Below, one piece after another: positions 1 to 64,000 of a DNA stretch of 64,000 bases. The stretch spans positions 372,001 through 436,000 of the forward strand of contig NZ_FOKK01000001.1 in assembly GCF_900112005.1 (NCBI RefSeq), given 5' to 3'. Numbering within the stretch: position 1 is the first letter of the stretch; each line of letters starts with the position of its first letter. The notes under the pieces are model-generated. The model ran no database searches, was not told the origin of the DNA, and saw only the letters and a list, made by a program, of their open reading frames with translations. The translations under genes were made by a program, and so were the position numbers. Source of the stretch: Algoriphagus aquimarinus. Lineage in GTDB: Bacteria; Bacteroidota; Bacteroidia; Cytophagales; Cyclobacteriaceae.

Positions 1-1
1 C

Positions 2-427
2 AGCAATGGAGATTATAGTTTGGTTGGCCTGCCGATGATCGAGGACTCTTATGAAGACAAAGGGCCTGTGGGCGGAATTTATACCGCATTGAAGCATAGC
101 AAAACAGTGAGAAACCTGATTCTCAGCTGTGATATTCCGAAGATCACCACTGAGCTACTTAGAAATCTGTGCGATGAAAGCGAGGAAATTGAAGCTTCGG
201 TGACCTTTCTCTGCGATGCAAAAAATGATTATCCGCTGATCGGTGTTTATAATAAATCAGCCTTACAAACCTTTGCTGATGCGATATCAAGTAATAAATT
301 AAAGCTTTGCCCGCTGGTGAATATGATTTCACATCAGAAAATCTGCATCAATTCTGATCAGAAATCTCTGGTTCAGAATATCAATAGCAAAGCAGAATTA
401 CAGTCTCTCAACCTACTTGACCTATGA
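2..427 (+). CDS. mobA: Molybdenum cofactor guanylyltransferase MobA-like, 5' end missing
   Basis: The open frame is already running at base 2, so the N-terminus with the nucleotide-binding Gly-rich loop lies outside the window. What remains (about 141 residues) keeps the MobA landmarks: KGPVGGIYTAL, matching the family G-P-x-x-G-I segment that contacts guanine, and LILSCDIPKI, matching the metal-binding CD-x-P motif. MobA transfers GMP from GTP to Mo-molybdopterin in the cytoplasm. The stop codon overlaps the next start in an ATGA (424-427), so it is translationally coupled to the SUMT gene. The Moco genes that follow support the assignment. A related NTP-transferase-fold protein cannot be excluded without the N-terminus. 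Confidence 0.8.
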   Translation, partial: SNGDYSLVGLPMIEDSYEDKGPVGGIYTALKHSKTVRNLILSCDIPKITTELLRNLCDESEEIEASVTFLCDAKNDYPLIGVYNKSALQTFADAISSNKLKLCPLVNMISHQKICINSDQKSLVQNINSKAELQSLNLLDL

Positions 428-1236
428 CTACTATTACAGGAAAATACCCTAAAGTCACCCTCCTCGGTGCCGGCCCAGGCGATCCGGAGCTACTTACGCT
501 CAAAGCCGTCAAAGCGCTGAACGATGCCGATGTGGTGCTTTATGATTCCTTGGTAAATGAGGAAGTACTTAAGCATGCAAATCGTGCTTTGCTGGTTTTT
601 GTAGGAAAAAGAAAGGGAAATCACAGTCACACTCAGGATGAAATCAATGAGATGATCGTGAATTATGCAAAAGAATTTGGGCATGTGGTGCGAGTGAAAG
701 GCGGAGATCCTTTTGTATTTGGAAGAGGAAAGGAGGAAGAAATCTATGCACAGGAATGCGGGATAGAAACGGAGATTATTCCGGGTATTTCATCTAGTGT
801 AGCGGTGCCAGCTTCGGTAGGAATTCCTGTAACGGCAAGAGGCGTTGCCGAAAGTTTCTGGGTAATCACTGGGACGACCAGCGATAGAGAGCTTTCTAAA
901 GATCTATCCTTGGCTGCGCAATCATCTGCTACGGTGATCATTTTGATGGGAATGAGTAAGCTTGCTGAGATCGCTGAGATATATAAATCGGTAGGGAAAG
1001 CGGATTTGCCTGTTGCGATCATTCAAGATGGTACCAAATCAGAGCAAAAAGAGGTGGTGGGAACTATCGAGAATATTCTTGAAATATCCCAAAAACAAGG
1101 AATTGGTGCTCCGGCTGTCATTGTAATTGGTGAAGTCGTTCACTTGGCCAAAGGCAGAACTGCGGTGAAGGAAGACTGGGTGCTGGAGGATGAGTTTATC
1201 TTTCAAAACTTGAATACCTTGCCATTTATTAATTAA
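424..1236 (+). CDS. cobA: Uroporphyrinogen-III C-methyltransferase (SUMT)
   Basis: 270 residues, the usual length for a stand-alone SUMT. The SAM-binding GAGPGDPELLT is near residues 15-25 and VKGGDPFVFGRG near 91-102, both signatures of the tetrapyrrole methylase family. SUMT methylates uroporphyrinogen III at C2 and C7 to give precorrin-2, the branch point to siroheme and cobalamin. There is no CysG-type dehydrogenase/ferrochelatase domain, so another protein must finish siroheme. It sits between mobA (4-bp overlap) and moaD. SUMT inside a Moco cluster is typically linked to assimilatory nitrate/nitrite reduction, where both siroheme and molybdopterin are needed; that link is inferred because no reductase is in view. 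Confidence 0.93.
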   Translation: MTTITGKYPKVTLLGAGPGDPELLTLKAVKALNDADVVLYDSLVNEEVLKHANRALLVFVGKRKGNHSHTQDEINEMIVNYAKEFGHVVRVKGGDPFVFGRGKEEEIYAQECGIETEIIPGISSSVAVPASVGIPVTARGVAESFWVITGTTSDRELSKDLSLAAQSSATVIILMGMSKLAEIAEIYKSVGKADLPVAIIQDGTKSEQKEVVGTIENILEISQKQGIGAPAVIVIGEVVHLAKGRTAVKEDWVLEDEFIFQNLNTLPFIN

Positions 1237-1264
1237 TCCGAGCGATCTGTATTAAATTGAAGCT

Positions 1265-1501
1265 ATGATTACCATAAACTACTTTGGAAATATTGCAGAA
1301 GCTGCGCAGAGTGACTCCGAAACGCTGGACTTGAAGTCTGTGAGTTTGGAGGATCTGCTGAGCTTGCTGGATACCAAATATGGCATCAGCAAATTCCAAT
1401 TTCAGGTGGCCGTTAATCGCAAAATCATCTCGACTAAGCAAGGCTTGAGCCTGTCGGATCGAGACGAGATCGCATTGCTTCCCCCATTTTCAGGAGGGTA
1501 A
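1265..1501 (+). CDS. moaD: Molybdopterin synthase small subunit MoaD
   Basis: 78 residues with a ubiquitin-like (beta-grasp) pattern, ending in LPPFSGG. The C-terminal Gly-Gly is the family hallmark: it is adenylated by MoeB and converted to the thiocarboxylate that gives sulfur to cPMP. ATG at 1265 lies 28 bp after the SUMT stop, and the TAA stop is 2 bp before the moeB start, so this is part of one operon. Nothing is unusual about its length. The close pairing with a MoeB-rhodanese protein, with moaE further on, makes MoaD much more likely than the related ThiS. Confidence 0.93.
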   Translation: MITINYFGNIAEAAQSDSETLDLKSVSLEDLLSLLDTKYGISKFQFQVAVNRKIISTKQGLSLSDRDEIALLPPFSGG

Positions 1502-1503
1502 TA

Positions 1504-2550
1504 ATGGAAAGATTCCAACGACAGACGATTCTTCCCGGCATAGGGATATCCGGTCAGCAAAAGTTGCAGAATAGCAAGGTGCTGGTAGTCGGAGCAGGAG
1601 GTTTGGGTTGCGCCGTTTTACCTTATCTGGCTTCAGCTGGAGTTGGTAACTTGGGCATAGTAGATGGGGATAAAATCGAGTTAAGCAATTTGCATCGGCA
1701 GGTTCTATATTCAGAGAAATCTATTGGTGAGTTCAAAGTGGTAGAAGCCGAAAAGGTCTTAACTTCCATGAATTCAGAACTTACTATTACTATATATCCG
1801 GTTTTTCTCACCCTTGAAAATGTGGATAACTTATTGCAAGAATACGATTTTGTAATTGATGCTACAGACAATACTGAAGTAAGATACATTCTAGATGAAG
1901 CGTGTAGAGTAGCTGGTAAGGCGATGATCTACGGTTCGATTTTCCGTTTTCAGGGACAGGTTTCGGTTTTCAATTATCAGGGAGGGCCTTCTTATCGTAG
2001 CCTTTTTCCGGAGGAAGAACAAAGCTCATTGAATTGTGCGGAAGCCGGAGTATTGGGTACTACAGTGGGAATGATCGGGATGCTTCAGGCTAATGAAGCG
2101 TTAAAGATTATCCTGGGAATCGGAGAAATCCTTTCAGGGAAAATCTTGATTTATAACATGCTGAAGAATGATCAGCAGATCTTTGAATTGGCAGTTCAAA
2201 TGGAACCAGTTTCCGAAAAGGTAACTTCGCCAACGATAGATTTGATCTCAGCGGGAAAAGCCTTGGGAGAAGGAGGTCTTCTGCTAGATGTTCGTGAGCT
2301 TGGGGAAAAGCCAGTTGTTGCCTTAGCTAATTGTATTCAGATTCCGCTTTCAGTTTTAGAGAGTAGATTGGATGAAATCTCGAAGGAAGCAAAGATTACT
2401 GTTTTCTGCCAATCCGGAACACGTGCGATTTCGGTAGCTAAAATTCTAAAGAAGGCAAATTTTCAGCAAGTGAAAGCCATTCGTGGTGGAGCTTCAGATG
2501 TAGTGAAATTGATAGAAAATGAAGTTAAGAGTGTTGAAAAACAAGATTAG
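1504..2550 (+). CDS. moeB: MoaD adenylyltransferase MoeB with C-terminal rhodanese domain
   Basis: 348 residues. Residues 1-240 are a ThiF/MoeB E1-like adenylating domain: VVGAGGLGCAVLPYLASAG (nucleotide loop), DGDKIELSNLHRQ, IDATDNTEVR and NCAEAGVLG. Residues 245-345 are a rhodanese domain starting at LLLDVREL, with the loop CQSGTR carrying the expected persulfide Cys at about 302. The protein should adenylate the MoaD C-terminus and deliver sulfur to it, as fused MoeB/MOCS3-type proteins do. Oddity: the structural-zinc segment that usually reads CYRCLF here reads SYRSLF, and I see no second CxxC pair, so the zinc site seems lost. It lies 2 bp after moaD. Confidence 0.92.
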   Translation: MERFQRQTILPGIGISGQQKLQNSKVLVVGAGGLGCAVLPYLASAGVGNLGIVDGDKIELSNLHRQVLYSEKSIGEFKVVEAEKVLTSMNSELTITIYPVFLTLENVDNLLQEYDFVIDATDNTEVRYILDEACRVAGKAMIYGSIFRFQGQVSVFNYQGGPSYRSLFPEEEQSSLNCAEAGVLGTTVGMIGMLQANEALKIILGIGEILSGKILIYNMLKNDQQIFELAVQMEPVSEKVTSPTIDLISAGKALGEGGLLLDVRELGEKPVVALANCIQIPLSVLESRLDEISKEAKITVFCQSGTRAISVAKILKKANFQQVKAIRGGASDVVKLIENEVKSVEKQD

Positions 2551-2570
2551 AAAGGCGGGTTTTTTAGAAC

Positions 2571-2620
2571 AAATCCCCCTTGCCCCCTTTGAAAAGGGGG
2601 AGTCGGCATACCATATAATT
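2571..2620. repeat. C/G-run palindromic intergenic repeat, copy A
   Basis: Between moeB and moaE. The core contains an 8-bp inverted repeat (CCCCCTTT / AAAGGGGG) with a two-base loop at 2583-2600, preceded by AAATCCCCCTT and followed by ACCATATAATT. The same succession of blocks occurs at 22987-23047, so this is a dispersed element and not a local accident. It may fold in RNA inside the Moco transcript. No coding content was seen. Confidence 0.75.
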
Positions 2621-2718
2621 GACTATTATTCCGAGATTCTAGTTTAAGTTATCCACATTCACATATAGAATATAACCTGTTAATTCTTGGTTGTTTTTTA
2701 GAAATAAATAGAGGCCAG

Positions 2719-3147
2719 ATGAAAAAAGTATTTCTTGAAGGAGCGATTTCTTCAGCATTCATAGCAGATTCGATTGCGAAGCATCAAAGCAAGCATAGCA
2801 TCGGTGCGCATAATATTTTCCTAGGACAGGTTCGTGCGGATGAAGTGGGCGATCAGAAAGTCGTTGCAATAGAATACACCACCTACGAGGAAATGGCCAA
2901 TGAAAAGTTACACGAGATTCGTGAGGCTGCGTTTGAGAAATTTGATCTGACTTGTCTGCACATTTACCACAGTTTGGGAACGGTGAAAGTCGGGGAGATT
3001 TGCATTTTCGTCTTCGTTTCCTCACCAAGAAGAAAGCAGGTTTATGAAGCCACCGAATGGCTAGTGAATAAGGTGAAAGAGGAAGTTCCGATCTTCGGCA
3101 AGGAGATTTTGGATAACGAAGAGCATCAATGGAAAGTAAATAGTTGA
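2719..3147 (+). CDS. moaE: Molybdopterin synthase catalytic subunit MoaE
   Basis: 142 residues, usual length. HNIFLGQVRADEVGDQ near residues 32-47 and IEYTTYEEMA match the MoaE core, LGTVKVGEICIFVFVSS matches the HRxGxLxVGE strand, and NKVKEEVPIFGKEIL carries the expected active-site Lys in VK. Compared with E. coli MoaE the His-Arg of SAHR is Arg-Arg here and the second catalytic Lys (WKRE) is shifted by one (FGKE); I believe this form is common in Bacteroidota. With MoaD it converts cPMP to molybdopterin. It is separated from moeB by 168 bp that hold a repeat, so it may have its own promoter. Confidence 0.92.
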   Translation: MKKVFLEGAISSAFIADSIAKHQSKHSIGAHNIFLGQVRADEVGDQKVVAIEYTTYEEMANEKLHEIREAAFEKFDLTCLHIYHSLGTVKVGEICIFVFVSSPRRKQVYEATEWLVNKVKEEVPIFGKEILDNEEHQWKVNS

Positions 3148-3299
3148 AAAATGCACATTCGCTTTTCTACATATAAAGTGTTTCAAGAATTGGTAAACTT
3201 ATCCATTGAGGCCACTTCGGTCTTCGGTCACCCGTCTTTCAGCCTGTTGATCAAAGAAACTGCGTATAATGGCATTCTCTCTTTTAAGAATATAAACAA

Positions 3300-4217
3300 A
3301 TGGTAGACATCACACATAAAGTCACGACACTTCGCACGGCAAAAGCTCAAGCGATTGTACATGTCAGTTCTGCTGAGACCATCGCGGCTGTGGTGGAAAA
3401 CCGAGTGCCAAAGGGAAATGTCTTCGAAATGGCGAAGGTTGCCGGGCTTTTCGCAGTGAAAAATACGCATATCACCATTCCAGATTGTCATCCCCTTCCG
3501 GTGGAATACACTGCTGTGGAATATGAGATCGATGGGCTAGAAATTCGGATTTATATCACGGTAAAGACCGTGTACAAAACTGGAGTCGAAGTAGAAGCCA
3601 TGCATGGAGCATCGGTGATTGCCTTGACTATGTACGATATGCTGAAGCCGATCGATAAGGGGATTGTTATCCGTGAAATTGGGTTGGTAGAGAAGACAGG
3701 CGGAAAATCCAGTTTCAAAGACAAAAACCCAAAGCTGATTCAAGCGGCGGTGATCGTCTGTTCGGACTCTATTTCCAAGGGAATAAAGGAAGACCGGGCA
3801 GGTAAAGTGATAGTGGATAAGTTGAAATCACATGGAGTGGAAGTGACTTCCTATGAAGTGATTCCTGATGAGATAGAACAAATCAGAAGCAAGGCTTTTG
3901 AGCATTCAGAAAAGAATCAATTGGTGATTTTCACAGGTGGAACTGGACTCTCCAAAAGAGATGTAACGCCAGAGGCTTTGGAACCGATTTTGGAGCGAAG
4001 AATTCCAGGTATCGAGGAAGCGATCAGAAGTTACGGACAGAAGATTATGCCTTTTGCGATGCTCTCTAGATCTGTGGCAGGGACGATTGGTGACAGCATT
4101 GTCTTGGCTTTGCCAGGATCGACCAATGGAGCGAAAGAATCAATGGATGCGGTTTTCCCACATGTGTTGCATGTATTTAAAATATTAAAAGGAGCGAATC
4201 ATGACCCAATTGGGTAA
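3300..4217 (+). CDS. moaCB: Bifunctional MoaC-MoaB fusion (cPMP synthase / molybdopterin adenylyltransferase-like)
   Basis: 305 residues with two domains. Residues 1 to about 145 are MoaC: IPDCHPLPVEY, VEAMHGASVIALTMYDM and VEKTGGKSS are its signatures; MoaC turns the MoaA product into cPMP. Residues 150-300 are MoaB/MogA-like: VICSDSISKG, FTGGTGLSKRDVTPEAL and LALPGS are the molybdopterin-binding motifs; this fold adenylates molybdopterin before Mo insertion. The MoaC-MoaB fusion is known from Bacteroidota. The last 17 bases overlap the moaA start, so expression is coupled. An upstream spacer of 152 bp (3148-3299) holds no gene I can see. Confidence 0.93.
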   Translation: MVDITHKVTTLRTAKAQAIVHVSSAETIAAVVENRVPKGNVFEMAKVAGLFAVKNTHITIPDCHPLPVEYTAVEYEIDGLEIRIYITVKTVYKTGVEVEAMHGASVIALTMYDMLKPIDKGIVIREIGLVEKTGGKSSFKDKNPKLIQAAVIVCSDSISKGIKEDRAGKVIVDKLKSHGVEVTSYEVIPDEIEQIRSKAFEHSEKNQLVIFTGGTGLSKRDVTPEALEPILERRIPGIEEAIRSYGQKIMPFAMLSRSVAGTIGDSIVLALPGSTNGAKESMDAVFPHVLHVFKILKGANHDPIG

Positions 4218-5214
4218 TATTCAGGAGCTGAGAGATAAGTTTGGGAGAGTCCACAATTACTTGCGGATTTCCCTGATCGAGAAGTGTAATCTGCGCTGCA
4301 GCTACTGCATGCCCGCCGAAGGAATTCCGCTTAGCCCCAAAGCACACTTGATGAGTGCGGAGGAAGTGCTGGAGTTTGCTCGGATTTTTGTGGGCTTGGG
4401 CGTGAATAAAATCCGTCTTACAGGTGGCGAACCTCTTCTTCGCAAAGACATCGGCACGATACTCGAAGGGCTTTCGGAAATGCCCGTGGATCTTTCGATT
4501 ACAACCAATGGTTTGCTGATGGATAGGCATGTGGATAACTTCCAAAAATTAGGAATCAAAAAGATTAATTTTAGTCTGGATACCCTGAAAGAGGAGCGCT
4601 TTCAAGAACTTACCAGAAGGACAGGTTTCCAAAAAACGCTGGATAATTTCGAACTCCTTCATGACAAGGATTTCGATCTAAAAATCAACACGGTACTGAT
4701 CAAAGGAATCAACGACGATGAACTGGTCGATTTGGTAAATATGACCAAGGACTACAAGGTTTCGGTTCGCTTTATAGAATTTATGCCTTTCGACGGAAAT
4801 AGCTGGGACAGATCCAAGATGGTTTCGGAGAAAGAAGTTTTGGATCAATTGGGGGCTCACTTCGGAGCGGAGCGAATAGCATCACTTCCAAATGAAGATA
4901 ATTTCACTGCTCGCAAATTCAAGATTGCTGGATACAAAGGAGATTTCGGAATCATCTCTTCGGTGACCAATCCCTTCTGCGGTAGCTGCAACCGGATTCG
5001 CCTGACGGCAAACGGACGCATTAAAAATTGTCTTTTTTCCAACAAGGAAACCGATTTGCTAGCCGCGATGCGCGCTGGGGAGAATGTGGAAAACCTGATT
5101 TTGGAATCCATTCTCAATAAAAAAGCTGTTCGAGCTGGCATGGATAGCATGGAAAAATTATCTGATCCCGCGCTGCATTCTGATAATAGAAGTATGATTG
5201 CGATTGGGGGGTGA
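4201..5214 (+). CDS. moaA: GTP 3',8-cyclase MoaA (radical SAM)
   Basis: 337 residues. The N-terminal [4Fe-4S] motif CNLRCSYC (Cys 29, 33, 36) binds SAM, and the C-terminal cluster is formed by CGSC plus a later Cys in KNCLF (about 259-276), both diagnostic for MoaA. The protein ends in Gly-Gly, the conserved tail needed to hold the GTP-side cluster region together. It catalyses the first Moco step, GTP to 3',8-cyclo-GTP. The start at 4201 lies inside the end of moaCB (17-bp overlap). The last 37 codons are present a second time at 5333-5443. Confidence 0.95.
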   Translation: MTQLGNIQELRDKFGRVHNYLRISLIEKCNLRCSYCMPAEGIPLSPKAHLMSAEEVLEFARIFVGLGVNKIRLTGGEPLLRKDIGTILEGLSEMPVDLSITTNGLLMDRHVDNFQKLGIKKINFSLDTLKEERFQELTRRTGFQKTLDNFELLHDKDFDLKINTVLIKGINDDELVDLVNMTKDYKVSVRFIEFMPFDGNSWDRSKMVSEKEVLDQLGAHFGAERIASLPNEDNFTARKFKIAGYKGDFGIISSVTNPFCGSCNRIRLTANGRIKNCLFSNKETDLLAAMRAGENVENLILESILNKKAVRAGMDSMEKLSDPALHSDNRSMIAIGG

Positions 5215-5253
5215 TGGTTTTGTTAATGCAGGTTCTGTCCGGGCCTGTTGCCT

Positions 5254-5326
5254 GTTCGCGGCGGAGGATCCTCACAGGACATTATGGAGACATATTCCGG
5301 TCTGTGAAGACACAAACCGAGGCGGT
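5254..5326. repeat. Intergenic repeat family B, copy 1
   Basis: A stretch between moaA and the duplicated moaA tail that aligns without gaps to 5850-5922 (offset 596). Identity is very high in TCCTCACAGGACA and again in GACAC..ACCG.GGCG and weak in the middle, roughly 60 percent over the 49 bases I compared by eye. It also contains an imperfect palindrome around CGGTCTGTG / CACAAACCG (5299-5319). The function is unknown; it looks like a short REP-type element. Confidence 0.55.
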
Positions 5327-5332
5327 CTTTTG

Positions 5333-5443
5333 GAATCCATCCTCAACAAAAAAGCCGTCCGAGCTGGCATGGATAGCATGGAGAAATTATCCGACCCAGC
5401 ACTGCATTCTGATAATAGAAGTATGATTGCGATTGGGGGGTGA
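5333..5443 (+). pseudogene. Second copy of the moaA 3' end (37 codons)
   Basis: The 111 bases encode exactly the same last 36 residues plus stop as the intact moaA (5104-5214), yet differ at 9 positions, every one a synonymous third-codon base; the last 13 codons are identical. Similarity continues about 18 bases past the stop and a few bases upstream (TTTGGAATCCAT), then ends. There is no start codon or radical SAM core joined to it; the open frame running in from 5198 is not the moaA frame. It is best read as the stump of a second, once functional moaA allele. Confidence 0.85.
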
Positions 5444-5499
5444 TGGTTCTTGATGCCGGAAGAAAAAAGTTTTTGAAATAGCCTTCTTGTCAGCAGTTT

Positions 5500-5835
5500 T
5501 TATTCTTTAATTTCTGCGAAATTTAATTCATTACTTTCTCTCGAACTCAATTTTATAGTTCTTTCGAACGAGTCAATTTTAACTATAATTTCGTGTGTCG
5601 GAATATTTTCAAGTTCATAGCATAGGCTCCTGACTTCATTATTCTTTATACACACTTTATCCTGTATAATTTTTCCGTTAAACAGTTCTGCTTGAATTAT
5701 AGCACAGATTTCATTTCCACTAGTATTATTTAGGTAGAGTTCTGTCGGAGTTGAGGCGCCAAAACATCTGAAGTTCGGATGCGAATTGCATCCAGACAAA
5801 AGGAGTATTATTGAAACTGCAATTAGTCTTTTCAT
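5500..5835 (-). CDS. Small lipoprotein, unknown function
   Basis: 111 residues. The N-terminus MKRLIAVSIILLLSGC is a lipoprotein signal with lipobox LSGC and Cys 16, so the product should be anchored in the outer or inner membrane facing the periplasm. The rest is a short beta-rich stretch with a possible disulfide (two further Cys near 42 and 60, another near 71). I do not recognise a family. It lies opposite to the Moco operon between two copies of intergenic repeat family B, in an AT-rich stretch, and is likely an accessory gene. Confidence 0.65.
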   Translation of the reverse strand: MKRLIAVSIILLLSGCNSHPNFRCFGASTPTELYLNNTSGNEICAIIQAELFNGKIIQDKVCIKNNEVRSLCYELENIPTHEIIVKIDSFERTIKLSSRESNELNFAEIKE

Positions 5836-5849
5836 TTGAAATTTTTATT

Positions 5850-5922
5850 ATTTCCGTGGCCTGTGTCCTCACAGGACACTAGTATGCCCTACTCTGGTAT
5901 GATAAGACACTGACCGGGGCGA
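5850..5922. repeat. Intergenic repeat family B, copy 2
   Basis: Includes a clean hairpin, GTGTCCT (5863-5869) / AGGACAC (5873-5879) with loop CAC, then TGACCGGGGCGA at 5911-5922. It aligns to 5254-5326 without gaps. The distal block (CACAGACCGGGGTGA) recurs alone at 6579-6593, giving a third partial copy. The two full copies flank the lipoprotein gene at 5500-5835. Confidence 0.55.
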
Positions 5923-5939
5923 AACGAAATAGCAAACTA

Positions 5940-6533
5940 TTATTTGATCTCTTTGATCAAGTTTTTATAATATTCCTGATTTGTGCTGTCAGTTAGCAAT
6001 TGGCTATTCCAAAGGGTTATTAAAGTGTCTTTATTTAACATCTCATTATCAATCAGGTATCTGATTTCTCTGATTCTGAAAACATTGACGATGAAATCTG
6101 CTTTTAAAGAATCGAAAACTGGATCATCATAGTCATATTTGAAAAATCCATTTCTAATCAAATCATCAATTGTGTATTGGTTGTCGGGAATTTTTGTAAG
6201 AATCAGTTTAGTGTTTAGATTTTCAAGAACAAGTTTATTCGAGTCAGGGAAACTAATCTTGTATTTTATCGCTACAGAATTCTCTACTGTGCTTTTTAAA
6301 GTGACACTATCCTTTTCGACTTCATAAATTGCTCGAGGAAGAAATTCCCAATCAAGATTAAATGTCTCAAGTGTATCTTCACTAAAAAAATATTCAGTGT
6401 ATAAAGAATCAGACAATGTCAGTGTAGACCAATTCCCTTCAATATTATAATTTTTCTCGATCTTCTTAGGAGCACAACTGTAATAGCAAATCGAAAAAAT
6501 GATTACCGAAATTATAGCTTGAAAATTCTTCAT
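5940..6533 (-). CDS. Lipoprotein, unknown function
   Basis: 197 residues from the ATG at 6533, chosen over an upstream in-frame ATG at 6581 because MKNFQAIISVIIFSICYYSC is a proper lipoprotein signal while the extra 16 residues are polar. The mature part has a lipocalin-like start (NIEGNWSTLTLSD) followed by alternating beta segments, which suggests a small beta-barrel of the kind seen in META or lipocalin_4 lipoproteins, but I cannot name the family. A charged, helical C-terminal third follows. It is a single gene on the minus strand, adjacent to repeat family B sequences at both ends. Confidence 0.65.
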   Translation of the reverse strand: MKNFQAIISVIIFSICYYSCAPKKIEKNYNIEGNWSTLTLSDSLYTEYFFSEDTLETFNLDWEFLPRAIYEVEKDSVTLKSTVENSVAIKYKISFPDSNKLVLENLNTKLILTKIPDNQYTIDDLIRNGFFKYDYDDPVFDSLKADFIVNVFRIREIRYLIDNEMLNKDTLITLWNSQLLTDSTNQEYYKNLIKEIK

Positions 6534-6604
6534 TGTGTTATATGCCTTTATAGAACTGTTGTGCTCGAAGTGGAACTTCACAGACCGGGGTGAATAGGCT
6601 GTAT

Positions 6605-6724
6605 CTATTTCACAGTAAAGCTTATTTTTTTGCCAAGTCCATATTCCAATAGTTGGTATAGAGTAGAAAGCTGAATGTCACTTTTGCCGTTTTCAATTCT
6701 TGAGATAAAACTTTTCTCAGTTAA
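6605..6724 (-). pseudogene. Remnant of an XRE/HipB-type HTH regulator
   Basis: Read on the minus strand these bases give about 39 codons with SFISRIENGKSDIQLSTL near the start and a final GLGKKISFTVK before a TAG. This is the recognition helix and C-terminal half of a HipB/XRE DNA-binding domain. There is an in-frame TAA immediately upstream (6725-6727) and no start codon, so the first half is gone. No HipA-like toxin is nearby. The rest of 6534-6870 holds only the terminator at its end and one block of repeat B. Confidence 0.7.
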
Positions 6725-6848
6725 TTATTCGCACAATCATTTAAACATACTCTATTCAAATCATTAAATTTTTGTGGTTGACTACTGAGGAGCCGACTCT
6801 AACTATTGCGTAAGCCATTATGAACTTTCTCTAAATTTAGTCCTTAAC

Positions 6849-6875
6849 AAAAAAGAGCCTTTCGGCTCTCTTTTT
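6849..6875 (-). terminator. Rho-independent terminator of the MoxR/VWA operon
   Basis: On the minus strand: AGAGAGCC, loop GAAA, GGCTCTTT, then a run of T. The stem is about 8 bp with a GNRA-type tetraloop. It begins right at the stop codon of the MoxR-like gene (6874). Confidence 0.8.
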
Positions 6876-8397
6876 ATAAATCATCTTCTTCAAAATCATC
6901 TGGATCACCTGGCCCCATATCAAACATGGAGCTGAACAAGTCTTTGAACTGTAAGCCAGTATCTAGCACTTTTTTGCTGAGCTGAGAGAATTCAGCCAAA
7001 CCATGAAGCGCAAATTCCATAAAGAATTCCTTCTCATTTTCCGGCATATCTTTAACCAATTGAGTCACTACTTCTTCCAAACCAGGTACGGAATGAAGGG
7101 CAGACTTATAGTCCTTGTCTCCTTGAGAAGCTAGGATGTCCAATTCATTTCCTTCACCAAACCAAGCCAATGGCAACACATAAGGATTTCCCTGCTTTTC
7201 TTTCTTCTTCTGCTCAGGAGATGGGAAATAGTTTACGAATTGTGAGCGAATGGCTTTTCCGATCAAATTATAAGCAACCAAACCGGCACCTTCTTGCTCG
7301 CCTTCATAGACCAGTTCCACTTTTCCAGTGATTGCTGGGATCACTCCGATCAGGTCAGCAATCCGAATAATTGTATTGCTTTCTCCATTCATGTACATCC
7401 TACGCTCCGCTGCGGAGATCAGGTTTTCATAAGCCGAAATCGTCAGTCTCGCCGAAACACCGCTTTTCTCATCCACAAACTCAGAACTTCTTGCCTCGAT
7501 AGCAATCTGCTCTATCAAGTCCTTCATCAATTCAGGCACATAGATGTTATCTACAGGCTTACCTTTAAGGTTAGCTTCTTGTGCAGTAATTCTTCTCCCT
7601 ATCTCAATAGATTTTGGATAATGCGTGATAATCTGACTTTCAATTCTATCCTTCAGCGGCGTAACTATACTTCCTCTGTTGGTGTAATCCTCAGGATTTG
7701 CAGTAAAGACGAACTGAATATCCAGCGGGAGTCTCAATTTGAAACCACGGATCTGGATATCACCCTCCTGAAGAATATTGAAAAGTGCAACCTGAATTCT
7801 AGCCTGCAAATCCGGCAATTCATTGATCACAAAAATGGAACGATGCGATCTTGGCACTAAGCCGTAATGAATCACGCGCTCATCGTTATAGCTCAATTTC
7901 ATCGTGGCGGCCTTAATAGGATCCACATCTCCGATCAAATCGGCTACAGATACATCTGGCGTGGCCAATTTTTCCGTGTAGCGATCATCACGATGCCACC
8001 ATCCGATTGGAGTATTGTCACCCTTTTCCTCGATCAAATCTCTCGCAAAGGAAGTTAAAGGCTGTAAGGGATCATCATTCAGCTCCGCACCAAAAACAAC
8101 AGGAACGTACTCGTCCAGAAGTTGAGTCATCATCCTGGCAATTCTGGTTTTTGCTTGCCCTCTCAGACCAAGCAAATTGATGTTGTGTCTAGAAAGTATC
8201 GCCCGCTCAATGTCAGGAATCACCGTATCCTCGTATCCCCAGATTCCTTCAAAGACGTTTTCCTTTCGCTTGATCTTTAGAATCAAGTTCTCACGAAGTT
8301 CTTCTTTGATGGATTTGGATTCGTAGCCGGCAGCTTTGAGTTGGCCGAGAGTTTTTATCTGAGTGAGTTCTTTTGGTGTCAGTTTTTGGTAGTCCAT
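6874..8397 (-). CDS. MoxR-like / magnesium-chelatase-like AAA+ ATPase
   Basis: 507 residues. An AAA+ core of the ChlI/MoxR kind: Walker A GLRGQAKTR at about 98-106, a Walker-B-like IFVINELPDL, and FVFTANPEDYTNRG as sensor 1, the usual 'TANP.DY..RG' of this class. The Walker B acid pair reads Asn-Glu instead of Asp-Glu. The C-terminal 150 residues are mostly helical. The next upstream gene, 5 bp away, encodes a VWA protein; ATPase plus VWA pairs act as metal-inserting or complex-remodelling chaperones (ChlI/ChlD, MoxR/CoxE families). The substrate cannot be told from the context. Transcription would end at the hairpin right after the stop. Confidence 0.85.
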   Translation of the reverse strand: MDYQKLTPKELTQIKTLGQLKAAGYESKSIKEELRENLILKIKRKENVFEGIWGYEDTVIPDIERAILSRHNINLLGLRGQAKTRIARMMTQLLDEYVPVVFGAELNDDPLQPLTSFARDLIEEKGDNTPIGWWHRDDRYTEKLATPDVSVADLIGDVDPIKAATMKLSYNDERVIHYGLVPRSHRSIFVINELPDLQARIQVALFNILQEGDIQIRGFKLRLPLDIQFVFTANPEDYTNRGSIVTPLKDRIESQIITHYPKSIEIGRRITAQEANLKGKPVDNIYVPELMKDLIEQIAIEARSSEFVDEKSGVSARLTISAYENLISAAERRMYMNGESNTIIRIADLIGVIPAITGKVELVYEGEQEGAGLVAYNLIGKAIRSQFVNYFPSPEQKKKEKQGNPYVLPLAWFGEGNELDILASQGDKDYKSALHSVPGLEEVVTQLVKDMPENEKEFFMEFALHGLAEFSQLSKKVLDTGLQFKDLFSSMFDMGPGDPDDFEEDDL

Positions 8398-8402
8398 ATT
8401 CC

Positions 8403-9503
8403 TTACAAGCGTTTCGTTCTATTGCGTTTATAATCTTCAAAAATCAGGTCGCCAAGTCCTTTCAGACTGCTGTAATAGGCATTCCCGTTATTCACTTTGG
8501 TAAATTCCTTCACGAATTCCTTCAGATAAGGATCCGAAGCAATCATGAAAGTAGTCACTGGTATTTTCAGTTTTCGGCATTGGGCAGCGAGTTTCAGAGT
8601 TTCGCTGAGAATCTTGCTGTCTATCCCAAAAGCATTTTTGTAATACTTGATTCCCACTTTCAGGCAAGTTGGCTTGCCATCGGTGATCATGAAAATCTGC
8701 TTATTCGGATTCTTTCTCCTTCTCAGTAAATCCATCGCCAATTCCAATCCAGCAACTGTATTCGTGTGATAAGGCCCAACTTGCAAATAAGGCAAATCTT
8801 TGATTTCTATTTGCCATGCATCATTTCCGAAAACGATGATATCCAGGGTGTCTTTTGGATAGCGGGTTTTAATCAATTCTGCCAAAGCCATGGCAACTTT
8901 CTTGGCAGGCGTGATTCTATCTTCTCCATACAAAATCATGGAGTGGGAAATATCGATCATCAGCACTGTGGAAGTCTGAGATCGAAATTCATTTTCTGCT
9001 ACTTCCAAATCACCTTCTGTCAGCAGATATTCTCCTGAAAAACCATGATTAGCTTGGGCGTTTCTAAGCGAATCAGTCAAGGCAATTTGATCCAGATTGT
9101 CTCCAAATTCATATGCTCGGCGATCTGTTCCCCGCTCTTCGCCTTGTCCGGAATGCGTGGTTTTATGTTGACCTGATTTTCCCCGCTTGAGTTTGCCGAA
9201 AATCTCCTCCAAAGCTGACTTTCGGATCGTCTGCTCGGCTTTGCCAGTGATCTTAAACTCCCCTTTTTGGTTTTCCTCAGTGAGGTAGCCCTTGCTTTTC
9301 AGATCGTCTATAAAGTCGCCAATTCCATAATTGGGATTGGTCATGTTGTAGCGATTGTCCAAGTTGGTAAGCCAGCTCAGCGCTTCCGCCACATCTCCGC
9401 CAGTCATGGTGATGAGTTGCAAAAATATATTCAGCAGATTCTCGAACGTATTCTTCTCAGGATCCTGAGTGGGTACGAACTGAGTAAATCGAAATCCTTT
9501 CAT
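8403..9503 (-). CDS. VWA-domain protein, partner of the MoxR-like ATPase
   Basis: 366 residues. The C-terminal half is a von Willebrand A domain: VLMIDISHSM carries the MIDAS motif DxSxS, followed by ITPAKKVAMALAEL and MITDGKPT, the third MIDAS segment. The N-terminal half (1-165) is charged and helical, with basic, low-complexity GKSGQHKTTHSGQGEERG near residues 108-125. There is no signal peptide or membrane span, so it is cytoplasmic. It is the first gene of a two-gene operon with the ATPase; the pair probably forms a ChlI/ChlD-like complex that remodels an unknown protein client. Confidence 0.85.
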   Translation of the reverse strand: MKGFRFTQFVPTQDPEKNTFENLLNIFLQLITMTGGDVAEALSWLTNLDNRYNMTNPNYGIGDFIDDLKSKGYLTEENQKGEFKITGKAEQTIRKSALEEIFGKLKRGKSGQHKTTHSGQGEERGTDRRAYEFGDNLDQIALTDSLRNAQANHGFSGEYLLTEGDLEVAENEFRSQTSTVLMIDISHSMILYGEDRITPAKKVAMALAELIKTRYPKDTLDIIVFGNDAWQIEIKDLPYLQVGPYHTNTVAGLELAMDLLRRRKNPNKQIFMITDGKPTCLKVGIKYYKNAFGIDSKILSETLKLAAQCRKLKIPVTTFMIASDPYLKEFVKEFTKVNNGNAYYSSLKGLGDLIFEDYKRNRTKRL

Positions 9504-9799
9504 TTATTAAGATTTTAGATGCTAGAAGCAAGGTACAAGACTTTTGAATTATGCCTTTGAGTAATAAAATAGATGGCCAAATGCTTCTATCCCATAATTA
9601 AACCCTCTTTTCATTCTAATCAGGGACATAACAAGAAGATGGGTATGGTAGTTTAATAAACGGAGCAAAAAGGCAAAAAAGATGATCAGTGTGAGGATTA
9701 TTAAGCTTTGAAAAATTCATTAGGAGTGAGAATGGGCATTTTGCCCTCGGCATACTAGAAGTCTTTTTTACCTAGGGTGGTTAAGAGAAACGTTTATAC
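9504..9799. other. 296-bp spacer without recognisable gene
   Basis: AT-rich spacer between the VWA gene and the lipoprotein gene, both on the minus strand. The only structure I see is a small hairpin GGGCA-TTT-TGCCC near 9733-9745. No open frame with recognisable similarity was found on either strand. Confidence 0.5.
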
Positions 9800-10372
9800 T
9801 TATTTTTTTATAAAAGTCTTGACAATTTTTCCGTGCTCTATTTTCCAGCCTTTTTGAAATTCTTCTTCCCAGTTATGCATCCAGATTTCACCGGTAAATT
9901 TATTACTTAACGAAAAGTAGTTATTTACATCAAGCCTTTTTTGGTTATCATTTTCCTCATCAGGAAAATATTTTAATAAGAATGTTTCGTAATCCCCATC
10001 TACTTTCTTATCAAGCATTAAACGATAAAAAGCAAAACTTTTCTTGTCTTTGATTTCCGATTGAGTGGTTTCTCCTCTTATCACCGGAACCCAATGATTA
10101 TTGTATTTTACTTCCACTTCAACTGTTTTTTCGTCGTTATAAATTACTGCGTTTTCCCAATTAATCGTTTTTGTTATTGATTTCCCCCTTGAAAGAATGT
10201 AATCAGTTTCAACAATAAATTCCTCTTGATCGCCAAACCAGTTTTTGGCCTCTTGAACAGCCATTGGCAATTTAATCACGCTGGTGCTTATCGTTTCTTC
10301 ATGGCTTACACATGAGGAGAAACAAAAAATCATACTAAATAACACAACAGACACAACTAAAGATCTATACAT
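9800..10372 (-). CDS. Lipoprotein, unknown function, coupled to an RHH gene
   Basis: 190 residues. MYRSLVVSVVLFSMIFCFSSC is a lipoprotein signal with lipobox FSSC (Cys 21). The mature part holds several strand-like segments (VEVEVKYNNHWVPVIRGETT) and ends in a basic tail; I do not recognise the family. Its start overlaps the end of the ribbon-helix-helix gene by 8 bp, so the two are co-translated, although a DNA-binding antitoxin and a lipoprotein are an unexpected pair. It has no resemblance to a PIN or RelE toxin. Confidence 0.65.
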   Translation of the reverse strand: MYRSLVVSVVLFSMIFCFSSCVSHEETISTSVIKLPMAVQEAKNWFGDQEEFIVETDYILSRGKSITKTINWENAVIYNDEKTVEVEVKYNNHWVPVIRGETTQSEIKDKKSFAFYRLMLDKKVDGDYETFLLKYFPDEENDNQKRLDVNNYFSLSNKFTGEIWMHNWEEEFQKGWKIEHGKIVKTFIKK

Positions 10373-10622
10373 ATTTTTTATCGCGGTGTTCGCGTAAAAG
10401 TTCTTTGTCTGACTTTTCTAAGGCTTTGATAGGAGTCTCCTCTTTTAATCTTTCTAAAAATCGAGCTGCTGCTACCTGCTCCGAAGTTTTTTCTACACCC
10501 GGACTTTCCTTTTCAAAAATCTCTTCAAACATCTTGGAAAGAGAAATACCTCTGCTGGCAGCTTGCATCTTGGCTTTCTCTACAATTTCTTTCCTTACAG
10601 TAAGGGTGAGTTTCGTTTCCAT
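10365..10622 (-). CDS. Ribbon-helix-helix antitoxin-like protein (DUF6364 type)
   Basis: 85 residues. METKLTLTVRKEIVEKAK followed by ASRGISLSKMFEEIFEK is the beta strand and two helices of a ribbon-helix-helix DNA-binding protein; this form resembles the DUF6364 antitoxins that normally precede a PIN-domain toxin. The C-terminal 45 residues are charged and probably disordered until toxin is bound. The gene in the toxin position is instead a lipoprotein overlapping by 8 bp. It could be a solitary antitoxin left after toxin loss, or a plain repressor of its own operon. Confidence 0.7.
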   Translation of the reverse strand: METKLTLTVRKEIVEKAKMQAASRGISLSKMFEEIFEKESPGVEKTSEQVAAARFLERLKEETPIKALEKSDKELLREHRDKKYV

Positions 10623-10826
10623 GAGCTACACGTGTTTGACTTAAATATACGTGCATTTTCTGTAAAAGATTTCTATTCTACTAACCCTAATAGGAAGGGT
10701 TTCAGGCTTTAAATTTTTACTTGGCACTTTTTACCACTTACCTCTCACCACTTACAAATCTTACAGCCTTCTCATATCTCTCAATATCATATCCTAAGGA
10801 AAACATATCTCCCCTATCTTTACCCC

Positions 10827-11762
10827 ATGACTCCCGCCGAGAAAAATGCCTCCATCATCAAAACCACCGCCAAGCGGCTGGGATTTGACTTTTGTGGGAT
10901 AGCGAAAGCGGGATTTCTCGAAGAGGAAGCGCCGAAATTGGAAGAATGGCTCAATCGGAATTACAATGGTGAAATGGGCTATTTAGCCAATCACTTTGAC
11001 AAGCGGCTCGACCCTACCAAACTCGTGGAAGGAGCCAAAACGGTGGTTTCTCTGGTTTACAATTATTATCCTGAAGAAAAACTACCCTCCGGAAATTCAG
11101 ATATCAAACTTGCCAAATACGCATATGGCGAGGATTATCACTTTGTGATCCGGGATAAGCTCAATGAATTTCTGGAAATCCTGAGAGCGGAAATCGGAGA
11201 AATTGATGGTCGTGGCTTTGTGGATTCTGCACCAGTCATGGAGCGTCAATGGGCTCAGAAAGCAGGATTAGGTTGGCTGGGGAAAAACAGCCTTTTATTG
11301 AATAAACAACAAGGAAGTTTCTTCTTTCTATCCGAATTGATCATCGATCTTGAAGTTGCTCCTGATACACCTTTGACGAAAGATTACTGCGGTACTTGCA
11401 CTGCCTGTATCGACGCATGCCCTACGGATGCTATCGTCGATAATGGTGTAATTGATGGTTCACGCTGCATCTCTTACCTGACAATTGAGCTGAAAGATGC
11501 CATTCCGACGGAGTTCAAAGGACAGATGGAAAACTGGGCTTTTGGCTGTGATATCTGTCAAGATGTGTGCCCTTGGAATAGATTTTCAAAACCACATCAA
11601 GAGCCTAGATTTTCTCCAAACGAGGAGTTGAAGGAATTGTCAAAAACTGACTGGAGGGAAATCACTGAAGAAACTTTCCGCAAGGTTTTTAAAAAATCAG
11701 CGGTAAAGCGCACTAAACTTGCTGGACTGAAAAGAAATGTCGACTTTCTTACCTCTAATTAA
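10827..11762 (+). CDS. queG: Epoxyqueuosine reductase QueG
   Basis: 311 residues, normal for Que[10 protein letters not shown] near 132-140 carries the catalytic Asp; [12 protein letters not shown] (188-199) and [10 protein letters not shown] (241-250) with Cys 214 form two [4Fe-4S] clusters. The enzyme, with a cobalamin cofactor, reduces epoxyqueuosine to queuosine at the wobble base of His, Asp, Asn and Tyr tRNAs. It has no C-terminal HEAT repeats, unlike some longer versions. It is followed after 17 bp by corA, so the two may share a transcript. The upstream 204 bp contains only a short repeated CCACTTAC motif. Confidence 0.95.
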
Positions 11763-11779
11763 CCTCACCCGAGATTCTT

Positions 11780-12892
11780 ATGAGCCCTCAAACTCCTAAT
11801 TTTAAATCTGTACAGAAGCTTTTTAAGCCAAAGAAAAAGAAGAGGAAAAAGACTCATAAAATTGGTCTGCCTCCTGGTGCATTAGTTTTTACGGGAGACA
11901 AAAAGTTGGAGAAAGTATTAATCAACATCATCACCTACGATGAGGTTGATTTCTATGAGGAATCTGTCCTGTTAGATCAGCTCGGAGAGCATTTGAAGCT
12001 CAAGAAAAATGTGCTTTGGATAGACATCATAGGCTTGCATGATGTAGAAATACTTGAAAAAATAGGCCTGCTTTTCGGCATCCATAAACTTACCCTCGAA
12101 GATATTCTGAATGTAGATCAGCGCCCTAAAATGGAAGCTTTTGACGACTATCTTTTTGCCGCTATGAAGATGATCCAGTGCCCTACGCCTGAATCACCTA
12201 TAGATGATGAGCAAATCAGCTTTATCCTAAAAGATGGAATTCTGCTGACTTTTCAAGAGAAGAAAGGCGACGTATTTGAGTTTGTTCGAAGTCGTCTAAT
12301 AGACCCGAAACGTACCATACGCCAGCGTAAGGCAGATTATTTGCTTTATGCACTACTCGATGCAGTAATTGACAATTATTTTATCGTCATGGAAAATGTG
12401 GGGGAAAGAATAGAGAATCTGGAATCACAGGCCATGACCTCTCCAGGCACTGAAACTCTTAATGCCCTTTATATTCAAAGGCGTGAAATGATGGATCTGC
12501 GTAGAACGGTCTATCCGCTTCGTGAAGTAATTGGGTCATTCGACAAATACGCAGACGATAAGATCAGTTCAGAGACTAGGCCATTTATTCGGGATCTTTA
12601 CGAAAACACTATTCAGGTCATTGAAACCATGGAGGTTTTCAGAGATATGTCTTCAGGAGTATTAGACCTCTATATGAATAGTCTCTCTAACCGCATGAAT
12701 AACATCATGAAGGTGCTGACGATCATCTCCACCATCTTTATTCCATTGAGTTTTGTGGCAGGAGTTTATGGGATGAACTTTGACAATATGCCAGAACTTC
12801 ACTGGAAGAACGGATATTTCTTCGTGATGGGAGGAATGGCAACTGCAGTGATTGGTATGCTGTTTTTCTTCAGAAGGAGGAATTGGATATAA
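11780..12892 (+). CDS. corA: Magnesium/cobalt transporter CorA
   Basis: 370 residues. A long cytosolic N-terminal alpha/beta domain and coiled stalk helix precede two C-terminal membrane helices. The first ends in the diagnostic YGMNFDNMPEL pore loop (GMN); the protein then ends in a basic FFRRRNWI tail, as CorA proteins do. It forms a pentameric Mg2+ channel in the inner membrane. The first 30 residues are unusually lysine-rich (KPKKKKRKKTHK), perhaps an intracellular tail. It is convergent with the META-domain gene, only 2 bp between the two stops. Confidence 0.94.
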   Translation: MSPQTPNFKSVQKLFKPKKKKRKKTHKIGLPPGALVFTGDKKLEKVLINIITYDEVDFYEESVLLDQLGEHLKLKKNVLWIDIIGLHDVEILEKIGLLFGIHKLTLEDILNVDQRPKMEAFDDYLFAAMKMIQCPTPESPIDDEQISFILKDGILLTFQEKKGDVFEFVRSRLIDPKRTIRQRKADYLLYALLDAVIDNYFIVMENVGERIENLESQAMTSPGTETLNALYIQRREMMDLRRTVYPLREVIGSFDKYADDKISSETRPFIRDLYENTIQVIETMEVFRDMSSGVLDLYMNSLSNRMNNIMKVLTIISTIFIPLSFVAGVYGMNFDNMPELHWKNGYFFVMGGMATAVIGMLFFFRRRNWI

Positions 12893-12894
12893 TT

Positions 12895-13308
12895 CTATTG
12901 AAACCTTAGAATTACATCTTTCGCTCCATTTTTAAGGAGTAACTCCCCAGCACTTAATTGATAGTAGCGTACTGACTTAAGAGTTTCCAGAAATTTGTTT
13001 TCGAAAGGTAAATCCTGGCAAGCCATGCGTGTTGCCCCTACTTCTCCAAATTTAAAAGTCTGCTTGTCGCCTATTTCATAGGGACCAAAAATCCGATTAC
13101 AGCCGCCTGATCCACTGAAAGTTTTTCCTCTAGAATCAAAAACCAAGTGTGCATCATCCTCGGAACCTGAAGTCTGAACTGGTATTTTCATGATTTCCAC
13201 CAGCGTCCATTGACGATTGGTCCAGTCTGCATCTGGATAATTCTTTGAGCTACATGATGCGAATGCAAAAGCTAAAACGGCGATTAATACTAAAGTTAGG
13301 TTTCTCAT
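12895..13308 (-). CDS. META-domain (HslJ-like) lipoprotein
   Basis: 137 residues. The N-terminal signal ends in AFASCSSK with lipobox Cys 19. The mature part matches the META domain: WTLVEI near 35, FSGSGGCNRIFGPYEI near 65-80, TRMACQDLPFENKFLETL and a final beta hairpin. META proteins such as HslJ are periplasmic or membrane-attached and are linked to heat or novobiocin tolerance in E. coli, but no biochemical activity is established. Two Cys in GGCN and MACQ may form a disulfide. It stands alone on the minus strand. Confidence 0.85.
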   Translation of the reverse strand: MRNLTLVLIAVLAFAFASCSSKNYPDADWTNRQWTLVEIMKIPVQTSGSEDDAHLVFDSRGKTFSGSGGCNRIFGPYEIGDKQTFKFGEVGATRMACQDLPFENKFLETLKSVRYYQLSAGELLLKNGAKDVILRFQ

Positions 13309-13370
13309 AGTTGGTCGATAATTAGTTTGAAGAAGTCAGAAATCGAGCCAACTAGTTCCTAGTTGGAAAT

Positions 13371-14228
13371 TTAGAATGCTTTCAGGCTAATATCCAGACT
13401 TTTCACAGAGTGAGTCAAAGCGCCCATAGAAATATAATCGACCCCACATTCTGCCACATCGACTAATGTGTCTTCGGTGATTCCTCCTGAAGCTTCGGTT
13501 TTATATTGTTCTCCGATCATCGCTACAGCTTCACGCATGGTTGCATAATCCATGTTGTCGAGCATAATCTGGTCCACTCCTCCTACTTCTAGTACTTGCT
13601 TGACTTCATCTAGATTGCGAGTTTCTATTTCAATTTTCAGATCCAATTTATTCGCTTTTAGATAAGTTCTAGAGCCTTCTATAGCTTGACGAATTCCTCC
13701 AGCAAAATCCACGTGATTGTCTTTCAGCATCACCATATCATATAGAGCAAATCGGTGATTTACCCCTCCTCCGATCCATACAGCCCATTTTTCCATCAAT
13801 CGAAAATTTGGAGTCGTTTTTCTCGTATCCATTAAGCGGGCTTTAGTGTGGAGGATTTTCTCTGTTAATCTGTGAGTTAGCGTCGCGATTCCGCTCATAC
13901 GCTGCATGCAATTAAGAACTAGTCGCTCAGAGGAAAGTATAGAAGCTGATGCTCCTTTTACTATCAGACCTATATCTCCGTATTTCACTTCATCACCATC
14001 TTTCACCAGTAATTCTACCTGAAGTCTCGGGTCAAAAGTTTTAAAGATCCGCTCAGCCAATTCTATTCCGGCAATTATTCCATCGTCTTTGATTAATAAT
14101 CTAGCTTGACCAGTTTTTTCTTCAGGAATGGAGGATAGAGAAGAATAATCGCCCGGACCAATGTCCTCGGCAAAAGCAGCCGAAATAAAAGTAGAAAGAG
14201 CTTCTTCGGTGAGATAGGATGGTTTCAT
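13371..14228 (-). CDS. nadC: Quinolinate phosphoribosyltransferase NadC
   Basis: 285 residues from the ATG at 14228 (a TTG two codons earlier at 14234 is possible). The sequence has EDIGPGDYSS near the N-terminus, DTRKTTPNFR, GGGVNHRFALYD and MLKDNH, all conserved quinolinate/PRPP-binding motifs, and EASGGI in the C-terminal part. It makes nicotinate mononucleotide from quinolinate and PRPP in de novo NAD synthesis. The DUF4783 gene lies upstream on the same strand, an arrangement I recall from other Bacteroidota, but a spacer of more than 300 bp separates them here. Confidence 0.95.
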   Translation of the reverse strand: MKPSYLTEEALSTFISAAFAEDIGPGDYSSLSSIPEEKTGQARLLIKDDGIIAGIELAERIFKTFDPRLQVELLVKDGDEVKYGDIGLIVKGASASILSSERLVLNCMQRMSGIATLTHRLTEKILHTKARLMDTRKTTPNFRLMEKWAVWIGGGVNHRFALYDMVMLKDNHVDFAGGIRQAIEGSRTYLKANKLDLKIEIETRNLDEVKQVLEVGGVDQIMLDNMDYATMREAVAMIGEQYKTEASGGITEDTLVDVAECGVDYISMGALTHSVKSLDISLKAF

Positions 14229-14569
14229 GCCCAAAAATAGGGATTTGAAGCGCCCGGCGAGGTGAAAACCTGTAAATTTCTTTTAGCAGCTGTAAGACTT
14301 CGTTCCTTAGGAACGATTCGATGATCAAGTAGAAAGAACTTACATACTTTGCGCTTTGTGTTGAAAAATGTGTTTACCACAAAAGGCATAAAGGCAACAA
14401 AGTGGACCTGACGGGTAATGGAATGACTAGGTGCCATTTTCAAAGTACGTGAGCTATGATGCTATGTGGTTTAACTATTGCCGCATAGAAAAAGATAGAG
14501 TGGGGGTTTCAAGCCATTAACCCTGTAGCTTTTTTTTAGAACGTCATGTTCTAAAAGGCTAAAAAATCT
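14229..14569. other. 341-bp spacer with hairpins and a low-complexity motif
   Basis: Spacer upstream of nadC. It holds an inverted repeat CGTTCC-TTA-GGAACG (14301-14315), a low-complexity CACAAAAGGCATAAAGGCAA stretch (14378-14397) of the kind often found between genes in Bacteroidota, and the double hairpin of the DUF4783 terminator at its end. No gene was recognised on either strand. Confidence 0.5.
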
Positions 14570-14578
14570 TTAGCCTTT
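14534..14578 (-). terminator. Double hairpin after the DUF4783 gene
   Basis: Two adjacent perfect stems: AAAGGCTAAA / TTTAGCCTTT (14554-14563 and 14569-14578), starting at the stop codon, and TTTTAGAAC / GTTCTAAAA (14534-14542 and 14548-14556). The first has a U-rich distal arm on the minus strand. The stems share three bases (14554-14556), so only one can fold fully at a time. Confidence 0.5.
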
Positions 14579-14968
14579 AACAAATTCAAGGCTATAGATT
14601 TTAAAGTCTGAAGCTTGCTGGGATACTTTAATAAATACTTTGAATGGGCCTTGATTTGTTTGATAATCACCAATATAGGAACTCAAGCTCGGGTTGTTTT
14701 CACTTCGAAAAACAAGGCTGAATCCCATGGATGGGTTTTTCTTAAAAAAATCTTTTATCACAAGTTCTGCCTGGTTTTTAGAATAATCTCCCTGCAATCC
14801 GTTAACATTTAAGGAAATGCTGGAATCGAAATATTTGGCTAAGTCACTACTAGAACCGTGATCAATGGCAGTGATAATCGTATCGATAGAATTTACAGTA
14901 TCAATTTCCATTACTGGAGATTGTACAAGCAAGAAAATTGAAACGATAAAACTTAATACTGAGGTCAT
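14570..14968 (-). CDS. DUF4783 family secreted protein
   Basis: 132 residues. It starts with a hydrophobic signal (MTSVLSFIVSIFLLVQSP) without lipobox Cys, so the product is exported. IDTIITAIDHGSSSDLAKYF followed by beta strands gives the cystatin/NTF2-like look of DUF4783, a family confined to Bacteroidota and often near nadC. The function is unknown. The strongly conserved feature is the pattern GxYQTNQGPFKVFIK in the last third. It has its own hairpin terminator and the nearest upstream gene (gpmI) diverges from it. Confidence 0.75.
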   Translation of the reverse strand: MTSVLSFIVSIFLLVQSPVMEIDTVNSIDTIITAIDHGSSSDLAKYFDSSISLNVNGLQGDYSKNQAELVIKDFFKKNPSMGFSLVFRSENNPSLSSYIGDYQTNQGPFKVFIKVSQQASDFKIYSLEFVKG

Positions 14969-15105
14969 TGCCCATGCTAGGCAAATACTAAGCCAAAAAA
15001 GGAATCATGTTCTGCATTTTTAAGTTTACCAATTGCACGCCTTTGAAGTTTTGTCTAATCAGGATTTCGGGGCTACTTTGCTCCGAATTATAATATATTT
15101 GCGGT

Positions 15106-16629
15106 ATGGATAAGAAAGTACTTTTAATGATTTTGGATGGCTGGGGAATAGCCACCAACCCTTCTGTTTCTGCGATAGACAAAGCTAAAACTCCCTTTGT
15201 AGATAGCCTTTACACTAAATATCCACATGCTAAACTGGAGGCTTCCGGTCTTGCAGTTGGTTTGCCAGAAGGTCAAATGGGTAACTCCGAGGTAGGTCAC
15301 ATGAATATAGGTGCCGGTCGAGTAGTCTATCAGGATTTGGTAAAAATCAATCTTGCAGTCGCAAATGGAGAGCTTAACACTCATCCTGTCTTGGCTGCTG
15401 CTTTTGCGAAATCCAAGGCGTCCAAAAAGAAAATTCACTTCATGGGCTTACTTTCAGATGGTGGCGTGCATGCACATATCACTCATCTTAAAGGTCTTTG
15501 TGACGCAGCAAAATTCCATGGTATGGAAGATGTATTTATTCATGCTTTCACGGATGGAAGAGATACAGATCCAAAAGGAGGAATAGGCTATTTAGAAGAT
15601 CTTCAAGCACATTTGGTTCATTCTACTGGGAAAGTAGCTTCAGTGGTAGGTCGTTACTATGCAATGGATCGTGATAATCGATGGGAGCGAGTAAAATTGG
15701 CTTACGACGCTATGGTAAAAGGTGAGGGTGAGAAGTCCAAAGACATCATCGCAGCCATGCGAAAATCATATGAAAATAACGTTACAGACGAATTTATACG
15801 CCCAATCATCCATGTTGGTGCAGATAATAAGCCGTTGGCAACGATAGGAGAAGGTGATTTGGTTATCTGCTTCAACTTCCGAACTGACCGTGGCAGAGAA
15901 ATCTCTCAGGCGCTTACACAGCGTGATTATGAGGATTTCAATATGAAAAAGCTGAATGTAGAGTACGTTACGTTCACTAATTACGATGCGACATTTAAAG
16001 GAGTAGAAGTTCTTTTCGAAAAAGATAATCTGAATAATACGCTCGGAGAAGTATTGGAAAGAGCGAACAAAAAGCAGATCAGAATAGCTGAAACTGAAAA
16101 ATATCCACACGTTACTTTCTTCTTTTCAGGAGGAAGAGAAAAGGAATTTATCGGGGAAAGCAGATTGTTATGTCCTTCACCAAAAGTGGCTACATACGAT
16201 CTTAAGCCGGAGATGAGTGCTTTTGAAATCGCGTCTAAAATCAATGCAGAATTGAAAAAGAAGAGTGCAGATTTCATTTGCCTAAACTTTGCGAATGCGG
16301 ACATGGTCGGTCACACAGGTGATTTCGACGCTGCCGTGAAAGCTTGTGAGGCAGTTGATGCATGCGCAGATAGCGTGATCACTACAGCTTTGGCAAACGA
16401 CTATACAATCATCGTCATCGCCGATCATGGCAATAGTGACATGATGATCAATGCAGACGGATCTCCTAATACTGCTCATACTACGAACTTGGTACCGTGC
16501 ATAATGGTAGACAAAAATGACGTCCTTACGATTAATGATGGAAAATTAGGTGATTTGGCTCCGACCATCCTCAAATTGATGGGAGTTGATAAGCCAGATG
16601 ATATGACTGGAAATATTCTATTGGCTTAA
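15106..16629 (+). CDS. gpmI: 2,3-bisphosphoglycerate-independent phosphoglycerate mutase
   Basis: 507 residues, standard length. MILDGWG near residue 7 gives the first metal-binding Asp; GNSEVGHMNIGAGR holds the catalytic Ser; HAFTDGRDTDP, RYYAMDRDNRWER, NFRTDRGRE and ADHGNSD are the remaining signatures of the alkaline-phosphatase-fold iPGM. It interconverts 3- and 2-phosphoglycerate in glycolysis and gluconeogenesis with two Mn ions. A TATATTTG box (15094-15101) ends 4 bp before the start codon, so a leaderless transcript is possible but unproven. Its TAA overlaps by one base with the next gene's ATG. Confidence 0.97.
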   Translation: MDKKVLLMILDGWGIATNPSVSAIDKAKTPFVDSLYTKYPHAKLEASGLAVGLPEGQMGNSEVGHMNIGAGRVVYQDLVKINLAVANGELNTHPVLAAAFAKSKASKKKIHFMGLLSDGGVHAHITHLKGLCDAAKFHGMEDVFIHAFTDGRDTDPKGGIGYLEDLQAHLVHSTGKVASVVGRYYAMDRDNRWERVKLAYDAMVKGEGEKSKDIIAAMRKSYENNVTDEFIRPIIHVGADNKPLATIGEGDLVICFNFRTDRGREISQALTQRDYEDFNMKKLNVEYVTFTNYDATFKGVEVLFEKDNLNNTLGEVLERANKKQIRIAETEKYPHVTFFFSGGREKEFIGESRLLCPSPKVATYDLKPEMSAFEIASKINAELKKKSADFICLNFANADMVGHTGDFDAAVKACEAVDACADSVITTALANDYTIIVIADHGNSDMMINADGSPNTAHTTNLVPCIMVDKNDVLTINDGKLGDLAPTILKLMGVDKPDDMTGNILLA

Positions 16630-17198
16630 TGAAGCAGATCAAAGGTCTTTCCTTCGGAATTCTATTTCTTTCTCTTTTCGGACTGTTTTCCTGTGTAAAT
16701 GAATCAGCAAATTCACTTGAAACACTACCGTACTTTGATCTTAAAGGGTTTATTGAAAGTAAAACTCAGGAAGTAAATGGAGTGGAAGTAGTAAAGGACT
16801 CTCAGATTAAAGGTGAGAAAAACCAAACTACTGTCGTCTATACTACTGAGGATTGGAAAGAAGAACTTAAAATATTCACAGATGCTGATATTAACAGAAC
16901 TTCCTTACTTCAATCCTATGAGACTACGACTTCTGATGATATGCTGTCTCATGAGCTTCTACCTAATTCTAAGGGGAATGTGAAATATATTAAAGTCACC
17001 TATTTTGAGGATGAAGTTAGTAGTGTTTCTATCAAGATAGCTGAGGAAAATATGTTCTACACTTCTACTACCGTAGCGGAGATTTATATGAACAAATTGA
17101 CGAAATTAGTTGATCATTATACTATTGGGACTACTCAGAAGATTTGGTTTGTGGATGCAAATGACATGAAAATCCAAGGAAAGATAGTTTCAAATTAA
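16629..17198 (+). CDS. Lipoprotein, unknown function, coupled to gpmI
   Basis: 189 residues. MKQIKGLSFGILFLSLFGLFSC is a lipoprotein signal with Cys 22. The mature part is a short alpha/beta protein with a central FTDADINRTSLLQSY stretch and strands such as VKYIKVTYFEDEVSSVSIKI; I cannot name the family. It shares a base with the gpmI stop codon (TAATG), so it depends on gpmI for expression, though a glycolytic link for a membrane lipoprotein is not obvious. A strong terminator follows. Confidence 0.75.
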   Translation: MKQIKGLSFGILFLSLFGLFSCVNESANSLETLPYFDLKGFIESKTQEVNGVEVVKDSQIKGEKNQTTVVYTTEDWKEELKIFTDADINRTSLLQSYETTTSDDMLSHELLPNSKGNVKYIKVTYFEDEVSSVSIKIAEENMFYTSTTVAEIYMNKLTKLVDHYTIGTTQKIWFVDANDMKIQGKIVSN

Positions 17199-17220
17199 TT
17201 TAATTTGTCAAGAAAAGTTC

Positions 17221-17262
17221 AAGGCAAGAATTGAAGGAAAACTTCAGTTCTTGCCTTTTTTT
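17221..17262 (+). terminator. Strong Rho-independent terminator
   Basis: A 16-bp stem (17221-17236 with 17242-17257, one G-U pair), loop GAAAA, followed by seven T. It ends the gpmI-lipoprotein transcript. Confidence 0.9.
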
Positions 17263-17304
17263 ACCTTCTAGAAATATTGAGAATATTAGGAAGGATCCTA
17301 GGAT

Positions 17305-18984
17305 CTATCGATCAAAGAGTGGAGGTCTCTTACGCTGCCAATCTGTATTTTTCTGGATAAGATTTCCTAGCATTACCAGTTTTTCTTCTTCGAAAAGGTT
17401 GGCCAATAAAGTAATAGAAGTCGGTGCACCTTGCTCGTTAAATCCGTTAGGTAGACAAAGTGCAGGATGGCCTGTTAGATTGGTGATTTGTAGCTGGGCA
17501 CCACCAAAACTAGGAGTAACTATTACATCGTAATCCTTCATAATTTCGTGCATTTCCTGGATCAGGATAGTTCTTTGTCGAGCTGCTTGCACATATTCCA
17601 CGGCTGGGATAAACCTCGCCGCTCGAAAAGTATTTGGCCAAGCATTCTTATGCTGAGCAACTAGCTGATCATCCCACCCTAATCTAGTCAATTCATCAAA
17701 TGCCGCTGCACCTTCCACGGATAGCATGATCTGTATTGCTCTAGGGTTTACCGAAGTTTTCAACTCTACGGGATGAAGCTCATAACCTTGCTCTTTAAGC
17801 AAATCCAATACATCAGTATTGTTTTTCATGCTTGAGTTATCCCCTTCAAAATATGATTTGAAATACCCTATTTTCAGTTTCTTGAGATCATTTTTCGCAG
17901 AGTAATTAAATGCTGCCTGAATCGAACTGGCATCCATTTCGTCCTCCCCATTGATCACAGATAAAATAATACCATTATCCAGCGCAGACCTGGAGATAGG
18001 ACCAATTTTATCCATTGACCAACTTAAAGCCATTGCGCCATTCTTGCTTACTCGTCCGTAAGTTGGCCTGAGACCCGTCACCCCATTTCTTGTTGAAGGT
18101 GATACAATTGATCCCAAAGTTTCGGTGCCCAATGCAAAAGGAACCAAACCTGCACTTACAGCTGAGGCTGATCCAGCAGAAGATCCGCTAGAACCCTGAG
18201 CTAGATTCCACGGGTTTTTGGTTACTCCACCATACCATACATCACCCATCGCCAACGCGCCAAGGGTAAATTTGCCTACCAAAACACCTCCAGCCTCATT
18301 CAATTTATTGACCACTGTCGCAGTCATATCAATATGCTGATCCTTGTAAGGCATAGCGCCCCAGGTGGTTTTTGTGCCTTTTACAGCCAAAAGATCTTTG
18401 ATGCCATAGGGAATGCCATGAAGTGGGCCACGGTATTTTCCTGCAGCCAATTCAGCATCCATCTCTTTCGCTTTTTCCAAAGCCGAATCCTCCAGCAGCG
18501 TAATCAGACATTGCAGTGTGTCAGAGTAAGTTTTGATACGATTCAGATAGATTGAAGTCAATCGCTCACTGGATATTTTCTTTGATTTGATCAAAACTGC
18601 AAGCTCGTGAACGGGCATGAAGGCAATATCAGATTCCTTCTCTGGGAGTGAGATTTCTGTTGCCAAACCCCAATCCAGCGGTTTTTGTTGTAGATCAGGC
18701 TTGAATCCTGTTGGCAGTGGATTGAAAACTAAAGCTGGGGCGACAGAATTGTCCAGCGTTATTTCTCGAAGGGATTCATATCTATCCCGCTGGTTCTTTA
18801 ATGAGCCTAGCATACTGTCTTTCTCTGCTGGAGTAAAAGACAAGCCAAAAATCTCAGATGCCCCTTCTATAGAGTTTGGAGTGATTTCGCCTGTATTTCG
18901 TCCTAGTGTAAAACCGAGTAACAAACAGGATACGGCACCGAGAAGTATAAAAGCGGAAGAAGAAACTGTGTTTTTTGATTCCAT
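17305..18984 (-). CDS. Amidase-signature family hydrolase, exported or membrane-anchored
   Basis: 559 residues. An N-terminal hydrophobic helix (residues 9-25, LLGAVSCLLLGF) suggests anchoring or export. The amidase signature spans about 190-320: YGIKDLLA with the catalytic Lys, GSSGSSAGSA with the cis-Ser, and GTETLGSIVSPS with the nucleophile. The last motif normally reads GTDTGGSIRxPA, so two conserved positions differ. These enzymes hydrolyse amides through a Ser-Ser-Lys triad; GatA belongs to the same fold, but the membrane anchor and sole copy without GatB/C nearby argue for a degradative amidase. The substrate is unknown. Confidence 0.88.
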   Translation of the reverse strand: MESKNTVSSSAFILLGAVSCLLLGFTLGRNTGEITPNSIEGASEIFGLSFTPAEKDSMLGSLKNQRDRYESLREITLDNSVAPALVFNPLPTGFKPDLQQKPLDWGLATEISLPEKESDIAFMPVHELAVLIKSKKISSERLTSIYLNRIKTYSDTLQCLITLLEDSALEKAKEMDAELAAGKYRGPLHGIPYGIKDLLAVKGTKTTWGAMPYKDQHIDMTATVVNKLNEAGGVLVGKFTLGALAMGDVWYGGVTKNPWNLAQGSSGSSAGSASAVSAGLVPFALGTETLGSIVSPSTRNGVTGLRPTYGRVSKNGAMALSWSMDKIGPISRSALDNGIILSVINGEDEMDASSIQAAFNYSAKNDLKKLKIGYFKSYFEGDNSSMKNNTDVLDLLKEQGYELHPVELKTSVNPRAIQIMLSVEGAAAFDELTRLGWDDQLVAQHKNAWPNTFRAARFIPAVEYVQAARQRTILIQEMHEIMKDYDVIVTPSFGGAQLQITNLTGHPALCLPNGFNEQGAPTSITLLANLFEEEKLVMLGNLIQKNTDWQRKRPPLFDR

Positions 18985-19053
18985 TGAATAGTTTTGTAAT
19001 AATGTAATCCCAGAGTGATTAGGGAGTGTTCAATTACCCAAGATAAATAACCC

Positions 19054-19497
19054 ATGGATCAAAATCCTTCCTTTCCTGTATTCCCGATGCATTTCCGTGG
19101 AATTCTCCTGCTGTCAGGGATGTACACGATAGCATGGTCGGCTATTTTCAGACTGATGGGAGGATCTATTCTAGAATGGCTTGCTATCGGAAATATCACG
19201 GATGCCAGCCTACCAGTTTCTTATTATGGAGGTTTTGGTATAGTAGTAGGCTTATTGATTTTTTTTAGTGCTTTCTATCCAGTGAGCTGGGTTTACCTGA
19301 TCATTGCAGGCATTACCGGAAAAATAATCCTCGCCATCTGGTTTTCTCTAGGCTTTCTGCCTGACTTAGGATGGAATAAGCGAACTGCTTTTCAATTAAT
19401 TTTTAATGAGATTTTATGGCTAGTTCCATTGATTGTAATCTTCCTTCGTGCGCTACAGGTGAAAACGTACTTGATGAAAGAAGCAGAAACTGAATGA
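19054..19497 (+). CDS. Small polytopic membrane protein, unknown
   Basis: 147 residues with four clear hydrophobic segments (about 13-33, 55-75, 80-100 and 117-137) separated by short polar loops. No catalytic motif or known family was recognised; a possible conserved patch is LGWNKRTAFQLIFNEILW in the third loop. It stands alone between divergent amidase and a convergent small gene, with a bidirectional terminator after it. Confidence 0.7.
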   Translation: MDQNPSFPVFPMHFRGILLLSGMYTIAWSAIFRLMGGSILEWLAIGNITDASLPVSYYGGFGIVVGLLIFFSAFYPVSWVYLIIAGITGKIILAIWFSLGFLPDLGWNKRTAFQLIFNEILWLVPLIVIFLRALQVKTYLMKEAETE

Positions 19498-19532
19498 ATT
19501 AAAGCTATTTACTAGGTATTGAAAAAAGACAC

Positions 19533-19566
19533 AAAAAAAAGGCTGACAAGTAGTTGTCAGCCTTTT
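19533..19566. terminator. Bidirectional terminator
   Basis: A perfect 13-bp stem (AAAAGGCTGACAA / TTGTCAGCCTTTT) with loop GTAG, A-run on the left and T-run on the right, so it can end transcription from both sides between two convergent genes. Confidence 0.9.
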
Positions 19567-19591
19567 TAGGTTGATTGATGGTTAATTTTGA

Positions 19592-19906
19592 TTAGGTCAC
19601 CAAAATCAGAATCAACAAAATAATGATAATTGCACCTACGGAAATATAAACTCCGCCACCGGCACGCTTAGCTTCTTCCTTCATGTCTTTTAGCTCCATT
19701 CGAACGTCCTTCTTTTCGTCCTTACTCATGGCGCTAAAGTCCATTGCTTTAATCTCATCTACCCTAGCCTCGATTTCCGCGAGTCGCTCTTTCTGAGCTT
19801 CAGTTAATTCAGTTTTTTCTTTTTTGGAGTTTTCGTCAATTGCAGGTGCAGCGACCAGCATGTTTGCGGAGAAAACCAATGCGAGAATTGCGAATAATTT
19901 TTTCAT
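19592..19906 (-). CDS. Small exported protein with charged helix and C-terminal membrane span
   Basis: 104 residues from the ATG at 19906, chosen over one 49 codons upstream because MKKLFAILALVFSANMLVAA is a good signal peptide and the upstream part is not. The middle (about 25-80) is a very charged helix (EAQKERLAEIEARVDEIKAM), probably a coiled coil, and the end YISVGAIIIILLILILV is a membrane span. I recall similar short proteins in many Bacteroidota, without a known role. An envelope-stress or scaffolding function would be a guess. Confidence 0.7.
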   Translation of the reverse strand: MKKLFAILALVFSANMLVAAPAIDENSKKEKTELTEAQKERLAEIEARVDEIKAMDFSAMSKDEKKDVRMELKDMKEEAKRAGGGVYISVGAIIIILLILILVT

Positions 19907-20066
19907 AGGTTGTTTTTTTATGGTCAGATTATCCAAGTCTCCAAATTTACCGCCAAACTCTGTCGCAGCGCAGGGGATATAGCCAAATTTTGGGCGGCTC
20001 CTAGCCGAAAATTTGTAACTTACGCGGCTATTATACCATTGGTCTTTTACCAAAAATCATCCTAAA

Positions 20067-22895
20067 ATGTCCCAAAAACAGCCTTGTAAGCTTTTTTTAC
20101 TTGATGCCATGGCGCTTATTTATAGAGCGCATTTTGCCTTCAGCAAAAACCCTAGAATAAACTCCAAAGGATTGAATACTGGGGTAATGTTGGGCTTTAC
20201 CAATACCCTACTTGAAATTGTTGATAAGGAAAAACCTACCCACATTGGGGTGGCGTTTGATACTCATGCCCCAACTTTCCGACATATTCGGTACGAACCA
20301 TATAAAGCTAATAGACAAGAACAACCGGAAGATATTGGGATTGCAATTCCTTGGGTGAAGGAAATTGTGAAGGCCTTTAATATTCCAATTTTAGAGCTTG
20401 ATGGGTATGAAGCTGATGATGTCATAGGGACTTTGGCGAAACAGGCTGAAAAGGAAAATTTTACTGTCTATATGATGACCCCCGACAAGGATTATGGTCA
20501 GTTGGTGGACGATCATATTTTTCTCTACAAACCAGCCTTCATGGGCAATGGTGTTGATATCATGGGGCCAAAGGAGATTTGTGCCAAATGGGATATAGAA
20601 AATGTGGACCAAGTCCGTGACATTTTGGGTTTGATGGGTGATGCTGTGGATAATATCCCTGGAATTCCTGGAATAGGTCAAAAAACAGCGGTGAAGTTGC
20701 TGAAGACATATGGAACGGTTGAAGAACTGGTGAAAAACACTGCAGATCTGAAGGGTAAGCAGAAAGAGAATGTGGAAAATTTTGCAGCGCAGGGGATTCT
20801 TTCCAAAGAATTGGCAACAATCAAGTGTGATGTGCCTATTACTTATGTGAAAGAAGACTTGAAATATGAAGGCATCGATGAGGAAAAGGTACGTGCCATT
20901 TTTGCTGAACTTGAATTTCGAACACTAGCATCACGTGTATTTAAAGGCACTGATAAAAAAGCAGCAATTCAGAAAAATGATCAGTTGGGTCTTTTCGGAG
21001 AAGCACCTGCACCTACAGCTACCATTTCTCAGGAATTAGAATTCGATGAGGAAACAGTGAACGTCGCAGAGCAGAAAGCTCCTGATACCATACACAGCAA
21101 TATTCAGAATTACCATAAAGTAAAGGGAAAGGCTGAGATCCTTGAATTAGTAGAATACCTTGAGATCCAGAAAGAGCTCTGTTTTGATACTGAGACCACT
21201 TCCTTAAATCCTATGGAAGCTGAACTCGTTGGGATATCATTCGCCTATGTTACTGGAGAAGCCTACTACATTCCATGTCCAGAAAGTACAGAAGAAACAT
21301 TGGAGATACTGGCGCTTTTGAAACCAGTTTTTGAAAATGAATCCATCCTGAAAATTGGACAAAACATCAAATACGATATATTAATCCTGAAGAATTACGA
21401 CATACAAGTCAAAGGAATTCTTTACGATACCATGCTTGCGCATTACCTAATCGATGCAGACGGCAAGCATTCCATGGATTGGTTAGCCAAGCAATACCTG
21501 AATTATGAGCCTGTTTCTATTACAGATCTGATAGGGAAAAAAGGCAAGAATCAAGGGACTATGCGAGATGTAGATGAGGACGAAGTGACAGCCTACGCCT
21601 CTGAGGATGCAGATATCACCTTGAGACTGAAAGCTGAATTTGATCCTTTGCTGAAGGAAAATAACTTGGAGAAATTATTCGATGAGGTAGAGAATCCGCT
21701 GATCAATGTGCTCGCAGATATGGAATTTGAAGGCATCCGTATCAATACCGATAGCTTGGCTGAGATGTCCATTTTGCTGGAAAAAGAGAGTAAGGAAATA
21801 GAGAATAAGGTCTATGAATTAGCTGGTGTTCGCTTTAACCTGGCTTCGCCAAAGCAGCTTGGAGAAGTACTTTTTGATAAATTACAACTCGATCCAAAAG
21901 CTAAAAAGACTAAAACAGGGCAATATGCTACGGGTGAAGAAGTCCTTAGCAAATTGGCTCATGAGCATGAAATCATCCAGAACATTCTGGACTTCCGCCA
22001 GATGGTGAAGTTGAAGTCCACCTATGTGGATGCTTTGCCACTCTTGATCAATTCCAAAACAGGGAGGATTCATACGACCTACAATCAGTTTGTGGCAGCT
22101 ACTGGGCGTCTATCTTCTATCAATCCAAATCTTCAAAATATTCCTATTCGAACCAATCGTGGTCGAGAGATTCGTAAGGCTTTTGTTCCAAGAGATGAAA
22201 ACCATGTTTTACTGGCAGCGGATTACTCTCAAATAGAACTTAGGATAATGGCAGCTTTTTCGGGTGATGAGTCCATGATTGAGGCTTTCAAAAATGGTAG
22301 AGACATTCACGCTACTACAGCAGCAAAGATCTTCCAAGTACCGCTGGAAGAAGTGACTTCTGATATGCGTAGAAAAGCCAAAACAGCCAATTTTGGGATT
22401 ATTTACGGCATTTCTCCTTTTGGACTTTCTCAGCGATTATCCATTCCTAGAAGTGAAGCCAAGGAGATTATTGATTCTTATTTCAAGGAATTTCCTGCTG
22501 TGAAAGAGTACATGGATGGAGCTATCGAAAAAGCGAAGACTCACGAATACGTGGAAACTATCCTTGGACGTCGCAGATATTTACGAGATATCAATAGCCG
22601 AAATGCCACCATGCGTGGCTTTGCAGAACGAAATGCTATTAACGCACCGATTCAAGGTTCGGCTGCAGATCTGATCAAAGTGGCTATGATCGATGTGCAT
22701 AAGTGGATGAAAAAGGAAAACCTCAAGTCCAAAATGATCCTTCAGGTTCATGATGAATTGGTCTTCGACGCACATATAGACGAGGTCGAAATCCTAAAAG
22801 CCAATATTCCCGGCCTGATGTCTAACGCCATCAAAATGGCTGTTCCAGTAGAAGTGGAAGTGGGGATTGGAACGGACTGGCTTCAGGCGCATTGA
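20067..22895 (+). CDS. polA: DNA polymerase I
   Basis: 942 residues with all three domains. Residues 1-290: 5'-3' exonuclease (LDAMALIYRAHFAF, DGYEADDVIGTLA, TPDKDYGQL, GIPGIGQKTA). Residues 340-530: 3'-5' exonuclease with intact Exo motifs FDTETTSL, GQNIKYDILIL and YASEDADITL, so proofreading should work. Residues 560-942: polymerase with motif A DYSQIELRIMA, motif B RRKAKTANFGIIYG and motif C QVHDELV. It repairs DNA and removes Okazaki primers. A spacer of 210 bp made of simple repeats follows. Confidence 0.98.
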   Translation: MSQKQPCKLFLLDAMALIYRAHFAFSKNPRINSKGLNTGVMLGFTNTLLEIVDKEKPTHIGVAFDTHAPTFRHIRYEPYKANRQEQPEDIGIAIPWVKEIVKAFNIPILELDGYEADDVIGTLAKQAEKENFTVYMMTPDKDYGQLVDDHIFLYKPAFMGNGVDIMGPKEICAKWDIENVDQVRDILGLMGDAVDNIPGIPGIGQKTAVKLLKTYGTVEELVKNTADLKGKQKENVENFAAQGILSKELATIKCDVPITYVKEDLKYEGIDEEKVRAIFAELEFRTLASRVFKGTDKKAAIQKNDQLGLFGEAPAPTATISQELEFDEETVNVAEQKAPDTIHSNIQNYHKVKGKAEILELVEYLEIQKELCFDTETTSLNPMEAELVGISFAYVTGEAYYIPCPESTEETLEILALLKPVFENESILKIGQNIKYDILILKNYDIQVKGILYDTMLAHYLIDADGKHSMDWLAKQYLNYEPVSITDLIGKKGKNQGTMRDVDEDEVTAYASEDADITLRLKAEFDPLLKENNLEKLFDEVENPLINVLADMEFEGIRINTDSLAEMSILLEKESKEIENKVYELAGVRFNLASPKQLGEVLFDKLQLDPKAKKTKTGQYATGEEVLSKLAHEHEIIQNILDFRQMVKLKSTYVDALPLLINSKTGRIHTTYNQFVAATGRLSSINPNLQNIPIRTNRGREIRKAFVPRDENHVLLAADYSQIELRIMAAFSGDESMIEAFKNGRDIHATTAAKIFQVPLEEVTSDMRRKAKTANFGIIYGISPFGLSQRLSIPRSEAKEIIDSYFKEFPAVKEYMDGAIEKAKTHEYVETILGRRRYLRDINSRNATMRGFAERNAINAPIQGSAADLIKVAMIDVHKWMKKENLKSKMILQVHDELVFDAHIDEVEILKANIPGLMSNAIKMAVPVEVEVGIGTDWLQAH

Positions 22896-22986
22896 TAGTA
22901 GTATTAAGATCTTAGAGATAAATATTAAGTACTTCGATATTCAGCATTTATCATTCGATATTTAAAATTGAAAACTACATGGGGTA

Positions 22987-23047
22987 AAATCCCCCTTACC
23001 CCCTTTGTAAAGGGGGAATTGCAAAACTTGAAGTTCACCATATAATT
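22987..23047. repeat. C/G-run palindromic intergenic repeat, copy B
   Basis: It has the same blocks in the same order as 2571-2620: AAATCCCCCTT, the hairpin CCCCCTTT / AAAGGGGG, then CACCATATAATT, with an extra spacer of about 11 bases before the last block. It lies between polA and radA. Around it are further simple repeats: TTCGATATT twice (22927-22966) and CGTAAAT in tandem (23073-23086). Confidence 0.75.
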
Positions 23048-23105
23048 CAGACTTTGAAGTTCCAATAAACCTCGTAAATCGTAAATCGTATTTCATACCT
23101 CCAAA

Positions 23106-24479
23106 ATGGCTAAAACAAAAACCACTTTCTTCTGTCAAAACTGCGGAGCGCAGAGCCCTAAATGGCTAGGAAAATGTCCTGCCTGTGGGGAGTGGAATAC
23201 CTATGTGGAAGAAATCGTGCAGAAGGAGGAATCTGGAAAAGGATCTTGGAAGACTCCGTCTGCTGGAATGAAAAAAGCCAGCGTACCAAAAAAAATTCAT
23301 GAGGTAAATTACGAGGAACAGGCAAGATGGATTACGGAAGATCCTGAGTTGGATCGGGTGCTCGGTGGAGGAATTGTACCAGGTTCGTTGGTACTGATCG
23401 GTGGAGAACCTGGAATAGGTAAATCTACTTTGATGCTTCAGATAGCCTTGATGCTGACTGGCAAAACGGTACTCTATGTCTCTGGTGAGGAAAGTGAGTC
23501 CCAAATCAAGATGCGAGCAGACCGTATGGAAGCTAACAATCCGCTTTGCTATGTGCTCTCAGAGACGAATACCCAACAAATCTTCCAGCAAATCGAAGCG
23601 CTGAAACCAGACTTTTTGATCATAGATTCAATTCAGACGCTTACCTCCCAATTTGTAGAATCAGCCGCAGGCTCAGTTTCGCAAGTGCGGGAATGCACCG
23701 CTGAGTTGATGAAGTTTGCCAAGGAAACGGGAACGCCAACATTCCTGATCGGCCATATCACTAAAGATGGATCCATAGCTGGGCCAAAAGTCTTGGAACA
23801 TATGGTGGATACCGTATTGCAGTTTGAAGGAGATAGACATCTGACGTACAGGATTTTGAGGACTTCCAAAAACCGTTTTGGCTCGACTCATGAATTGGGC
23901 ATATACGAGATGCGAGCGGAGGGTCTGCGAACGGTATCTAATCCTTCGGAAATCCTTCTTACTCAACGCGAAGAGGTACTCAATGGAGTAGCTATCGGAG
24001 CGATGATGGAGGGTAACCGACCATTACTGATAGAGATCCAGTCACTCGTGAGTCCAGCGACTTACGGTACTCCGCAGCGTAGTAGCACGGGGCATGATGC
24101 TAAGAGATTGAATATGCTTTTGGCTGTATTGGAGAAAAGAGGTGGTATGCGCCTAGGCCAGCAGGATGTATTCTTGAATGTAGCCGGCGGACTTCGTGTC
24201 GATGATCCAGGTTTGGATCTGGCAGTTTGTGCGTCGCTGATTTCCAGCTATGAGGACACGCCGGTTTCGGAAGAGATTTGCTTTGCTGGTGAAGTTGGAC
24301 TTGGAGGAGAAATCCGCGCGGTAAACCGCATCGAAAGCCGAATCTCTGAAGCTGAAAAGTTGGGCTTCAAAAAAATACTAGTCTCTAAATACGCTGTGAA
24401 AGGACTTGATCTCAGCAAATACAAAATCGAAGTAATGGCTGTGAGTAAGTTGGATGAAGTATATCAGCGGATTTTTTAA
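23106..24479 (+). CDS. radA: DNA repair protein RadA
   Basis: 457 residues. The N-terminal zinc finger has Cys 10, 13, 24 and 27 (CQNCGAQSP, GKCPACGEW). A RecA-like ATPase core follows with Walker A GGEPGIGKST (about 97-106) and the RadA-specific motif SKNRFGSTHELG. The C-terminal third is the Lon-protease-like domain (VFLNVAGGLRVDDPGLDLAV), structurally conserved but without protease function. It promotes branch migration in recombinational repair. It is a single gene with its own promoter region. Confidence 0.97.
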   Translation: MAKTKTTFFCQNCGAQSPKWLGKCPACGEWNTYVEEIVQKEESGKGSWKTPSAGMKKASVPKKIHEVNYEEQARWITEDPELDRVLGGGIVPGSLVLIGGEPGIGKSTLMLQIALMLTGKTVLYVSGEESESQIKMRADRMEANNPLCYVLSETNTQQIFQQIEALKPDFLIIDSIQTLTSQFVESAAGSVSQVRECTAELMKFAKETGTPTFLIGHITKDGSIAGPKVLEHMVDTVLQFEGDRHLTYRILRTSKNRFGSTHELGIYEMRAEGLRTVSNPSEILLTQREEVLNGVAIGAMMEGNRPLLIEIQSLVSPATYGTPQRSSTGHDAKRLNMLLAVLEKRGGMRLGQQDVFLNVAGGLRVDDPGLDLAVCASLISSYEDTPVSEEICFAGEVGLGGEIRAVNRIESRISEAEKLGFKKILVSKYAVKGLDLSKYKIEVMAVSKLDEVYQRIF

Positions 24480-24695
24480 GAGACTGTTTATAAAGTGGCT
24501 TCGCTAGGGTATCTTTTTACCCGCTTTAGGGAATTATTGACTATGCAAATAGACCAAAATAAGCAGATTTGGCCGCTGAGGAGTGCTAAAGTCACTTATC
24601 GATAGTCAAAAATACTAGGTCTGATTATTGAAATATGCTTCAAAATAATACGGTAGATGACTACTGTGTTTGCAACAACCCACAACTCAATAATC

Positions 24696-24887
24696 ATGAA
24701 TTTAAAACGCATTTTTGGAGCGATTTTGACAATACTTGGAATCGTTGGACTGATTTACGCCGCAATTCTATTTGCAAATTCTCCAAACGATAATATGAAT
24801 ATAAAATCACTGGTAACTTATGGTATCCTTGGTTTGGTTTTTTTCATGTCCGGTGTTGGTCTGGTAAGAACCACAAAAGACGAGTAA
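24696..24887 (+). CDS. Small two-span membrane protein
   Basis: 63 residues from the ATG at 24696; an upstream in-frame ATG at 24657 adds 13 residues that look like untranslated leader. Two hydrophobic helices (about 6-26 and 38-56) with a short polar loop NSPNDNMNIK between them and a charged end TTKDE. The start MNLKRIFGAILTILG fits small inner-membrane proteins common in Bacteroidota, often with no known function. A long hairpin follows immediately. Confidence 0.6.
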   Translation: MNLKRIFGAILTILGIVGLIYAAILFANSPNDNMNIKSLVTYGILGLVFFMSGVGLVRTTKDE

Positions 24888-24894
24888 AATTTGA

Positions 24895-24940
24895 CTTGCC
24901 TGCTGTTTGGATAGCTAAGCTTATCCAAACAGCAGGCAAG
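24895..24940. terminator. 19-bp perfect inverted repeat
   Basis: Arms 24895-24913 and 24922-24940 are perfectly complementary, loop GCTAAGCT. It lies between two convergent genes and probably acts as a terminator, but there is no T-run on the + side and only a TTTTA on the minus side. The stem is longer than needed for termination. Confidence 0.65.
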
Positions 24941-24971
24941 GTGGTACTAGTCCATTTCTTGAAAAGTAATC

Positions 24972-26354
24972 CTATTTTTTAGCCTCGATCTTCACATGAT
25001 CGCCAGTCATCAAAATCCTGCGATAGCCATCTTTGGTGTCGTTGCTTACTTCCTTTCCTAACACTTTTACTTTGGAGTATTCTGCAGGAAGCTCAATGGA
25101 TAAACCCGCTTTCTTTTGGGTTTGGGTGATTTCTAGAGAGATTAGATCGGTGTTAGAACTGATGCTTATGTTTATTTTATTGTCATCAATCCACAGGTTC
25201 TCTATGGAAGCTTCTTTCCATTCTTTAGGCAAATTGGGGCGAATGTAGGTGACACGACTTTCGATATCAGCGTCAATGCCGAGTAAGTCCAGAAGTAGCG
25301 GTTGTACACTCTGATAATCTACTTGTATAAGGTCGTTTTGGCTATAGAATACTTCCTTATCGATTTTCTCAACATACTGCTTACTGAAATCTTTCAGCAT
25401 TTGATATTTCCAGCCTTCCTCACTTTCCAAGCCATTGACTATGTCTTTTCCCACCTGAAATAAACCATATTCATATTTGCTCCATTCGTATGCTTCTTGG
25501 ATTTCTTCTTCAGGAATAATGATTTTGGAAGTGTTTTGAAGGGAATCTATCAAAGCGAAATTCTCATCCCAATCCGAAAATAGCCCATCTCGGAGATCGG
25601 CGAAAGTCTCAATCGCAGTGAATTCACCCTGATCAGAACCTGCGATGAAAACAGGGATTACACGCTCTTCATTTGCAGCTAGCTCCACAGTAATTTCAAA
25701 TCCTGCACTAGTACCTAATTCGGATGTGTCGCGAGAACAATCAGAATCACGTGGGCTCATACTGAAATCGGTAGAGGTTCCCCAAACCGCAAACCAATCA
25801 TTTTTTTCGTCTTTAGCGGTGAAGATTCCCGTCACCTCATCAAAAATAACCTGATCTGCAGCATTGCTTCCAAAACTGCTGTCCATCAAAATGCTAGGTT
25901 TGAGATCTGTGTTGGCTTGAAACAGGAACTGGGTGATTTTTGGTGACTTATCCACATTCTTGATGGAATAAAGCAGCGTAATTCCAAGTTTGTCTTTACT
26001 GATAAATTGTAGCTGATTTATTTCTAGACCATCATTTTCTAGTTGAAAATGCTGCTTGCTAGCGAAAGGATATTTAGTAATGTCGACTGGATTATCTAGA
26101 CAGATCGATTCAGTCTCGGTCTTGACAGCGGCGGAAAACGCACTGAATAACTGGATGGTTTCCAATGTAAGTTCCTGTTGCTTTCCGCTGAGTAAAATGT
26201 TTTCATTTCCCAAGGAAAAGCTGGCGGCATCTTTCACTGATACCGAAGGCAATTTCTCCAAACTATCAAAAAGGATTGCTTCCTCGGATCGAGGTCCTTT
26301 GCAGGAAATAGAGATCAAAAGTACTACTGGAATTGCGAGAAAGGAATATTTCAT
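24972..26354 (-). CDS. Lipoprotein resembling a glycoside hydrolase without its catalytic core
   Basis: 460 residues from the ATG at 26354, chosen because MKYSFLAIPVVLLISISCKG is a lipoprotein signal and because it leaves a 23-bp gap to the upstream gene. Residues 25-270 look like a beta-sandwich; IPEEEIQEAYEWSKYEYG near 300 is the linker helix typical of amylo-glucosidase/trehalase-like (alpha/alpha)6 enzymes; the end (YIRPNLPKEWKEASIENLWI, then beta strands) looks like their C-terminal domain. The 300-400 residues of catalytic barrel expected between are absent. The family assignment is inference. Confidence 0.5.
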   Translation of the reverse strand: MKYSFLAIPVVLLISISCKGPRSEEAILFDSLEKLPSVSVKDAASFSLGNENILLSGKQQELTLETIQLFSAFSAAVKTETESICLDNPVDITKYPFASKQHFQLENDGLEINQLQFISKDKLGITLLYSIKNVDKSPKITQFLFQANTDLKPSILMDSSFGSNAADQVIFDEVTGIFTAKDEKNDWFAVWGTSTDFSMSPRDSDCSRDTSELGTSAGFEITVELAANEERVIPVFIAGSDQGEFTAIETFADLRDGLFSDWDENFALIDSLQNTSKIIIPEEEIQEAYEWSKYEYGLFQVGKDIVNGLESEEGWKYQMLKDFSKQYVEKIDKEVFYSQNDLIQVDYQSVQPLLLDLLGIDADIESRVTYIRPNLPKEWKEASIENLWIDDNKINISISSNTDLISLEITQTQKKAGLSIELPAEYSKVKVLGKEVSNDTKDGYRRILMTGDHVKIEAKK

Positions 26355-26377
26355 GAAGACTGAATTTGCCTGCAAAA

Positions 26378-27310
26378 CTACATCGTTTTGCCTACTTCTC
26401 TCCAAGTCACCAATTGTACCTTATTCTTTTTCAATAGTTCTCTAGCTTTTTCACTGGTGAAGAAATCATAATCCGCTTGTCTCCAAGGGGCATGGTAGGT
26501 TTCGTGTCCTTTGGTCACGGCATTCATTTCGGCATCGTCAAAAGCCAAGTGGATCAAGATCACATTGAGTCCTGAAGTCAGATTATTGAGCGATTTTGTA
26601 TAATAAGCTTCCATTCCTGCCTCGTAATCTTTTGGCTCTGCCATAAATAGCTGATCCACCACAGGGAATTTTTCCACATTTATTCCTTCGAATAAGGCGG
26701 AATTTGGTTTTACAATACCATCAACCATTTGCTGATTGATCATAGCCGGAATATTTAGCTCCTGTGCAATCTTCAGATAGGATTTGAGATATTCTGGTCG
26801 ACCGTAGAAAACGCAGCCCATGTGAGAATCAAGATGAGTAGGGATGATCCCCATCTGATTGGCAGCTTTAATCTGCGCGCGAATCTCTATTTCTACTTCC
26901 TCAGGACTTGCGTTGGCAGTCACTTGAGCGCAATCTGGATACATATGACCCTTTTCGTTTGCCAATCCAGGGACAGCTGTTCTGCCAGCTTCTGGGCCCC
27001 AGTTGAAATTCAGCCATTCATTCGTCAATGTTATGTGAATCCCAATATCAGCAGTGGGCATTTCTTTTGCCATCTCGCCCACCTCCGCTGACCATCCCGT
27101 AGGCACCATCATGCTAGTGGAATTCACAATGCCATATTTCATCGCATCAAAAGTTGCTTTAGTCTGCGAATGCGACACACCCACATCGTCACCGTGAATG
27201 ATTAGGAGTTTAGTGTCGCTGGGATATCCAAGTTTTTCGGCAAGGTTTTGTGAAAAAGTAAGGCTTGGCAAAAAGGCCAAAAGGAATAAGAAATAGCGTA
27301 GGTTAAGCAT
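26378..27310 (-). CDS. YdjC/ChbG-like carbohydrate deacetylase, exported
   Basis: 310 residues with signal peptide MLNLRYFLFLLAFLPSLTFSQ. LLIIHGDDVGVSHSQ matches the metal-binding start (xxNADDFGxS) of the YdjC/ChbG fold, GIHITLTNEW carries the next His, and PTHLDSHMGC the H-x-D-x-H site. Family members remove acetyl groups from chitooligosaccharides or related glycans. Export to the periplasm and the following lipoprotein with glycosidase features suggest glycan handling, but no sugar-uptake genes are nearby. Upstream is a 42-bp gap to a small membrane gene. Confidence 0.8.
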   Translation of the reverse strand: MLNLRYFLFLLAFLPSLTFSQNLAEKLGYPSDTKLLIIHGDDVGVSHSQTKATFDAMKYGIVNSTSMMVPTGWSAEVGEMAKEMPTADIGIHITLTNEWLNFNWGPEAGRTAVPGLANEKGHMYPDCAQVTANASPEEVEIEIRAQIKAANQMGIIPTHLDSHMGCVFYGRPEYLKSYLKIAQELNIPAMINQQMVDGIVKPNSALFEGINVEKFPVVDQLFMAEPKDYEAGMEAYYTKSLNNLTSGLNVILIHLAFDDAEMNAVTKGHETYHAPWRQADYDFFTSEKARELLKKNKVQLVTWREVGKTM

Positions 27311-27352
27311 CTTGGTTGTTGTTTAGCCTAAGATAAATAATCCAGTCTATAC

Positions 27353-27619
27353 TTAACTCTTATACTCTTTCGATTTGATTCTGAAAACCCAGAGGTAAGT
27401 AAAAAAGCCCAGGAACACTTGCAGGATGGCAAAATACAACCATGTGGAGGGTTCTTTCAGAGGTTCAAAGTTGATGGTATTGTTGTAATACAACTTGGAC
27501 ACAACCAACGCAGTCAATGTAGCAGGGAGCACTATAGCCAACCAAAAGTTGAAAAATGATCGATAAATAAATGGAGCTGGCTTTTTTGGAGCCGGACGTT
27601 TTGATTGGTTTTTTTTCAT
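27353..27619 (-). CDS. Small membrane protein, paralogue 1
   Basis: 88 residues with two membrane spans. The region APFIYRSFFNFWLAIVLPA is nearly the same as APFLYRSFFNFWLVYILPA in the neighbouring gene, and both end with a basic tail after a second span. This copy has an extra KKNQSKRPAPKKP basic N-terminus. No known family was recognised. Thirty-two bases separate it from its paralogue, on the same strand. Confidence 0.6.
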   Translation of the reverse strand: MKKNQSKRPAPKKPAPFIYRSFFNFWLAIVLPATLTALVVSKLYYNNTINFEPLKEPSTWLYFAILQVFLGFFTYLWVFRIKSKEYKS

Positions 27620-27651
27620 ATTAAGATAAGAATTGGCCTTTACGATCTGGT

Positions 27652-27888
27652 TCAGACGCCTTCTTTATATTTCTGTGCTTTGGGCTTGAAATCTCTAAAG
27701 TACATCCAAAGCCCAAAAATGACTTGAAAAATCAACATTTTGACATAGGTGGATGGAAGCTTGAAGAATTCCCCGCTAATTGAACCTTTGAAAAGTTCAG
27801 TGATGATAATTGTGGCGATACTTGCCGGCAGGATATAGACTAACCAGAAATTGAAAAATGAACGGTATAAGAATGGTGCTTTCTTCAT
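27652..27888 (-). CDS. Small membrane protein, paralogue 2
   Basis: 78 residues with two membrane spans (about 12-32 and 50-66) and a basic tail (PKAQKYKEGV). It is clearly a duplicate of the 88-residue neighbour: YRSFFNFWL, LPA, PST and FQV.FG are shared at matching positions. The function is unknown. Upstream 33 bp is the end of a beta-lactamase-like gene on the same strand. Confidence 0.6.
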   Translation of the reverse strand: MKKAPFLYRSFFNFWLVYILPASIATIIITELFKGSISGEFFKLPSTYVKMLIFQVIFGLWMYFRDFKPKAQKYKEGV

Positions 27889-27921
27889 TAAAGGGGTATG
27901 GATATCTAATTCTCGTTGTTA

Positions 27922-29154
27922 TTAATACTCAAATTTAAACTTTTTCAAATCGGCTGGAATCATTTTTTTACGCTCCGATTCGAGTTGGTAAAGGTAATTT
28001 CCTAATTCCTCGAAGAATGGGAAGCCAATTTCACCGTATTCATACTGGTCATCATTGAGTGTTTCGTCGGCATTGACATAGATCACCGCTGAGACAAAAA
28101 ACTCAATTCCCTTTTCGAAATCCACGTAATAGCTCGCGTCGATCAAGTGCCCATAAGCTTGTCCTGTTTTATTGAAAATTCGAATATTTGCAGGGAAATC
28201 ACTTTTGTCATTTCCATTGAGATAGAATTTAGAATACTTGTCCCAATATTCTGACTTTGGATACTTTGGAAAATCACTCTCTGCAGGAAGCATGCTCATG
28301 TATTTCAAAACAAAATTCCTATGATCCTCATTGATGGTAAATCGATCAAATTCCACAAATGACATAGGGAAAATGATTCTTTCCACTACGCCATGGAGAT
28401 CAGAAAGCGCCAATTTATTCTTGAAAGTAAAGTCCATTCCATCAGATACTAGAGAATCTCCTACATAAAAAGACTTCCCAATTACGGGGTTATTCACATT
28501 TGAATAGATCGTTTCAGTGCTACGTTCAGGTATCTCCAAAAGCACTGTTCCTGTGGAGTCCATAAACCGTATCGGATTAAAAATTCGGTTTTCCTCTGGG
28601 CTTGTTGAATAGCTAAGTCTGTGAGTTATAATCGTATGCTCTAGACCTTTTTCTTTGAGTTTTTGATTGATGTAATCTTGCCCAAGCAACTCATATAATC
28701 GGTTGTAGGCATCATTATCCGAGACTAGGAGGATCTTTTTGATGTACTGTGCAATACTAGGAAGCGAGTCTCTAGCAGATAAGTCTGACAAAGATGGGAT
28801 CTGAGAAGGTCGAACAGAGTCGGTTAGCATAGTCGTCTCCGCTGTCAATCCTTCAATTTTCTGCTCTTCCAGCCATTCCAAGGCGAGCAATGCAACTGGA
28901 AGTTTCACTGTAGATGCCGGATAGAAATAGTGGGTATCATCCAAATTCACAGTGAAATCTGTCATCAACGCATTGCCATGTTCATTGCGCTCGATAAGAG
29001 TATAAATAATCTGAACTTGGTACTTATCCACATTTTCAAGAACGTTCTTGAGCGTTGGATAATCTTCTAAGCCATCTTCAAAGGGCACTTTATCCTTGGG
29101 AGAGCAAGATGAAAGTAGAAGTGCTAAAAGCGCCAGTTGTGCAAGATATTTCAT
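27922..29154 (-). CDS. Class-A beta-lactamase-like serine hydrolase, lipoprotein
   Basis: 410 residues. MKYLAQLALLALLLSSCSPK is a lipoprotein signal (Cys 17). The SxxK motif is in YPASTVKLPVALL, SDN in LLVSDNDAYNRLYELL, and KTG in FNKTGQAYGHLI, so the fold is a penicillin-recognising serine enzyme of the class-A kind. It is much longer than a secreted beta-lactamase (about 290) because of insertions between SDN and KTG. Its true substrate could be a peptide or ester and not a beta-lactam. The start overlaps the end of the aminotransferase gene in ATGA. Confidence 0.85.
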   Translation of the reverse strand: MKYLAQLALLALLLSSCSPKDKVPFEDGLEDYPTLKNVLENVDKYQVQIIYTLIERNEHGNALMTDFTVNLDDTHYFYPASTVKLPVALLALEWLEEQKIEGLTAETTMLTDSVRPSQIPSLSDLSARDSLPSIAQYIKKILLVSDNDAYNRLYELLGQDYINQKLKEKGLEHTIITHRLSYSTSPEENRIFNPIRFMDSTGTVLLEIPERSTETIYSNVNNPVIGKSFYVGDSLVSDGMDFTFKNKLALSDLHGVVERIIFPMSFVEFDRFTINEDHRNFVLKYMSMLPAESDFPKYPKSEYWDKYSKFYLNGNDKSDFPANIRIFNKTGQAYGHLIDASYYVDFEKGIEFFVSAVIYVNADETLNDDQYEYGEIGFPFFEELGNYLYQLESERKKMIPADLKKFKFEY

Positions 29155-30212
29155 CGTCGAGCTAGCCTGTGGATGATTTGATTGAGATACATTAAATCTC
29201 CTAGTTCGTGAACAGCTGAAATCACGATTCTGTTTACACTTGGACTTTCAGAAGTAGGGTAAGGAAATGAAGAAGTGATGATTCCTGCCTTTTCAAATTC
29301 ATTTACCCAAGAGGGATCCGTATAGGCAAAAACAGGGAAATACCTGCTACCTTTTAATTGAGTGACATTGGCCATTTCCTGAGCAAAAATCCCAGTGGCA
29401 TCTTCTAACCAGCTTTTTTTCTTTAGGTATAGCTTCTCCATGTCCAGGAAAGTTTTCAGATGTGCAGGAGATCCAGGAGATGCACCTCCGAAAAGTGGAG
29501 TTGCCTTGATCTTATAAATTTGCGATTCCTCACCCAAGATTAATCCTGCTGGCAATCCCAACCCTTTTCCCAGCGATCCAGAAACGAGTAAGTTGATATT
29601 CGGATCAATCCATTTCTGGTAAGTACCATAAATGCTATTTCCAAAAGCTCCGAAAGCATGAGAATCATCTATTAAAAGGCTTACTTCATGCTTTTGTGCT
29701 ATAGATTTCACCCAATCGTATTCATGAATTTCGCAGGAAAAAGGATCTACCGCGTTTGCTATTAGTAAAATTTTGCGTGGCGATAAGCTTTTAGACTGTT
29801 CTAAGCAATGATTTTTCCATTGTGTAAAATTTAATTGAATAGAAGGATAAAGGTGGTCAGGAACTATAGCCGAATGTGCATCTGGAGCGATCCAAGTCTG
29901 CTCAGCATCTTTGTGAAGTGATCTCCATGCTGCGATTCCCGCGAGATATCCAGAACTGAGAACAGCAGCAGATTCAGATCCAGCTTTCTGTGCAAAGTGA
30001 TTTTCAAAATCATCAAACACATTAAGTCGGATGCTATTGATTCTGCTTTGCCCGTGGTTTGCTCCGAATAGAAATAGGTTGTCAGATAAGGCATTCAGAA
30101 AAGTTTTGTCCTGCGCCATGCCCAGATACGAAGTCCCGCTAAAATAAAGGTATTCTTTTCCTTCTACTTTGATCGTCCGACCTATCCCAGAATCTAAGTA
30201 ATGATTTTTCAA
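29151..30212 (-). CDS. PLP-dependent alpha-oxoamine synthase-like (KBL/BioF family)
   Basis: 353 residues from a TTG start (30210-30212); a stop codon lies 4 codons upstream and the next ATG is internal (residue 34), so TTG is favoured. YFSGTSYLGMAQ, LIDDSHAFGAFG and VSGSLGKGLGLPAG match the KBL/BioF fold, with the Asp-x-x-His for PLP and Lys in GSLGKGLG as the Schiff-base residue (usually T-x-SKAxG). Family members condense acyl-CoA with an amino acid. At 353 residues it is 30-40 shorter than BioF. Both neighbours are close, with a 9-bp gap and a 4-bp overlap. Confidence 0.8.
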   Translation of the reverse strand: MKNHYLDSGIGRTIKVEGKEYLYFSGTSYLGMAQDKTFLNALSDNLFLFGANHGQSRINSIRLNVFDDFENHFAQKAGSESAAVLSSGYLAGIAAWRSLHKDAEQTWIAPDAHSAIVPDHLYPSIQLNFTQWKNHCLEQSKSLSPRKILLIANAVDPFSCEIHEYDWVKSIAQKHEVSLLIDDSHAFGAFGNSIYGTYQKWIDPNINLLVSGSLGKGLGLPAGLILGEESQIYKIKATPLFGGASPGSPAHLKTFLDMEKLYLKKKSWLEDATGIFAQEMANVTQLKGSRYFPVFAYTDPSWVNEFEKAGIITSSFPYPTSESPSVNRIVISAVHELGDLMYLNQIIHRLARR

Positions 30213-30221
30213 TGCGTTGAT

Positions 30222-30644
30222 TTATTTGGCGAAAATCTGAGTTTCGTCTTGAAAGGATTTGAACTCCAATGCATTTCCGCAAGGGTCTAAAAAGAACATC
30301 GTGGCCTGCTCTCCCACTTCGCCTTGGAATCTGATGTAAGGCTCTATTACAAACTCAATTCCGTTAGCTTTTAATTTATCAGCAAGCTCATGCCATTCGC
30401 CCCAAGGCAAGATTGCCCCAAAATGTCGCACGGGCACATATTTTCCATCCACTGTATTGGTATGCGCCAAAGCTAATTCCTCAGGCTTAATGTGAGCGGA
30501 AAGCTGATGACCAAAGAAGTTGAAATCTATCCATTTGTCCGTGCTTCTACCGATCTCACAGCCAAGAAGATCTCCATAAAATGCGCGGGTTTCTGCAATA
30601 TCCCTGATCGGGAAAGCCAGGTGAAAGGGTTTAAATTGGCTCAT
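30222..30644 (-). CDS. VOC (glyoxalase/dioxygenase superfamily) protein
   Basis: 140 residues forming two beta-alpha-beta-beta-beta modules. [21 protein letters not shown] gives the first metal His; GNALEFKSF near the end gives the Glu. HQLSAH and RHFGAILPW supply the other likely ligands. Superfamily members include glyoxalases, extradiol dioxygenases and resistance proteins, and the sequence does not decide between them. It is the first gene of a likely operon with the KBL-like and beta-lactamase-like genes on the minus strand, separated by 9 bp. Confidence 0.85.
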
Positions 30645-30704
30645 AATGTGTACTTTCGTTGAGGGTTTTTCGGCTTCAATTTAGTTGTTTATTCCCTAAC
30701 TATT

Positions 30705-31607
30705 ATGGAGAAAAGAAAATCGGTATCATTGGTTTTGAGCAGCGGTGGAGCGCGGGGATTAGCGCATGTGGGAGTGATCGAAGAGTTAGAAAAACGTGGC
30801 TATCAAATTGCTGAAATTGCAGGCTGCTCAGCTGGAGCACTAGTTGGGGGAATGTACGCAGCAGGCAAAATGGATGAATTCAAGGATTGGATTTGCCATT
30901 TGGACAGGTTGGATGTATTTTCTTTGATGGACTTCACATTTTCTACCCGCGGATTTATCAAGGGCGAAAAGGTGTACAATGCCCTTAAAAAGGTGATCAA
31001 TGACTGTCAGATAGAAGACCTGAACGTTCCTTTTTATTGCAATGCCGTGGATTATATCAGCGGAAATGAGGTGATTTTTAGAGAAGGTAGTCTGTATTCC
31101 GCCATTCGGGCATCAGGAAGTATTCCTACCGTTTTTCAACCCGCCCGTTTTCAACGTCATGAGTTGATAGATGGTGGGGTATTGAATCCAGTTCCGCTTT
31201 CTCTTTTGCAGCATGCGGACGAAAATATGATCGTAGTGGTGGGGCTGAATGCGAATGATTCAGAATTAGTAATTCCTCCTAAAAAAGATGCGACTGGAAA
31301 GAGCTTCATTTCCTTGCCGGCTTGGGTAACTGACTATCGTACTAAAATGCGTCAGTATTTCCCTGAACAAGTAAAAGAGGAGAAACCTGCGTCTCTTAGT
31401 TCGATTGGCCTAATGACTCGTTCGTTCGATTTATTGCAAGATCGATTTTCTGCCTTACTAATTGAGAAATATGAGGTAGATGTGTCTGTTCAGGTTGCCA
31501 GAAATCAGGCTGGTACCTTGGAGTTTCACCGAGCAGAAGAATTGATAGAAATAGGTAGAGCAAAAGCGATTCAAGCCTTAGATAGATGGGAAAATGAAAA
31601 TAGCTGA
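30705..31607 (+). CDS. Patatin-like phospholipase (RssA/YchK type)
   Basis: 300 residues. SSGGARGLAHVGVIEEL is the oxyanion-hole loop, GCSAGALVGGMYAAG the GxSxG nucleophile elbow, and LIDGGVLNPVP the catalytic Asp (DGG). There is no signal peptide, so it acts in the cytoplasm on the inner leaflet. The C-terminal 120 residues are specific to the bacterial RssA-like form. The end overlaps the following methyltransferase start by 14 bp, so the two genes are translationally coupled. Confidence 0.92.
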   Translation: MEKRKSVSLVLSSGGARGLAHVGVIEELEKRGYQIAEIAGCSAGALVGGMYAAGKMDEFKDWICHLDRLDVFSLMDFTFSTRGFIKGEKVYNALKKVINDCQIEDLNVPFYCNAVDYISGNEVIFREGSLYSAIRASGSIPTVFQPARFQRHELIDGGVLNPVPLSLLQHADENMIVVVGLNANDSELVIPPKKDATGKSFISLPAWVTDYRTKMRQYFPEQVKEEKPASLSSIGLMTRSFDLLQDRFSALLIEKYEVDVSVQVARNQAGTLEFHRAEELIEIGRAKAIQALDRWENENS

Positions 31608-32214
31608 ACTGAATAGACTTCTTGGAAATATCGACATCTACCTACTAGATCAGATTCTAAAAGGCAGATTTTCGACAGGTATGAAGATCCTGGATGCAGG
31701 TTGTGGAGAAGGAAGAAATGCTGTTTATTTCATCAATGAGGGCTACCAACTATTCGGAGTTGATCAGAACGAAACTGCGATTCAGTATTGTAGATATATG
31801 GCAAAAAGTCTGGATAAGAGTTATGACGCCCATAGATTTCAGGTAGCTGGTTTGGAAGAAATCCCATTTCATCCCCAAGCCTTTGATGCTATTATTTGTT
31901 CAGCGGTTCTTCACTTTGCGAAGGATGAGACCAATTTCTGGCAGATGATCAATGAAATGCTTCGTGTCTTAAAACCCGGCGGGATTTTATGGTTTCGGAT
32001 GACGACAGCTTTTGGGGGCATAATAGAAAAAAGCCAAGAACTTGGAGGAGGAAAATATTTGCTTCCAGACGGGTCTGGAAGGTTTTTACTGACTGAAACT
32101 CATGTGGATAAATTGCAAGAAATGGGCTTGAAATTTCTGGAACACCCCAAATCTGTCTTGGTACATGAGCAACGGGCGATGGGAGTTTTTGTGATGGAAA
32201 AGGCGCTAGAATAA
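31594..32214 (+). CDS. Class I SAM-dependent methyltransferase
   Basis: 206 residues. ILDAGCGEGRNAVYFINEGY is motif I of the Rossmann-type methyltransferase, with LFGVDQNETAI as the second strand and DAIICSAVLHFA as motif post-I. The ending carries a long tail (SVLVHEQRAMGVFVMEKA). It could be a small-molecule or lipid methylase; the substrate is unknown. It overlaps the patatin gene by 14 bp and ends 24 bp before the convergent NRPS-like gene. Confidence 0.88.
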   Translation: MKIAELNRLLGNIDIYLLDQILKGRFSTGMKILDAGCGEGRNAVYFINEGYQLFGVDQNETAIQYCRYMAKSLDKSYDAHRFQVAGLEEIPFHPQAFDAIICSAVLHFAKDETNFWQMINEMLRVLKPGGILWFRMTTAFGGIIEKSQELGGGKYLLPDGSGRFLLTETHVDKLQEMGLKFLEHPKSVLVHEQRAMGVFVMEKALE

Positions 32215-32238
32215 GTCTTCAGTTCTTCTTTAGATTTT

Positions 32239-34695
32239 TTATAAGGCAATCCCAGCTAGAAACTCATTAATCTTTCGTGCTACCAAATCACTATTAGCTT
32301 CAGATAAAGCATCTAAATGATCACCTAGAATATCTACAGCTGAAAAGCTACTGTCAGCGATTTTTTTCCAGTTTTCAACATCTTTCTTCGAAGTCATTGC
32401 AGATCCCGTTGAATAAAAATACACAAGGTTGGAGATTTTTGTTGGATGTACTGATTGGGATACAAAGAGACTAACACTCCGTTCAAAAGGACTTATTAAG
32501 CCTTTTTTAGGAGTTGCTTTTTTTATCCCATATCCTAAAATTAGTGATCCGACTTGCTGAATAGCTTGGCGAAATGGTAAGGAACGAAATCGATGATAGA
32601 TAGGAAGGAGGCGATTTTGGATAGGGATTTTCACAAAGGCATCTTTCTTGTACCATGGCGAATCAATTAATATCAACGCTCCTCCAAGTTTTTGATTGAT
32701 TTTGGCGGCTATGAATCCATTAAAACTAGTTGCTAAAAGTACTGGCGAAGAAAAGGGCTTCAGCACATCGAGAATTTCTTCCATGATTTTTTCCGAGTGA
32801 TGACCTTGTAACACCTTGAAAAGATCGATTCTGAGGTATGCTAGGTTGTAGTTGTCAGAAGATATCTGGCTTGCCAGTAAATTTTTGAAAGAACTAAAAT
32901 GACCTATTTCTATAAAAAATAAGTAAGGCAAATGAGCTTTTTGCTCAGAGTTAATCCAATCAATGAGTGGTAAGGGCTTTTCCTCATTTGTGTTGTTCAA
33001 GAATTGAGCAAGCTTGCTGATAGTTCTAAATTGAAACAGTAGATGACTTTCCAAGTCTTGATCAAACTTCCGGGCTAGTTCATCCACCACAAACAAACTA
33101 AGAAGAGAGCTACCTCCGAGATCTGTAAAAAAGTCCGCGTCTAAATTAGAAATACTCACTCCTAACTGCTGACACCATATCTGGTGAATCTGTTGAGTAA
33201 TTGGGTCTTTAATCTGATCCGAGATGTTGGAGAATTCTTTGTCTTGAGCCATCTCGAGCATTTTATTTTTGTCGATTTTTCCATTTGCATTCAGTGGAAA
33301 ATCTTTAAACTCAAGATAAAATCGTGGTAGAACTTCAGATTTGATTTGGGTATTTATTGAGTTACTAGGTGCGTTATCGGAGCCAAGATCCTTTACCTCC
33401 AGGCAAGCGATTAAATAGTCAAAGCCATTTTCATCTTTGTTCCTGAGGATTTTACAATTTAAGGAATGACTGACGAGGCAAATCATATTCTCCAGCTCAT
33501 TAAAACTGACCCACTTACCATTTACTTTTTGCATGGAATGCGTCCTTCCTGTCAGTCGTATAGACCCATCTGTAGAGAAGAAACCACAGTCTCCCGTTCG
33601 GTAAACTCGGTTTTCACCTTCTTGTTTGTGTGGATGTAGCGTTCCATTATTGTAATAGCCTAAACTGATATAAGGAGAATAGATTACCAGCTCTCCTTCT
33701 TTTTCGGCAGGACAGTCTTTTCCATTTTGATCCAGAATCTTAATGGTTTTATTCCTTACCGGGAAACCATCATGGATTAATTCTAATGGAGTATTTTGAT
33801 TGATTCGCAGTTGGCTTAGAGTTCGGGTCTCCGTACTGGCGTATGCTAATTGGATTTCAGAGTTATCTGGGAAATAAGATACGAAAAGCTGAAGATCACT
33901 TTCTAAAACAGGCTCTCCGCCCAAGCATAGAAATCTAATAGATTTCGTGAATGAGGCTAGGTTTAGGGTGCTGATTCGAGCCAAAGTTCTAAAAGCGGAA
34001 CTGGTCAAGGTAGCGAAGGTTACTTGTTGATCTAGCCAAAACTGAGGAATGTCCTTTAGGTTTTTAGGGCTTAGATCGAAAATGGCAATACTTGCTCCGG
34101 AGATTAAAGCTGGAAAAATGCTTGCCAAGGACGAGCTAAAAGAAGAGGCGAATATGAAGTCTAATGTGTCTGACTCTGAGATTTTATTCTCATCCACTTG
34201 CCTATTGGTATCCTCTGCGATGGATTGGTAGTCATGGACTACATACTTTGAGCTACTTGTACTTCCAGAAGTACAATAGATACAAAAGAGCTTTTTAGCT
34301 ATGTCTTCATGTTCCCACCATTGATCAAGCTCTGAGACTACGGTTTTTTTTATAGTATTGAAATCAAAAGCTGGAATAGCAGTTTTTTTTATCTGATCTC
34401 GATCGGTGATCATTAAGCTGACAGGAACCTGTTCCCACCAAGCGTCTTCAATTCCTTCTGGGATAAAAAAAAAGTGATTGTTAGAGAGTAATATTCCAAT
34501 GCAGGAAATCAGTTCATCTGTTTTGCTTTTCAAAGAAATACCGATGCACATCTCTTTTATTCCTTGGTTTTGAATACCTGAAGAGACGACTGATGCCTGC
34601 TTCATTAATTCTCCATAGGTAAGAGAGTGGCCGTTAGCTTTGATCGCTATTCGGTCAGGAAATTGATTGACCTGATAGAGGAACCTATCCAGCAT
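32239..34695 (-). CDS. Stand-alone NRPS-like protein: adenylation, carrier and thioesterase domains
   Basis: 818 residues. A domain (1-480): A3 CTSGSTSSSK (141-150), A5-like AYASTET (284-290), A7 YRTGDCG, A8 GRTHSMQKVNGKWVSFNELE and A10 PLNANGKIDK with Lys 473. Carrier (495-568): DLGGSSLL, Ser 530 for phosphopantetheine. Thioesterase (585-818): nucleophile Ser 657 in ATSFNG (normally GxSxG), Asp 678 in LIDSP, His near 795 in GDHLDAL. In A4 the Asp that binds an alpha-amino group (FDxS) is Ser (SFSSSL), so the substrate may be a carboxylic acid without an alpha-amine. There is no condensation domain. The start overlaps the GNAT-like gene by 11 bp. Confidence 0.88.
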   Translation of the reverse strand: MLDRFLYQVNQFPDRIAIKANGHSLTYGELMKQASVVSSGIQNQGIKEMCIGISLKSKTDELISCIGILLSNNHFFFIPEGIEDAWWEQVPVSLMITDRDQIKKTAIPAFDFNTIKKTVVSELDQWWEHEDIAKKLFCIYCTSGSTSSSKYVVHDYQSIAEDTNRQVDENKISESDTLDFIFASSFSSSLASIFPALISGASIAIFDLSPKNLKDIPQFWLDQQVTFATLTSSAFRTLARISTLNLASFTKSIRFLCLGGEPVLESDLQLFVSYFPDNSEIQLAYASTETRTLSQLRINQNTPLELIHDGFPVRNKTIKILDQNGKDCPAEKEGELVIYSPYISLGYYNNGTLHPHKQEGENRVYRTGDCGFFSTDGSIRLTGRTHSMQKVNGKWVSFNELENMICLVSHSLNCKILRNKDENGFDYLIACLEVKDLGSDNAPSNSINTQIKSEVLPRFYLEFKDFPLNANGKIDKNKMLEMAQDKEFSNISDQIKDPITQQIHQIWCQQLGVSISNLDADFFTDLGGSSLLSLFVVDELARKFDQDLESHLLFQFRTISKLAQFLNNTNEEKPLPLIDWINSEQKAHLPYLFFIEIGHFSSFKNLLASQISSDNYNLAYLRIDLFKVLQGHHSEKIMEEILDVLKPFSSPVLLATSFNGFIAAKINQKLGGALILIDSPWYKKDAFVKIPIQNRLLPIYHRFRSLPFRQAIQQVGSLILGYGIKKATPKKGLISPFERSVSLFVSQSVHPTKISNLVYFYSTGSAMTSKKDVENWKKIADSSFSAVDILGDHLDALSEANSDLVARKINEFLAGIAL

Positions 34696-35452
34696 GTTGA
34701 TAAATGAGTAATTCCTCAGAAACTGTCATACCGGTTTTCACCATGTTTTGGTAACTAATGCTATCCTTATAAGCCCATGAAAAAACAGGTTTACTCCCGT
34801 TGATGGCTTCTGATCTTTGGATTCTCCAAGAAAGTGCCGACTTGTGTATTCCTAAAAACCTATAGTCTTTTAGTATAGCTCCGACAGATAAAATAGTGAA
34901 TTGAGGATGAAAATATAAACCAGTAATGCCAACAGGTTTGTTTTTATAGTGGATAAAATAAAACTCAAGACCTTCCACATTTAGTTTTAATCTAAAATTT
35001 TCCTCAACAGATTCTTCATGTCTATTTTCTGCTTCGAAACAAGACAGGTAAAGCCAAGCAAATTCTTTGATATTTTGCTTGGTAACAAGAACTAATTCCA
35101 CCTCTGGAAGTATGGGGTATCCAGCAAAATTTTCTGGTATCAATTTCATAATAGAAATCTTTCCTTCAGGCTTATAATCAGGAGATTGTTGGATGATTTC
35201 ACTAGATAAGTAATCCCCTGAATCAATCAGAATCTGATGTTTGTTTTCTGCAATATCGGAGTAGAATTTTTTGATATAATCCAATAATTCTAGACTATTG
35301 ATTTTGCCAATACAATAGTTAAAATAGTTGATTGGAGTAAACTTAAGAAGTGTCAATTCACCGAAATCCTCTACAGCAATGTGGTTACGAATGGATAAAT
35401 TGTTCTGAAATGCATCTAGCCTTAATAGGTCATAGTGTAGCAGAGTATTCAT
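34685..35452 (-). CDS. GNAT-like acyltransferase, partner of the NRPS-like protein
   Basis: 255 residues. The C-terminal 150 have the GNAT plan: a strand with EFYFIHYKNKPVGITGLYFH, then VGAILKDYRFLGIHKSALS in place of the acyl-CoA-binding R/Q-x-x-G-x-G/A loop, and a late ENGS-like YQNMVKTGM. The N-terminal 110 residues match nothing I know. It is co-translated with the adenylation-carrier-thioesterase gene, so it may acylate the product or the carrier-bound intermediate. A hairpin of 9 bp lies 48-68 bp upstream. The GNAT assignment is fairly sure, the substrate unknown. Confidence 0.75.
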   Translation of the reverse strand: MNTLLHYDLLRLDAFQNNLSIRNHIAVEDFGELTLLKFTPINYFNYCIGKINSLELLDYIKKFYSDIAENKHQILIDSGDYLSSEIIQQSPDYKPEGKISIMKLIPENFAGYPILPEVELVLVTKQNIKEFAWLYLSCFEAENRHEESVEENFRLKLNVEGLEFYFIHYKNKPVGITGLYFHPQFTILSVGAILKDYRFLGIHKSALSWRIQRSEAINGSKPVFSWAYKDSISYQNMVKTGMTVSEELLIYQHAG

Positions 35453-35499
35453 AGTGAAGCTAGTGTGAGGCTGAGACAGAATCTATTTCGTTCGGTCAA

Positions 35500-35520
35500 G
35501 TATTTTGCTCCGCGAAATAC
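35500..35520. promoter_or_regulatory. Inverted repeat upstream of the NRPS-like operon
   Basis: GTATTTTGC-TCC-GCGAAATAC: 9-bp arms with one T-G mismatch in DNA (a G-U pair in RNA), centred about 58 bp before the GNAT start. It could be an operator or a short RNA hairpin in the leader. Confidence 0.4.
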
Positions 35521-35672
35521 AAGATTTAATTAGTATCTATTTTAAAGAATTAGAAAAATATTTAGTGTTTTTGAAAGAAATTTGCTTCAATGTTCAGTTT
35601 CGAGACACTACTCTTGTACTTGGATGAGTTTTTGCGAAAGTTGTTTTTATGCTAAGGTTAAATATTTCTTAA

Positions 35673-36275
35673 ATGGATTTACAATACGGATTAGAGCTGG
35701 TTGGGACATTTGTATTTGCGATTTCGGGAGCTTTAGCCATCCGTGAACAGGAGCATGATATGTTTGGGGCCGGGTTTACAGGATTTATTACTGCTATAGG
35801 AGGGGGAACTTTAAGAGATATTTTGTTGGATAGTTATCCACTTGTGTGGATCGGTGACGTAAATTTTCTCTATTCCATATTGGTTGGCGTTTTGGCGGCA
35901 TTTACCTTTCCCAAATTCCTTAGCAAGCTTCGCCGGACTTTCTTTCTTTTTGATACCCTAGGTATAGCTTTTTTCACTGTTTTGGGTGTAGAAAAGGCCT
36001 TGAGTCTAGGAGTGAGACCAGAAATCGCTGCGATTATGGGGATGTTTTCTGCCGTAATGGGAGGTGTAATCCGTGATACCTTGACGAATACTTTACCGAT
36101 CCTTTTCAGAAAAGAGGTTTATGCCTCAGCTTGCTTGGCAGGAGCAATATTTTACCTGATTCTCAATTCTTTTAATGTTCCAAGAGATATCAATCTGTTG
36201 GTTTCCATTGTAGTGATCATTGCCATTCGCATGCTTTCTATGAAATATAAACTGAGTTTGCCAAGGCTGGACTAG
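35673..36275 (+). CDS. TRIC/YicG-type membrane channel protein
   Basis: 200 residues with seven hydrophobic segments arranged as two repeats. The two conserved GGGTLRD (about 47-53) and MGGVIRDTL (about 130-138) loops define the bacterial UPF0126 family, homologues of the trimeric intracellular cation channel. The protein forms a K+-selective pore in the inner membrane. It stands alone on the + strand, facing the NRPS-like operon across a 220-bp divergent intergenic region. Confidence 0.9.
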   Translation: MDLQYGLELVGTFVFAISGALAIREQEHDMFGAGFTGFITAIGGGTLRDILLDSYPLVWIGDVNFLYSILVGVLAAFTFPKFLSKLRRTFFLFDTLGIAFFTVLGVEKALSLGVRPEIAAIMGMFSAVMGGVIRDTLTNTLPILFRKEVYASACLAGAIFYLILNSFNVPRDINLLVSIVVIIAIRMLSMKYKLSLPRLD

Positions 36276-36332
36276 AGGAATTTTCAATAGACAAATTCAA
36301 GGCTCAATTTTCCTGACCAAACTTTGTAAAGC

Positions 36333-36911
36333 TTACCAGAAGCTTGGGATAAGTGAAGGTACTGCCAACTTGTATTTTTGGTATGCTTCGCCAAATTGGT
36401 TAACCAGCTTTTTTTCCTCAAAATATATCCCAAATGGTAAGTATAGAAGCAAGCAGGCTAGATGAACAATGGCTGTGACGGTTCCAGAAAACAGAAAATA
36501 TCCAAGGAATATCAACACCAATCCTGCATAAAGTGGATGGCGAATTTTTGAGTAGAGCCCTGTCGTCACTAAGGTTTCATCTTCTTTTGTAGAAGGTTCA
36601 AATCCCAGAAAACGCTTCAAAGAGTAGTTTTTGCTCGATTTGGTAAGGATGATAGTGCCGAATCCCGCAAACATATAACCCAAGTAGTCTGTCAAATCCC
36701 CTTTGGGAAACAAAATGCTTTTGGGAATTAACAAGGCCTGGACCATGATGCCCAGGAATAGTAGTATCGAAACTAGGGTATACCCTAAGCGATACCATTT
36801 GTAAGCATTTCTCAATTTTCCCTCCAGAATTCTTTTTATCTTGGATGCAGCCAGAACAGAATGAAGAGTATAGAAAATGATCCAGCTGAGAGCCAGGAGT
36901 AAATAGTTCAT
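36333..36911 (-). CDS. ICMT/PEMT-like membrane methyltransferase
   Basis: 192 residues, about five membrane spans. The C-terminal LVTTGLYSKIRHPLYAGL and EEKKLVNQFGEAYQKYK match the SAM-binding signature of isoprenylcysteine carboxyl methyltransferase and phospholipid N-methyltransferases (RHPxYxGxxL and ExxLxxxFGxxYxxY). It acts at the inner membrane; whether lipid, protein or another acceptor is methylated is unknown. It is a single gene with no partner close by. A GC-rich spacer (36912-37068) separates it from the next gene. Confidence 0.82.
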   Translation of the reverse strand: MNYLLLALSWIIFYTLHSVLAASKIKRILEGKLRNAYKWYRLGYTLVSILLFLGIMVQALLIPKSILFPKGDLTDYLGYMFAGFGTIILTKSSKNYSLKRFLGFEPSTKEDETLVTTGLYSKIRHPLYAGLVLIFLGYFLFSGTVTAIVHLACLLLYLPFGIYFEEKKLVNQFGEAYQKYKLAVPSLIPSFW

Positions 36912-37068
36912 CGAGGTATATTAAATTTCAGAGTAACTAATATTTTTATGAATTCGAGCATGACAAAGATCGTTGCACGCTGGAGTGATTATCTGCTATA
37001 CGAGATTCCCCGTCCGACTGGCGTTAGCCGGGCTGGCATTTGGCCTTTGAAAATCAAATTATAAACAC

Positions 37069-38277
37069 ATGAAAATCGGAATAATCCGCGAAGGAAAAAA
37101 CCCTCCTGACAAACGAGTTCCTTTTACTCCGGATCAACTTAGGGCTATTCAGAAAGAACATGCTGGTAAGATTACCATTCAGGTGCAATCCAGTTCATTT
37201 CGTGCGTTTTCAGACCAGGAATATCTTGATGCTGGAATTGATGTATTCGAGGATATTTCTGACAGTGATGTGCTTTTCGGTGTGAAAGAAGTACCCGTTG
37301 ATCAGTTAATAGATGGTAAGACATATTTTTTCTTTTCTCATACTATCAAAAAGCAGAAGTCTAATAGAAAGTTACTGAAGGCAGTTTTAGAGAAAAATAT
37401 CAGGCTGATAGATTATGAGGCCTTAAAGGATGAGGAGGGAAAACGCGTGGTTGCCTTCGGAAGATGGGCGGGGATAGTAGGAGCTTATAATGCTTTTTGG
37501 ACCTATGGAAAGAAGACGGATCTCTTTGAAATCAAGCGGGCAAATGAATGCGTAGATCTTAAAGATCTTCATTTAGAGCTTTCCAAAGTGCAGCTTCCAC
37601 CTGTGAAAATTATCCTGACTGGCTCTGGCCGTGTGGGAAATGGGGCAAAGGAAGTCCTGAATTCTTTGAAGATTCGCGAGGTATCTGCGCATGATTTCTT
37701 GCATATGTATTTTGATGAGCCGGTATATGTGAAGTTAAGTTCTGCGGATTACAATAGAAGAAAATCAGACGGAGGCTTCGATAAAGAAGAGTTCTACTCC
37801 TTTCCAGAGAAATATGAAAGTCACTTTCAGAAGTTTGCGGAAGCGGGAGAAATGTTGATTTCAGGAGCGTATTGGGATCCGGATGCTCCACGCTTGTTTG
37901 AGTTGAAGGATATAGCAGCCGAGGATTTTCAGCTTTCCGTGATTGCCGATGTGAGCTGTGATGTAGGAGGCCCAATACCTACTACGATTACTTCTTCTAC
38001 TATTGCAGATCCAGTGTTCGACGTGGATAGGCAATCTGGGGAGAAGATTCAGGCATTCGGAAAGCAAACAAGTATTTCTGTGATGGCCATTGATAATTTA
38101 CCCTGCGAACTTCCACGTGAATCAAGTAAGGAGTTTGGGATTCAGTTGTGCAATTGGGTGATTCCGGCACTTTTGGAAGAAAACTCAGGAATACTGGAGC
38201 GGGCAACCATTGCGCGTGATGGGGACTTGACTATAGAGTTTATGTACTTGACAGACTTTGTGACTGAGCATGAATAA
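37069..38277 (+). CDS. AlaDH/PNT-fold dehydrogenase, saccharopine-dehydrogenase-like
   Basis: 402 residues. The start MKIGIIREGKNPPDKRVPFTP is that of the alanine dehydrogenase/transhydrogenase N-terminal domain, and IILTGSGRVGNGAKEVL near 182-198 is the NAD-binding loop. FGRWAGIVGAYNAFWTYG and ADVSCDVGGPIPTT resemble the NAD-dependent L-lysine-forming saccharopine dehydrogenase (Lys1) more than true alanine dehydrogenase. The reaction in this organism is not certain: a reductive amination of a 2-oxo acid is a fair guess. Its end overlaps deoC by 8 bp. Confidence 0.75.
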   Translation: MKIGIIREGKNPPDKRVPFTPDQLRAIQKEHAGKITIQVQSSSFRAFSDQEYLDAGIDVFEDISDSDVLFGVKEVPVDQLIDGKTYFFFSHTIKKQKSNRKLLKAVLEKNIRLIDYEALKDEEGKRVVAFGRWAGIVGAYNAFWTYGKKTDLFEIKRANECVDLKDLHLELSKVQLPPVKIILTGSGRVGNGAKEVLNSLKIREVSAHDFLHMYFDEPVYVKLSSADYNRRKSDGGFDKEEFYSFPEKYESHFQKFAEAGEMLISGAYWDPDAPRLFELKDIAAEDFQLSVIADVSCDVGGPIPTTITSSTIADPVFDVDRQSGEKIQAFGKQTSISVMAIDNLPCELPRESSKEFGIQLCNWVIPALLEENSGILERATIARDGDLTIEFMYLTDFVTEHE

Positions 38278-38944
38278 GTTAAATCGATTTCTAGAATCCA
38301 CACTTTTGAAGCCTACAATGACTGGCGGAGAGGTGGATATCCTAATCAGAGAAGCAATTGAAGAGCAATTTGTAGGCGTCTGTGTTCCTCCATTTTGGCT
38401 AAAAAAAGTAAGAAGAGACTTAGGAGAAGAGAATGTGCAATTGGTGACGGTGATAGGATTTCCCTTTGGCTATTCGGATACCGCTACCAAAGTGTTTGAA
38501 ACCCAAGAAGCAATCCGACAAGGCGCAGACGAATTGGATCTCGTTTGGTCACAGACGGCCTATCTCTCCGGGATGAGCTGGCCAAAGATAGAAATCGCTC
38601 AAATCGCAAAGATTTGTCATGAAGAGGAGAGAATTCTCAAAGTCATTATCGAAACAGCTAATTTGGATGACAAGCAAATTGTAGAGGCATGCTTGATATG
38701 CCAGGATGCTGGAGTGGACTTTGTGAAAACATCCACTGGCTACGCGGCAACAGGGGCAAAAGTAGAAGACATCCAGCTGATGCGAGAGAATTTATCTTCA
38801 TCTGTAGGCATCAAAGCTAGTGGAGGAATCAAAACTCTGGATTTTGCACTTGAGCTGATTAGCGCTGGCGCGGATAGAATAGGTACTAGCTCAGCTAAAG
38901 CTTTGATGGATTCCTGGAGAGGTTCTCAATCGTTGCTGAAATAG
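38270..38944 (+). CDS. deoC: Deoxyribose-phosphate aldolase DeoC
   Basis: 224 residues. The Schiff-base Lys is in FVKTSTGYA (about 146-154), the acid-base Asp in ADELDLVW, and KASGGIKT in the final phosphate-binding strand. It cleaves 2-deoxyribose-5-phosphate to glyceraldehyde-3-phosphate and acetaldehyde in nucleoside salvage. Its start overlaps the preceding dehydrogenase by 8 bp, so they form an operon. Its end overlaps the convergent Na/Pi cotransporter gene by 19 bp, tail to tail. Confidence 0.93.
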   Translation: MNKLNRFLESTLLKPTMTGGEVDILIREAIEEQFVGVCVPPFWLKKVRRDLGEENVQLVTVIGFPFGYSDTATKVFETQEAIRQGADELDLVWSQTAYLSGMSWPKIEIAQIAKICHEEERILKVIIETANLDDKQIVEACLICQDAGVDFVKTSTGYAATGAKVEDIQLMRENLSSSVGIKASGGIKTLDFALELISAGADRIGTSSAKALMDSWRGSQSLLK

Positions 38945-40035
38945 ATCAGCAAGAAAGGAATAATAAAGAAAGTCAGAAGGATGTAGGCAAAACCCAAGAA
39001 TCTACTTTTTACGGATTTTTTGCCCATATACATGGCCAAGATCACTGGGATGTTTCTCAGTTTAGGAAAAGGCAAGAAAATCAAAGCTCCTATAAAATTG
39101 AAAAGGAAGTGCACTATAGCTAGCGCTATGGCTGCTTCCGTCTTATAAATAGCGGCAATGGCTGCTGTAATCGTAGTTCCTATATTGGCGCCTATGATGA
39201 AAGGAAAGGACTTTTTTACAGATACTTTCTTGTTAGCGACCAATGGAACCACAAGTGAGGTAGTGACAGTGCTGGACTGTACGGCTGCCGTGAAAAAAGT
39301 CCCATAAATGAATGCCATGTATGGATTCTTGAAGATGAGCTTATTTATATCGTGAAAGCTATTCAGGATAAAAGCTTTATAAACAGCCGTTGACAATATC
39401 TTAATAGCAGCAAATACTAAGAAGATCGAAAGTATCATTGTCAGGAATGGAATATCTATGGTATTGGAGATCCATTCTGTGATTGGTCTGGTAAAAACCT
39501 TATTGTAAACGATGGGACCGGAGTATGCATCATCTTGGATAAAAAGGTGTGCTATGGAGATTGATAGTTTGGATAAGAAACCAAAATAGATCTCCAATGG
39601 TAACAATATGATAACAGTGAATATGTTAAAAATATCATGGAGCATACCAGCAGAGAGTGCTCTCTTAAATTCTCTCTTATTCATAATATAAGAAAGAGAG
39701 ACAAGGGTGGAGGTCAAAGTTGTTCCGATATTGGCTCCCATTACCATGGGTACAGCCTGCTCCAGTGTAAGGTGCCCTGAGGCCACTACTGCTACGATGC
39801 TGGCAGTGACAGTGGAGCTGCTCTGAATTAGAGCAGTCATCAGCAATCCTATGAAAAGACTAACAAAGGGGTTTCTGGTAGCCATAAGGATACTTTCTGC
39901 TACCGCACTGTTCAGATGACTCATTGCCACAGTGAGCAAATCAATCGCGAAGATGAACAGCATAAGTGCCAAAAGCATCATGAGATAGCTTTTAGTCTTA
40001 TTTACTTTATTTTTTTCCTGCTCTAAGCTCTCCAT
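38926..40035 (-). CDS. Na/Pi cotransporter family protein (NptA/YjbB-like)
   Basis: 369 residues, eight to nine membrane spans. The inverted pair of PF02690 repeats is visible: QSSSTVTASIVAVVASGH (about 70-88) and QSSTVTTSLVVPLVA (about 250-265), each followed by MGANIGTT and IGANIGTT respectively. The protein is an inner-membrane phosphate transporter; bacterial relatives may export or import Pi. It lacks the C-terminal PhoU-like domain found in longer versions. It is divergent from a second phosphate-transporter-like gene (40279) across 243 bp and convergent with deoC, with 19 bp overlapping. Confidence 0.88.
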   Translation of the reverse strand: MESLEQEKNKVNKTKSYLMMLLALMLFIFAIDLLTVAMSHLNSAVAESILMATRNPFVSLFIGLLMTALIQSSSTVTASIVAVVASGHLTLEQAVPMVMGANIGTTLTSTLVSLSYIMNKREFKRALSAGMLHDIFNIFTVIILLPLEIYFGFLSKLSISIAHLFIQDDAYSGPIVYNKVFTRPITEWISNTIDIPFLTMILSIFLVFAAIKILSTAVYKAFILNSFHDINKLIFKNPYMAFIYGTFFTAAVQSSTVTTSLVVPLVANKKVSVKKSFPFIIGANIGTTITAAIAAIYKTEAAIALAIVHFLFNFIGALIFLPFPKLRNIPVILAMYMGKKSVKSRFLGFAYILLTFFIIPFLLIYFSND

Positions 40036-40278
40036 CTACCAGATTCAGAATTTATCCTGTTTTACTTATTTTATCTCAGGATTAATGGCTTATAAAAGAG
40101 GGCGGAACTATCCGAGAATCCAAATTTTTGATAAAATATTGGGCAAAAGTTGAAATTTTTTTGCGAAAAACAAGGCGAAACTAACTTTTAGAAGTGGAAT
40201 TGTATTTACTTAACAATTTGATAACATGGGGAGAAGGATATCTTCTTTAATTTTGCGCCACCGACCAAAAGCCAAATC

Positions 40279-41409
40279 ATGGCCAAGAAAAAAATAGACC
40301 AAAACATTAATCAGGATAAACTCTCCAAAGGAGCTTACTCACTGTTCGATTTTACTAAAAAAGAGAAATCTTTTCTAATAGTCATCTGTGTCCTGATTTC
40401 CATCGCAGGATTAATCACGCCATATACCTACGCTGCTATGTGGTTTGGGTTTGCGCTAGCTGCTTATTCTGCCATTGCAAATGATAGTATCCAGACCATT
40501 GGTACCTTCATAGCCTCAAACCACAACAAGAAGTGGTATTGGCTATGGTTATTTATGGGGGTGATCTTTGTAGGAACGGTTACTTATAGCTGGTTTACCT
40601 TCAATGGTGACGTCAGTTATCAGCGACTAAGTGTTCCAGGATTGGACAAAGCGCCAACTAGCTTTGTTTTCCTTCAGCTTGCTGCACCGATTGTGCTCCT
40701 TATTATGACTAGGCTGAGGATGCCAGTTTCTACCACATTCCTTTTGTTGAATGTATTCACTTATAAAGCAGGAACTATCGTAAGTGTGATGTTCAAGAGC
40801 TTTGTAGGATACCTTTTGGCTTTTTCTATCGCTATAGCGGTATGGTTTATACTTGAACGATTTGTCAAGAACTACCTTAAAGGGAAACCTGCTCCATATT
40901 GGATTTACTTGCAGTGGATCACTTCTGGTACGCTTTGGGCAGTTTGGATCATGCAGGATGCTGCCAACATTGCAGTTTTCCTTCCAAGACAGTTGAATGC
41001 AGTAGAATTCTCTGTATATGCTGGTTTTGTATTTATAGGATTAGGATTCCTTTTCTATATGAAAGGTGATAAAATCCAAGGTATCGTTAATGAAAAGTCC
41101 AGTGTGACTGATGTACGAGCCGCGACGATTGTTGATTTTGTCTATGCAATTATCTTATTCTACTTCAAACTTTATAGCCATGTACCAATGAGTACTACTT
41201 GGGTATTTATAGGTTTGCTTGGAGGTAGAGAAATAGCGATTGCACTTGGTAAACATGCCAAAGCAGAGAAGAGGAATGCTTGGTTGTTTAGAGCCTTTAA
41301 AATGGCTAGAAATGACGTGTCCAAGGCATTCATCGGATTGGTGGTGTCCTTGATTCTCGCATTCATTATCAATGATGGGGTGAGAAATGAGATTCTGGAC
41401 TTTTTCTAG
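40279..41409 (+). CDS. Divergent PiT-family (PHO4-like) permease
   Basis: 376 residues and about ten membrane spans. LAAYSAIANDSIQTIGTFIAS (about 61-81) and HVPMSTTWVFIGLLGGREIA with MARNDVSKAFIG near the C-terminus resemble the two inverted GxNDxxN-type signatures of inorganic phosphate transporters, but with Ala-Asn-Asp and Arg-Asn-Asp in place of Gly-Asn-Asp. The substrate is therefore an inference. A TAATTTTG box (40248-40255) lies 24 bp before the start. It is divergent from the Na/Pi gene. Confidence 0.6.
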   Translation: MAKKKIDQNINQDKLSKGAYSLFDFTKKEKSFLIVICVLISIAGLITPYTYAAMWFGFALAAYSAIANDSIQTIGTFIASNHNKKWYWLWLFMGVIFVGTVTYSWFTFNGDVSYQRLSVPGLDKAPTSFVFLQLAAPIVLLIMTRLRMPVSTTFLLLNVFTYKAGTIVSVMFKSFVGYLLAFSIAIAVWFILERFVKNYLKGKPAPYWIYLQWITSGTLWAVWIMQDAANIAVFLPRQLNAVEFSVYAGFVFIGLGFLFYMKGDKIQGIVNEKSSVTDVRAATIVDFVYAIILFYFKLYSHVPMSTTWVFIGLLGGREIAIALGKHAKAEKRNAWLFRAFKMARNDVSKAFIGLVVSLILAFIINDGVRNEILDFF

Positions 41410-41414
41410 GCATT

Positions 41415-41864
41415 TTGGAAATAGAACTTTATAGTCACGAGTACTTCATGAATGAAGCCTTGAAGCAAGCTAAAAATGCTTTCGAAGAGGGGGAAATTCC
41501 TGTGGGTGCCGTGATCGTGTCTAAGAATAGAATTATTGCCAAAGCCTACAATCAAACGGAGAAGCTCAATGATGTAACTGCCCATGCAGAAATGCTTGCG
41601 ATCACTTCTGCGGCGAATTACATGGGAGCAAAATATTTAAATGATTGTAGACTCTATGTGACCCTCGAGCCATGCGTAATGTGTGGCGGTGCACTTTTTT
41701 GGTCCCAAATAGGGGAAATCCATTATGGAGCATCCGATCCCAGAAGAGGGTATTTGCAAAGCAATCCGGGTATTTTGCACATAAAAACTAAAGTCTTTTC
41801 GGGGACGCTTGCCCAAGAATCTGAACAGCTTTTAGTGGAATTTTTCAAAAAACTGAGAAAATAG
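41415..41864 (+). CDS. tadA: tRNA-specific adenosine deaminase TadA
   Basis: 149 residues. The zinc site is HAEMLAI (His and catalytic Glu) and PCVMCGGAL (two Cys), as in all TadA/CDA-fold deaminases; YGASDPRRGY is the tRNA-contacting loop. It converts A34 of tRNA-Arg to inosine. The start is a TTG at 41415, 5 bp after the preceding stop; an ATG at 41448 (residue 12) matches the start of many TadA proteins and would also be possible. It forms an operon with the permease gene by position only. Confidence 0.92.
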   Translation: MEIELYSHEYFMNEALKQAKNAFEEGEIPVGAVIVSKNRIIAKAYNQTEKLNDVTAHAEMLAITSAANYMGAKYLNDCRLYVTLEPCVMCGGALFWSQIGEIHYGASDPRRGYLQSNPGILHIKTKVFSGTLAQESEQLLVEFFKKLRK

Positions 41865-41968
41865 AAGGAAATTGGAGTCGTAAGAACCTTTTTCAATCTC
41901 ACGTGGTTGCTAAGGCAGATTATTTGTATGATTTTTAATCAATCTTTTAACCTTAAAATTAAAACAAA

Positions 41969-42580
41969 ATGGCTTTCGAACTTCCTTCTTTACCATATGC
42001 CACTACGGCTTTGGAACCAAACATTGATGCAAAAACTATGGAAATCCACCATGGTAAGCACCACAATGGATATGTAACTAACCTTAATAACGCTATTGCA
42101 GGAACTGACCTTGAAGGCAAATCATTGCTAGAATTGCTTCAAGTAGCTGGATCTAATACTGCTGTAAGAAATAACGGTGGTGGGCATTATAATCACAGCC
42201 TTTTCTGGAAAATCATGTCTCCAACAGGCGGCGGAGCTCCAACAGGCGATCTTGGAAATGCTATCAATGCTAAGTTTGGCAATTTTGATGCATTCAAAGA
42301 AGTTTTCAACAAAGCAGCAGCTACAAGATTCGGTTCAGGTTGGGCTTGGTTGATTTTGACTGCAGCTGGTACACTTGAAGTGGTTTCTACTGCAAATCAG
42401 GACAATCCATTGATGGATGTGGCTGAGATCAAAGGAACTCCAATCATCGGACTTGATGTATGGGAGCATGCATACTACTTGAATTATCAGAATTTACGTC
42501 CTAGCTACATTGCAGCTTTCTGGAATGTGATCAATTGGGATCAAGCAAACACGAACTACTCAGAAGCTTTGAAAAAATAA
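41969..42580 (+). CDS. Superoxide dismutase (Fe/Mn family)
   Basis: 203 residues, standard length. Metal ligands: His in [13 protein letters not shown] (about 27), His in YNHSLFW (about 75-80), and Asp and His in [13 protein letters not shown] (about 165-175). [13 protein letters not shown] and the TANQDNPLM region belong to the C-terminal domain. It dismutates superoxide in the cytoplasm; iron or manganese use cannot be decided by eye. It is a single gene with a terminator just downstream. Confidence 0.95.
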
Positions 42581-42600
42581 GCTTTGTAAGGAAAATTATA

Positions 42601-42634
42601 GGATCCTCGGGCAGCTTGTCCGGGGATTTTTTTT
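42601..42634 (+). terminator. Terminator after superoxide dismutase
   Basis: ATCCTCGG and CCGGGGAT form an 8-bp stem with one U-G pair (42603-42610 and 42620-42627), followed by eight T (42627-42634). Confidence 0.85.
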
Positions 42635-42786
42635 GTCCAAAGCTGAAATTTTACTGTTCGATTCCGATACAGTCGTTTTTAAGTAGAGTTTGAAAAGTTA
42701 CTCCTAGAGCTAATTTAAGCACTTTTCAAGCCTTGGCATTTCTTTTTCAATAGGTGGCACAGAACGACACACAAAGTACTATTGAA

Positions 42787-45219
42787 ATGAAAACTACCAA
42801 CCTACTATTTTTAACGCTTTTCACTTACCTATTTGGTGTAAGTAATTTGGCGGCAAAAGATGTCAGCCGGATTACCGGTAAAATCATCGACCAAAATGAA
42901 CAAGCAGTGCCTTATGCAAATGTGGCATTGATAGATGCTGTCAGCGGCCACCTTGTGGATGGAGCCGTATCTGATGAAAATGGAGTTTTTCTCATCGAAT
43001 CTACGAAGACTGCCAAGGTGAAATTGGTGGTTTCTTCTATAGGTTTTACCTCTTTTGAATCGGAAGTATTTGCTCTGGCTCCAGGATTAATCAAGGCTTT
43101 CGGGGCAGTTTCTGTTCAAGACGAAATGACTGGATTAGATGAGGTGACAGTGAAATCTACGCGTCCGGAAATCATCATAGAAGCGGATAAGACCACAATT
43201 AATGTGGAGGGAACTGTAATGGCGGAAGGCTCAAATGCACTGGACGTGATCGGGAGATCTCCAGGGATCTATGTGGATCAAGATGGGATAATCAATCTAA
43301 ACGGGCGTACAGGTGCTACAGTGATGATCAATGACCGACCTACCTACATGAGTGCCACTGATCTTGCCAACTTCCTTCGTGCTATGCCAGCCGATAATAT
43401 CAAGAGCATAGAAGTGATCAATAATCCATCCGCTCGATTTGATGCGGAAGGTTCTGCTGGGGTGATTAATATCAAGCTGAAAAAGAATACGGTAGATGGT
43501 ATGTTTGGAAATATTCAGGCTGGTTCATTGTATAATGGACAATGGCTACCGAATACTGGCGTAGCACTGAATGTGAAAAAAGGTAAGTGGAGTACGAATG
43601 CTAATTTGAATTATAATCACTTTGGAAACTTCAACGATTTGGAGATCAATAGAAATTTCAGCTTGCCGGAAGGGATTTCAAAATTCAGTCAAGATTCTAG
43701 AATTACTACCAGAAACAAAAATCTGTTTTTCAATGGCGCTGCCAATTACGAGATAAATGCGAATCAAAATATTGCGATAAATGTCCAAGCTTCCGGCTCG
43801 GATGATAGTGATGATAGTAAGTCTTTGACAGATATTATCACTCCTGGCCTGTCTGATGTTAGCTATTTGGATTCTCGAAATGACTCTAGAGGAACGGGAA
43901 ATCGAATCTTTGCCAACCTTCACTACGATGCGAAGCTTGACACTTTGGGTACCAAGATTAGCTCAGACATTGACTTTACAAGGATGAATTCTGACAGTGA
44001 ATCGTTGCTGACTAATATGCAATGGGTGGGAGAAAACACTTCTCAGATACTGAATAGTAAGATTTTGACCCTTAATGACATGTACTACAACATTTTCACT
44101 GCAAAGGTTGACTTTGTAAAACCTGTAGGAAAAGGAAATACCATCGAAACTGGAGTAAAAGGTAGCTGGGTGAAATCTGACAATAACCTGAACTTAAATA
44201 AATCTCAAGAGGAAGGTCCATTTATCCCAGATCCATCTAGCAATAGCTTTATTTACAATGAGAATGTGCTTGCTGCATACATCTCTTACAAAGGGAAATT
44301 CTCTGATAAGCTTTCGTATCAAGTAGGCTTGAGAGGCGAGCATTCTGATATCACAGGTAATTCGGTTACGTTGAATCAGGTGAAGAATCAGAAGTATTTC
44401 AACTTATTCCCAAGTGCTTTCATCCAGCATAAAATAAGTGACAATTATCAAATCGTCTATAATGTCAATCGTAGGATAACTAGACCGAATTATCGTTTGT
44501 TGAATCCTTTTGTGTACTACATAGATCCACTGACTACCGAAACAGGTAATCCTAATCTGAAACCACAGTATTCTAATAACTTCGAAATGAACCATGTGGT
44601 GAAAGGTATGTACCAATTCACCCTCGGTTATAGTGAGACAGAAGATGCATTTATGCAGGTATTTATGCAAAATGAGGATGAACGCACGACGACTACCTTC
44701 ACTGATAATTTCGACAAGACAAGAAATGCCAATTTCAGAGCAATTATTCCGGTAGATATCAAAGAATGGTGGGCTGTATCCAATATGGTGCAGGTAAATT
44801 ATAACCAATACAAATCTCAGATTGGCGATGATTACCTTAACAATGCCAATACCTCATTTATGGTACGCTCGCAGCATAACTTTACCTTGCCAATGGGCTT
44901 TAAGGCTGAAGTAATGGGGATTTATCTAGGTCCGCAGATTTGGGGACAGGGGCAGATCTCAGGCTTCGGCTGGGTAGACGCTGGTGTGACCAAGTCTATA
45001 TTGAAGGATAAAATCACGCTCTCCGTTAATGGAACTGATATATTCCGGACGCAGGTGATTAAAGCCAAAATTGACTTTGCAGCTATAGATACCAATTTCC
45101 GACAGTATAGAAGTAATCAGGGAGTACGATTTACACTGAAATATAATTTCTCCAAAGGAGAAAGCTTCCGAGTAAAAAGTAACTCAGGAAGTTCTGAAGA
45201 GCGAAATAGATTGGATTGA
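42787..45219 (+). CDS. TonB-dependent outer-membrane receptor (CarboxypepD_reg-like + plug + beta barrel)
   Basis: 810 residues from the ATG at 42787 (a GTG 11 codons upstream was rejected: MKTTNLLFLTLFTYLFGV is the signal peptide). Residues 30-115: CarboxypepD_reg-like fold (ITGKIIDQNEQAVPYANVAL). Residues 125-235: plug domain (NALDVIGRSPGIYVDQDG, NNPSARFDAEGSAGVINI). The rest is a barrel of the OMP_b-brl_3 kind, ending in a short basic tail. Such receptors take up ligands using TonB energy, though this subfamily has no known substrate. No SusD gene is adjacent, so it is not a classical Sus locus. Confidence 0.9.
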   Translation: MKTTNLLFLTLFTYLFGVSNLAAKDVSRITGKIIDQNEQAVPYANVALIDAVSGHLVDGAVSDENGVFLIESTKTAKVKLVVSSIGFTSFESEVFALAPGLIKAFGAVSVQDEMTGLDEVTVKSTRPEIIIEADKTTINVEGTVMAEGSNALDVIGRSPGIYVDQDGIINLNGRTGATVMINDRPTYMSATDLANFLRAMPADNIKSIEVINNPSARFDAEGSAGVINIKLKKNTVDGMFGNIQAGSLYNGQWLPNTGVALNVKKGKWSTNANLNYNHFGNFNDLEINRNFSLPEGISKFSQDSRITTRNKNLFFNGAANYEINANQNIAINVQASGSDDSDDSKSLTDIITPGLSDVSYLDSRNDSRGTGNRIFANLHYDAKLDTLGTKISSDIDFTRMNSDSESLLTNMQWVGENTSQILNSKILTLNDMYYNIFTAKVDFVKPVGKGNTIETGVKGSWVKSDNNLNLNKSQEEGPFIPDPSSNSFIYNENVLAAYISYKGKFSDKLSYQVGLRGEHSDITGNSVTLNQVKNQKYFNLFPSAFIQHKISDNYQIVYNVNRRITRPNYRLLNPFVYYIDPLTTETGNPNLKPQYSNNFEMNHVVKGMYQFTLGYSETEDAFMQVFMQNEDERTTTTFTDNFDKTRNANFRAIIPVDIKEWWAVSNMVQVNYNQYKSQIGDDYLNNANTSFMVRSQHNFTLPMGFKAEVMGIYLGPQIWGQGQISGFGWVDAGVTKSILKDKITLSVNGTDIFRTQVIKAKIDFAAIDTNFRQYRSNQGVRFTLKYNFSKGESFRVKSNSGSSEERNRLD

Positions 45220-45240
45220 TATAATTCAAAAACGAGTGGG

Positions 45241-45268
45241 AGAGCCAGGTCTTAGACCTGGCTTTTTT
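45241..45268. terminator. Terminator between TonB receptor and beta-propeller gene
   Basis: AGCCAGGTC-TTA-GACCTGGCT (9-bp stem, 45243-45263), then six further T. It serves the + strand receptor gene best; the convergent gene ends just to its right. Confidence 0.85.
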
Positions 45269-46428
45269 CATTTTATCTTCACCTTATAAAGAGTGAAATA
45301 ATCCTCTTCTATTTCAGGATTTACTTTACCCATAAACCATACTGCTCCTTCTCGACCAACGAACACATCCCCTAGCTTTTCAGGAATTTCAGAATCGCTC
45401 AGCAGTTTGCCATCCAGATCAAGAACCTGATAGCGGAGTTTATATTTATTAGCTATGCGGGTATTAAAAACCTTCCGTTCATCATTCGCCATTTGCTCAT
45501 GGTATCGGAGAGCATCTTGAGCGTCATAGCCAGTATCATACGTGAGGACAAGCTTGTCTCCCACGATGACTAATTTATGAATAATGCCAAAAGAGGGGTC
45601 ATAGCTTATGGCTCTAGGATCAGCTTTTTTGGGGTCTTCCCCTTGATTTAGTCTGTAATCTTTAAGCTGAAGCGGAATTCTTTTAACCTTGTTATAAGGA
45701 AAATCAAGCTCATAAATATTCAAAAATGGATCAGTTCCACTGATAACATAGAGCTCGTCATTTACCACTTCAAATGTTGTGGAGATAGTCGTTGGCTCAT
45801 GGGACATGTCATTTTGGAAGATACTTTCAGGGTCAAGGTTCAGAAACTGCTCATAGTTTCCCGTCTTAGGATCTGCCTTAACAAGTTGTAAAAATGTATC
45901 GTAAAACTCCGGTTGAGTTTTGTTAAACTCTCCTCGTGCGACTGTGCCTGTTACGAGAATTTTTCCATTTACAAATTGGATCTCGCGCTTAGCGTCAATT
46001 CTTCCGCTGAAAGGCTTTATTTGATCTCGTGGAACTTTGGTGCTATTGAGCAAATTGCCCTCTAAGTCGTATTCGAATATTCCTGTGGCTGAAACGACTT
46101 GAATGTTTTTCGAAGCATTAAACTTGCCCGCACCCATAGGATAAAATCCGAATCCGTCTGGCGCATCTCGGTCTTTGCTGAATTCGCCCAGAATATTTCC
46201 TTCAAAATCCGTACTGACAAATTTCATGTTCTGTGGATCAAATAATAGAATCCTCTCGAATTCTGGATTGACATCCATCAGGTTGAGCTTGCCAATGTAG
46301 GCTACACGAATCGAATCTGTGATTTCTAATTTGAAATCTGACTTCTCATTAGTTTGTGAGGTCTTGGGTGATTCACAGCTGAAAAATGAAGTAACTAGTA
46401 GGGCGAGAAACCAGTGCGATAATTTCAT
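45268..46428 (-). CDS. Six-bladed beta-propeller lipoprotein (BF3164-like)
   Basis: 386 residues from the ATG at 46428 (chosen because MKLSHWFLALLVTSFFSC is a lipoprotein signal; an in-frame ATG 7 codons earlier has no signal). The mature part has repeated strand-rich segments (IGKLNLMDVNPEFERILLFD, GNILGEFSKDRDAPDGFG, KVKRIPLQL) giving a six-bladed propeller of the BF3164/DUF4221 kind common in Bacteroidota. Cell-surface location and a sensory or scaffold role are inferred. It is convergent with the TonB receptor and stands alone. Confidence 0.75.
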   Translation of the reverse strand: MKLSHWFLALLVTSFFSCESPKTSQTNEKSDFKLEITDSIRVAYIGKLNLMDVNPEFERILLFDPQNMKFVSTDFEGNILGEFSKDRDAPDGFGFYPMGAGKFNASKNIQVVSATGIFEYDLEGNLLNSTKVPRDQIKPFSGRIDAKREIQFVNGKILVTGTVARGEFNKTQPEFYDTFLQLVKADPKTGNYEQFLNLDPESIFQNDMSHEPTTISTTFEVVNDELYVISGTDPFLNIYELDFPYNKVKRIPLQLKDYRLNQGEDPKKADPRAISYDPSFGIIHKLVIVGDKLVLTYDTGYDAQDALRYHEQMANDERKVFNTRIANKYKLRYQVLDLDGKLLSDSEIPEKLGDVFVGREGAVWFMGKVNPEIEEDYFTLYKVKIK

Positions 46429-46554
46429 TGAGTTGGAGATTAGTTCCAACTAATATATCTATTCACCTACCAATAATCCAATTGTAATGTTATGTCTTTC
46501 CAAAACTAGCCCATTTAGGGGATGGTTAATAGGTCGCCAAGCGCGGAAAACTGC

Positions 46555-47019
46555 CTATTGGAAATGGTATAAAAAGATCAGAACTCCTGTAAATGCTGGC
46601 TTTTTTTGATCTTTGATTTCGAGTTTCACTTCTACCTCAGCTTTCACGGTTCCTCGTAGGTTTGCTACATTTTTGAGCTTAGCGGCAAGTCGAACTTCAC
46701 TATCTACCAATACTGGAGTAGCAAATCTTAAGGATTCGATTCCGTAATTGATCATCATTTTTAGATTTCTCACGTCTACGATTTGCTCCCAAAGATGAGG
46801 GACAATACTCAGTGTGAGGTAACCGTGTGCAATGGTGTTTCCAAATGCTCCTTCTACCTTAGCTCGCTCAGGATCGGTGTGAATCCACTGATGATCATGC
46901 GTAGCTTTTGCGAATATATTTATCTGTTCCTGAGTGATATGGAAATATTCAGATGTGCCTAGACTTTGTCCGTTATGTTGTTCGAACTCTTCAAAACTAC
47001 CAATGATTACAGGGGACAT
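46555..47019 (-). CDS. MaoC-like enoyl-CoA hydratase family protein
   Basis: 154 residues. FAKATHDHQWIHTDPERA (about 37-54) is the hotdog-fold hydratase 2 motif with catalytic Asp and His, followed by NTIAHGYLTLSIVPHL. The family hydrates (R)-enoyl-CoA or acts on related thioesters. It stands alone on the minus strand, between the beta-propeller gene and the DUF3857 array, so no pathway partner is visible. The length fits the short MaoC form used in fatty-acid or PHA metabolism. Confidence 0.9.
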   Translation of the reverse strand: MSPVIIGSFEEFEQHNGQSLGTSEYFHITQEQINIFAKATHDHQWIHTDPERAKVEGAFGNTIAHGYLTLSIVPHLWEQIVDVRNLKMMINYGIESLRFATPVLVDSEVRLAAKLKNVANLRGTVKAEVEVKLEIKDQKKPAFTGVLIFLYHFQ

Positions 47020-47124
47020 GTGTTATTTTTTTTGGTAAAAAACCAAATTAGGGAAGTTTTAGCGGGATTTACAAGTGCATTAGTGAGTCAAGAAGTGAAA
47101 TTAACTTTTAGTTGTTTAGGTAGA

Positions 47125-47168
47125 TTTTACTAAAATTATATTTTAATATGACTTTAGTTTTACTAAAA
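47125..47168. promoter_or_regulatory. Pair of 11-bp direct repeats in the promoter region of the DUF3857 array
   Basis: TTTTACTAAAA occurs at 47125-47135 and 47158-47168, exactly 33 bp apart, which is about three turns of DNA, so both lie on the same face of the helix. They are 40-80 bp before the first start (47208). Such spacing suits cooperative binding of a regulator; the surrounding DNA is AT-rich, which weakens the case. Confidence 0.4.
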
Positions 47169-47207
47169 AAAAGACATATTTTGTGTAAAAATACTTAACA
47201 GTTCAGC

Positions 47208-49070
47208 ATGTCTATACTCTTTGTAGCTACCTATTTATTCTTTGGTTTTCAGGCTCCAATTGATTCTATTCCGAAAAAGGATACGACCCCTATTTATTCC
47301 ATTCTTACAGAAAATCAGCGAATTGAAATTTCTGAAACCTATGAAGTAGTTCATAACATAGAGCGGAATTTTACTATCCTTTCTCCTGAGGGATTAGCTC
47401 ATGCGTTTACTTCTGTTTTTTACGACAAGCTAAATAAAATAGAAAGTGTAGAGATAGAAATTACTGATCCTTTAAGTGGAAAAACTATTGAGAAGGCTAA
47501 GACAAAAGATATGACAGATGCGGCAATATATTCCAGTAGCAGCATTTTTGACGACAACCGACATAAGTATTTTGAAGTAAAAAGCAGCAAATTTCCAGTT
47601 CAGGTTACCATTAAGATTGAGACAACGTCTGCTAGTAATTTCCAATTGAGGGATTGGGTTCCTGTACACCGGTATAACCAAAAAGTGATTAAGTCTAAGC
47701 TCACGGTAGCATATCCTGAACATATTGGCTTGCGCTATAAAGCGGTCAATTTACTCGGAGAAAAGTCTGAAAATAAAGTTGATAATAGACTTGAAGTGAC
47801 TTGGGAGGAAACAAATTTGCCTGTGCAAACTCCTGACATGAAAAAGGAAGACGATCACAAGCTTTTACTAGCCCCGGTCGGATTTGCTATGGGTGACTAC
47901 GTGGGTAAAATGGAAGATTGGTCTGGGCTAGCTGCTTGGCAGTTCAAACTTAATGAGGGGCGAAAAGCTCTTCCCGCCAATTTCGAAGCTAAGCTAAAAG
48001 GAATGGTGGCCAATGTAGATACCGACTACGAGAAGATCCAAATTCTTTATGAATATCTACAAAAAAACTACCGCTATGTCAGCATACAGCTAGGCATCGG
48101 TGGGTGGCAAACTATGACAGCTACAGATGTGGTGAAATATGCTTATGGTGATTGCAAAGGATTGACAAACCTGATGCAAGCAATGCTAAAGTCAGTAGGG
48201 ATTGTTTCCAACTACACACTGGTTCAAGCAGGAAAAGATGCTGATGATATCGAAACTGATCTTCCTTCCAATCAATTCAATCATGTGATTTTGCAAGTGC
48301 CTATGGGAGATGCAGCGAGTCCAGTTTGGTTGGAATGCACGTCAAATTCTCTTCCAGCAGGATTTCTAGGTGACTTTACCAAAAATAGGCATGTGCTCGT
48401 GATCGATGGACAAGGTGGCTATCTGACTAAAACCCCATCCTATAATTCCTTCGATTGGAATACAATTCACAGTAAAAATACGGTGAAAATAGACCTAGAG
48501 GGAAACGCTACTATTTCTACGAAAATCAAAGTGGATGGAAACTTTGCAGAGGATATGTTGATGGTCAAAAATTATCTTGACACCAGACAGCAGCGAGATT
48601 ATTTCAATCGTAATTCACCTGTAGCCGGATTGATTATCAACCAATATGAGCTAAGTGTAGATCATAAAGATTCCCTCTTATTAGCGGATCTAAGCTATGA
48701 AGGGGTGATTCAGAAGTTTGTCCAAAACACTGCTAAGCGAATGATTCTAAAACCATTTCTTGGGAAACTTACCGATGAAATGCTGCTCAATAATTCTTTA
48801 AATCAGATTGATGAATATCAGATTGAGCTTCCAGAGGTGATGGAAGCAGAGAATTTGGCAGAAAATCTAATTCTCGAAGAAGAAGGTATTAAAGTGACTT
48901 TGAGGACATCTTTAGAAGGGAAAAGCCTTAGTGTAAATAGAGAAATTCATCTATCACTGGGGGAGGATATTTCTGAGGAATCTAAAACTGAACTCATCAA
49001 ACGAATTAACGCCTTAGGATCTTCTAACTTTTATTTTATCAAAAACACAGCTGCACTTAGACATGATTAA
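47208..49070 (+). CDS. DUF3857/transglutaminase-like protein, catalytic residues intact
   Basis: 620 residues. A short hydrophobic N-terminus (MSILFVATYLFFGFQA) suggests export. DUF3857 covers roughly 40-235. The transglutaminase-like domain has AYGDCKGLTNLMQAML with Cys 316, NQFNHVILQV with His 359, and WLECTS with Glu 376 where the family usually has Asp. It is the only one of the four neighbours with Cys and His in place. These proteins are probably cell-surface or periplasmic; the substrate is unknown. Its end overlaps the next start by 8 bp. Confidence 0.85.
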   Translation: MSILFVATYLFFGFQAPIDSIPKKDTTPIYSILTENQRIEISETYEVVHNIERNFTILSPEGLAHAFTSVFYDKLNKIESVEIEITDPLSGKTIEKAKTKDMTDAAIYSSSSIFDDNRHKYFEVKSSKFPVQVTIKIETTSASNFQLRDWVPVHRYNQKVIKSKLTVAYPEHIGLRYKAVNLLGEKSENKVDNRLEVTWEETNLPVQTPDMKKEDDHKLLLAPVGFAMGDYVGKMEDWSGLAAWQFKLNEGRKALPANFEAKLKGMVANVDTDYEKIQILYEYLQKNYRYVSIQLGIGGWQTMTATDVVKYAYGDCKGLTNLMQAMLKSVGIVSNYTLVQAGKDADDIETDLPSNQFNHVILQVPMGDAASPVWLECTSNSLPAGFLGDFTKNRHVLVIDGQGGYLTKTPSYNSFDWNTIHSKNTVKIDLEGNATISTKIKVDGNFAEDMLMVKNYLDTRQQRDYFNRNSPVAGLIINQYELSVDHKDSLLLADLSYEGVIQKFVQNTAKRMILKPFLGKLTDEMLLNNSLNQIDEYQIELPEVMEAENLAENLILEEEGIKVTLRTSLEGKSLSVNREIHLSLGEDISEESKTELIKRINALGSSNFYFIKNTAALRHD

Positions 49071-50988
49071 ATCTTCACTAACTCTTTTTTTTCTACTCCT
49101 TACTACGCTTACTTTTTCTCAATCTTATAAACTGGGAGAGTTTGATGATAATGAGATTTCATTGTCAGAAGTAGCTTATGAAACAGATGCTCCCGCAGTG
49201 ATATTAGTATCCGAAGGGAATTCCAGGTTTTTATCAGGATTCTTAGAGACTACCTATTTTGTTCGCTTAAAAATACTTTCCGAAGCGGGAAAAGAGTATG
49301 CAGACATTCGTATTCGATATTACGCTGGGGATAATAACACGGAAAGCGTCAATGGAGTTAAGGCTCAAACCACAAATTTCGTAAACGGAAAACCAGAAAC
49401 TGTCAAGGTGTCAAAAGATGGGATTTTTAATGTTGACCTTGATGATGGGTACAAGGAGATGCGGATATCTTTTCCAAATGTACAAGTAGGATCTATCATA
49501 GAATATCAATACAGGAAAACTGACAAAAACCTTACGTTTATCGATGGTTGGACCTTTCAAAGTAAACTTCCTACACTTTTCAGCAAGTACGGAATCAACA
49601 TGGTTCCGACCTTAGAATACAAGGTGTTGGGTCAAGGTGAGAACTATAATGCGGGTGTGGAAAAAACCACCGACAATGATAAGTATAGCTGGACCTTGAG
49701 AGACTTGCATTCACTCAAAGAAGAGCCTTACATGAAGAATTATCGTGATTACGTTGATCGTATAGAATTTCAGTTATCACGTTATGAAGTGAGAGGTGAT
49801 TATGGACCGAAATGGGAGTTTGTGCTTAATACTTGGGAAGTTCTTGGAGATGAAGTCATCTCCATGTATTCTCAAAAGGGTTTTTATAGAAGTAATCCCA
49901 TTGAGAAAGAATTCTTGGATGTTGATTTGAAGGGCGATACACAGCTGGAAACTGCTGAAAAGGCTTATTATTTTTTGAGGAATAACTTTAGGGTCGTAGG
50001 GGAAGATTGGATATATCCAGAGCAGAATCTTAATCAACTTCTGAAATCCAAGGTAGGTAGCCCGGTAGAGCTAATGTTGACATTGATGGGTATTTTAAAA
50101 TCTGAAGGAATTACCTGTGAGCCTGTATTAATCGGGAGTAAGGGATATGGACGAAGTGATATAGTGCCTTTTCCATTTCTTAATCAGTTTGATGAAATAT
50201 TATTGCTTACTGAACTAGATGGGAAGAAGCATTTTATCGATTTATCTCAAGCTGATGCTCCTTTTGGTTATGTAGATCTAGATAAACACGTGACAGCAGG
50301 ATTGTATCTTGAGAAGGAGAAGAGTAAGCTTGTGCCGATAGATATTCAGCATGCTTCCAATTCTATTTATTTCTCACAAGTGAGCATGAATGAAGATGGT
50401 CAGTTAGCAATTACAAATTCTCATAGAAGTTATAGATACAGCGGACTCAGATTGGCTCAGCAGATAGAAGGGATTCAAAAGAGAAATGAATCCTTAGAAA
50501 AGTTGTTTGATGAAGAGGAGGGAGTAGTTTTCGAGAATTTCAAGGTGGACAATTACCTGGAAGAAAAAGACGTTTTGATGGTTAATTTTGAAATGAAATT
50601 TCCTGAGACTGAAGGTCAAGAGATGATTCTTTTTAGCCCGCTCAAATTTTCCTCTTTTGCGGAAAATCCCTTTACCCAAGAATACCGCATGTTCCCGGTA
50701 GATTTTGGGTATGCATTTTCAGAAACATTTAATACCGTAGTGACTATTCCTGAAGGGTATGAGCTAGACGACTACCCATTAGAAGCTGGTTATACGATTG
50801 ATGGAGAGTATGTTGTTTTCATATATTCTCCTACAATAATCGAAAATAGCCTTAAAATCGCAGCAAAATTTATGGTGAAGACGCCTCTTATCCCTGCAAG
50901 TGAGTATGAAAATCTCAAGTATTTCATGGAAAGTGTAGCTTCTAAACTTTCTGAACCGGTGATCTTAAAAAAGAAGATAAGTATATGA
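49063..50988 (+). CDS. DUF3857 protein, catalytically degenerate paralogue 2
   Basis: 641 residues with signal peptide MIKSSLTLFFLLLTTLTFSQ. DUF3857 spans roughly 30-250. At the place of the transglutaminase Cys the sequence reads KVGSPVELMLTLMGIL (Pro 334 aligned to Cys) and NQFDEILLL replaces the NQFNHVIL His. The fold is likely kept but not the hydrolase activity. It is 70-80 percent similar by eye to the next paralogue. It overlaps the first gene by 8 bp, so it is translated with it. Confidence 0.82.
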   Translation: MIKSSLTLFFLLLTTLTFSQSYKLGEFDDNEISLSEVAYETDAPAVILVSEGNSRFLSGFLETTYFVRLKILSEAGKEYADIRIRYYAGDNNTESVNGVKAQTTNFVNGKPETVKVSKDGIFNVDLDDGYKEMRISFPNVQVGSIIEYQYRKTDKNLTFIDGWTFQSKLPTLFSKYGINMVPTLEYKVLGQGENYNAGVEKTTDNDKYSWTLRDLHSLKEEPYMKNYRDYVDRIEFQLSRYEVRGDYGPKWEFVLNTWEVLGDEVISMYSQKGFYRSNPIEKEFLDVDLKGDTQLETAEKAYYFLRNNFRVVGEDWIYPEQNLNQLLKSKVGSPVELMLTLMGILKSEGITCEPVLIGSKGYGRSDIVPFPFLNQFDEILLLTELDGKKHFIDLSQADAPFGYVDLDKHVTAGLYLEKEKSKLVPIDIQHASNSIYFSQVSMNEDGQLAITNSHRSYRYSGLRLAQQIEGIQKRNESLEKLFDEEEGVVFENFKVDNYLEEKDVLMVNFEMKFPETEGQEMILFSPLKFSSFAENPFTQEYRMFPVDFGYAFSETFNTVVTIPEGYELDDYPLEAGYTIDGEYVVFIYSPTIIENSLKIAAKFMVKTPLIPASEYENLKYFMESVASKLSEPVILKKKISI

Positions 50989-51126
50989 TTGCAGAAATCA
51001 TCTACTCACTTAGAGTAAGTGAAATCACTTTGGTAGAGTAAATGAGTAAGGTTTAAAATCAGGACTTTGGAAATACGTCTATTAGCAGCGCATGTTACCC
51101 TACTAAAACAGCCTCAGAAAACATTT

Positions 51127-53058
51127 ATGAATAGAGCTTTATTCTTCCTCACGTTTGTTCTGCTTTCCTTTTCAGCTCTTGCCCAAACAGCTAAGATGGG
51201 ACAAGCTAATCAAATTGAAATTTACCTCAATGAGGTCCCTTTCGAGCCAGATGCGCCAGCTGTGATACTAATGACACAGGGAGAATCTAAGTTTTTTGGG
51301 AGTGTTTTTGAGACCACTTATTTCGTTCGGATGAAGATTCTGGCCGAAGCAGGCAAGCAATACGCAGATGTACGTATTCGCTATTACGTCGGGGATAAGC
51401 GCTATGAAGAAATCAGTGGTGTCAAAGCCCAAACGGTGAATTATGTAAGAGGCGTTAAAACAGAAGAGATCAAAGTAGAGAAAGAAGGCATTTTTGATGT
51501 TGCGATGGATAATGGCTATCAGGAAATGCGTATCACCTTTCCAAATGTTCAGGTGGGTTCTATTATTGAGTATACCTATAAGAAAACTGATAAGAATATC
51601 ACCTTTATAGACGGATGGACCTTCCAACAAAGCATTCCAACGCTTTTCAGCAAGTATCAAATTACTATGACTCCCTATTTACAATATAGAACAATAGGTC
51701 AGGGAAGTAATTATGCGAACAAAGTAGAAAAGACAGATTCTAATGGAACCTATAGTTGGACATTGAGAGATCAGTATTCTATCAAGGAAGAGCCTTTCAT
51801 GAAAAACTTCAGAGATTATGTCGATCGAATAGAGTTTCAGCTTACTCAATATCAAACTCGTTCAGCTACAGCTGGAGTAGAGTGGGAAAAGGTGTTGAAT
51901 ACCTGGGAGGCACTGGGAGATGATATGATTACTTATTATTCTGATAAAGGGTTTTACCGAAGTAACCCAATAGAAAAGGAAGCATTAAATATTGATTTGT
52001 CAGGAGGGTCTCAAAAAGAGCAAGCAGCGAAGGCATATTATTATCTCAGGGATAATTATCTGATAAAGGGTGACGATTGGATTTATCCTAAACAATCGTT
52101 GAATCAGCTGCTGAAAAGCAAAGTTGGTAGCCCTGTGGAATTGATGTTGACTCTCATGGGAATTCTTAAGTCTATGGGAATAAAATGCGATCCGGTGCTG
52201 ATTGGTAGCAAAGGTCATGGAAGAAGCGAGCTAGTCGAGTACCCTTTTCTAAATCAGTTTGACGAAATATTGCTATTGACAGAGCTTGATGGATCTCTCC
52301 AGTTTTTAGATGTTAGTGACCGAATGGCGCCATTCGGATATGTGGATCTCGACAAACATGTCTCTGGTGGGCTTTATTTGCAAAAGAAACAGAGTAAGCT
52401 AATTCCAATTGATATTCGTCATAATTCCAATACTGTCCATTTCAATCAGGTAAGTTTAAATGAAGATGGTCAGCTGCAGATGCAAAGTTCTTTTAGAAAT
52501 TATTTTTATAAAGGACTTGATCTCGCGCATTTGATCGATTCAAAAGAAAGAAAAAGTGAACCTTTGGATAAAATATTCAAGGAAGAAGATCATGCCGAAT
52601 TCAGCAATTTCAAAGTGGATGATGCACTTCGGGAGAAAAACTACTACACGCTGAATTATGAGGTAACTTATCCTAAGACTGCTAACAGTAACTTGCTTTC
52701 CTTTAGGCCATTGAAATTCTCTTCCTTTTCAGAAAATCCATTTTCAGAGGAATACCGTGTGTTCCCAGTTGATTTTGAATATGCATTCTCAGAGACTTAT
52801 AATACCAATGTGATGATCCCTGAAGGATATGAAGTAGATGATTATCCGTTGCAGGAAAGTTTTACTATTGATGGGGGATATGTGACTTTTATGTATTCTC
52901 CGACCATGATGGATAATATGCTGAAAATAACGGCAAGATTTGAAGTCAAAATACCTTTGATTCCTGCCTATCAATATGAAAATCTCAAGTTTTTTATGGA
53001 AAGTGTAGCCTCTAAACTTTCTGAACCGGTAATCTTAAAAAAGAAGACCAGTCTATGA
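51127..53058 (+). CDS. DUF3857 protein, catalytically degenerate paralogue 3
   Basis: 643 residues from the ATG at 51127, chosen because MNRALFFLTFVLLSFSALAQ is a signal peptide (a TTG 20 codons earlier is not needed). It is a close copy of paralogue 2: LLKSKVGSPVELMLTLMGIL and FLNQFDEILLLTELDG are identical in both, and the last 27 residues differ at only a few positions. The Cys is replaced by Pro and the His by Glu as there. A 138-bp spacer with a small hairpin (TCACTTA-GAG-TAAGTGA, 51006-51022) separates it from paralogue 2. Its stop overlaps the next ATG. Confidence 0.82.
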   Translation: MNRALFFLTFVLLSFSALAQTAKMGQANQIEIYLNEVPFEPDAPAVILMTQGESKFFGSVFETTYFVRMKILAEAGKQYADVRIRYYVGDKRYEEISGVKAQTVNYVRGVKTEEIKVEKEGIFDVAMDNGYQEMRITFPNVQVGSIIEYTYKKTDKNITFIDGWTFQQSIPTLFSKYQITMTPYLQYRTIGQGSNYANKVEKTDSNGTYSWTLRDQYSIKEEPFMKNFRDYVDRIEFQLTQYQTRSATAGVEWEKVLNTWEALGDDMITYYSDKGFYRSNPIEKEALNIDLSGGSQKEQAAKAYYYLRDNYLIKGDDWIYPKQSLNQLLKSKVGSPVELMLTLMGILKSMGIKCDPVLIGSKGHGRSELVEYPFLNQFDEILLLTELDGSLQFLDVSDRMAPFGYVDLDKHVSGGLYLQKKQSKLIPIDIRHNSNTVHFNQVSLNEDGQLQMQSSFRNYFYKGLDLAHLIDSKERKSEPLDKIFKEEDHAEFSNFKVDDALREKNYYTLNYEVTYPKTANSNLLSFRPLKFSSFSENPFSEEYRVFPVDFEYAFSETYNTNVMIPEGYEVDDYPLQESFTIDGGYVTFMYSPTMMDNMLKITARFEVKIPLIPAYQYENLKFFMESVASKLSEPVILKKKTSL

Positions 53059-54974
53059 TGAAACTGTTTTCTTGGAGGATTTCTATTCTCTGTATTCAGA
53101 TCTTATTTATTCCCGTTTTGTGCCAGGCACAGCTGGTTTTTGGTGAGTATTCTGAAGAAGAGCTGGCGCTTGAAATTGTTTCTTTTGAGCCAGAAGCCAA
53201 AATAGTAGCATTGTATGAAGGTGGAGTTTCGAACCCAATAGTTGATGCTCAGCCAGGAAGAGTGAGTGTATTGGGAATCGCTACCCAGTACCATTATCGG
53301 TACAAAATTCTCCACGATAATGTGTTGAACTTTGGAGATATAAGAATTCCTTTTACGCGTGGAGGAGATTTAAATCTTGAGCAGATATTGGAAATACAAG
53401 CCCAGGTAAGTTATTTGGAAAATGGTCAACGAGAGGTAAGGGTTCTCTCTGATGAAGACATCAAATTGGTGAAGCTGGATGATGGTTCGGCAGAATACCG
53501 TCTTATTTTTCCCAATGCGAAAAAAGGCTCAATCTTGGAATGGAAATATGTCAAATTGGATCGAGTGTATTATTCGCTGGAAGGTTGGGCGTTTCAAGGT
53601 ACAGTTCCCAAACTGAAAACGATGTTTTCTCTTCTGGTACCTAGTTTTCTTAAATACCAACTTGTGGTACAAGGAGCTCAGGTGCGCAAAGCGATGCAGG
53701 TTTCAGATGAGAGAGATACTTTTATTTGGGAGCTGGACAGTGTTCGATCCTTTCAGACAGAGCCATATATTCTTAATCCTTTAGACTATCTGGATCGTGT
53801 GGAGGGTTTTTTGTCCACGGATCTTACGCAGCAAAATTCGATTGTCTATTCTACATGGGAAGAGTTGGGTACGCAGATACAGTCGATGAAGGCTTTTGGG
53901 TCCTATTTCAAAAAGAATTCATTCAAAAAGATAAACATCGAAGATGATTTGACGGGTGCTACGCAGCTTGAGACTGCCAAGAATATTTATGCATTTGTCT
54001 CAAACCAATTTGAATTGATGCCAACAGTTTACCCTCTTCCAACACAGGATTTTAATTCACTTTTAAAGTCAAAAAAGGGAAATCACCTGGATATCAATTT
54101 ATTGCTGCTAGTTGTTCTTCAGCAATACGGGGTAAATGCCAATCTGGTAATGATCAACCAAAAGGGTGAGAACAGGACTAATCTAATACCTAGCCCATAT
54201 CTGGATCAGTTTTCCTCATCCTTAGTTAGAGTGGTGATTGAAGGTAAGTTATTTTGGCTAGACGGAACAGCGAAGGATATTCCCTTTGGATTGATCTCTC
54301 CGAATAAATTAATGCCTAAGGGATTCATGATCGATGGTGCAAATTCTAGTTTGATTCCTATTAGCCTGGCTCATACTTCCGGTTTTGAAATAGAGATTGG
54401 GCTCGGAAAGGATTCGGTAAATAACCTAGTCTATCAAAATTCCGCGAAGATCTTTGGCCTAAGTGTTCAAAGTTTGAAAGAAATACAGCTTAATCAAGAG
54501 CAAGAAGTAGATGAGGAATACAGCGCTTATGACGTAACGTTTGAGGATAGTTTCCTTGAAAAAGAAGTTGTGCAGTCTATCTACAAATTGCAGATTAAGG
54601 AGTCCAATGATCAGCTAATGGTGTTAACTCCATTCGAGCAATCGATATTCTTTGATAACCTTTTCATAGCCGAGACAAGAAAATATGCGGTTGAATTCGA
54701 GTATGGATTTTCGGAGCGTATTAGTTTCCGGTTGGATATTCCCGAAGGCTATGAGCTGGATGAGTATCCAGAATCGAAATCAATTTCAATGGGTTCGAAT
54801 GAATTGGAATTCACTTTTCAAGTCACTGATAATGATGGAGTTCTTACTTTTGAAAGTAAGGTTTTGGTCAATCAATCTGAAATTCCAGTTTCCAAATACA
54901 AGGATCTCAGGAGATTCGCAATAGTCGTTTCTGAGCAGTTGAATTCGCCTATCGTGCTAAAAAAAGTACATTAA
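53055..54974 (+). CDS. DUF3857 protein, most diverged paralogue 4
   Basis: 639 residues with a hydrophobic N-terminus ending in VLCQAQ (signal peptide). It keeps the domain order but is clearly more distant: the Cys loop reads KKGNHLDINLLLLVVL (His where Cys would be) and the His strand YLDQFSSSLVRVV (Ser). LFWLDGTA keeps the third acid. The start ATGATG overlaps the previous stop by 4 bp. All four genes thus form one co-translated operon, probably making interacting surface or periplasmic proteins. An 8-bp TAACTTTG box (55014-55021) after it may start the next transcript. Confidence 0.8.
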   Translation: MMKLFSWRISILCIQILFIPVLCQAQLVFGEYSEEELALEIVSFEPEAKIVALYEGGVSNPIVDAQPGRVSVLGIATQYHYRYKILHDNVLNFGDIRIPFTRGGDLNLEQILEIQAQVSYLENGQREVRVLSDEDIKLVKLDDGSAEYRLIFPNAKKGSILEWKYVKLDRVYYSLEGWAFQGTVPKLKTMFSLLVPSFLKYQLVVQGAQVRKAMQVSDERDTFIWELDSVRSFQTEPYILNPLDYLDRVEGFLSTDLTQQNSIVYSTWEELGTQIQSMKAFGSYFKKNSFKKINIEDDLTGATQLETAKNIYAFVSNQFELMPTVYPLPTQDFNSLLKSKKGNHLDINLLLLVVLQQYGVNANLVMINQKGENRTNLIPSPYLDQFSSSLVRVVIEGKLFWLDGTAKDIPFGLISPNKLMPKGFMIDGANSSLIPISLAHTSGFEIEIGLGKDSVNNLVYQNSAKIFGLSVQSLKEIQLNQEQEVDEEYSAYDVTFEDSFLEKEVVQSIYKLQIKESNDQLMVLTPFEQSIFFDNLFIAETRKYAVEFEYGFSERISFRLDIPEGYELDEYPESKSISMGSNELEFTFQVTDNDGVLTFESKVLVNQSEIPVSKYKDLRRFAIVVSEQLNSPIVLKKVH

Positions 54975-55039
54975 ACTTTGAGGTGGCTAGGTAGATCATT
55001 GGATAACTTTGATAATTTCGATACCAAATACTCCAGCAG

Positions 55040-55834
55040 ATGACAGCATATTTACATGGATTCATTCCCGAAGAGCAACAGCGATTGATGGATCAGGCAG
55101 GAGTGTTGGGTTCTCTTATTTATCCTCGAATTGATTTTGGTGGATGCAAAAAACTCCTCGAAATCGGGTCCGGAGTAGGTGCGCAAACGGAGACTTTGCT
55201 AAGATTATTTCCTGATCTGCAGATTACCTGTGTAGATTATTCCCAAAGTCAACTGGATCGAGCTAAGCAGAATTTGGCATTTGCTGGTGATCGGGTGAGG
55301 TTTGTCTGTCAAGATGCGAAGGAGCTCATTTTGGAAGAGAAATACGATTCGGTATTCATTTGCTGGGCTTTGGAGCATATCCCCAATTCTCATTTAGTTT
55401 TAGAAGCTATGAAGCCGTATTTGCTATCTGATGCAAAATTGTGGTTTACCGAGGTTTTCAATTCCAGTTTTTACTTCAATCCACCGCTGGAAGGATTGTC
55501 TAAATACTATGTTGCCTACAATGAATTTCAGCAATCCTTAGGGGGGGATCCTGATATTGGTGCGAACCTTGGTAATCTGTTGTTGCAAGCCGGATATAGC
55601 CAAATAGAATTGTTTCATGGAGGGTTTCATTTGGATCAGCGAAACTCTGAGGAGCTTAGAAAGATCACTCAGTATTGGAAGGGATTAATGAAAAGTGCTG
55701 GGTCTGGTATGATCACTGCAGGATTGATTTCTGATGGTGATTTACTGGCTATGGAAAAAGACCTGGATATAATTGCAGAGGATGATAATGCCGTTTTTTT
55801 CTATCATTTTGTACAAATAAGTGCTACAGTTTAA
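55040..55834 (+). CDS. Class I SAM-dependent methyltransferase
   Basis: 264 residues. LLEIGSGVGAQTETLLRLFP is motif I, ITCVDYSQSQLDRAKQNL the second strand with the SAM-ribose acid, and FICWALEHIPNSHLVLEAM motif post-I. The C-terminal 100 residues are family-specific and helical, typical of small-molecule or lipid methylases. The substrate cannot be inferred. It follows the DUF3857 operon after 65 bp, and mtgA follows after 9 bp, so it may be cotranscribed with mtgA. Confidence 0.88.
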   Translation: MTAYLHGFIPEEQQRLMDQAGVLGSLIYPRIDFGGCKKLLEIGSGVGAQTETLLRLFPDLQITCVDYSQSQLDRAKQNLAFAGDRVRFVCQDAKELILEEKYDSVFICWALEHIPNSHLVLEAMKPYLLSDAKLWFTEVFNSSFYFNPPLEGLSKYYVAYNEFQQSLGGDPDIGANLGNLLLQAGYSQIELFHGGFHLDQRNSEELRKITQYWKGLMKSAGSGMITAGLISDGDLLAMEKDLDIIAEDDNAVFFYHFVQISATV

Positions 55835-55843
55835 TTTATAATT

Positions 55844-56539
55844 ATGAAGCTTATTAAGAGGTTATGGCGTTTGGTCTGGAAAACTGCGATGTGGTTTTTG
55901 ATTATTTCAGTTGGGTTGACTGTGGTCTATCGCTTCGTGCCTGTGCCGATTACTCCCTTGATGGTTATTCGTGTTTTTGAACAGGCATTTGATTCAGAGA
56001 AGGAAGTTAGACTTTACAAGGACTGGGTGCCTATGAGTGAGATTTCAAAGAATGCTCCTCAGGCAGTTTATGCTGCAGAAGACCAGAAATTCATGGCGCA
56101 CGATGGTTTTGATATTGAGGCCATGCAAAAAGCTTGGGAAAATAATAAAAAAGGTAAGCGGGTAAAAGGAGCAAGTACGATCACTCAGCAGACCGTTAAA
56201 AATGTCTTTTTATGGCCATCCAGAAGTTATGTCAGAAAAGGTTTTGAAGCGTATTTCACAGTTTTGGTAGAGTTAATATGGCCAAAAGAGCGCATAATGG
56301 AAGTTTATCTGAATGTGATAGAAATGGGTGATGGTATCTATGGGATCGAAGCAGCATCACAGGCTTACTTCAACAAGCCAGCCTCCAAACTCAACCGTAA
56401 CCAAGCTGCCGCAATTGCTGCTGTTTTGCCAAACCCAAGACGATGGTCTCCTGCCAAACCGACCTCCTATATTATCGGTCGTCAAGGTTGGATTCTAAGA
56501 CAGATGAATAACCTAGCCCCACTGGAAATGGGTATTTAG
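55844..56539 (+). CDS. mtgA: Monofunctional peptidoglycan glycosyltransferase MtgA
   Basis: 231 residues with one N-terminal membrane helix (about 12-32). The GT51 motifs are in order: AAEDQKFMAHDGFD with the catalytic Glu, KGASTITQQTVKN, WPKERIMEVYLNVIEMGDGIYGIEAAS with the second Glu region, and LPNPRRWSP. It polymerises lipid II into glycan strands on the outer face of the inner membrane. Nine bp separate it from the preceding methyltransferase. Confidence 0.95.
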   Translation: MKLIKRLWRLVWKTAMWFLIISVGLTVVYRFVPVPITPLMVIRVFEQAFDSEKEVRLYKDWVPMSEISKNAPQAVYAAEDQKFMAHDGFDIEAMQKAWENNKKGKRVKGASTITQQTVKNVFLWPSRSYVRKGFEAYFTVLVELIWPKERIMEVYLNVIEMGDGIYGIEAASQAYFNKPASKLNRNQAAAIAAVLPNPRRWSPAKPTSYIIGRQGWILRQMNNLAPLEMGI

Positions 56540-56979
56540 TGGTTGGGTTTGTCCTGTTAAATTTGCACTATTCGGTGGTAAAGTTGGGGAAAAATTAAAA
56601 ACACAGTGATTGGAGATGTTATGCTCAGGTTTTTCAAAGCGAAAAAAATAGTGTGCAAAATTTTCTATTCCAATTGGGCGATATCGGGCACTTTTCTATA
56701 CTACGTTTCAGGGGTAAAGTTGAAATGAACAAGACTTGAAAATCGTTGTTTGGAGCGTCCATTTGAGGTTTAAAAAATGCAAGTGTTTTTTATCCACATT
56801 TTCGATAATTTATCCACACTCCGTAATATTGACATTCTAACTATCATTAAATCAGATAATTACATGCTGTTCTCTAAAGGTAATTTTGTGGATAAAGAAG
56901 GCTAACTTCAAAAATGTGTTCAAAAACTGTATGAGAAAAAGTGGATAAATTTCTCTTCCAAATATTATTCTTAAATCGA
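56540..56979. other. 440-bp intergenic region with a DnaA-box cluster (candidate replication-initiator site)
   Basis: A spacer between two convergent genes. It holds TTATCCACA at 56790-56798 and 56810-56818 (20 bp apart, same direction), TGTGGATAA at 56887-56895 (the reverse complement) and AGTGGATAA at 56940-56948 (one mismatch). The nonamer is the classical DnaA box. The stretches between are AT-rich. Single perfect copies occur elsewhere, mostly inside genes encoding V-D-N or V-D-K, but no other cluster is in the window. It could be oriC, a DnaA-titrating site, or a local regulatory site; nothing here proves which. Confidence 0.55.
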
Positions 56980-58758
56980 TTAATCTTGCTTCTGTTTAAT
57001 AAGACGTTTTCGGTAGGCATTAAAGATTCTTGACTTAGAAACGAAGCCTAAATATTTGCCCTCTTCGATTACAGGTAGATTCCAAGCTCCAGATAGCTCA
57101 AATTTTTCCATAGCTTTTTGCATATTCTCAGTTGCTAATAGGATTTCTGGAGGACTGTGCATCAGTTCCTTTATAAGCATTACTTCCTGCTTTTCTTTAT
57201 CAAACATAATGTCTCGGATATCATCCAAGGTGACTATTCCTCGTAGAGCTTTATGCTCATCTACTACAGGGAAAATATTACGCTTGGATATTTTCACTAG
57301 ACTTATCAAATCTTTCAGTTTTGAATCGGGATGTATAGGAAGCAAATCTCGTTCGATTACATTGGTAATCGTGATGAGTTCCAATAGTTCTTGATCTTTT
57401 GATTCGGGTAAGTGTCTTCCTTTTTCCTTCAGTTGTATCATGTAGATACTGTCTTTCTGATAGGCTGTTTTGGTCACATACGAGATGGCGGATACAAACA
57501 TTAAAGGAATGAACAGCTCATACCCCCCAGTGATTTCTGCTATTAAGAATATAGCGGAGAGCGGCGCGTGCTGGGCACCTGCCATTACGCCGCACATGGC
57601 TACTAGAGTAAAATGAGCCAAAGGAAGAGGAATAGTGAAATTAAAAAGATTACTAGAATAGGCGAATAAGAATCCCAAAATTCCCCCTACATAAAGCGAA
57701 GGTGCGAATATTCCACCACTACCACCTGCCCCTAGAGTAACGGCGGCAGCTATAGGTTTCACTAGAATTATAAACGCCAAGAAAATAATGATCAAGTAAG
57801 GATTCTCAATCAGTGAGAAGAATGGACTTTTTTCGAGCAATTGACTGGAGTTTCCATCAATCAATGTATTAAGCGTATCATAGCCCTCTCCATAGATTGG
57901 GGGCAGGAAGAAAACCATAATACCCAATATAGCGCCACCATAAAGAATACGTAACGCTTGGCTATCGAGGCTCTCCATGAGTGATTCAGTTTTTCTTACA
58001 GCTTGGCTGAAGTAGAGAGAAACCAAACCACATGCAATCCCCAGAAGCAAATAATAAGGCATGTGAGAAGCTTGAAAGTTCTCCGTCAGTTTGAAATTGA
58101 AAACGGAGTCTTTCCCAATAAGAATCATGGAAGTCAGTGATCCTGTCACACTGGCTATCAGCAGAGGAATAAAGCTCGCTGTGCTGATTTCCATCATGAT
58201 TACCTCAATGGCGAAAATCACTCCACCGATAGGAGCTCCGAAAATGGATGATATCGCTGCTGCAGCACCGCAACCAATGAGTAGGGTCCGTTTCTTTGCA
58301 TTTAGATGAACCAGAGAGCCTACGTTGGAGCCGATGGCCGAGCCTGTTACTAGCATGGGAGCTTCCAAACCTACTGATCCACCAAAACCAACAGTAATTG
58401 CTGAAGTGAAAACACGGCTGTAGGTCTTTACACGTTTGATGATACTCTGTTTTTTGGATATTGTAAACAGAATATCAGGAACGCCATGCCCTCCTATGTC
58501 TTTAAAAAGGAATTTCCCTATAAGATAGGCAGCCGAAATACCGATAAGCGGATATAGGATATAGAGAAAATTGGCATACTCTTTATAAAAATCCTCTGTA
58601 AGAAAATGCTGGATAGCATGTACACCTTGTTTCAGAATTACCGCAGCAAGACCAGAAAAAACTCCTATTATCCCACTAAGAATAAGGATGAAGGTTTGGT
58701 TGCTCATATGTCTGAGCCTCCATATTAAGAGCCTGGTGATAATGTCTTGTTTAGGCAA
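56980..58758 (-). CDS. ClC-family chloride channel/antiporter with C-terminal CBS domains
   Basis: 592 residues. About ten membrane helices (20-430) carry GFGGSVGLEAPMLVTG (gating Glu; usually GREGP), GAPIGGVIFAIEV and LGAGGSGGIFAPSLYVGG, the Cl- coordinating loops. The last 140 residues (about 450-590) form a pair of CBS domains (IFPVVDEHKALRGIVTLDDI, NLPVIEEGKYLGFVSKSRIF) that may bind nucleotides and regulate gating. The protein sits in the inner membrane and may be an H+/Cl- exchanger. The stop lies next to the DnaA-box region. Confidence 0.93.
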   Translation of the reverse strand: MPKQDIITRLLIWRLRHMSNQTFILILSGIIGVFSGLAAVILKQGVHAIQHFLTEDFYKEYANFLYILYPLIGISAAYLIGKFLFKDIGGHGVPDILFTISKKQSIIKRVKTYSRVFTSAITVGFGGSVGLEAPMLVTGSAIGSNVGSLVHLNAKKRTLLIGCGAAAAISSIFGAPIGGVIFAIEVIMMEISTASFIPLLIASVTGSLTSMILIGKDSVFNFKLTENFQASHMPYYLLLGIACGLVSLYFSQAVRKTESLMESLDSQALRILYGGAILGIMVFFLPPIYGEGYDTLNTLIDGNSSQLLEKSPFFSLIENPYLIIIFLAFIILVKPIAAAVTLGAGGSGGIFAPSLYVGGILGFLFAYSSNLFNFTIPLPLAHFTLVAMCGVMAGAQHAPLSAIFLIAEITGGYELFIPLMFVSAISYVTKTAYQKDSIYMIQLKEKGRHLPESKDQELLELITITNVIERDLLPIHPDSKLKDLISLVKISKRNIFPVVDEHKALRGIVTLDDIRDIMFDKEKQEVMLIKELMHSPPEILLATENMQKAMEKFELSGAWNLPVIEEGKYLGFVSKSRIFNAYRKRLIKQKQD

Positions 58759-58827
58759 AATATCGCGTTTGTAGCGTGCTTTAGATTATAAGTTAAATAA
58801 GTTGTGAATCAAACAAAAGAGTATGGC

Positions 58828-59757
58828 TTACTCTTTAGGTAATTCTGCATCCAGCGCTAAGGTACACCTCAAGATAAGATTGACCGCATTGATATAAAAT
58901 TGCTGATCAATATTCTCGAAAGAATCACTTGGCTTATGATAATCTGGGTGATCCTCTACGCCGAAATAGATATGCGGAACCTGCACATCGAAGAATGCGC
59001 CATGATCTGAAGACTTAGTCCAGTTATCTCTGCCAGTGTTTGGTTCATCATGACCGAATAGCAATTTAGGAGTAGACCCAGCTGCTGCAGTTTCGAGAAT
59101 TGACTTTAAAATTGGGTTGTAATAGGTGCCCGAAGCGTATAACTCACCTTTTTCATTTCTTGAAATCATGTCCATATTGATATTCAATACGATTTGCTCT
59201 ATAGGAAATGGAAAGTCTTTTACCAGAGCTTTTGCGCCCTGTAAGCCCATTTCTTCACCATCCAATGCAGCAAACATGATAGAATGTTCGGGTCTGTTTT
59301 CTTTGAAATATTTAGCTAATTCTATCAAAGCAGCTGTTCCAGAAGCGTTGTCATCCGCACCGTTGTAAATAGAATCTCCTTCTGTATTCGGTCTGCCAAC
59401 ACCGACGTGATCATAATGAGCCGTAATCACTATTAATTTTTGCGAAGAGCTTCCAGCTATAAATCCAACAATGTTTACAGAATTTTCATACGGCTTATTT
59501 TCTCTTCTATTTTCAAAGTCAAATTTCTGCTGGTAGTCTGGATACTGAGTTTCGAGTCCTATGCTTTTGAATTGCTCTAAAATGAAAGCTCGAGCCTGTG
59601 AATTCCCTTCACTTCCTGTTTTTCTGCCTTTGAGCTCATCTGAGGATAGATACTTAATGTTTTCAAGGAGACTTTTGCTTGCAATACTTTGCCCGTTTGT
59701 CTGAAAAAAAACTAGAAATAATAAACAACTTAGTGTGCTTTTGATTGAGAGTTGCAT
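58828..59757 (-). CDS. M28-family zinc aminopeptidase, exported
   Basis: 309 residues from the ATG at 59757 (a TTG one codon earlier is possible). The signal peptide is SCLLFLVFFQTNGQ. Zinc ligands: ITAHYDHVG, NGADDNASGTAAL, DGEEMGLQGA with catalytic Glu, NMDMI, and the final His in PDYHKPSDSF, as in family M28. It trims N-terminal residues from peptides in the periplasm or outside. It is divergent from the next gene, with 69 bp between their start codons. Confidence 0.9.
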   Translation of the reverse strand: MQLSIKSTLSCLLFLVFFQTNGQSIASKSLLENIKYLSSDELKGRKTGSEGNSQARAFILEQFKSIGLETQYPDYQQKFDFENRRENKPYENSVNIVGFIAGSSSQKLIVITAHYDHVGVGRPNTEGDSIYNGADDNASGTAALIELAKYFKENRPEHSIMFAALDGEEMGLQGAKALVKDFPFPIEQIVLNINMDMISRNEKGELYASGTYYNPILKSILETAAAGSTPKLLFGHDEPNTGRDNWTKSSDHGAFFDVQVPHIYFGVEDHPDYHKPSDSFENIDQQFYINAVNLILRCTLALDAELPKE

Positions 59758-59826
59758 CAAGGGAAGTATTTTGCGTTATGTATATTGGTAAAATTAATAA
59801 GCTTAGCGGATCACACCTCTGAATTC

Positions 59827-60813
59827 ATGAAATATAATATCCTTCTTATTTTTATTCTTTTACTAAACCTTCAGCAGGTTTCGGCTCAAGGTAGCCTACC
59901 TCAGTCTTTTTTTGACGGAAAATCTATCGTATTTGTCTCCACTGATCCCGGGTCGAGGCCTATTATGACTTGGGAAGAGGTGGCAGATAGTGTTCATCAT
60001 TCCCTGGTTCAGGCAGGGGCTGACCCTGTAGCATACTTTGAATTGGAGAAGGTTGCACTTTCCGAAGCAGTTCAGGCAGATTATGCCAAAAGCTTTCAAA
60101 ATCGACTAGTTAAAAATATTATTCTAGTCACGAGGCAGAAAAATCAAATGAGTATTCATGTCGCACCATTTTCAGGAGATGGAAAAATTATTCCTACTAC
60201 AGCCTTGTTTGGAGTGAGCGCTGCAGATATCGGTGCTACTACAAGCCAGTTTGCACTCATCGGTCAAAACCAGCCCTCGCAAAACCTACTTGTGCTAGAT
60301 GTGCCGGAATTCCTAAGTATCAACAGTTCCCAAACTTCGTCTAGCCAGAAGTTTTTGGCAGCGAATCCGCTCAACCTTGACGTGTTCAAATTGGGAATTA
60401 CTATTGAAGGCTCGTCAGCCGAAACAGGTTTGCTCAGCTATTTCAGGTATGATATGTATGGAAAGTCACCAAATACGATTTTAGCAGAACAGGCGGCTCA
60501 GAAATCAGGAATTGAACAAGTATTGAAACAATCGTATCCTTATCAGATAGAGTGGCTTACAGAGGCAAAGACGGAGCAAGAGTTAATTCGCGATAGAGTA
60601 CAATTTCTTTTGATTAAAGTTGAGGGAAGAGAAGCTGATTTGATGAAGAGTATGGGGTTGGAGCCAAACGCAGATCCATCAGCTTCGCGTATTGTAGTGA
60701 AATACTATATCAAGCTATTAGTGCGTGACGAACTCTATATAGGTCCTGAATGGGATGCTGATACAGATTGGAGAGTTGCATTGAATAATTTCTTGGAAAA
60801 TTTAAAAAAATAG
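59827..60813 (+). CDS. Exported protein, unknown function
   Basis: 328 residues from the ATG at 59827, preferred over an upstream start because it begins a clean signal peptide (MKYNILLIFILLLNLQQVSAQ) and leaves 69 bp to the divergent peptidase. The mature protein is alpha/beta with IVFVSTDPGSRPIMTWEEVADSV near the start and repeated-looking LNLDVFKLGITIEGSS segments; the C-terminal WDADTDWRVALNNFLENL is helical. I do not recognise a family. The hairpin at the stop codon serves it and the convergent yjjX. Confidence 0.75.
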   Translation: MKYNILLIFILLLNLQQVSAQGSLPQSFFDGKSIVFVSTDPGSRPIMTWEEVADSVHHSLVQAGADPVAYFELEKVALSEAVQADYAKSFQNRLVKNIILVTRQKNQMSIHVAPFSGDGKIIPTTALFGVSAADIGATTSQFALIGQNQPSQNLLVLDVPEFLSINSSQTSSSQKFLAANPLNLDVFKLGITIEGSSAETGLLSYFRYDMYGKSPNTILAEQAAQKSGIEQVLKQSYPYQIEWLTEAKTEQELIRDRVQFLLIKVEGREADLMKSMGLEPNADPSASRIVVKYYIKLLVRDELYIGPEWDADTDWRVALNNFLENLKK

Positions 60814-60835
60814 GCCTCTCGGATGAGAGGCCTAT
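60803..60835. terminator. Bidirectional terminator at a stop codon
   Basis: ATAGGCCTCTC-GGAT-GAGAGGCCTAT: 11-bp perfect stem (60810-60820 and 60825-60835) that includes the TAG stop of the preceding gene. On the minus strand it is followed by seven T, so it should stop yjjX transcripts efficiently. Confidence 0.85.
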
Positions 60836-61013
60836 AGTTACTTAATGATAGGGGTGATTCAAGCAACTTCTACTTCTGTCGATTTCTAAAGGGCATTGTA
60901 ATATTCTTAGCCTTTTGGATAAATCAAAGTTTTAAATTTCAATTATTCAATGATAATCAAATTTTTTTCGAATAAAAGACACTTAAGTGAAAAAATTGCA
61001 AAAATTAGGCTCC

Positions 61014-61580
61014 TTAAAATAACTCTTCATTCAAAAATGGAATCAAAGCCAATATAATTGCTTGATTATAATAGGTTTGTCTAGTTATTGCCCCGTGGGT
61101 GAGAATTCCTACAGATCCGCCACATTGCTTAGAATTTTCTTGGGCAAAAAACTGATCATCAGCTGCACCAAGTTCCATACCTGAGTGGATTAAGTCAGCA
61201 ATAGCTTTTGGAAGGTAGAATGTTCCAGTTTTCGCTTTGCCTTGAAGACCCGATTTATTTTCTATATAGATCCAGGCAAAGGCATACATCCCGCGGACAT
61301 CTTCACCAACGCCCCCTTCTATTCCTACCCAATAATCTGCTTCGGGGAAAGATTTTTTGGCATTGATTACTCGGTTTCTTGCACCTAAATAAGTCTCTTC
61401 ATCACCTTTTGGTTGATCAGATACTTGTGAAGCAGCAGTGATTCCGTTTACGACAAATCCTTTGTGGAATGCTTCAGTAAATGCCGACTCAGTGCAGGCG
61501 ACTTTAACAGGGTTTTTACTACCAACAATTATTAATGACTTTTCTGAAGTCTGGAAATTCTCTCTTTTGGGGAAATTCAT
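61014..61580 (-). CDS. yjjX: Inosine/xanthosine triphosphatase YjjX
   Basis: 188 residues. SLIIVGSKNPVKVACTESAF matches the YjjX N-terminal nucleotide loop (GTxNPxK), and YWVGIEGGVGEDVRGMYAFAW the conserved core GIExGV; SGVGLLTxG is represented by GGSVGILTHG. It hydrolyses noncanonical ITP and XTP to keep them out of nucleic acids. It is 24 bp downstream of yebC on the same strand and probably in its operon. Confidence 0.9.
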   Translation of the reverse strand: MNFPKRENFQTSEKSLIIVGSKNPVKVACTESAFTEAFHKGFVVNGITAASQVSDQPKGDEETYLGARNRVINAKKSFPEADYWVGIEGGVGEDVRGMYAFAWIYIENKSGLQGKAKTGTFYLPKAIADLIHSGMELGAADDQFFAQENSKQCGGSVGILTHGAITRQTYYNQAIILALIPFLNEELF

Positions 61581-61604
61581 AGAATAAAAAAACCTAGGGG
61601 ATGC

Positions 61605-62312
61605 CTAGGCCATGTTTGTGAAAATTTGATTTACATCTTCGTCTTCTTCCATTTTTTCGATCATCTTATTGATGATCTCCTCCTGCTCTTCATCGAGTTC
61701 GGTAAGTGTAGAAGGGAAGCGCTGAAAATCTGCGCTGATTACGTCTATATGTTTTTCTTCAAGTGCTTTTTGCATGGTACCGAAGTCCTCAAATTCAGTG
61801 TAAACGAAGATTTCACCTTCATTCTCATCAATATCAACTAGACCGAAATCAATTAATTCGAACTCCAGTTCTTCCAAGTCATATTCGCCTTTTGCAAAGC
61901 GAAAAACGGCTTTTCGATCAAACATAAATACAACTGAACCCGAAGTTCCCAGTGATCCACCCGCTTTAGAGAAGTAACTTCTTACGTTAGCTACTGTTCT
62001 ATTGATGTTGTCAGTAGATGTTTCCACTACGACAGCGATACCATAAGGGCCATAACCTTCGTAAACTACTTCTTCGTAATCTTTCTCGTCTTTATTTGAG
62101 GCGCGTTTGATTGCTGCTTCGATTCTATCCTTAGGCATTTGAGCACCTTTGGCATTCTGGATTATAGTTCGAAGCCTGGGGTTAGATGCGGGGTCGGGAC
62201 CGGCCGATTTTACCGCCATTACGATTTCTTTCCCTAGACGCGTAAAAACTTTGGACATTTTGTCCCAACGCTTGAATTTTCTCTCTTTTCTGAATTCAAA
62301 AGCTCTTCCCAT
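61605..62312 (-). CDS. yebC: YebC/PmpR-family protein
   Basis: 235 residues, the usual YebC length. The N-terminus MGRAFEFRKERKFKRWDKMSK is the basic helix typical of the family; NPRLRTIIQNAKGAQMPKD and YEGYGPYGIAVVVET are signature segments. The family binds DNA or, as recent work suggests, helps ribosomes past difficult peptide sequences (poly-Pro); which role applies here cannot be read from the sequence. It is divergent from ndh across 145 bp. Confidence 0.95.
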   Translation of the reverse strand: MGRAFEFRKERKFKRWDKMSKVFTRLGKEIVMAVKSAGPDPASNPRLRTIIQNAKGAQMPKDRIEAAIKRASNKDEKDYEEVVYEGYGPYGIAVVVETSTDNINRTVANVRSYFSKAGGSLGTSGSVVFMFDRKAVFRFAKGEYDLEELEFELIDFGLVDIDENEGEIFVYTEFEDFGTMQKALEEKHIDVISADFQRFPSTLTELDEEQEEIINKMIEKMEEDEDVNQIFTNMA

Positions 62313-62457
62313 GATTATAAATATTAGGGTGGTAAAATTAGCAATTCTTTTGGTTTGGCTAGAATTAGAACTATTCTATGTCTAGATTTTGTTGGAAAGT
62401 GTGCCATTTTTATAGTGACATTTTTCTAATTCAACTCGACTAAAAAACATTTCAAGT

Positions 62458-63789
62458 ATGTCGGAATTTCTCTCTACCCCTCTTCCAAATATTCCCAAAT
62501 CAGATTTACCAAAAGTAGTAATTGTAGGCGCAGGTTTTGGCGGCTTAAAGCTTGCTATGAATTTGATGAATAAGAAGTTTCAGGTGATTTTGTTGGACAA
62601 GCATAATTATCATCAGTTTCAGCCACTATTTTATCAAGTTGCTACTGCTGGATTGGAGCCTAGCGCTATTTCATTTCCGCTTCGAAAGATTTTTCACGGA
62701 TCAAAGAATGTGACTTTCCGAATGACTCGAGTTAATCATTTTGATCCAAATATCAAGCGTATCTATACAGATATGGGCTATATAGATTATACCTATCTAG
62801 TAATGGCTATGGGAGCAGACACTAATTATTTTGGTTCCAAGAGTATAGAAGAATCTGCTTCTCCGATGAAGACTGTATCAGAAGCGCTTTACATACGTAA
62901 TAAGATAATTTCGAATTATGAACGTGCTATAAATATTGAGAAAGCAGAAGATCGTAAATCTCTAATGAATATGGTAATCGTGGGCGGAGGTCCTACAGGT
63001 GTAGAATTAGCTGGTGCAATGGCGGATCTAAGAAATACGGTGTTGCCAAAGGATTATCCTGAGCTGAATTTCCACAACATGAAGATTGTACTCATAGAGG
63101 CTGGCCCAGAATTGCTCGGAGCGATGTCCAAGGAATCTAAGGAGAGCGCTTTAAAATACCTTCAGGATCTAGGAGTGGAAGTGATGCTGAATACTATGGT
63201 AAAAAATTACGATGGTAATGAAGTACTACTTGCAGACAATGAACCTATTCAAACTCAGACGTTGCTTTGGGCTGCGGGAATTAAACCAAACAGGATTGGA
63301 GGGCTGGAAGATGCTAATTATGCGCCAAATGGAAGATTATACGTCGATGACTTTTCTGAAGTTAAAGGCTGTCCCGATGTCTACGCACTTGGAGATATCA
63401 GTTTGATGACGCAAGAAGCTTATCCAAAGGGGCATCCGCAGGTAGCGCAAGTTGCAATTCAGCAGGCGGTTTGTCTTGCGCATAATCTTCATAATATGGA
63501 GGAAGGGAAAGAGAAGAGAGTTTTTAATTATAAGGACTTAGGATCTATGGCAACTGTAGGAAGAAAACTCGCTGTGGTCGATTTACCATTTATTAAGTTT
63601 CAAGGTATATTGGCTTGGTTTACCTGGCTTTTTGTCCATTTGATGGCAATTCTTGGAGTGAAGAATAAGGTTTTCATTTTCTTAGATTGGTCATGGAACT
63701 ACCTAAGTTTTGACCCAAGCTTAAGGTTGTTGATTAAGCCGAAGGCGGTAAGAGCTAGCGAGCGGAAGGAGCTGACAGAGGAGAGATAG
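62458..63789 (+). CDS. ndh: Type II NADH:quinone oxidoreductase (NDH-2)
   Basis: 443 residues. VVIVGAGFGGLKLAMNL (about 21-37) binds FAD and MVIVGGGPTGVELAGAMADL (about 172-191) NADH; LLWAAGIKPN and YALGDISLM complete the two-Rossmann plan. The C-terminus has a hydrophobic helix (LAWFTWLFVHLMAILGV) that ties the enzyme to the membrane, as in other Bacteroidota NDH-2. It feeds NADH electrons to menaquinone without pumping protons. It is a single gene with a 145-bp promoter region shared with the divergent yebC. Confidence 0.93.
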   Translation: MSEFLSTPLPNIPKSDLPKVVIVGAGFGGLKLAMNLMNKKFQVILLDKHNYHQFQPLFYQVATAGLEPSAISFPLRKIFHGSKNVTFRMTRVNHFDPNIKRIYTDMGYIDYTYLVMAMGADTNYFGSKSIEESASPMKTVSEALYIRNKIISNYERAINIEKAEDRKSLMNMVIVGGGPTGVELAGAMADLRNTVLPKDYPELNFHNMKIVLIEAGPELLGAMSKESKESALKYLQDLGVEVMLNTMVKNYDGNEVLLADNEPIQTQTLLWAAGIKPNRIGGLEDANYAPNGRLYVDDFSEVKGCPDVYALGDISLMTQEAYPKGHPQVAQVAIQQAVCLAHNLHNMEEGKEKRVFNYKDLGSMATVGRKLAVVDLPFIKFQGILAWFTWLFVHLMAILGVKNKVFIFLDWSWNYLSFDPSLRLLIKPKAVRASERKELTEER

Positions 63790-63883
63790 TCTATTTGGAT
63801 TTGTTAACAAAAACTATTTTAAGTCAGATTAAACTGATATGCCTAAGTTCTGTCTAATCCATATAACTTTAAAAACGAAACAC

Positions 63884-64000
63884 ATGAAAAAATGGATTTT
63901 CGCTGCAGGCTTGATGGTAATGGTCAGTCTGAGCACTTTTGCACAAAGAAATGGCGGACAAAGACAAAGCGCTGAAGAAAGAGCTAAAATGAATACTGAG
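63884..64000 (+). CDS. Small secreted protein, 3' end outside the window (DUF4890/Spy-like)
   Basis: Only the first 39 codons are present. MKKWIFAAGLMVMVSLSTFAQ is a signal peptide with cleavage after FAQ; the mature start RNGGQRQSAEERAKMNTE is charged and helix-forming, like the DUF4890 proteins (Spy/LTXXQ type chaperone-like repeats) that are common in Bacteroidota. The family call rests on this short stretch only. Confidence 0.5.
   Translation, partial: MKKWIFAAGLMVMVSLSTFAQRNGGQRQSAEERAKMNTE

Follow-up and report, generated by a model that had tools for sequence, protein, structure and literature searches.

A conserved cluster of DnaA boxes near, but separate from, the predicted replication origin in Cyclobacteriaceae: a putative datA-like DnaA-control locus

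The spacer between mtgA and clc of Algoriphagus aquimarinus holds a tight cluster of perfect DnaA boxes, which raises the question of whether this DNA is the replication origin or a DnaA-binding locus with another role. The sequence analysed, here called the window, is a 64-kb stretch (positions 372001-436000 on contig C21) of genome G000, a 39-contig draft assembly of 5.12 Mb. A sequence-only reading of the window had described three perfect boxes (+, +, -) and one single-mismatch box in 159 bp of noncoding DNA, with both neighbouring genes aimed at the spacer. The coordinates agree with this description, and the convergent layout is correct, mtgA lying on the plus and clc on the minus strand. 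The parts of the cluster, hereafter the element, and its neighbours are as follows (window positions).

55844..56539, plus strand: mtgA, monofunctional peptidoglycan transglycosylase (TIGR02070, above its cut-off), pointing toward the element
56540..56979, no strand: noncoding mtgA/clc spacer that carries the element, between convergent genes
56770..56915, no strand: core conserved block, from the comparison of elements
56790..56798, plus strand: DnaA box 1, perfect TTATCCACA, invariant in 35 aligned elements that were themselves picked by the exact pattern
56810..56818, plus strand: DnaA box 2, perfect TTATCCACA, starting 20 bp past the start of box 1, a step shared by all 19 named mtgA-clc loci
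56838..56862, no strand: central symmetric 25-bp motif, TAAnnnnYTGAnnnTCARnnnnTTA, from the sequence and the motif alignment
56850-56862: right half of the 25-bp motif, AATCAGATAATTA, an exact match to the IHF-type consensus WATCARNNNNTTR
56887..56895, minus strand: DnaA box 3, perfect TTATCCACA, inverted, its end falling 106 bp past the start of box 1
56940..56948, minus strand: DnaA box 4, TTATCCACT, single mismatch, inverted, 44 bp past box 3
56980..58758, minus strand: clc, ClC-type chloride channel with a CBS domain, pointing toward the element

All four boxes lie within the 440-bp spacer, and the DNA of the element is AT-rich (33% GC). The left half of the 25-bp motif is degenerate in this genome. 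One terminator-like hairpin is found at the mtgA end of the spacer (56519-56542). An RNA gene was considered and rejected, as the spacer matches no Rfam family at E values up to 1, and so was a promoter, since no sigma-70-like site was seen where 1.9 were expected, the search covering the sigma-70-like type only. The mtgA gene is closest to that of Algoriphagus, with 81-86% identity in the ten best named loci and 97% in genome G028.

The rarity by chance that had been claimed for the cluster holds: about 0.004 perfect 9-mers are expected per 440 bp in dinucleotide shuffles, and three were found in 106 bp. The perfect 9-mer TTATCCACA is also frequent elsewhere, occurring 10 times in the 64-kb window against 0.59 expected (dinucleotide shuffles) and 108 times in the G000 genome against 62 for the word read backwards, which is a genome-wide excess, and perfect boxes crowd around the predicted oriC in three genomes (G000, G009, and G033). 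The weight of the cluster therefore rests on conservation and spacing, not on the count.

The sequence-only reading had offered two roles, an origin or a DnaA-binding (possibly titrating) locus, with the GC-skew minimum as a check of the first. Skew was computed on stretches of the chromosome in G000 and G033 and on samples in G009. In G000, the cumulative minimum of C21:180001-512000 is at 308598, 120 kb from the element at 428790; the skew is negative in all 10-kb bins between 200 and 310 kb and turns positive in all of those between 310 and 360 kb. The turn in G033 is at 607.7 kb (the minimum of stretch 403001-783000) and the element at 455.2 kb, 152 kb apart; in the sampled stretches of G009, the turn is at ∼4.39-4.40 Mb and the element at 4.286 Mb, ∼110 kb apart. 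A better candidate is a second box cluster on the mnmG side, 2.6 kb from mnmG in each of five genomes.

G000:C21:301258-301662 (L240): predicted oriC, 7 boxes of ≤1 mismatch
G009:C1:4399875-4400279: predicted oriC, 9 boxes of ≤1 mismatch
G033:C1:618459-618759: predicted oriC, 5 boxes of ≤1 mismatch
G104:C1:1433084-1433482: predicted oriC, 9 boxes of ≤1 mismatch
G279:C1:4123624-4124174: predicted oriC, 9 boxes of ≤1 mismatch

In G000, G009, and G033, this cluster is intergenic, two genes from mnmG, and near the skew turn; in G104 and G279, which represent two further genera, it is near a negative-to-positive turn that was coarsely sampled. It lies 127 kb from the element in G000, where it is flanked by an AMP-ligase gene and a Big_5-domain gene; its flanks in G033 are the same two genes (best reciprocal match), and those in G009 are open reading frames (ORFs) of similar length. 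The boxes of the oriC candidates are mostly imperfect, and the element has more perfect boxes in G000, G009, and G033 but fewer in total (4). By the usual signs, the cluster 2.6 kb from mnmG is predicted to be oriC of the family. Proximity to dnaA was discarded as a marker: the gene is on contig C17 in G000 and 0.77-1.04 Mb from mnmG in G033, G021, and G009, and marks neither the oriC candidate nor the element. The mtgA/clc cluster is thus probably not oriC, given the skew turn, its distance, and the better candidate beside mnmG; of the two roles first offered, the origin finds no support and a DnaA-binding or titrating locus stands as a prediction. For origin prediction this is a warning, as the tightest cluster of perfect boxes here is probably not the origin.

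Absence of the boxes from relatives, which had been named as an outcome that would count against any such role, was not what we found: boxes are kept at nearly fixed spacing in much of the family. Among 79 of 80 named mtgA loci (L073, with no stop found, was left out), read for 800 bp or to the locus end where clc was absent, a clc match follows mtgA in 19 (in L028 it covers just 66 residues; minus-strand whole-genome loci are outside this count). Each of the 19 has perfect boxes three in number, at spacings of 20 and 77 bp, followed after another 52-53 bp (42 bp in L011) by a single-mismatch fourth box. In the other 60, the sequence read, 800 bp from mtgA or as far as the locus end, lacks perfect boxes. 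The exact spaced three-box pattern occurs once each in 60 of 61 genomes of the genus and in 108 of 390 genomes and 25 of 84 genera of the family; a reversed-pattern control gave 0 in every row of the family search. Merging duplicate 720-bp elements reduced 98 to 75, namely, 55 of the Algoriphagus set (loci L011-L150) and 20 of other genera. Whereas the pattern allowed 90-121 bp, the 55 Algoriphagus-set elements measure 106 bp (51 elements) or 105 bp (4 elements) from box 1 to box 3, and the 20 others measure 102-107 bp. At the place of box 4, 43-45 bp past box 3, GTGGATAA is present in 52/55 Algoriphagus-set and 8/20 other-genera elements. With a relaxed pattern, weaker boxes in 10-bp phase appear ∼10 bp past box 1 in 9 of the 20 other-genera elements and ∼10 bp past box 2 in 22 of the 55. 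Over the 51 elements with the 106-bp span, conservation reaches 1.3-1.7 bits over boxes 1 and 2 and just ahead of them and drops on the mtgA side to ∼0.1-0.5 bit per base beyond -60; the boundary on the clc side is blurred, since there the ungapped comparison reaches the coding sequence of clc.

A sequence-only profile (R1), built from 35 elements chosen by the exact pattern and therefore with invariant boxes by construction, matches 129 of the 146 family genomes that are ≥95% complete (E ≤ 0.001), in 64 of 71 genera, and gives no match in the other 17. The matches are strong in 121 of the 129 (E ≤ 2.1e-7) and weak in eight (4.6e-6 to 5.8e-4). Single copy refers to the exact pattern, since many genomes show a second and weaker match to the profile, often at the same place on the opposite strand; in G085, such a second match lies 3 kb from mnmG. 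Two lower-scoring family members, L337 and L338, keep the central motif (3 and 1 mismatches) and have one degenerate outer box. Across the phylum, 36 of 247 genomes were matched, 7 of them family members (E up to 4.9e-9) and 29 weakly (7.7e-7 to 9.0e-4). Seven of the weak matches were read (L330-L336). L330 (G434) and L336 (G590), from other families of the class, have boxes around a motif with 2 and 1 mismatches, respectively, from which the element may be older than the family. L331, L333, and L334, which belong to another family of the phylum, have boxes at 20- and 67-bp spacing but lack the central motif; L335 has a pair of boxes at the 20-bp step and no inverted box; and L332, with 15 boxes in 451 bases, may be an origin.

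Between boxes 2 and 3, the 25-bp motif is conserved on both halves (columns 48-72). Its strict form with ≤3 mismatches is found at that place in 62 of the 75 elements; in the flanks, searched over equal offsets, 56 of 75 offer nothing better than a match with 6 or 7 mismatches. Although the selection pattern did not include the motif, it was derived from the very sequences in which it was then counted. The commonly used IHF consensus has R at position six. The form WATCAAnnnnTTR is given in PMC10380432, which also describes IHF as conserved in few phyla. The exact IHF-type site WATCARNNNNTTR occurs in 25 of 55 Algoriphagus-set elements against 0.7 in shuffles and in 8 of 20 others against 0.2, and it starts 31 bases past box 2 in 25 of 25 and 7 of 8 of these, respectively. 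It is absent from 30/55 and 12/20, of which 21 and 4 have the site with one mismatch at the same place. The sole HU/IHF-family (PF00216) match in G000, C21:445890-446156 (L244), lies 17 kb from the element. Over longer stretches, copies of the motif at ≤2 mismatches were compared with mononucleotide shuffles in 200-bp blocks. G000 has 11 copies in 332 kb (10.8 expected), G033 has 15 in 380 kb (10.3 expected), and the G009 samples have 38 in 781 kb (17.5 expected); in sampled G009 DNA, the motif also occurs away from the element, 2-4 times over shuffles. A widespread regulator site was rejected on these counts, but the excess in G009 argues that the motif may not be peculiar to the element.

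The genes around the element vary. In the other genera, clc adjoins it in 12 of 20 loci, and the left-hand neighbours differ in identity and direction; as neighbours change while the element stays, it is no appendage of mtgA. Its distance from mnmG, taken from 22 single-contig genomes that represent 13 genera, ranges over 20-618 kb, or 0.2-13.7% of the chromosome, with a median of 2.9%; random placement would give a median of 25%. These genomes were those with a known element, not a random draw, their sizes are mostly rounded, and relatedness makes the rows dependent, so that no p-value is given. The largest distance (618 kb, 13.7%) belongs to G180, where the match is weak (E 4.6e-6); without it the largest is 8.4%. 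G279, of the same genus, has the exact pattern and its element 614 kb from mnmG. In G000 and five further drafts, the element and mnmG share one contig, 34-614 kb apart. The use of mnmG as an oriC marker was checked in five genomes.

The closest locus that has been worked out is datA of Escherichia coli. According to three sources, datA needs boxes 2 and 3 together with one IHF site, its spacing matters, and bending by IHF is thought to join groups of DnaA (PMC4585315, PMC10380432, PMC10950094); one of them calls boxes 2, 3, and 7 essential and puts minimal datA at 187 bp (PMC10380432), compared with ∼106-160 bp for the element, and another places datA always close to oriC, so that it is copied early (PMC4585315). 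The K-12 datA spacer is convergent and holds one perfect TTATCCACA and one exact IHF-type site. The element likewise lies in a noncoding convergent spacer, has boxes flanking an IHF-type site at constrained spacing (span of 102-107 bp across the 75 elements), and is close to oriC with mnmG as the marker. The two differ in neighbours, box order, and spacing, neither neighbourhood nor arrangement pointing to common descent, and the IHF-type motif is symmetric in the element but one-sided in datA. By this analogy, the element is read as working like datA, with putative activity. Other known sites are less similar. DARS1 and DARS2 of E. coli have a core of three DnaA boxes, the same number as the perfect boxes in the core of the element, and DARS2 uses IHF, but datA is the site described as always near oriC, where the element lies (PMC4585315). 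The DnaA-box clusters (DBCs) of Bacillus subtilis resemble the element in being outside the origin, but a strong effect required the removal of six (PMC5295017), whereas the element is one cluster with near-fixed architecture and a central motif. The predicted oriC of the family is itself a DnaA-box cluster, intergenic in G000, G009, and G033, but with 5-9 mostly imperfect boxes at the skew turn as opposed to three perfect boxes 20-618 kb from mnmG.

The observed architecture, conservation, and position suggest that the element is a dedicated noncoding DnaA-control locus of the datA type, near but separate from the origin and of putative function, to which we assign a probability of roughly 0.55. 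Conservation, the constant span, the central motif, nearness to mnmG, and changing neighbours count in favour of this reading; the differences from E. coli datA in neighbourhood, box order, and spacing, the IHF-type site missing from part of the elements, the further motif copies in G009, the single HU/IHF gene and the few phyla in which IHF is conserved, and the 17 of 146 genomes without a match, with eight more matched weakly, count against it. We infer DnaA binding and activity. DnaA would bind the direct boxes 1 and 2 and the inverted box 3, and an HU/IHF-family protein would bend the DNA in between, bringing the two groups of DnaA into contact. This complex might then hydrolyse DnaA-bound ATP or keep DnaA from oriC, and active or free DnaA would be lowered soon after initiation. 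At ∼3% of the chromosome from oriC, the element would be copied soon after initiation, and early copying would double the brake just when reinitiation must be prevented.

Sequence does not distinguish among hydrolysis, reactivation, and plain titration, and the last of these is the main rival of the datA-like reading. High-affinity boxes would then merely soak up DnaA at one of many sites near oriC, as in the B. subtilis clusters, and the middle motif would have no catalytic part. The crowding of perfect boxes around the predicted oriC in three genomes fits such a role, as do the early initiation that follows removal of six B. subtilis clusters outside oriC (PMC5295017), the origin-proximal box density reported for E. 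coli and Salmonella (PMC12371093), and four boxes in G000 coding sequence for which the G033 orthologue contains a perfect box at some position too. For titration alone, however, neither a near-fixed spacing nor conservation of a motif in the middle would be required, and among the 7 intergenic perfect boxes of C21:180001-512000, just those of oriC (2) and the element (3) have perfect boxes beside the G033 orthologues; we consider it unlikely, with a minor share of the probability. A DARS-like site with putative reactivating activity, exchanging ADP for ATP on DnaA, would match the three-box core, but the IHF site of datA sits between boxes, as the IHF-type motif of the element does, and position near oriC again points to datA (PMC4585315); reactivation is considered improbable.

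Three further roles are each given little credence. A DnaA/HU complex near oriC might serve the chromosome in another way, for example in origin tethering or in segregation, which would suit an origin-proximal element that is independent of neighbouring genes; five Algoriphagus genomes agree in how the element is oriented to the fork, as deduced from where it and mnmG lie, but genus g69 is mixed in this respect, and we regard this role as very improbable. A DnaA-regulated promoter or a transcription roadblock for a neighbour is more doubtful still: the nearest left-hand ORF points away in 13 of 20 other-genera loci, nine of which share one gene pair, but in Algoriphagus both neighbours converge on the element, so neither starts there, and the spacer search gave no promoter of the sigma-70-like type. 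That the element is oriC itself, or a second origin, is scarcely credible; a box cluster in AT-rich DNA would be expected of an origin, and the oriC candidate of G033 holds the same central motif with one mismatch, but the skew turn is 110-152 kb off in three genomes and the mnmG-side cluster, with its 5-9 boxes, is at or near the turn in five (with coarse sampling in G104 and G279).

A more specific form of the datA-like reading can be put forward tentatively, with its odds below even. The element may be a DnaA-inactivating locus of the datA type outside Proteobacteria, whether of independent origin or the product of long divergence. The one-sided site of heterodimeric IHF would be replaced in it by a symmetric IHF-type site to which a homodimeric HU/IHF-family protein binds, and it may serve as a main DnaA off-switch of the family. 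Hda would match PF00308; no Hda-like gene was seen in four genomes, each of which has one PF00308 match. To our knowledge, how Bacteroidota limit replication to once per cycle has been little studied. In the open-licence literature, no title or abstract start among the matches listed concerned a DnaA-control site in Bacteroidota, and no DnaA-related work naming Cyclobacteriaceae or Algoriphagus was found. An element of 106 bp that is matched in 64 of 71 genera and is near mnmG in the 22 single-contig genomes placed offers a direct target that is easy to delete. Through it one could learn whether control of the datA type has evolved repeatedly and whether bending the DNA between DnaA boxes is a design of general use.

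Some further occurrences of the boxes and the motif were observed apart from the element. Among the oriC candidates, the motif at ≤2 mismatches is found in G033 alone of five, where a copy with one mismatch lies beside a DnaA box (G033:C1:618646). A copy with one mismatch in G000 (C21:308173) is 0.4 kb from the skew minimum. Perfect DnaA boxes, most of them within coding sequence, also occur at window positions 25948, 29024, and 32103 and in G033:C1:551338-563064, which has 12 in ∼12 kb, the orthologous genes of the window carrying single ones. These boxes possibly form a titration zone.
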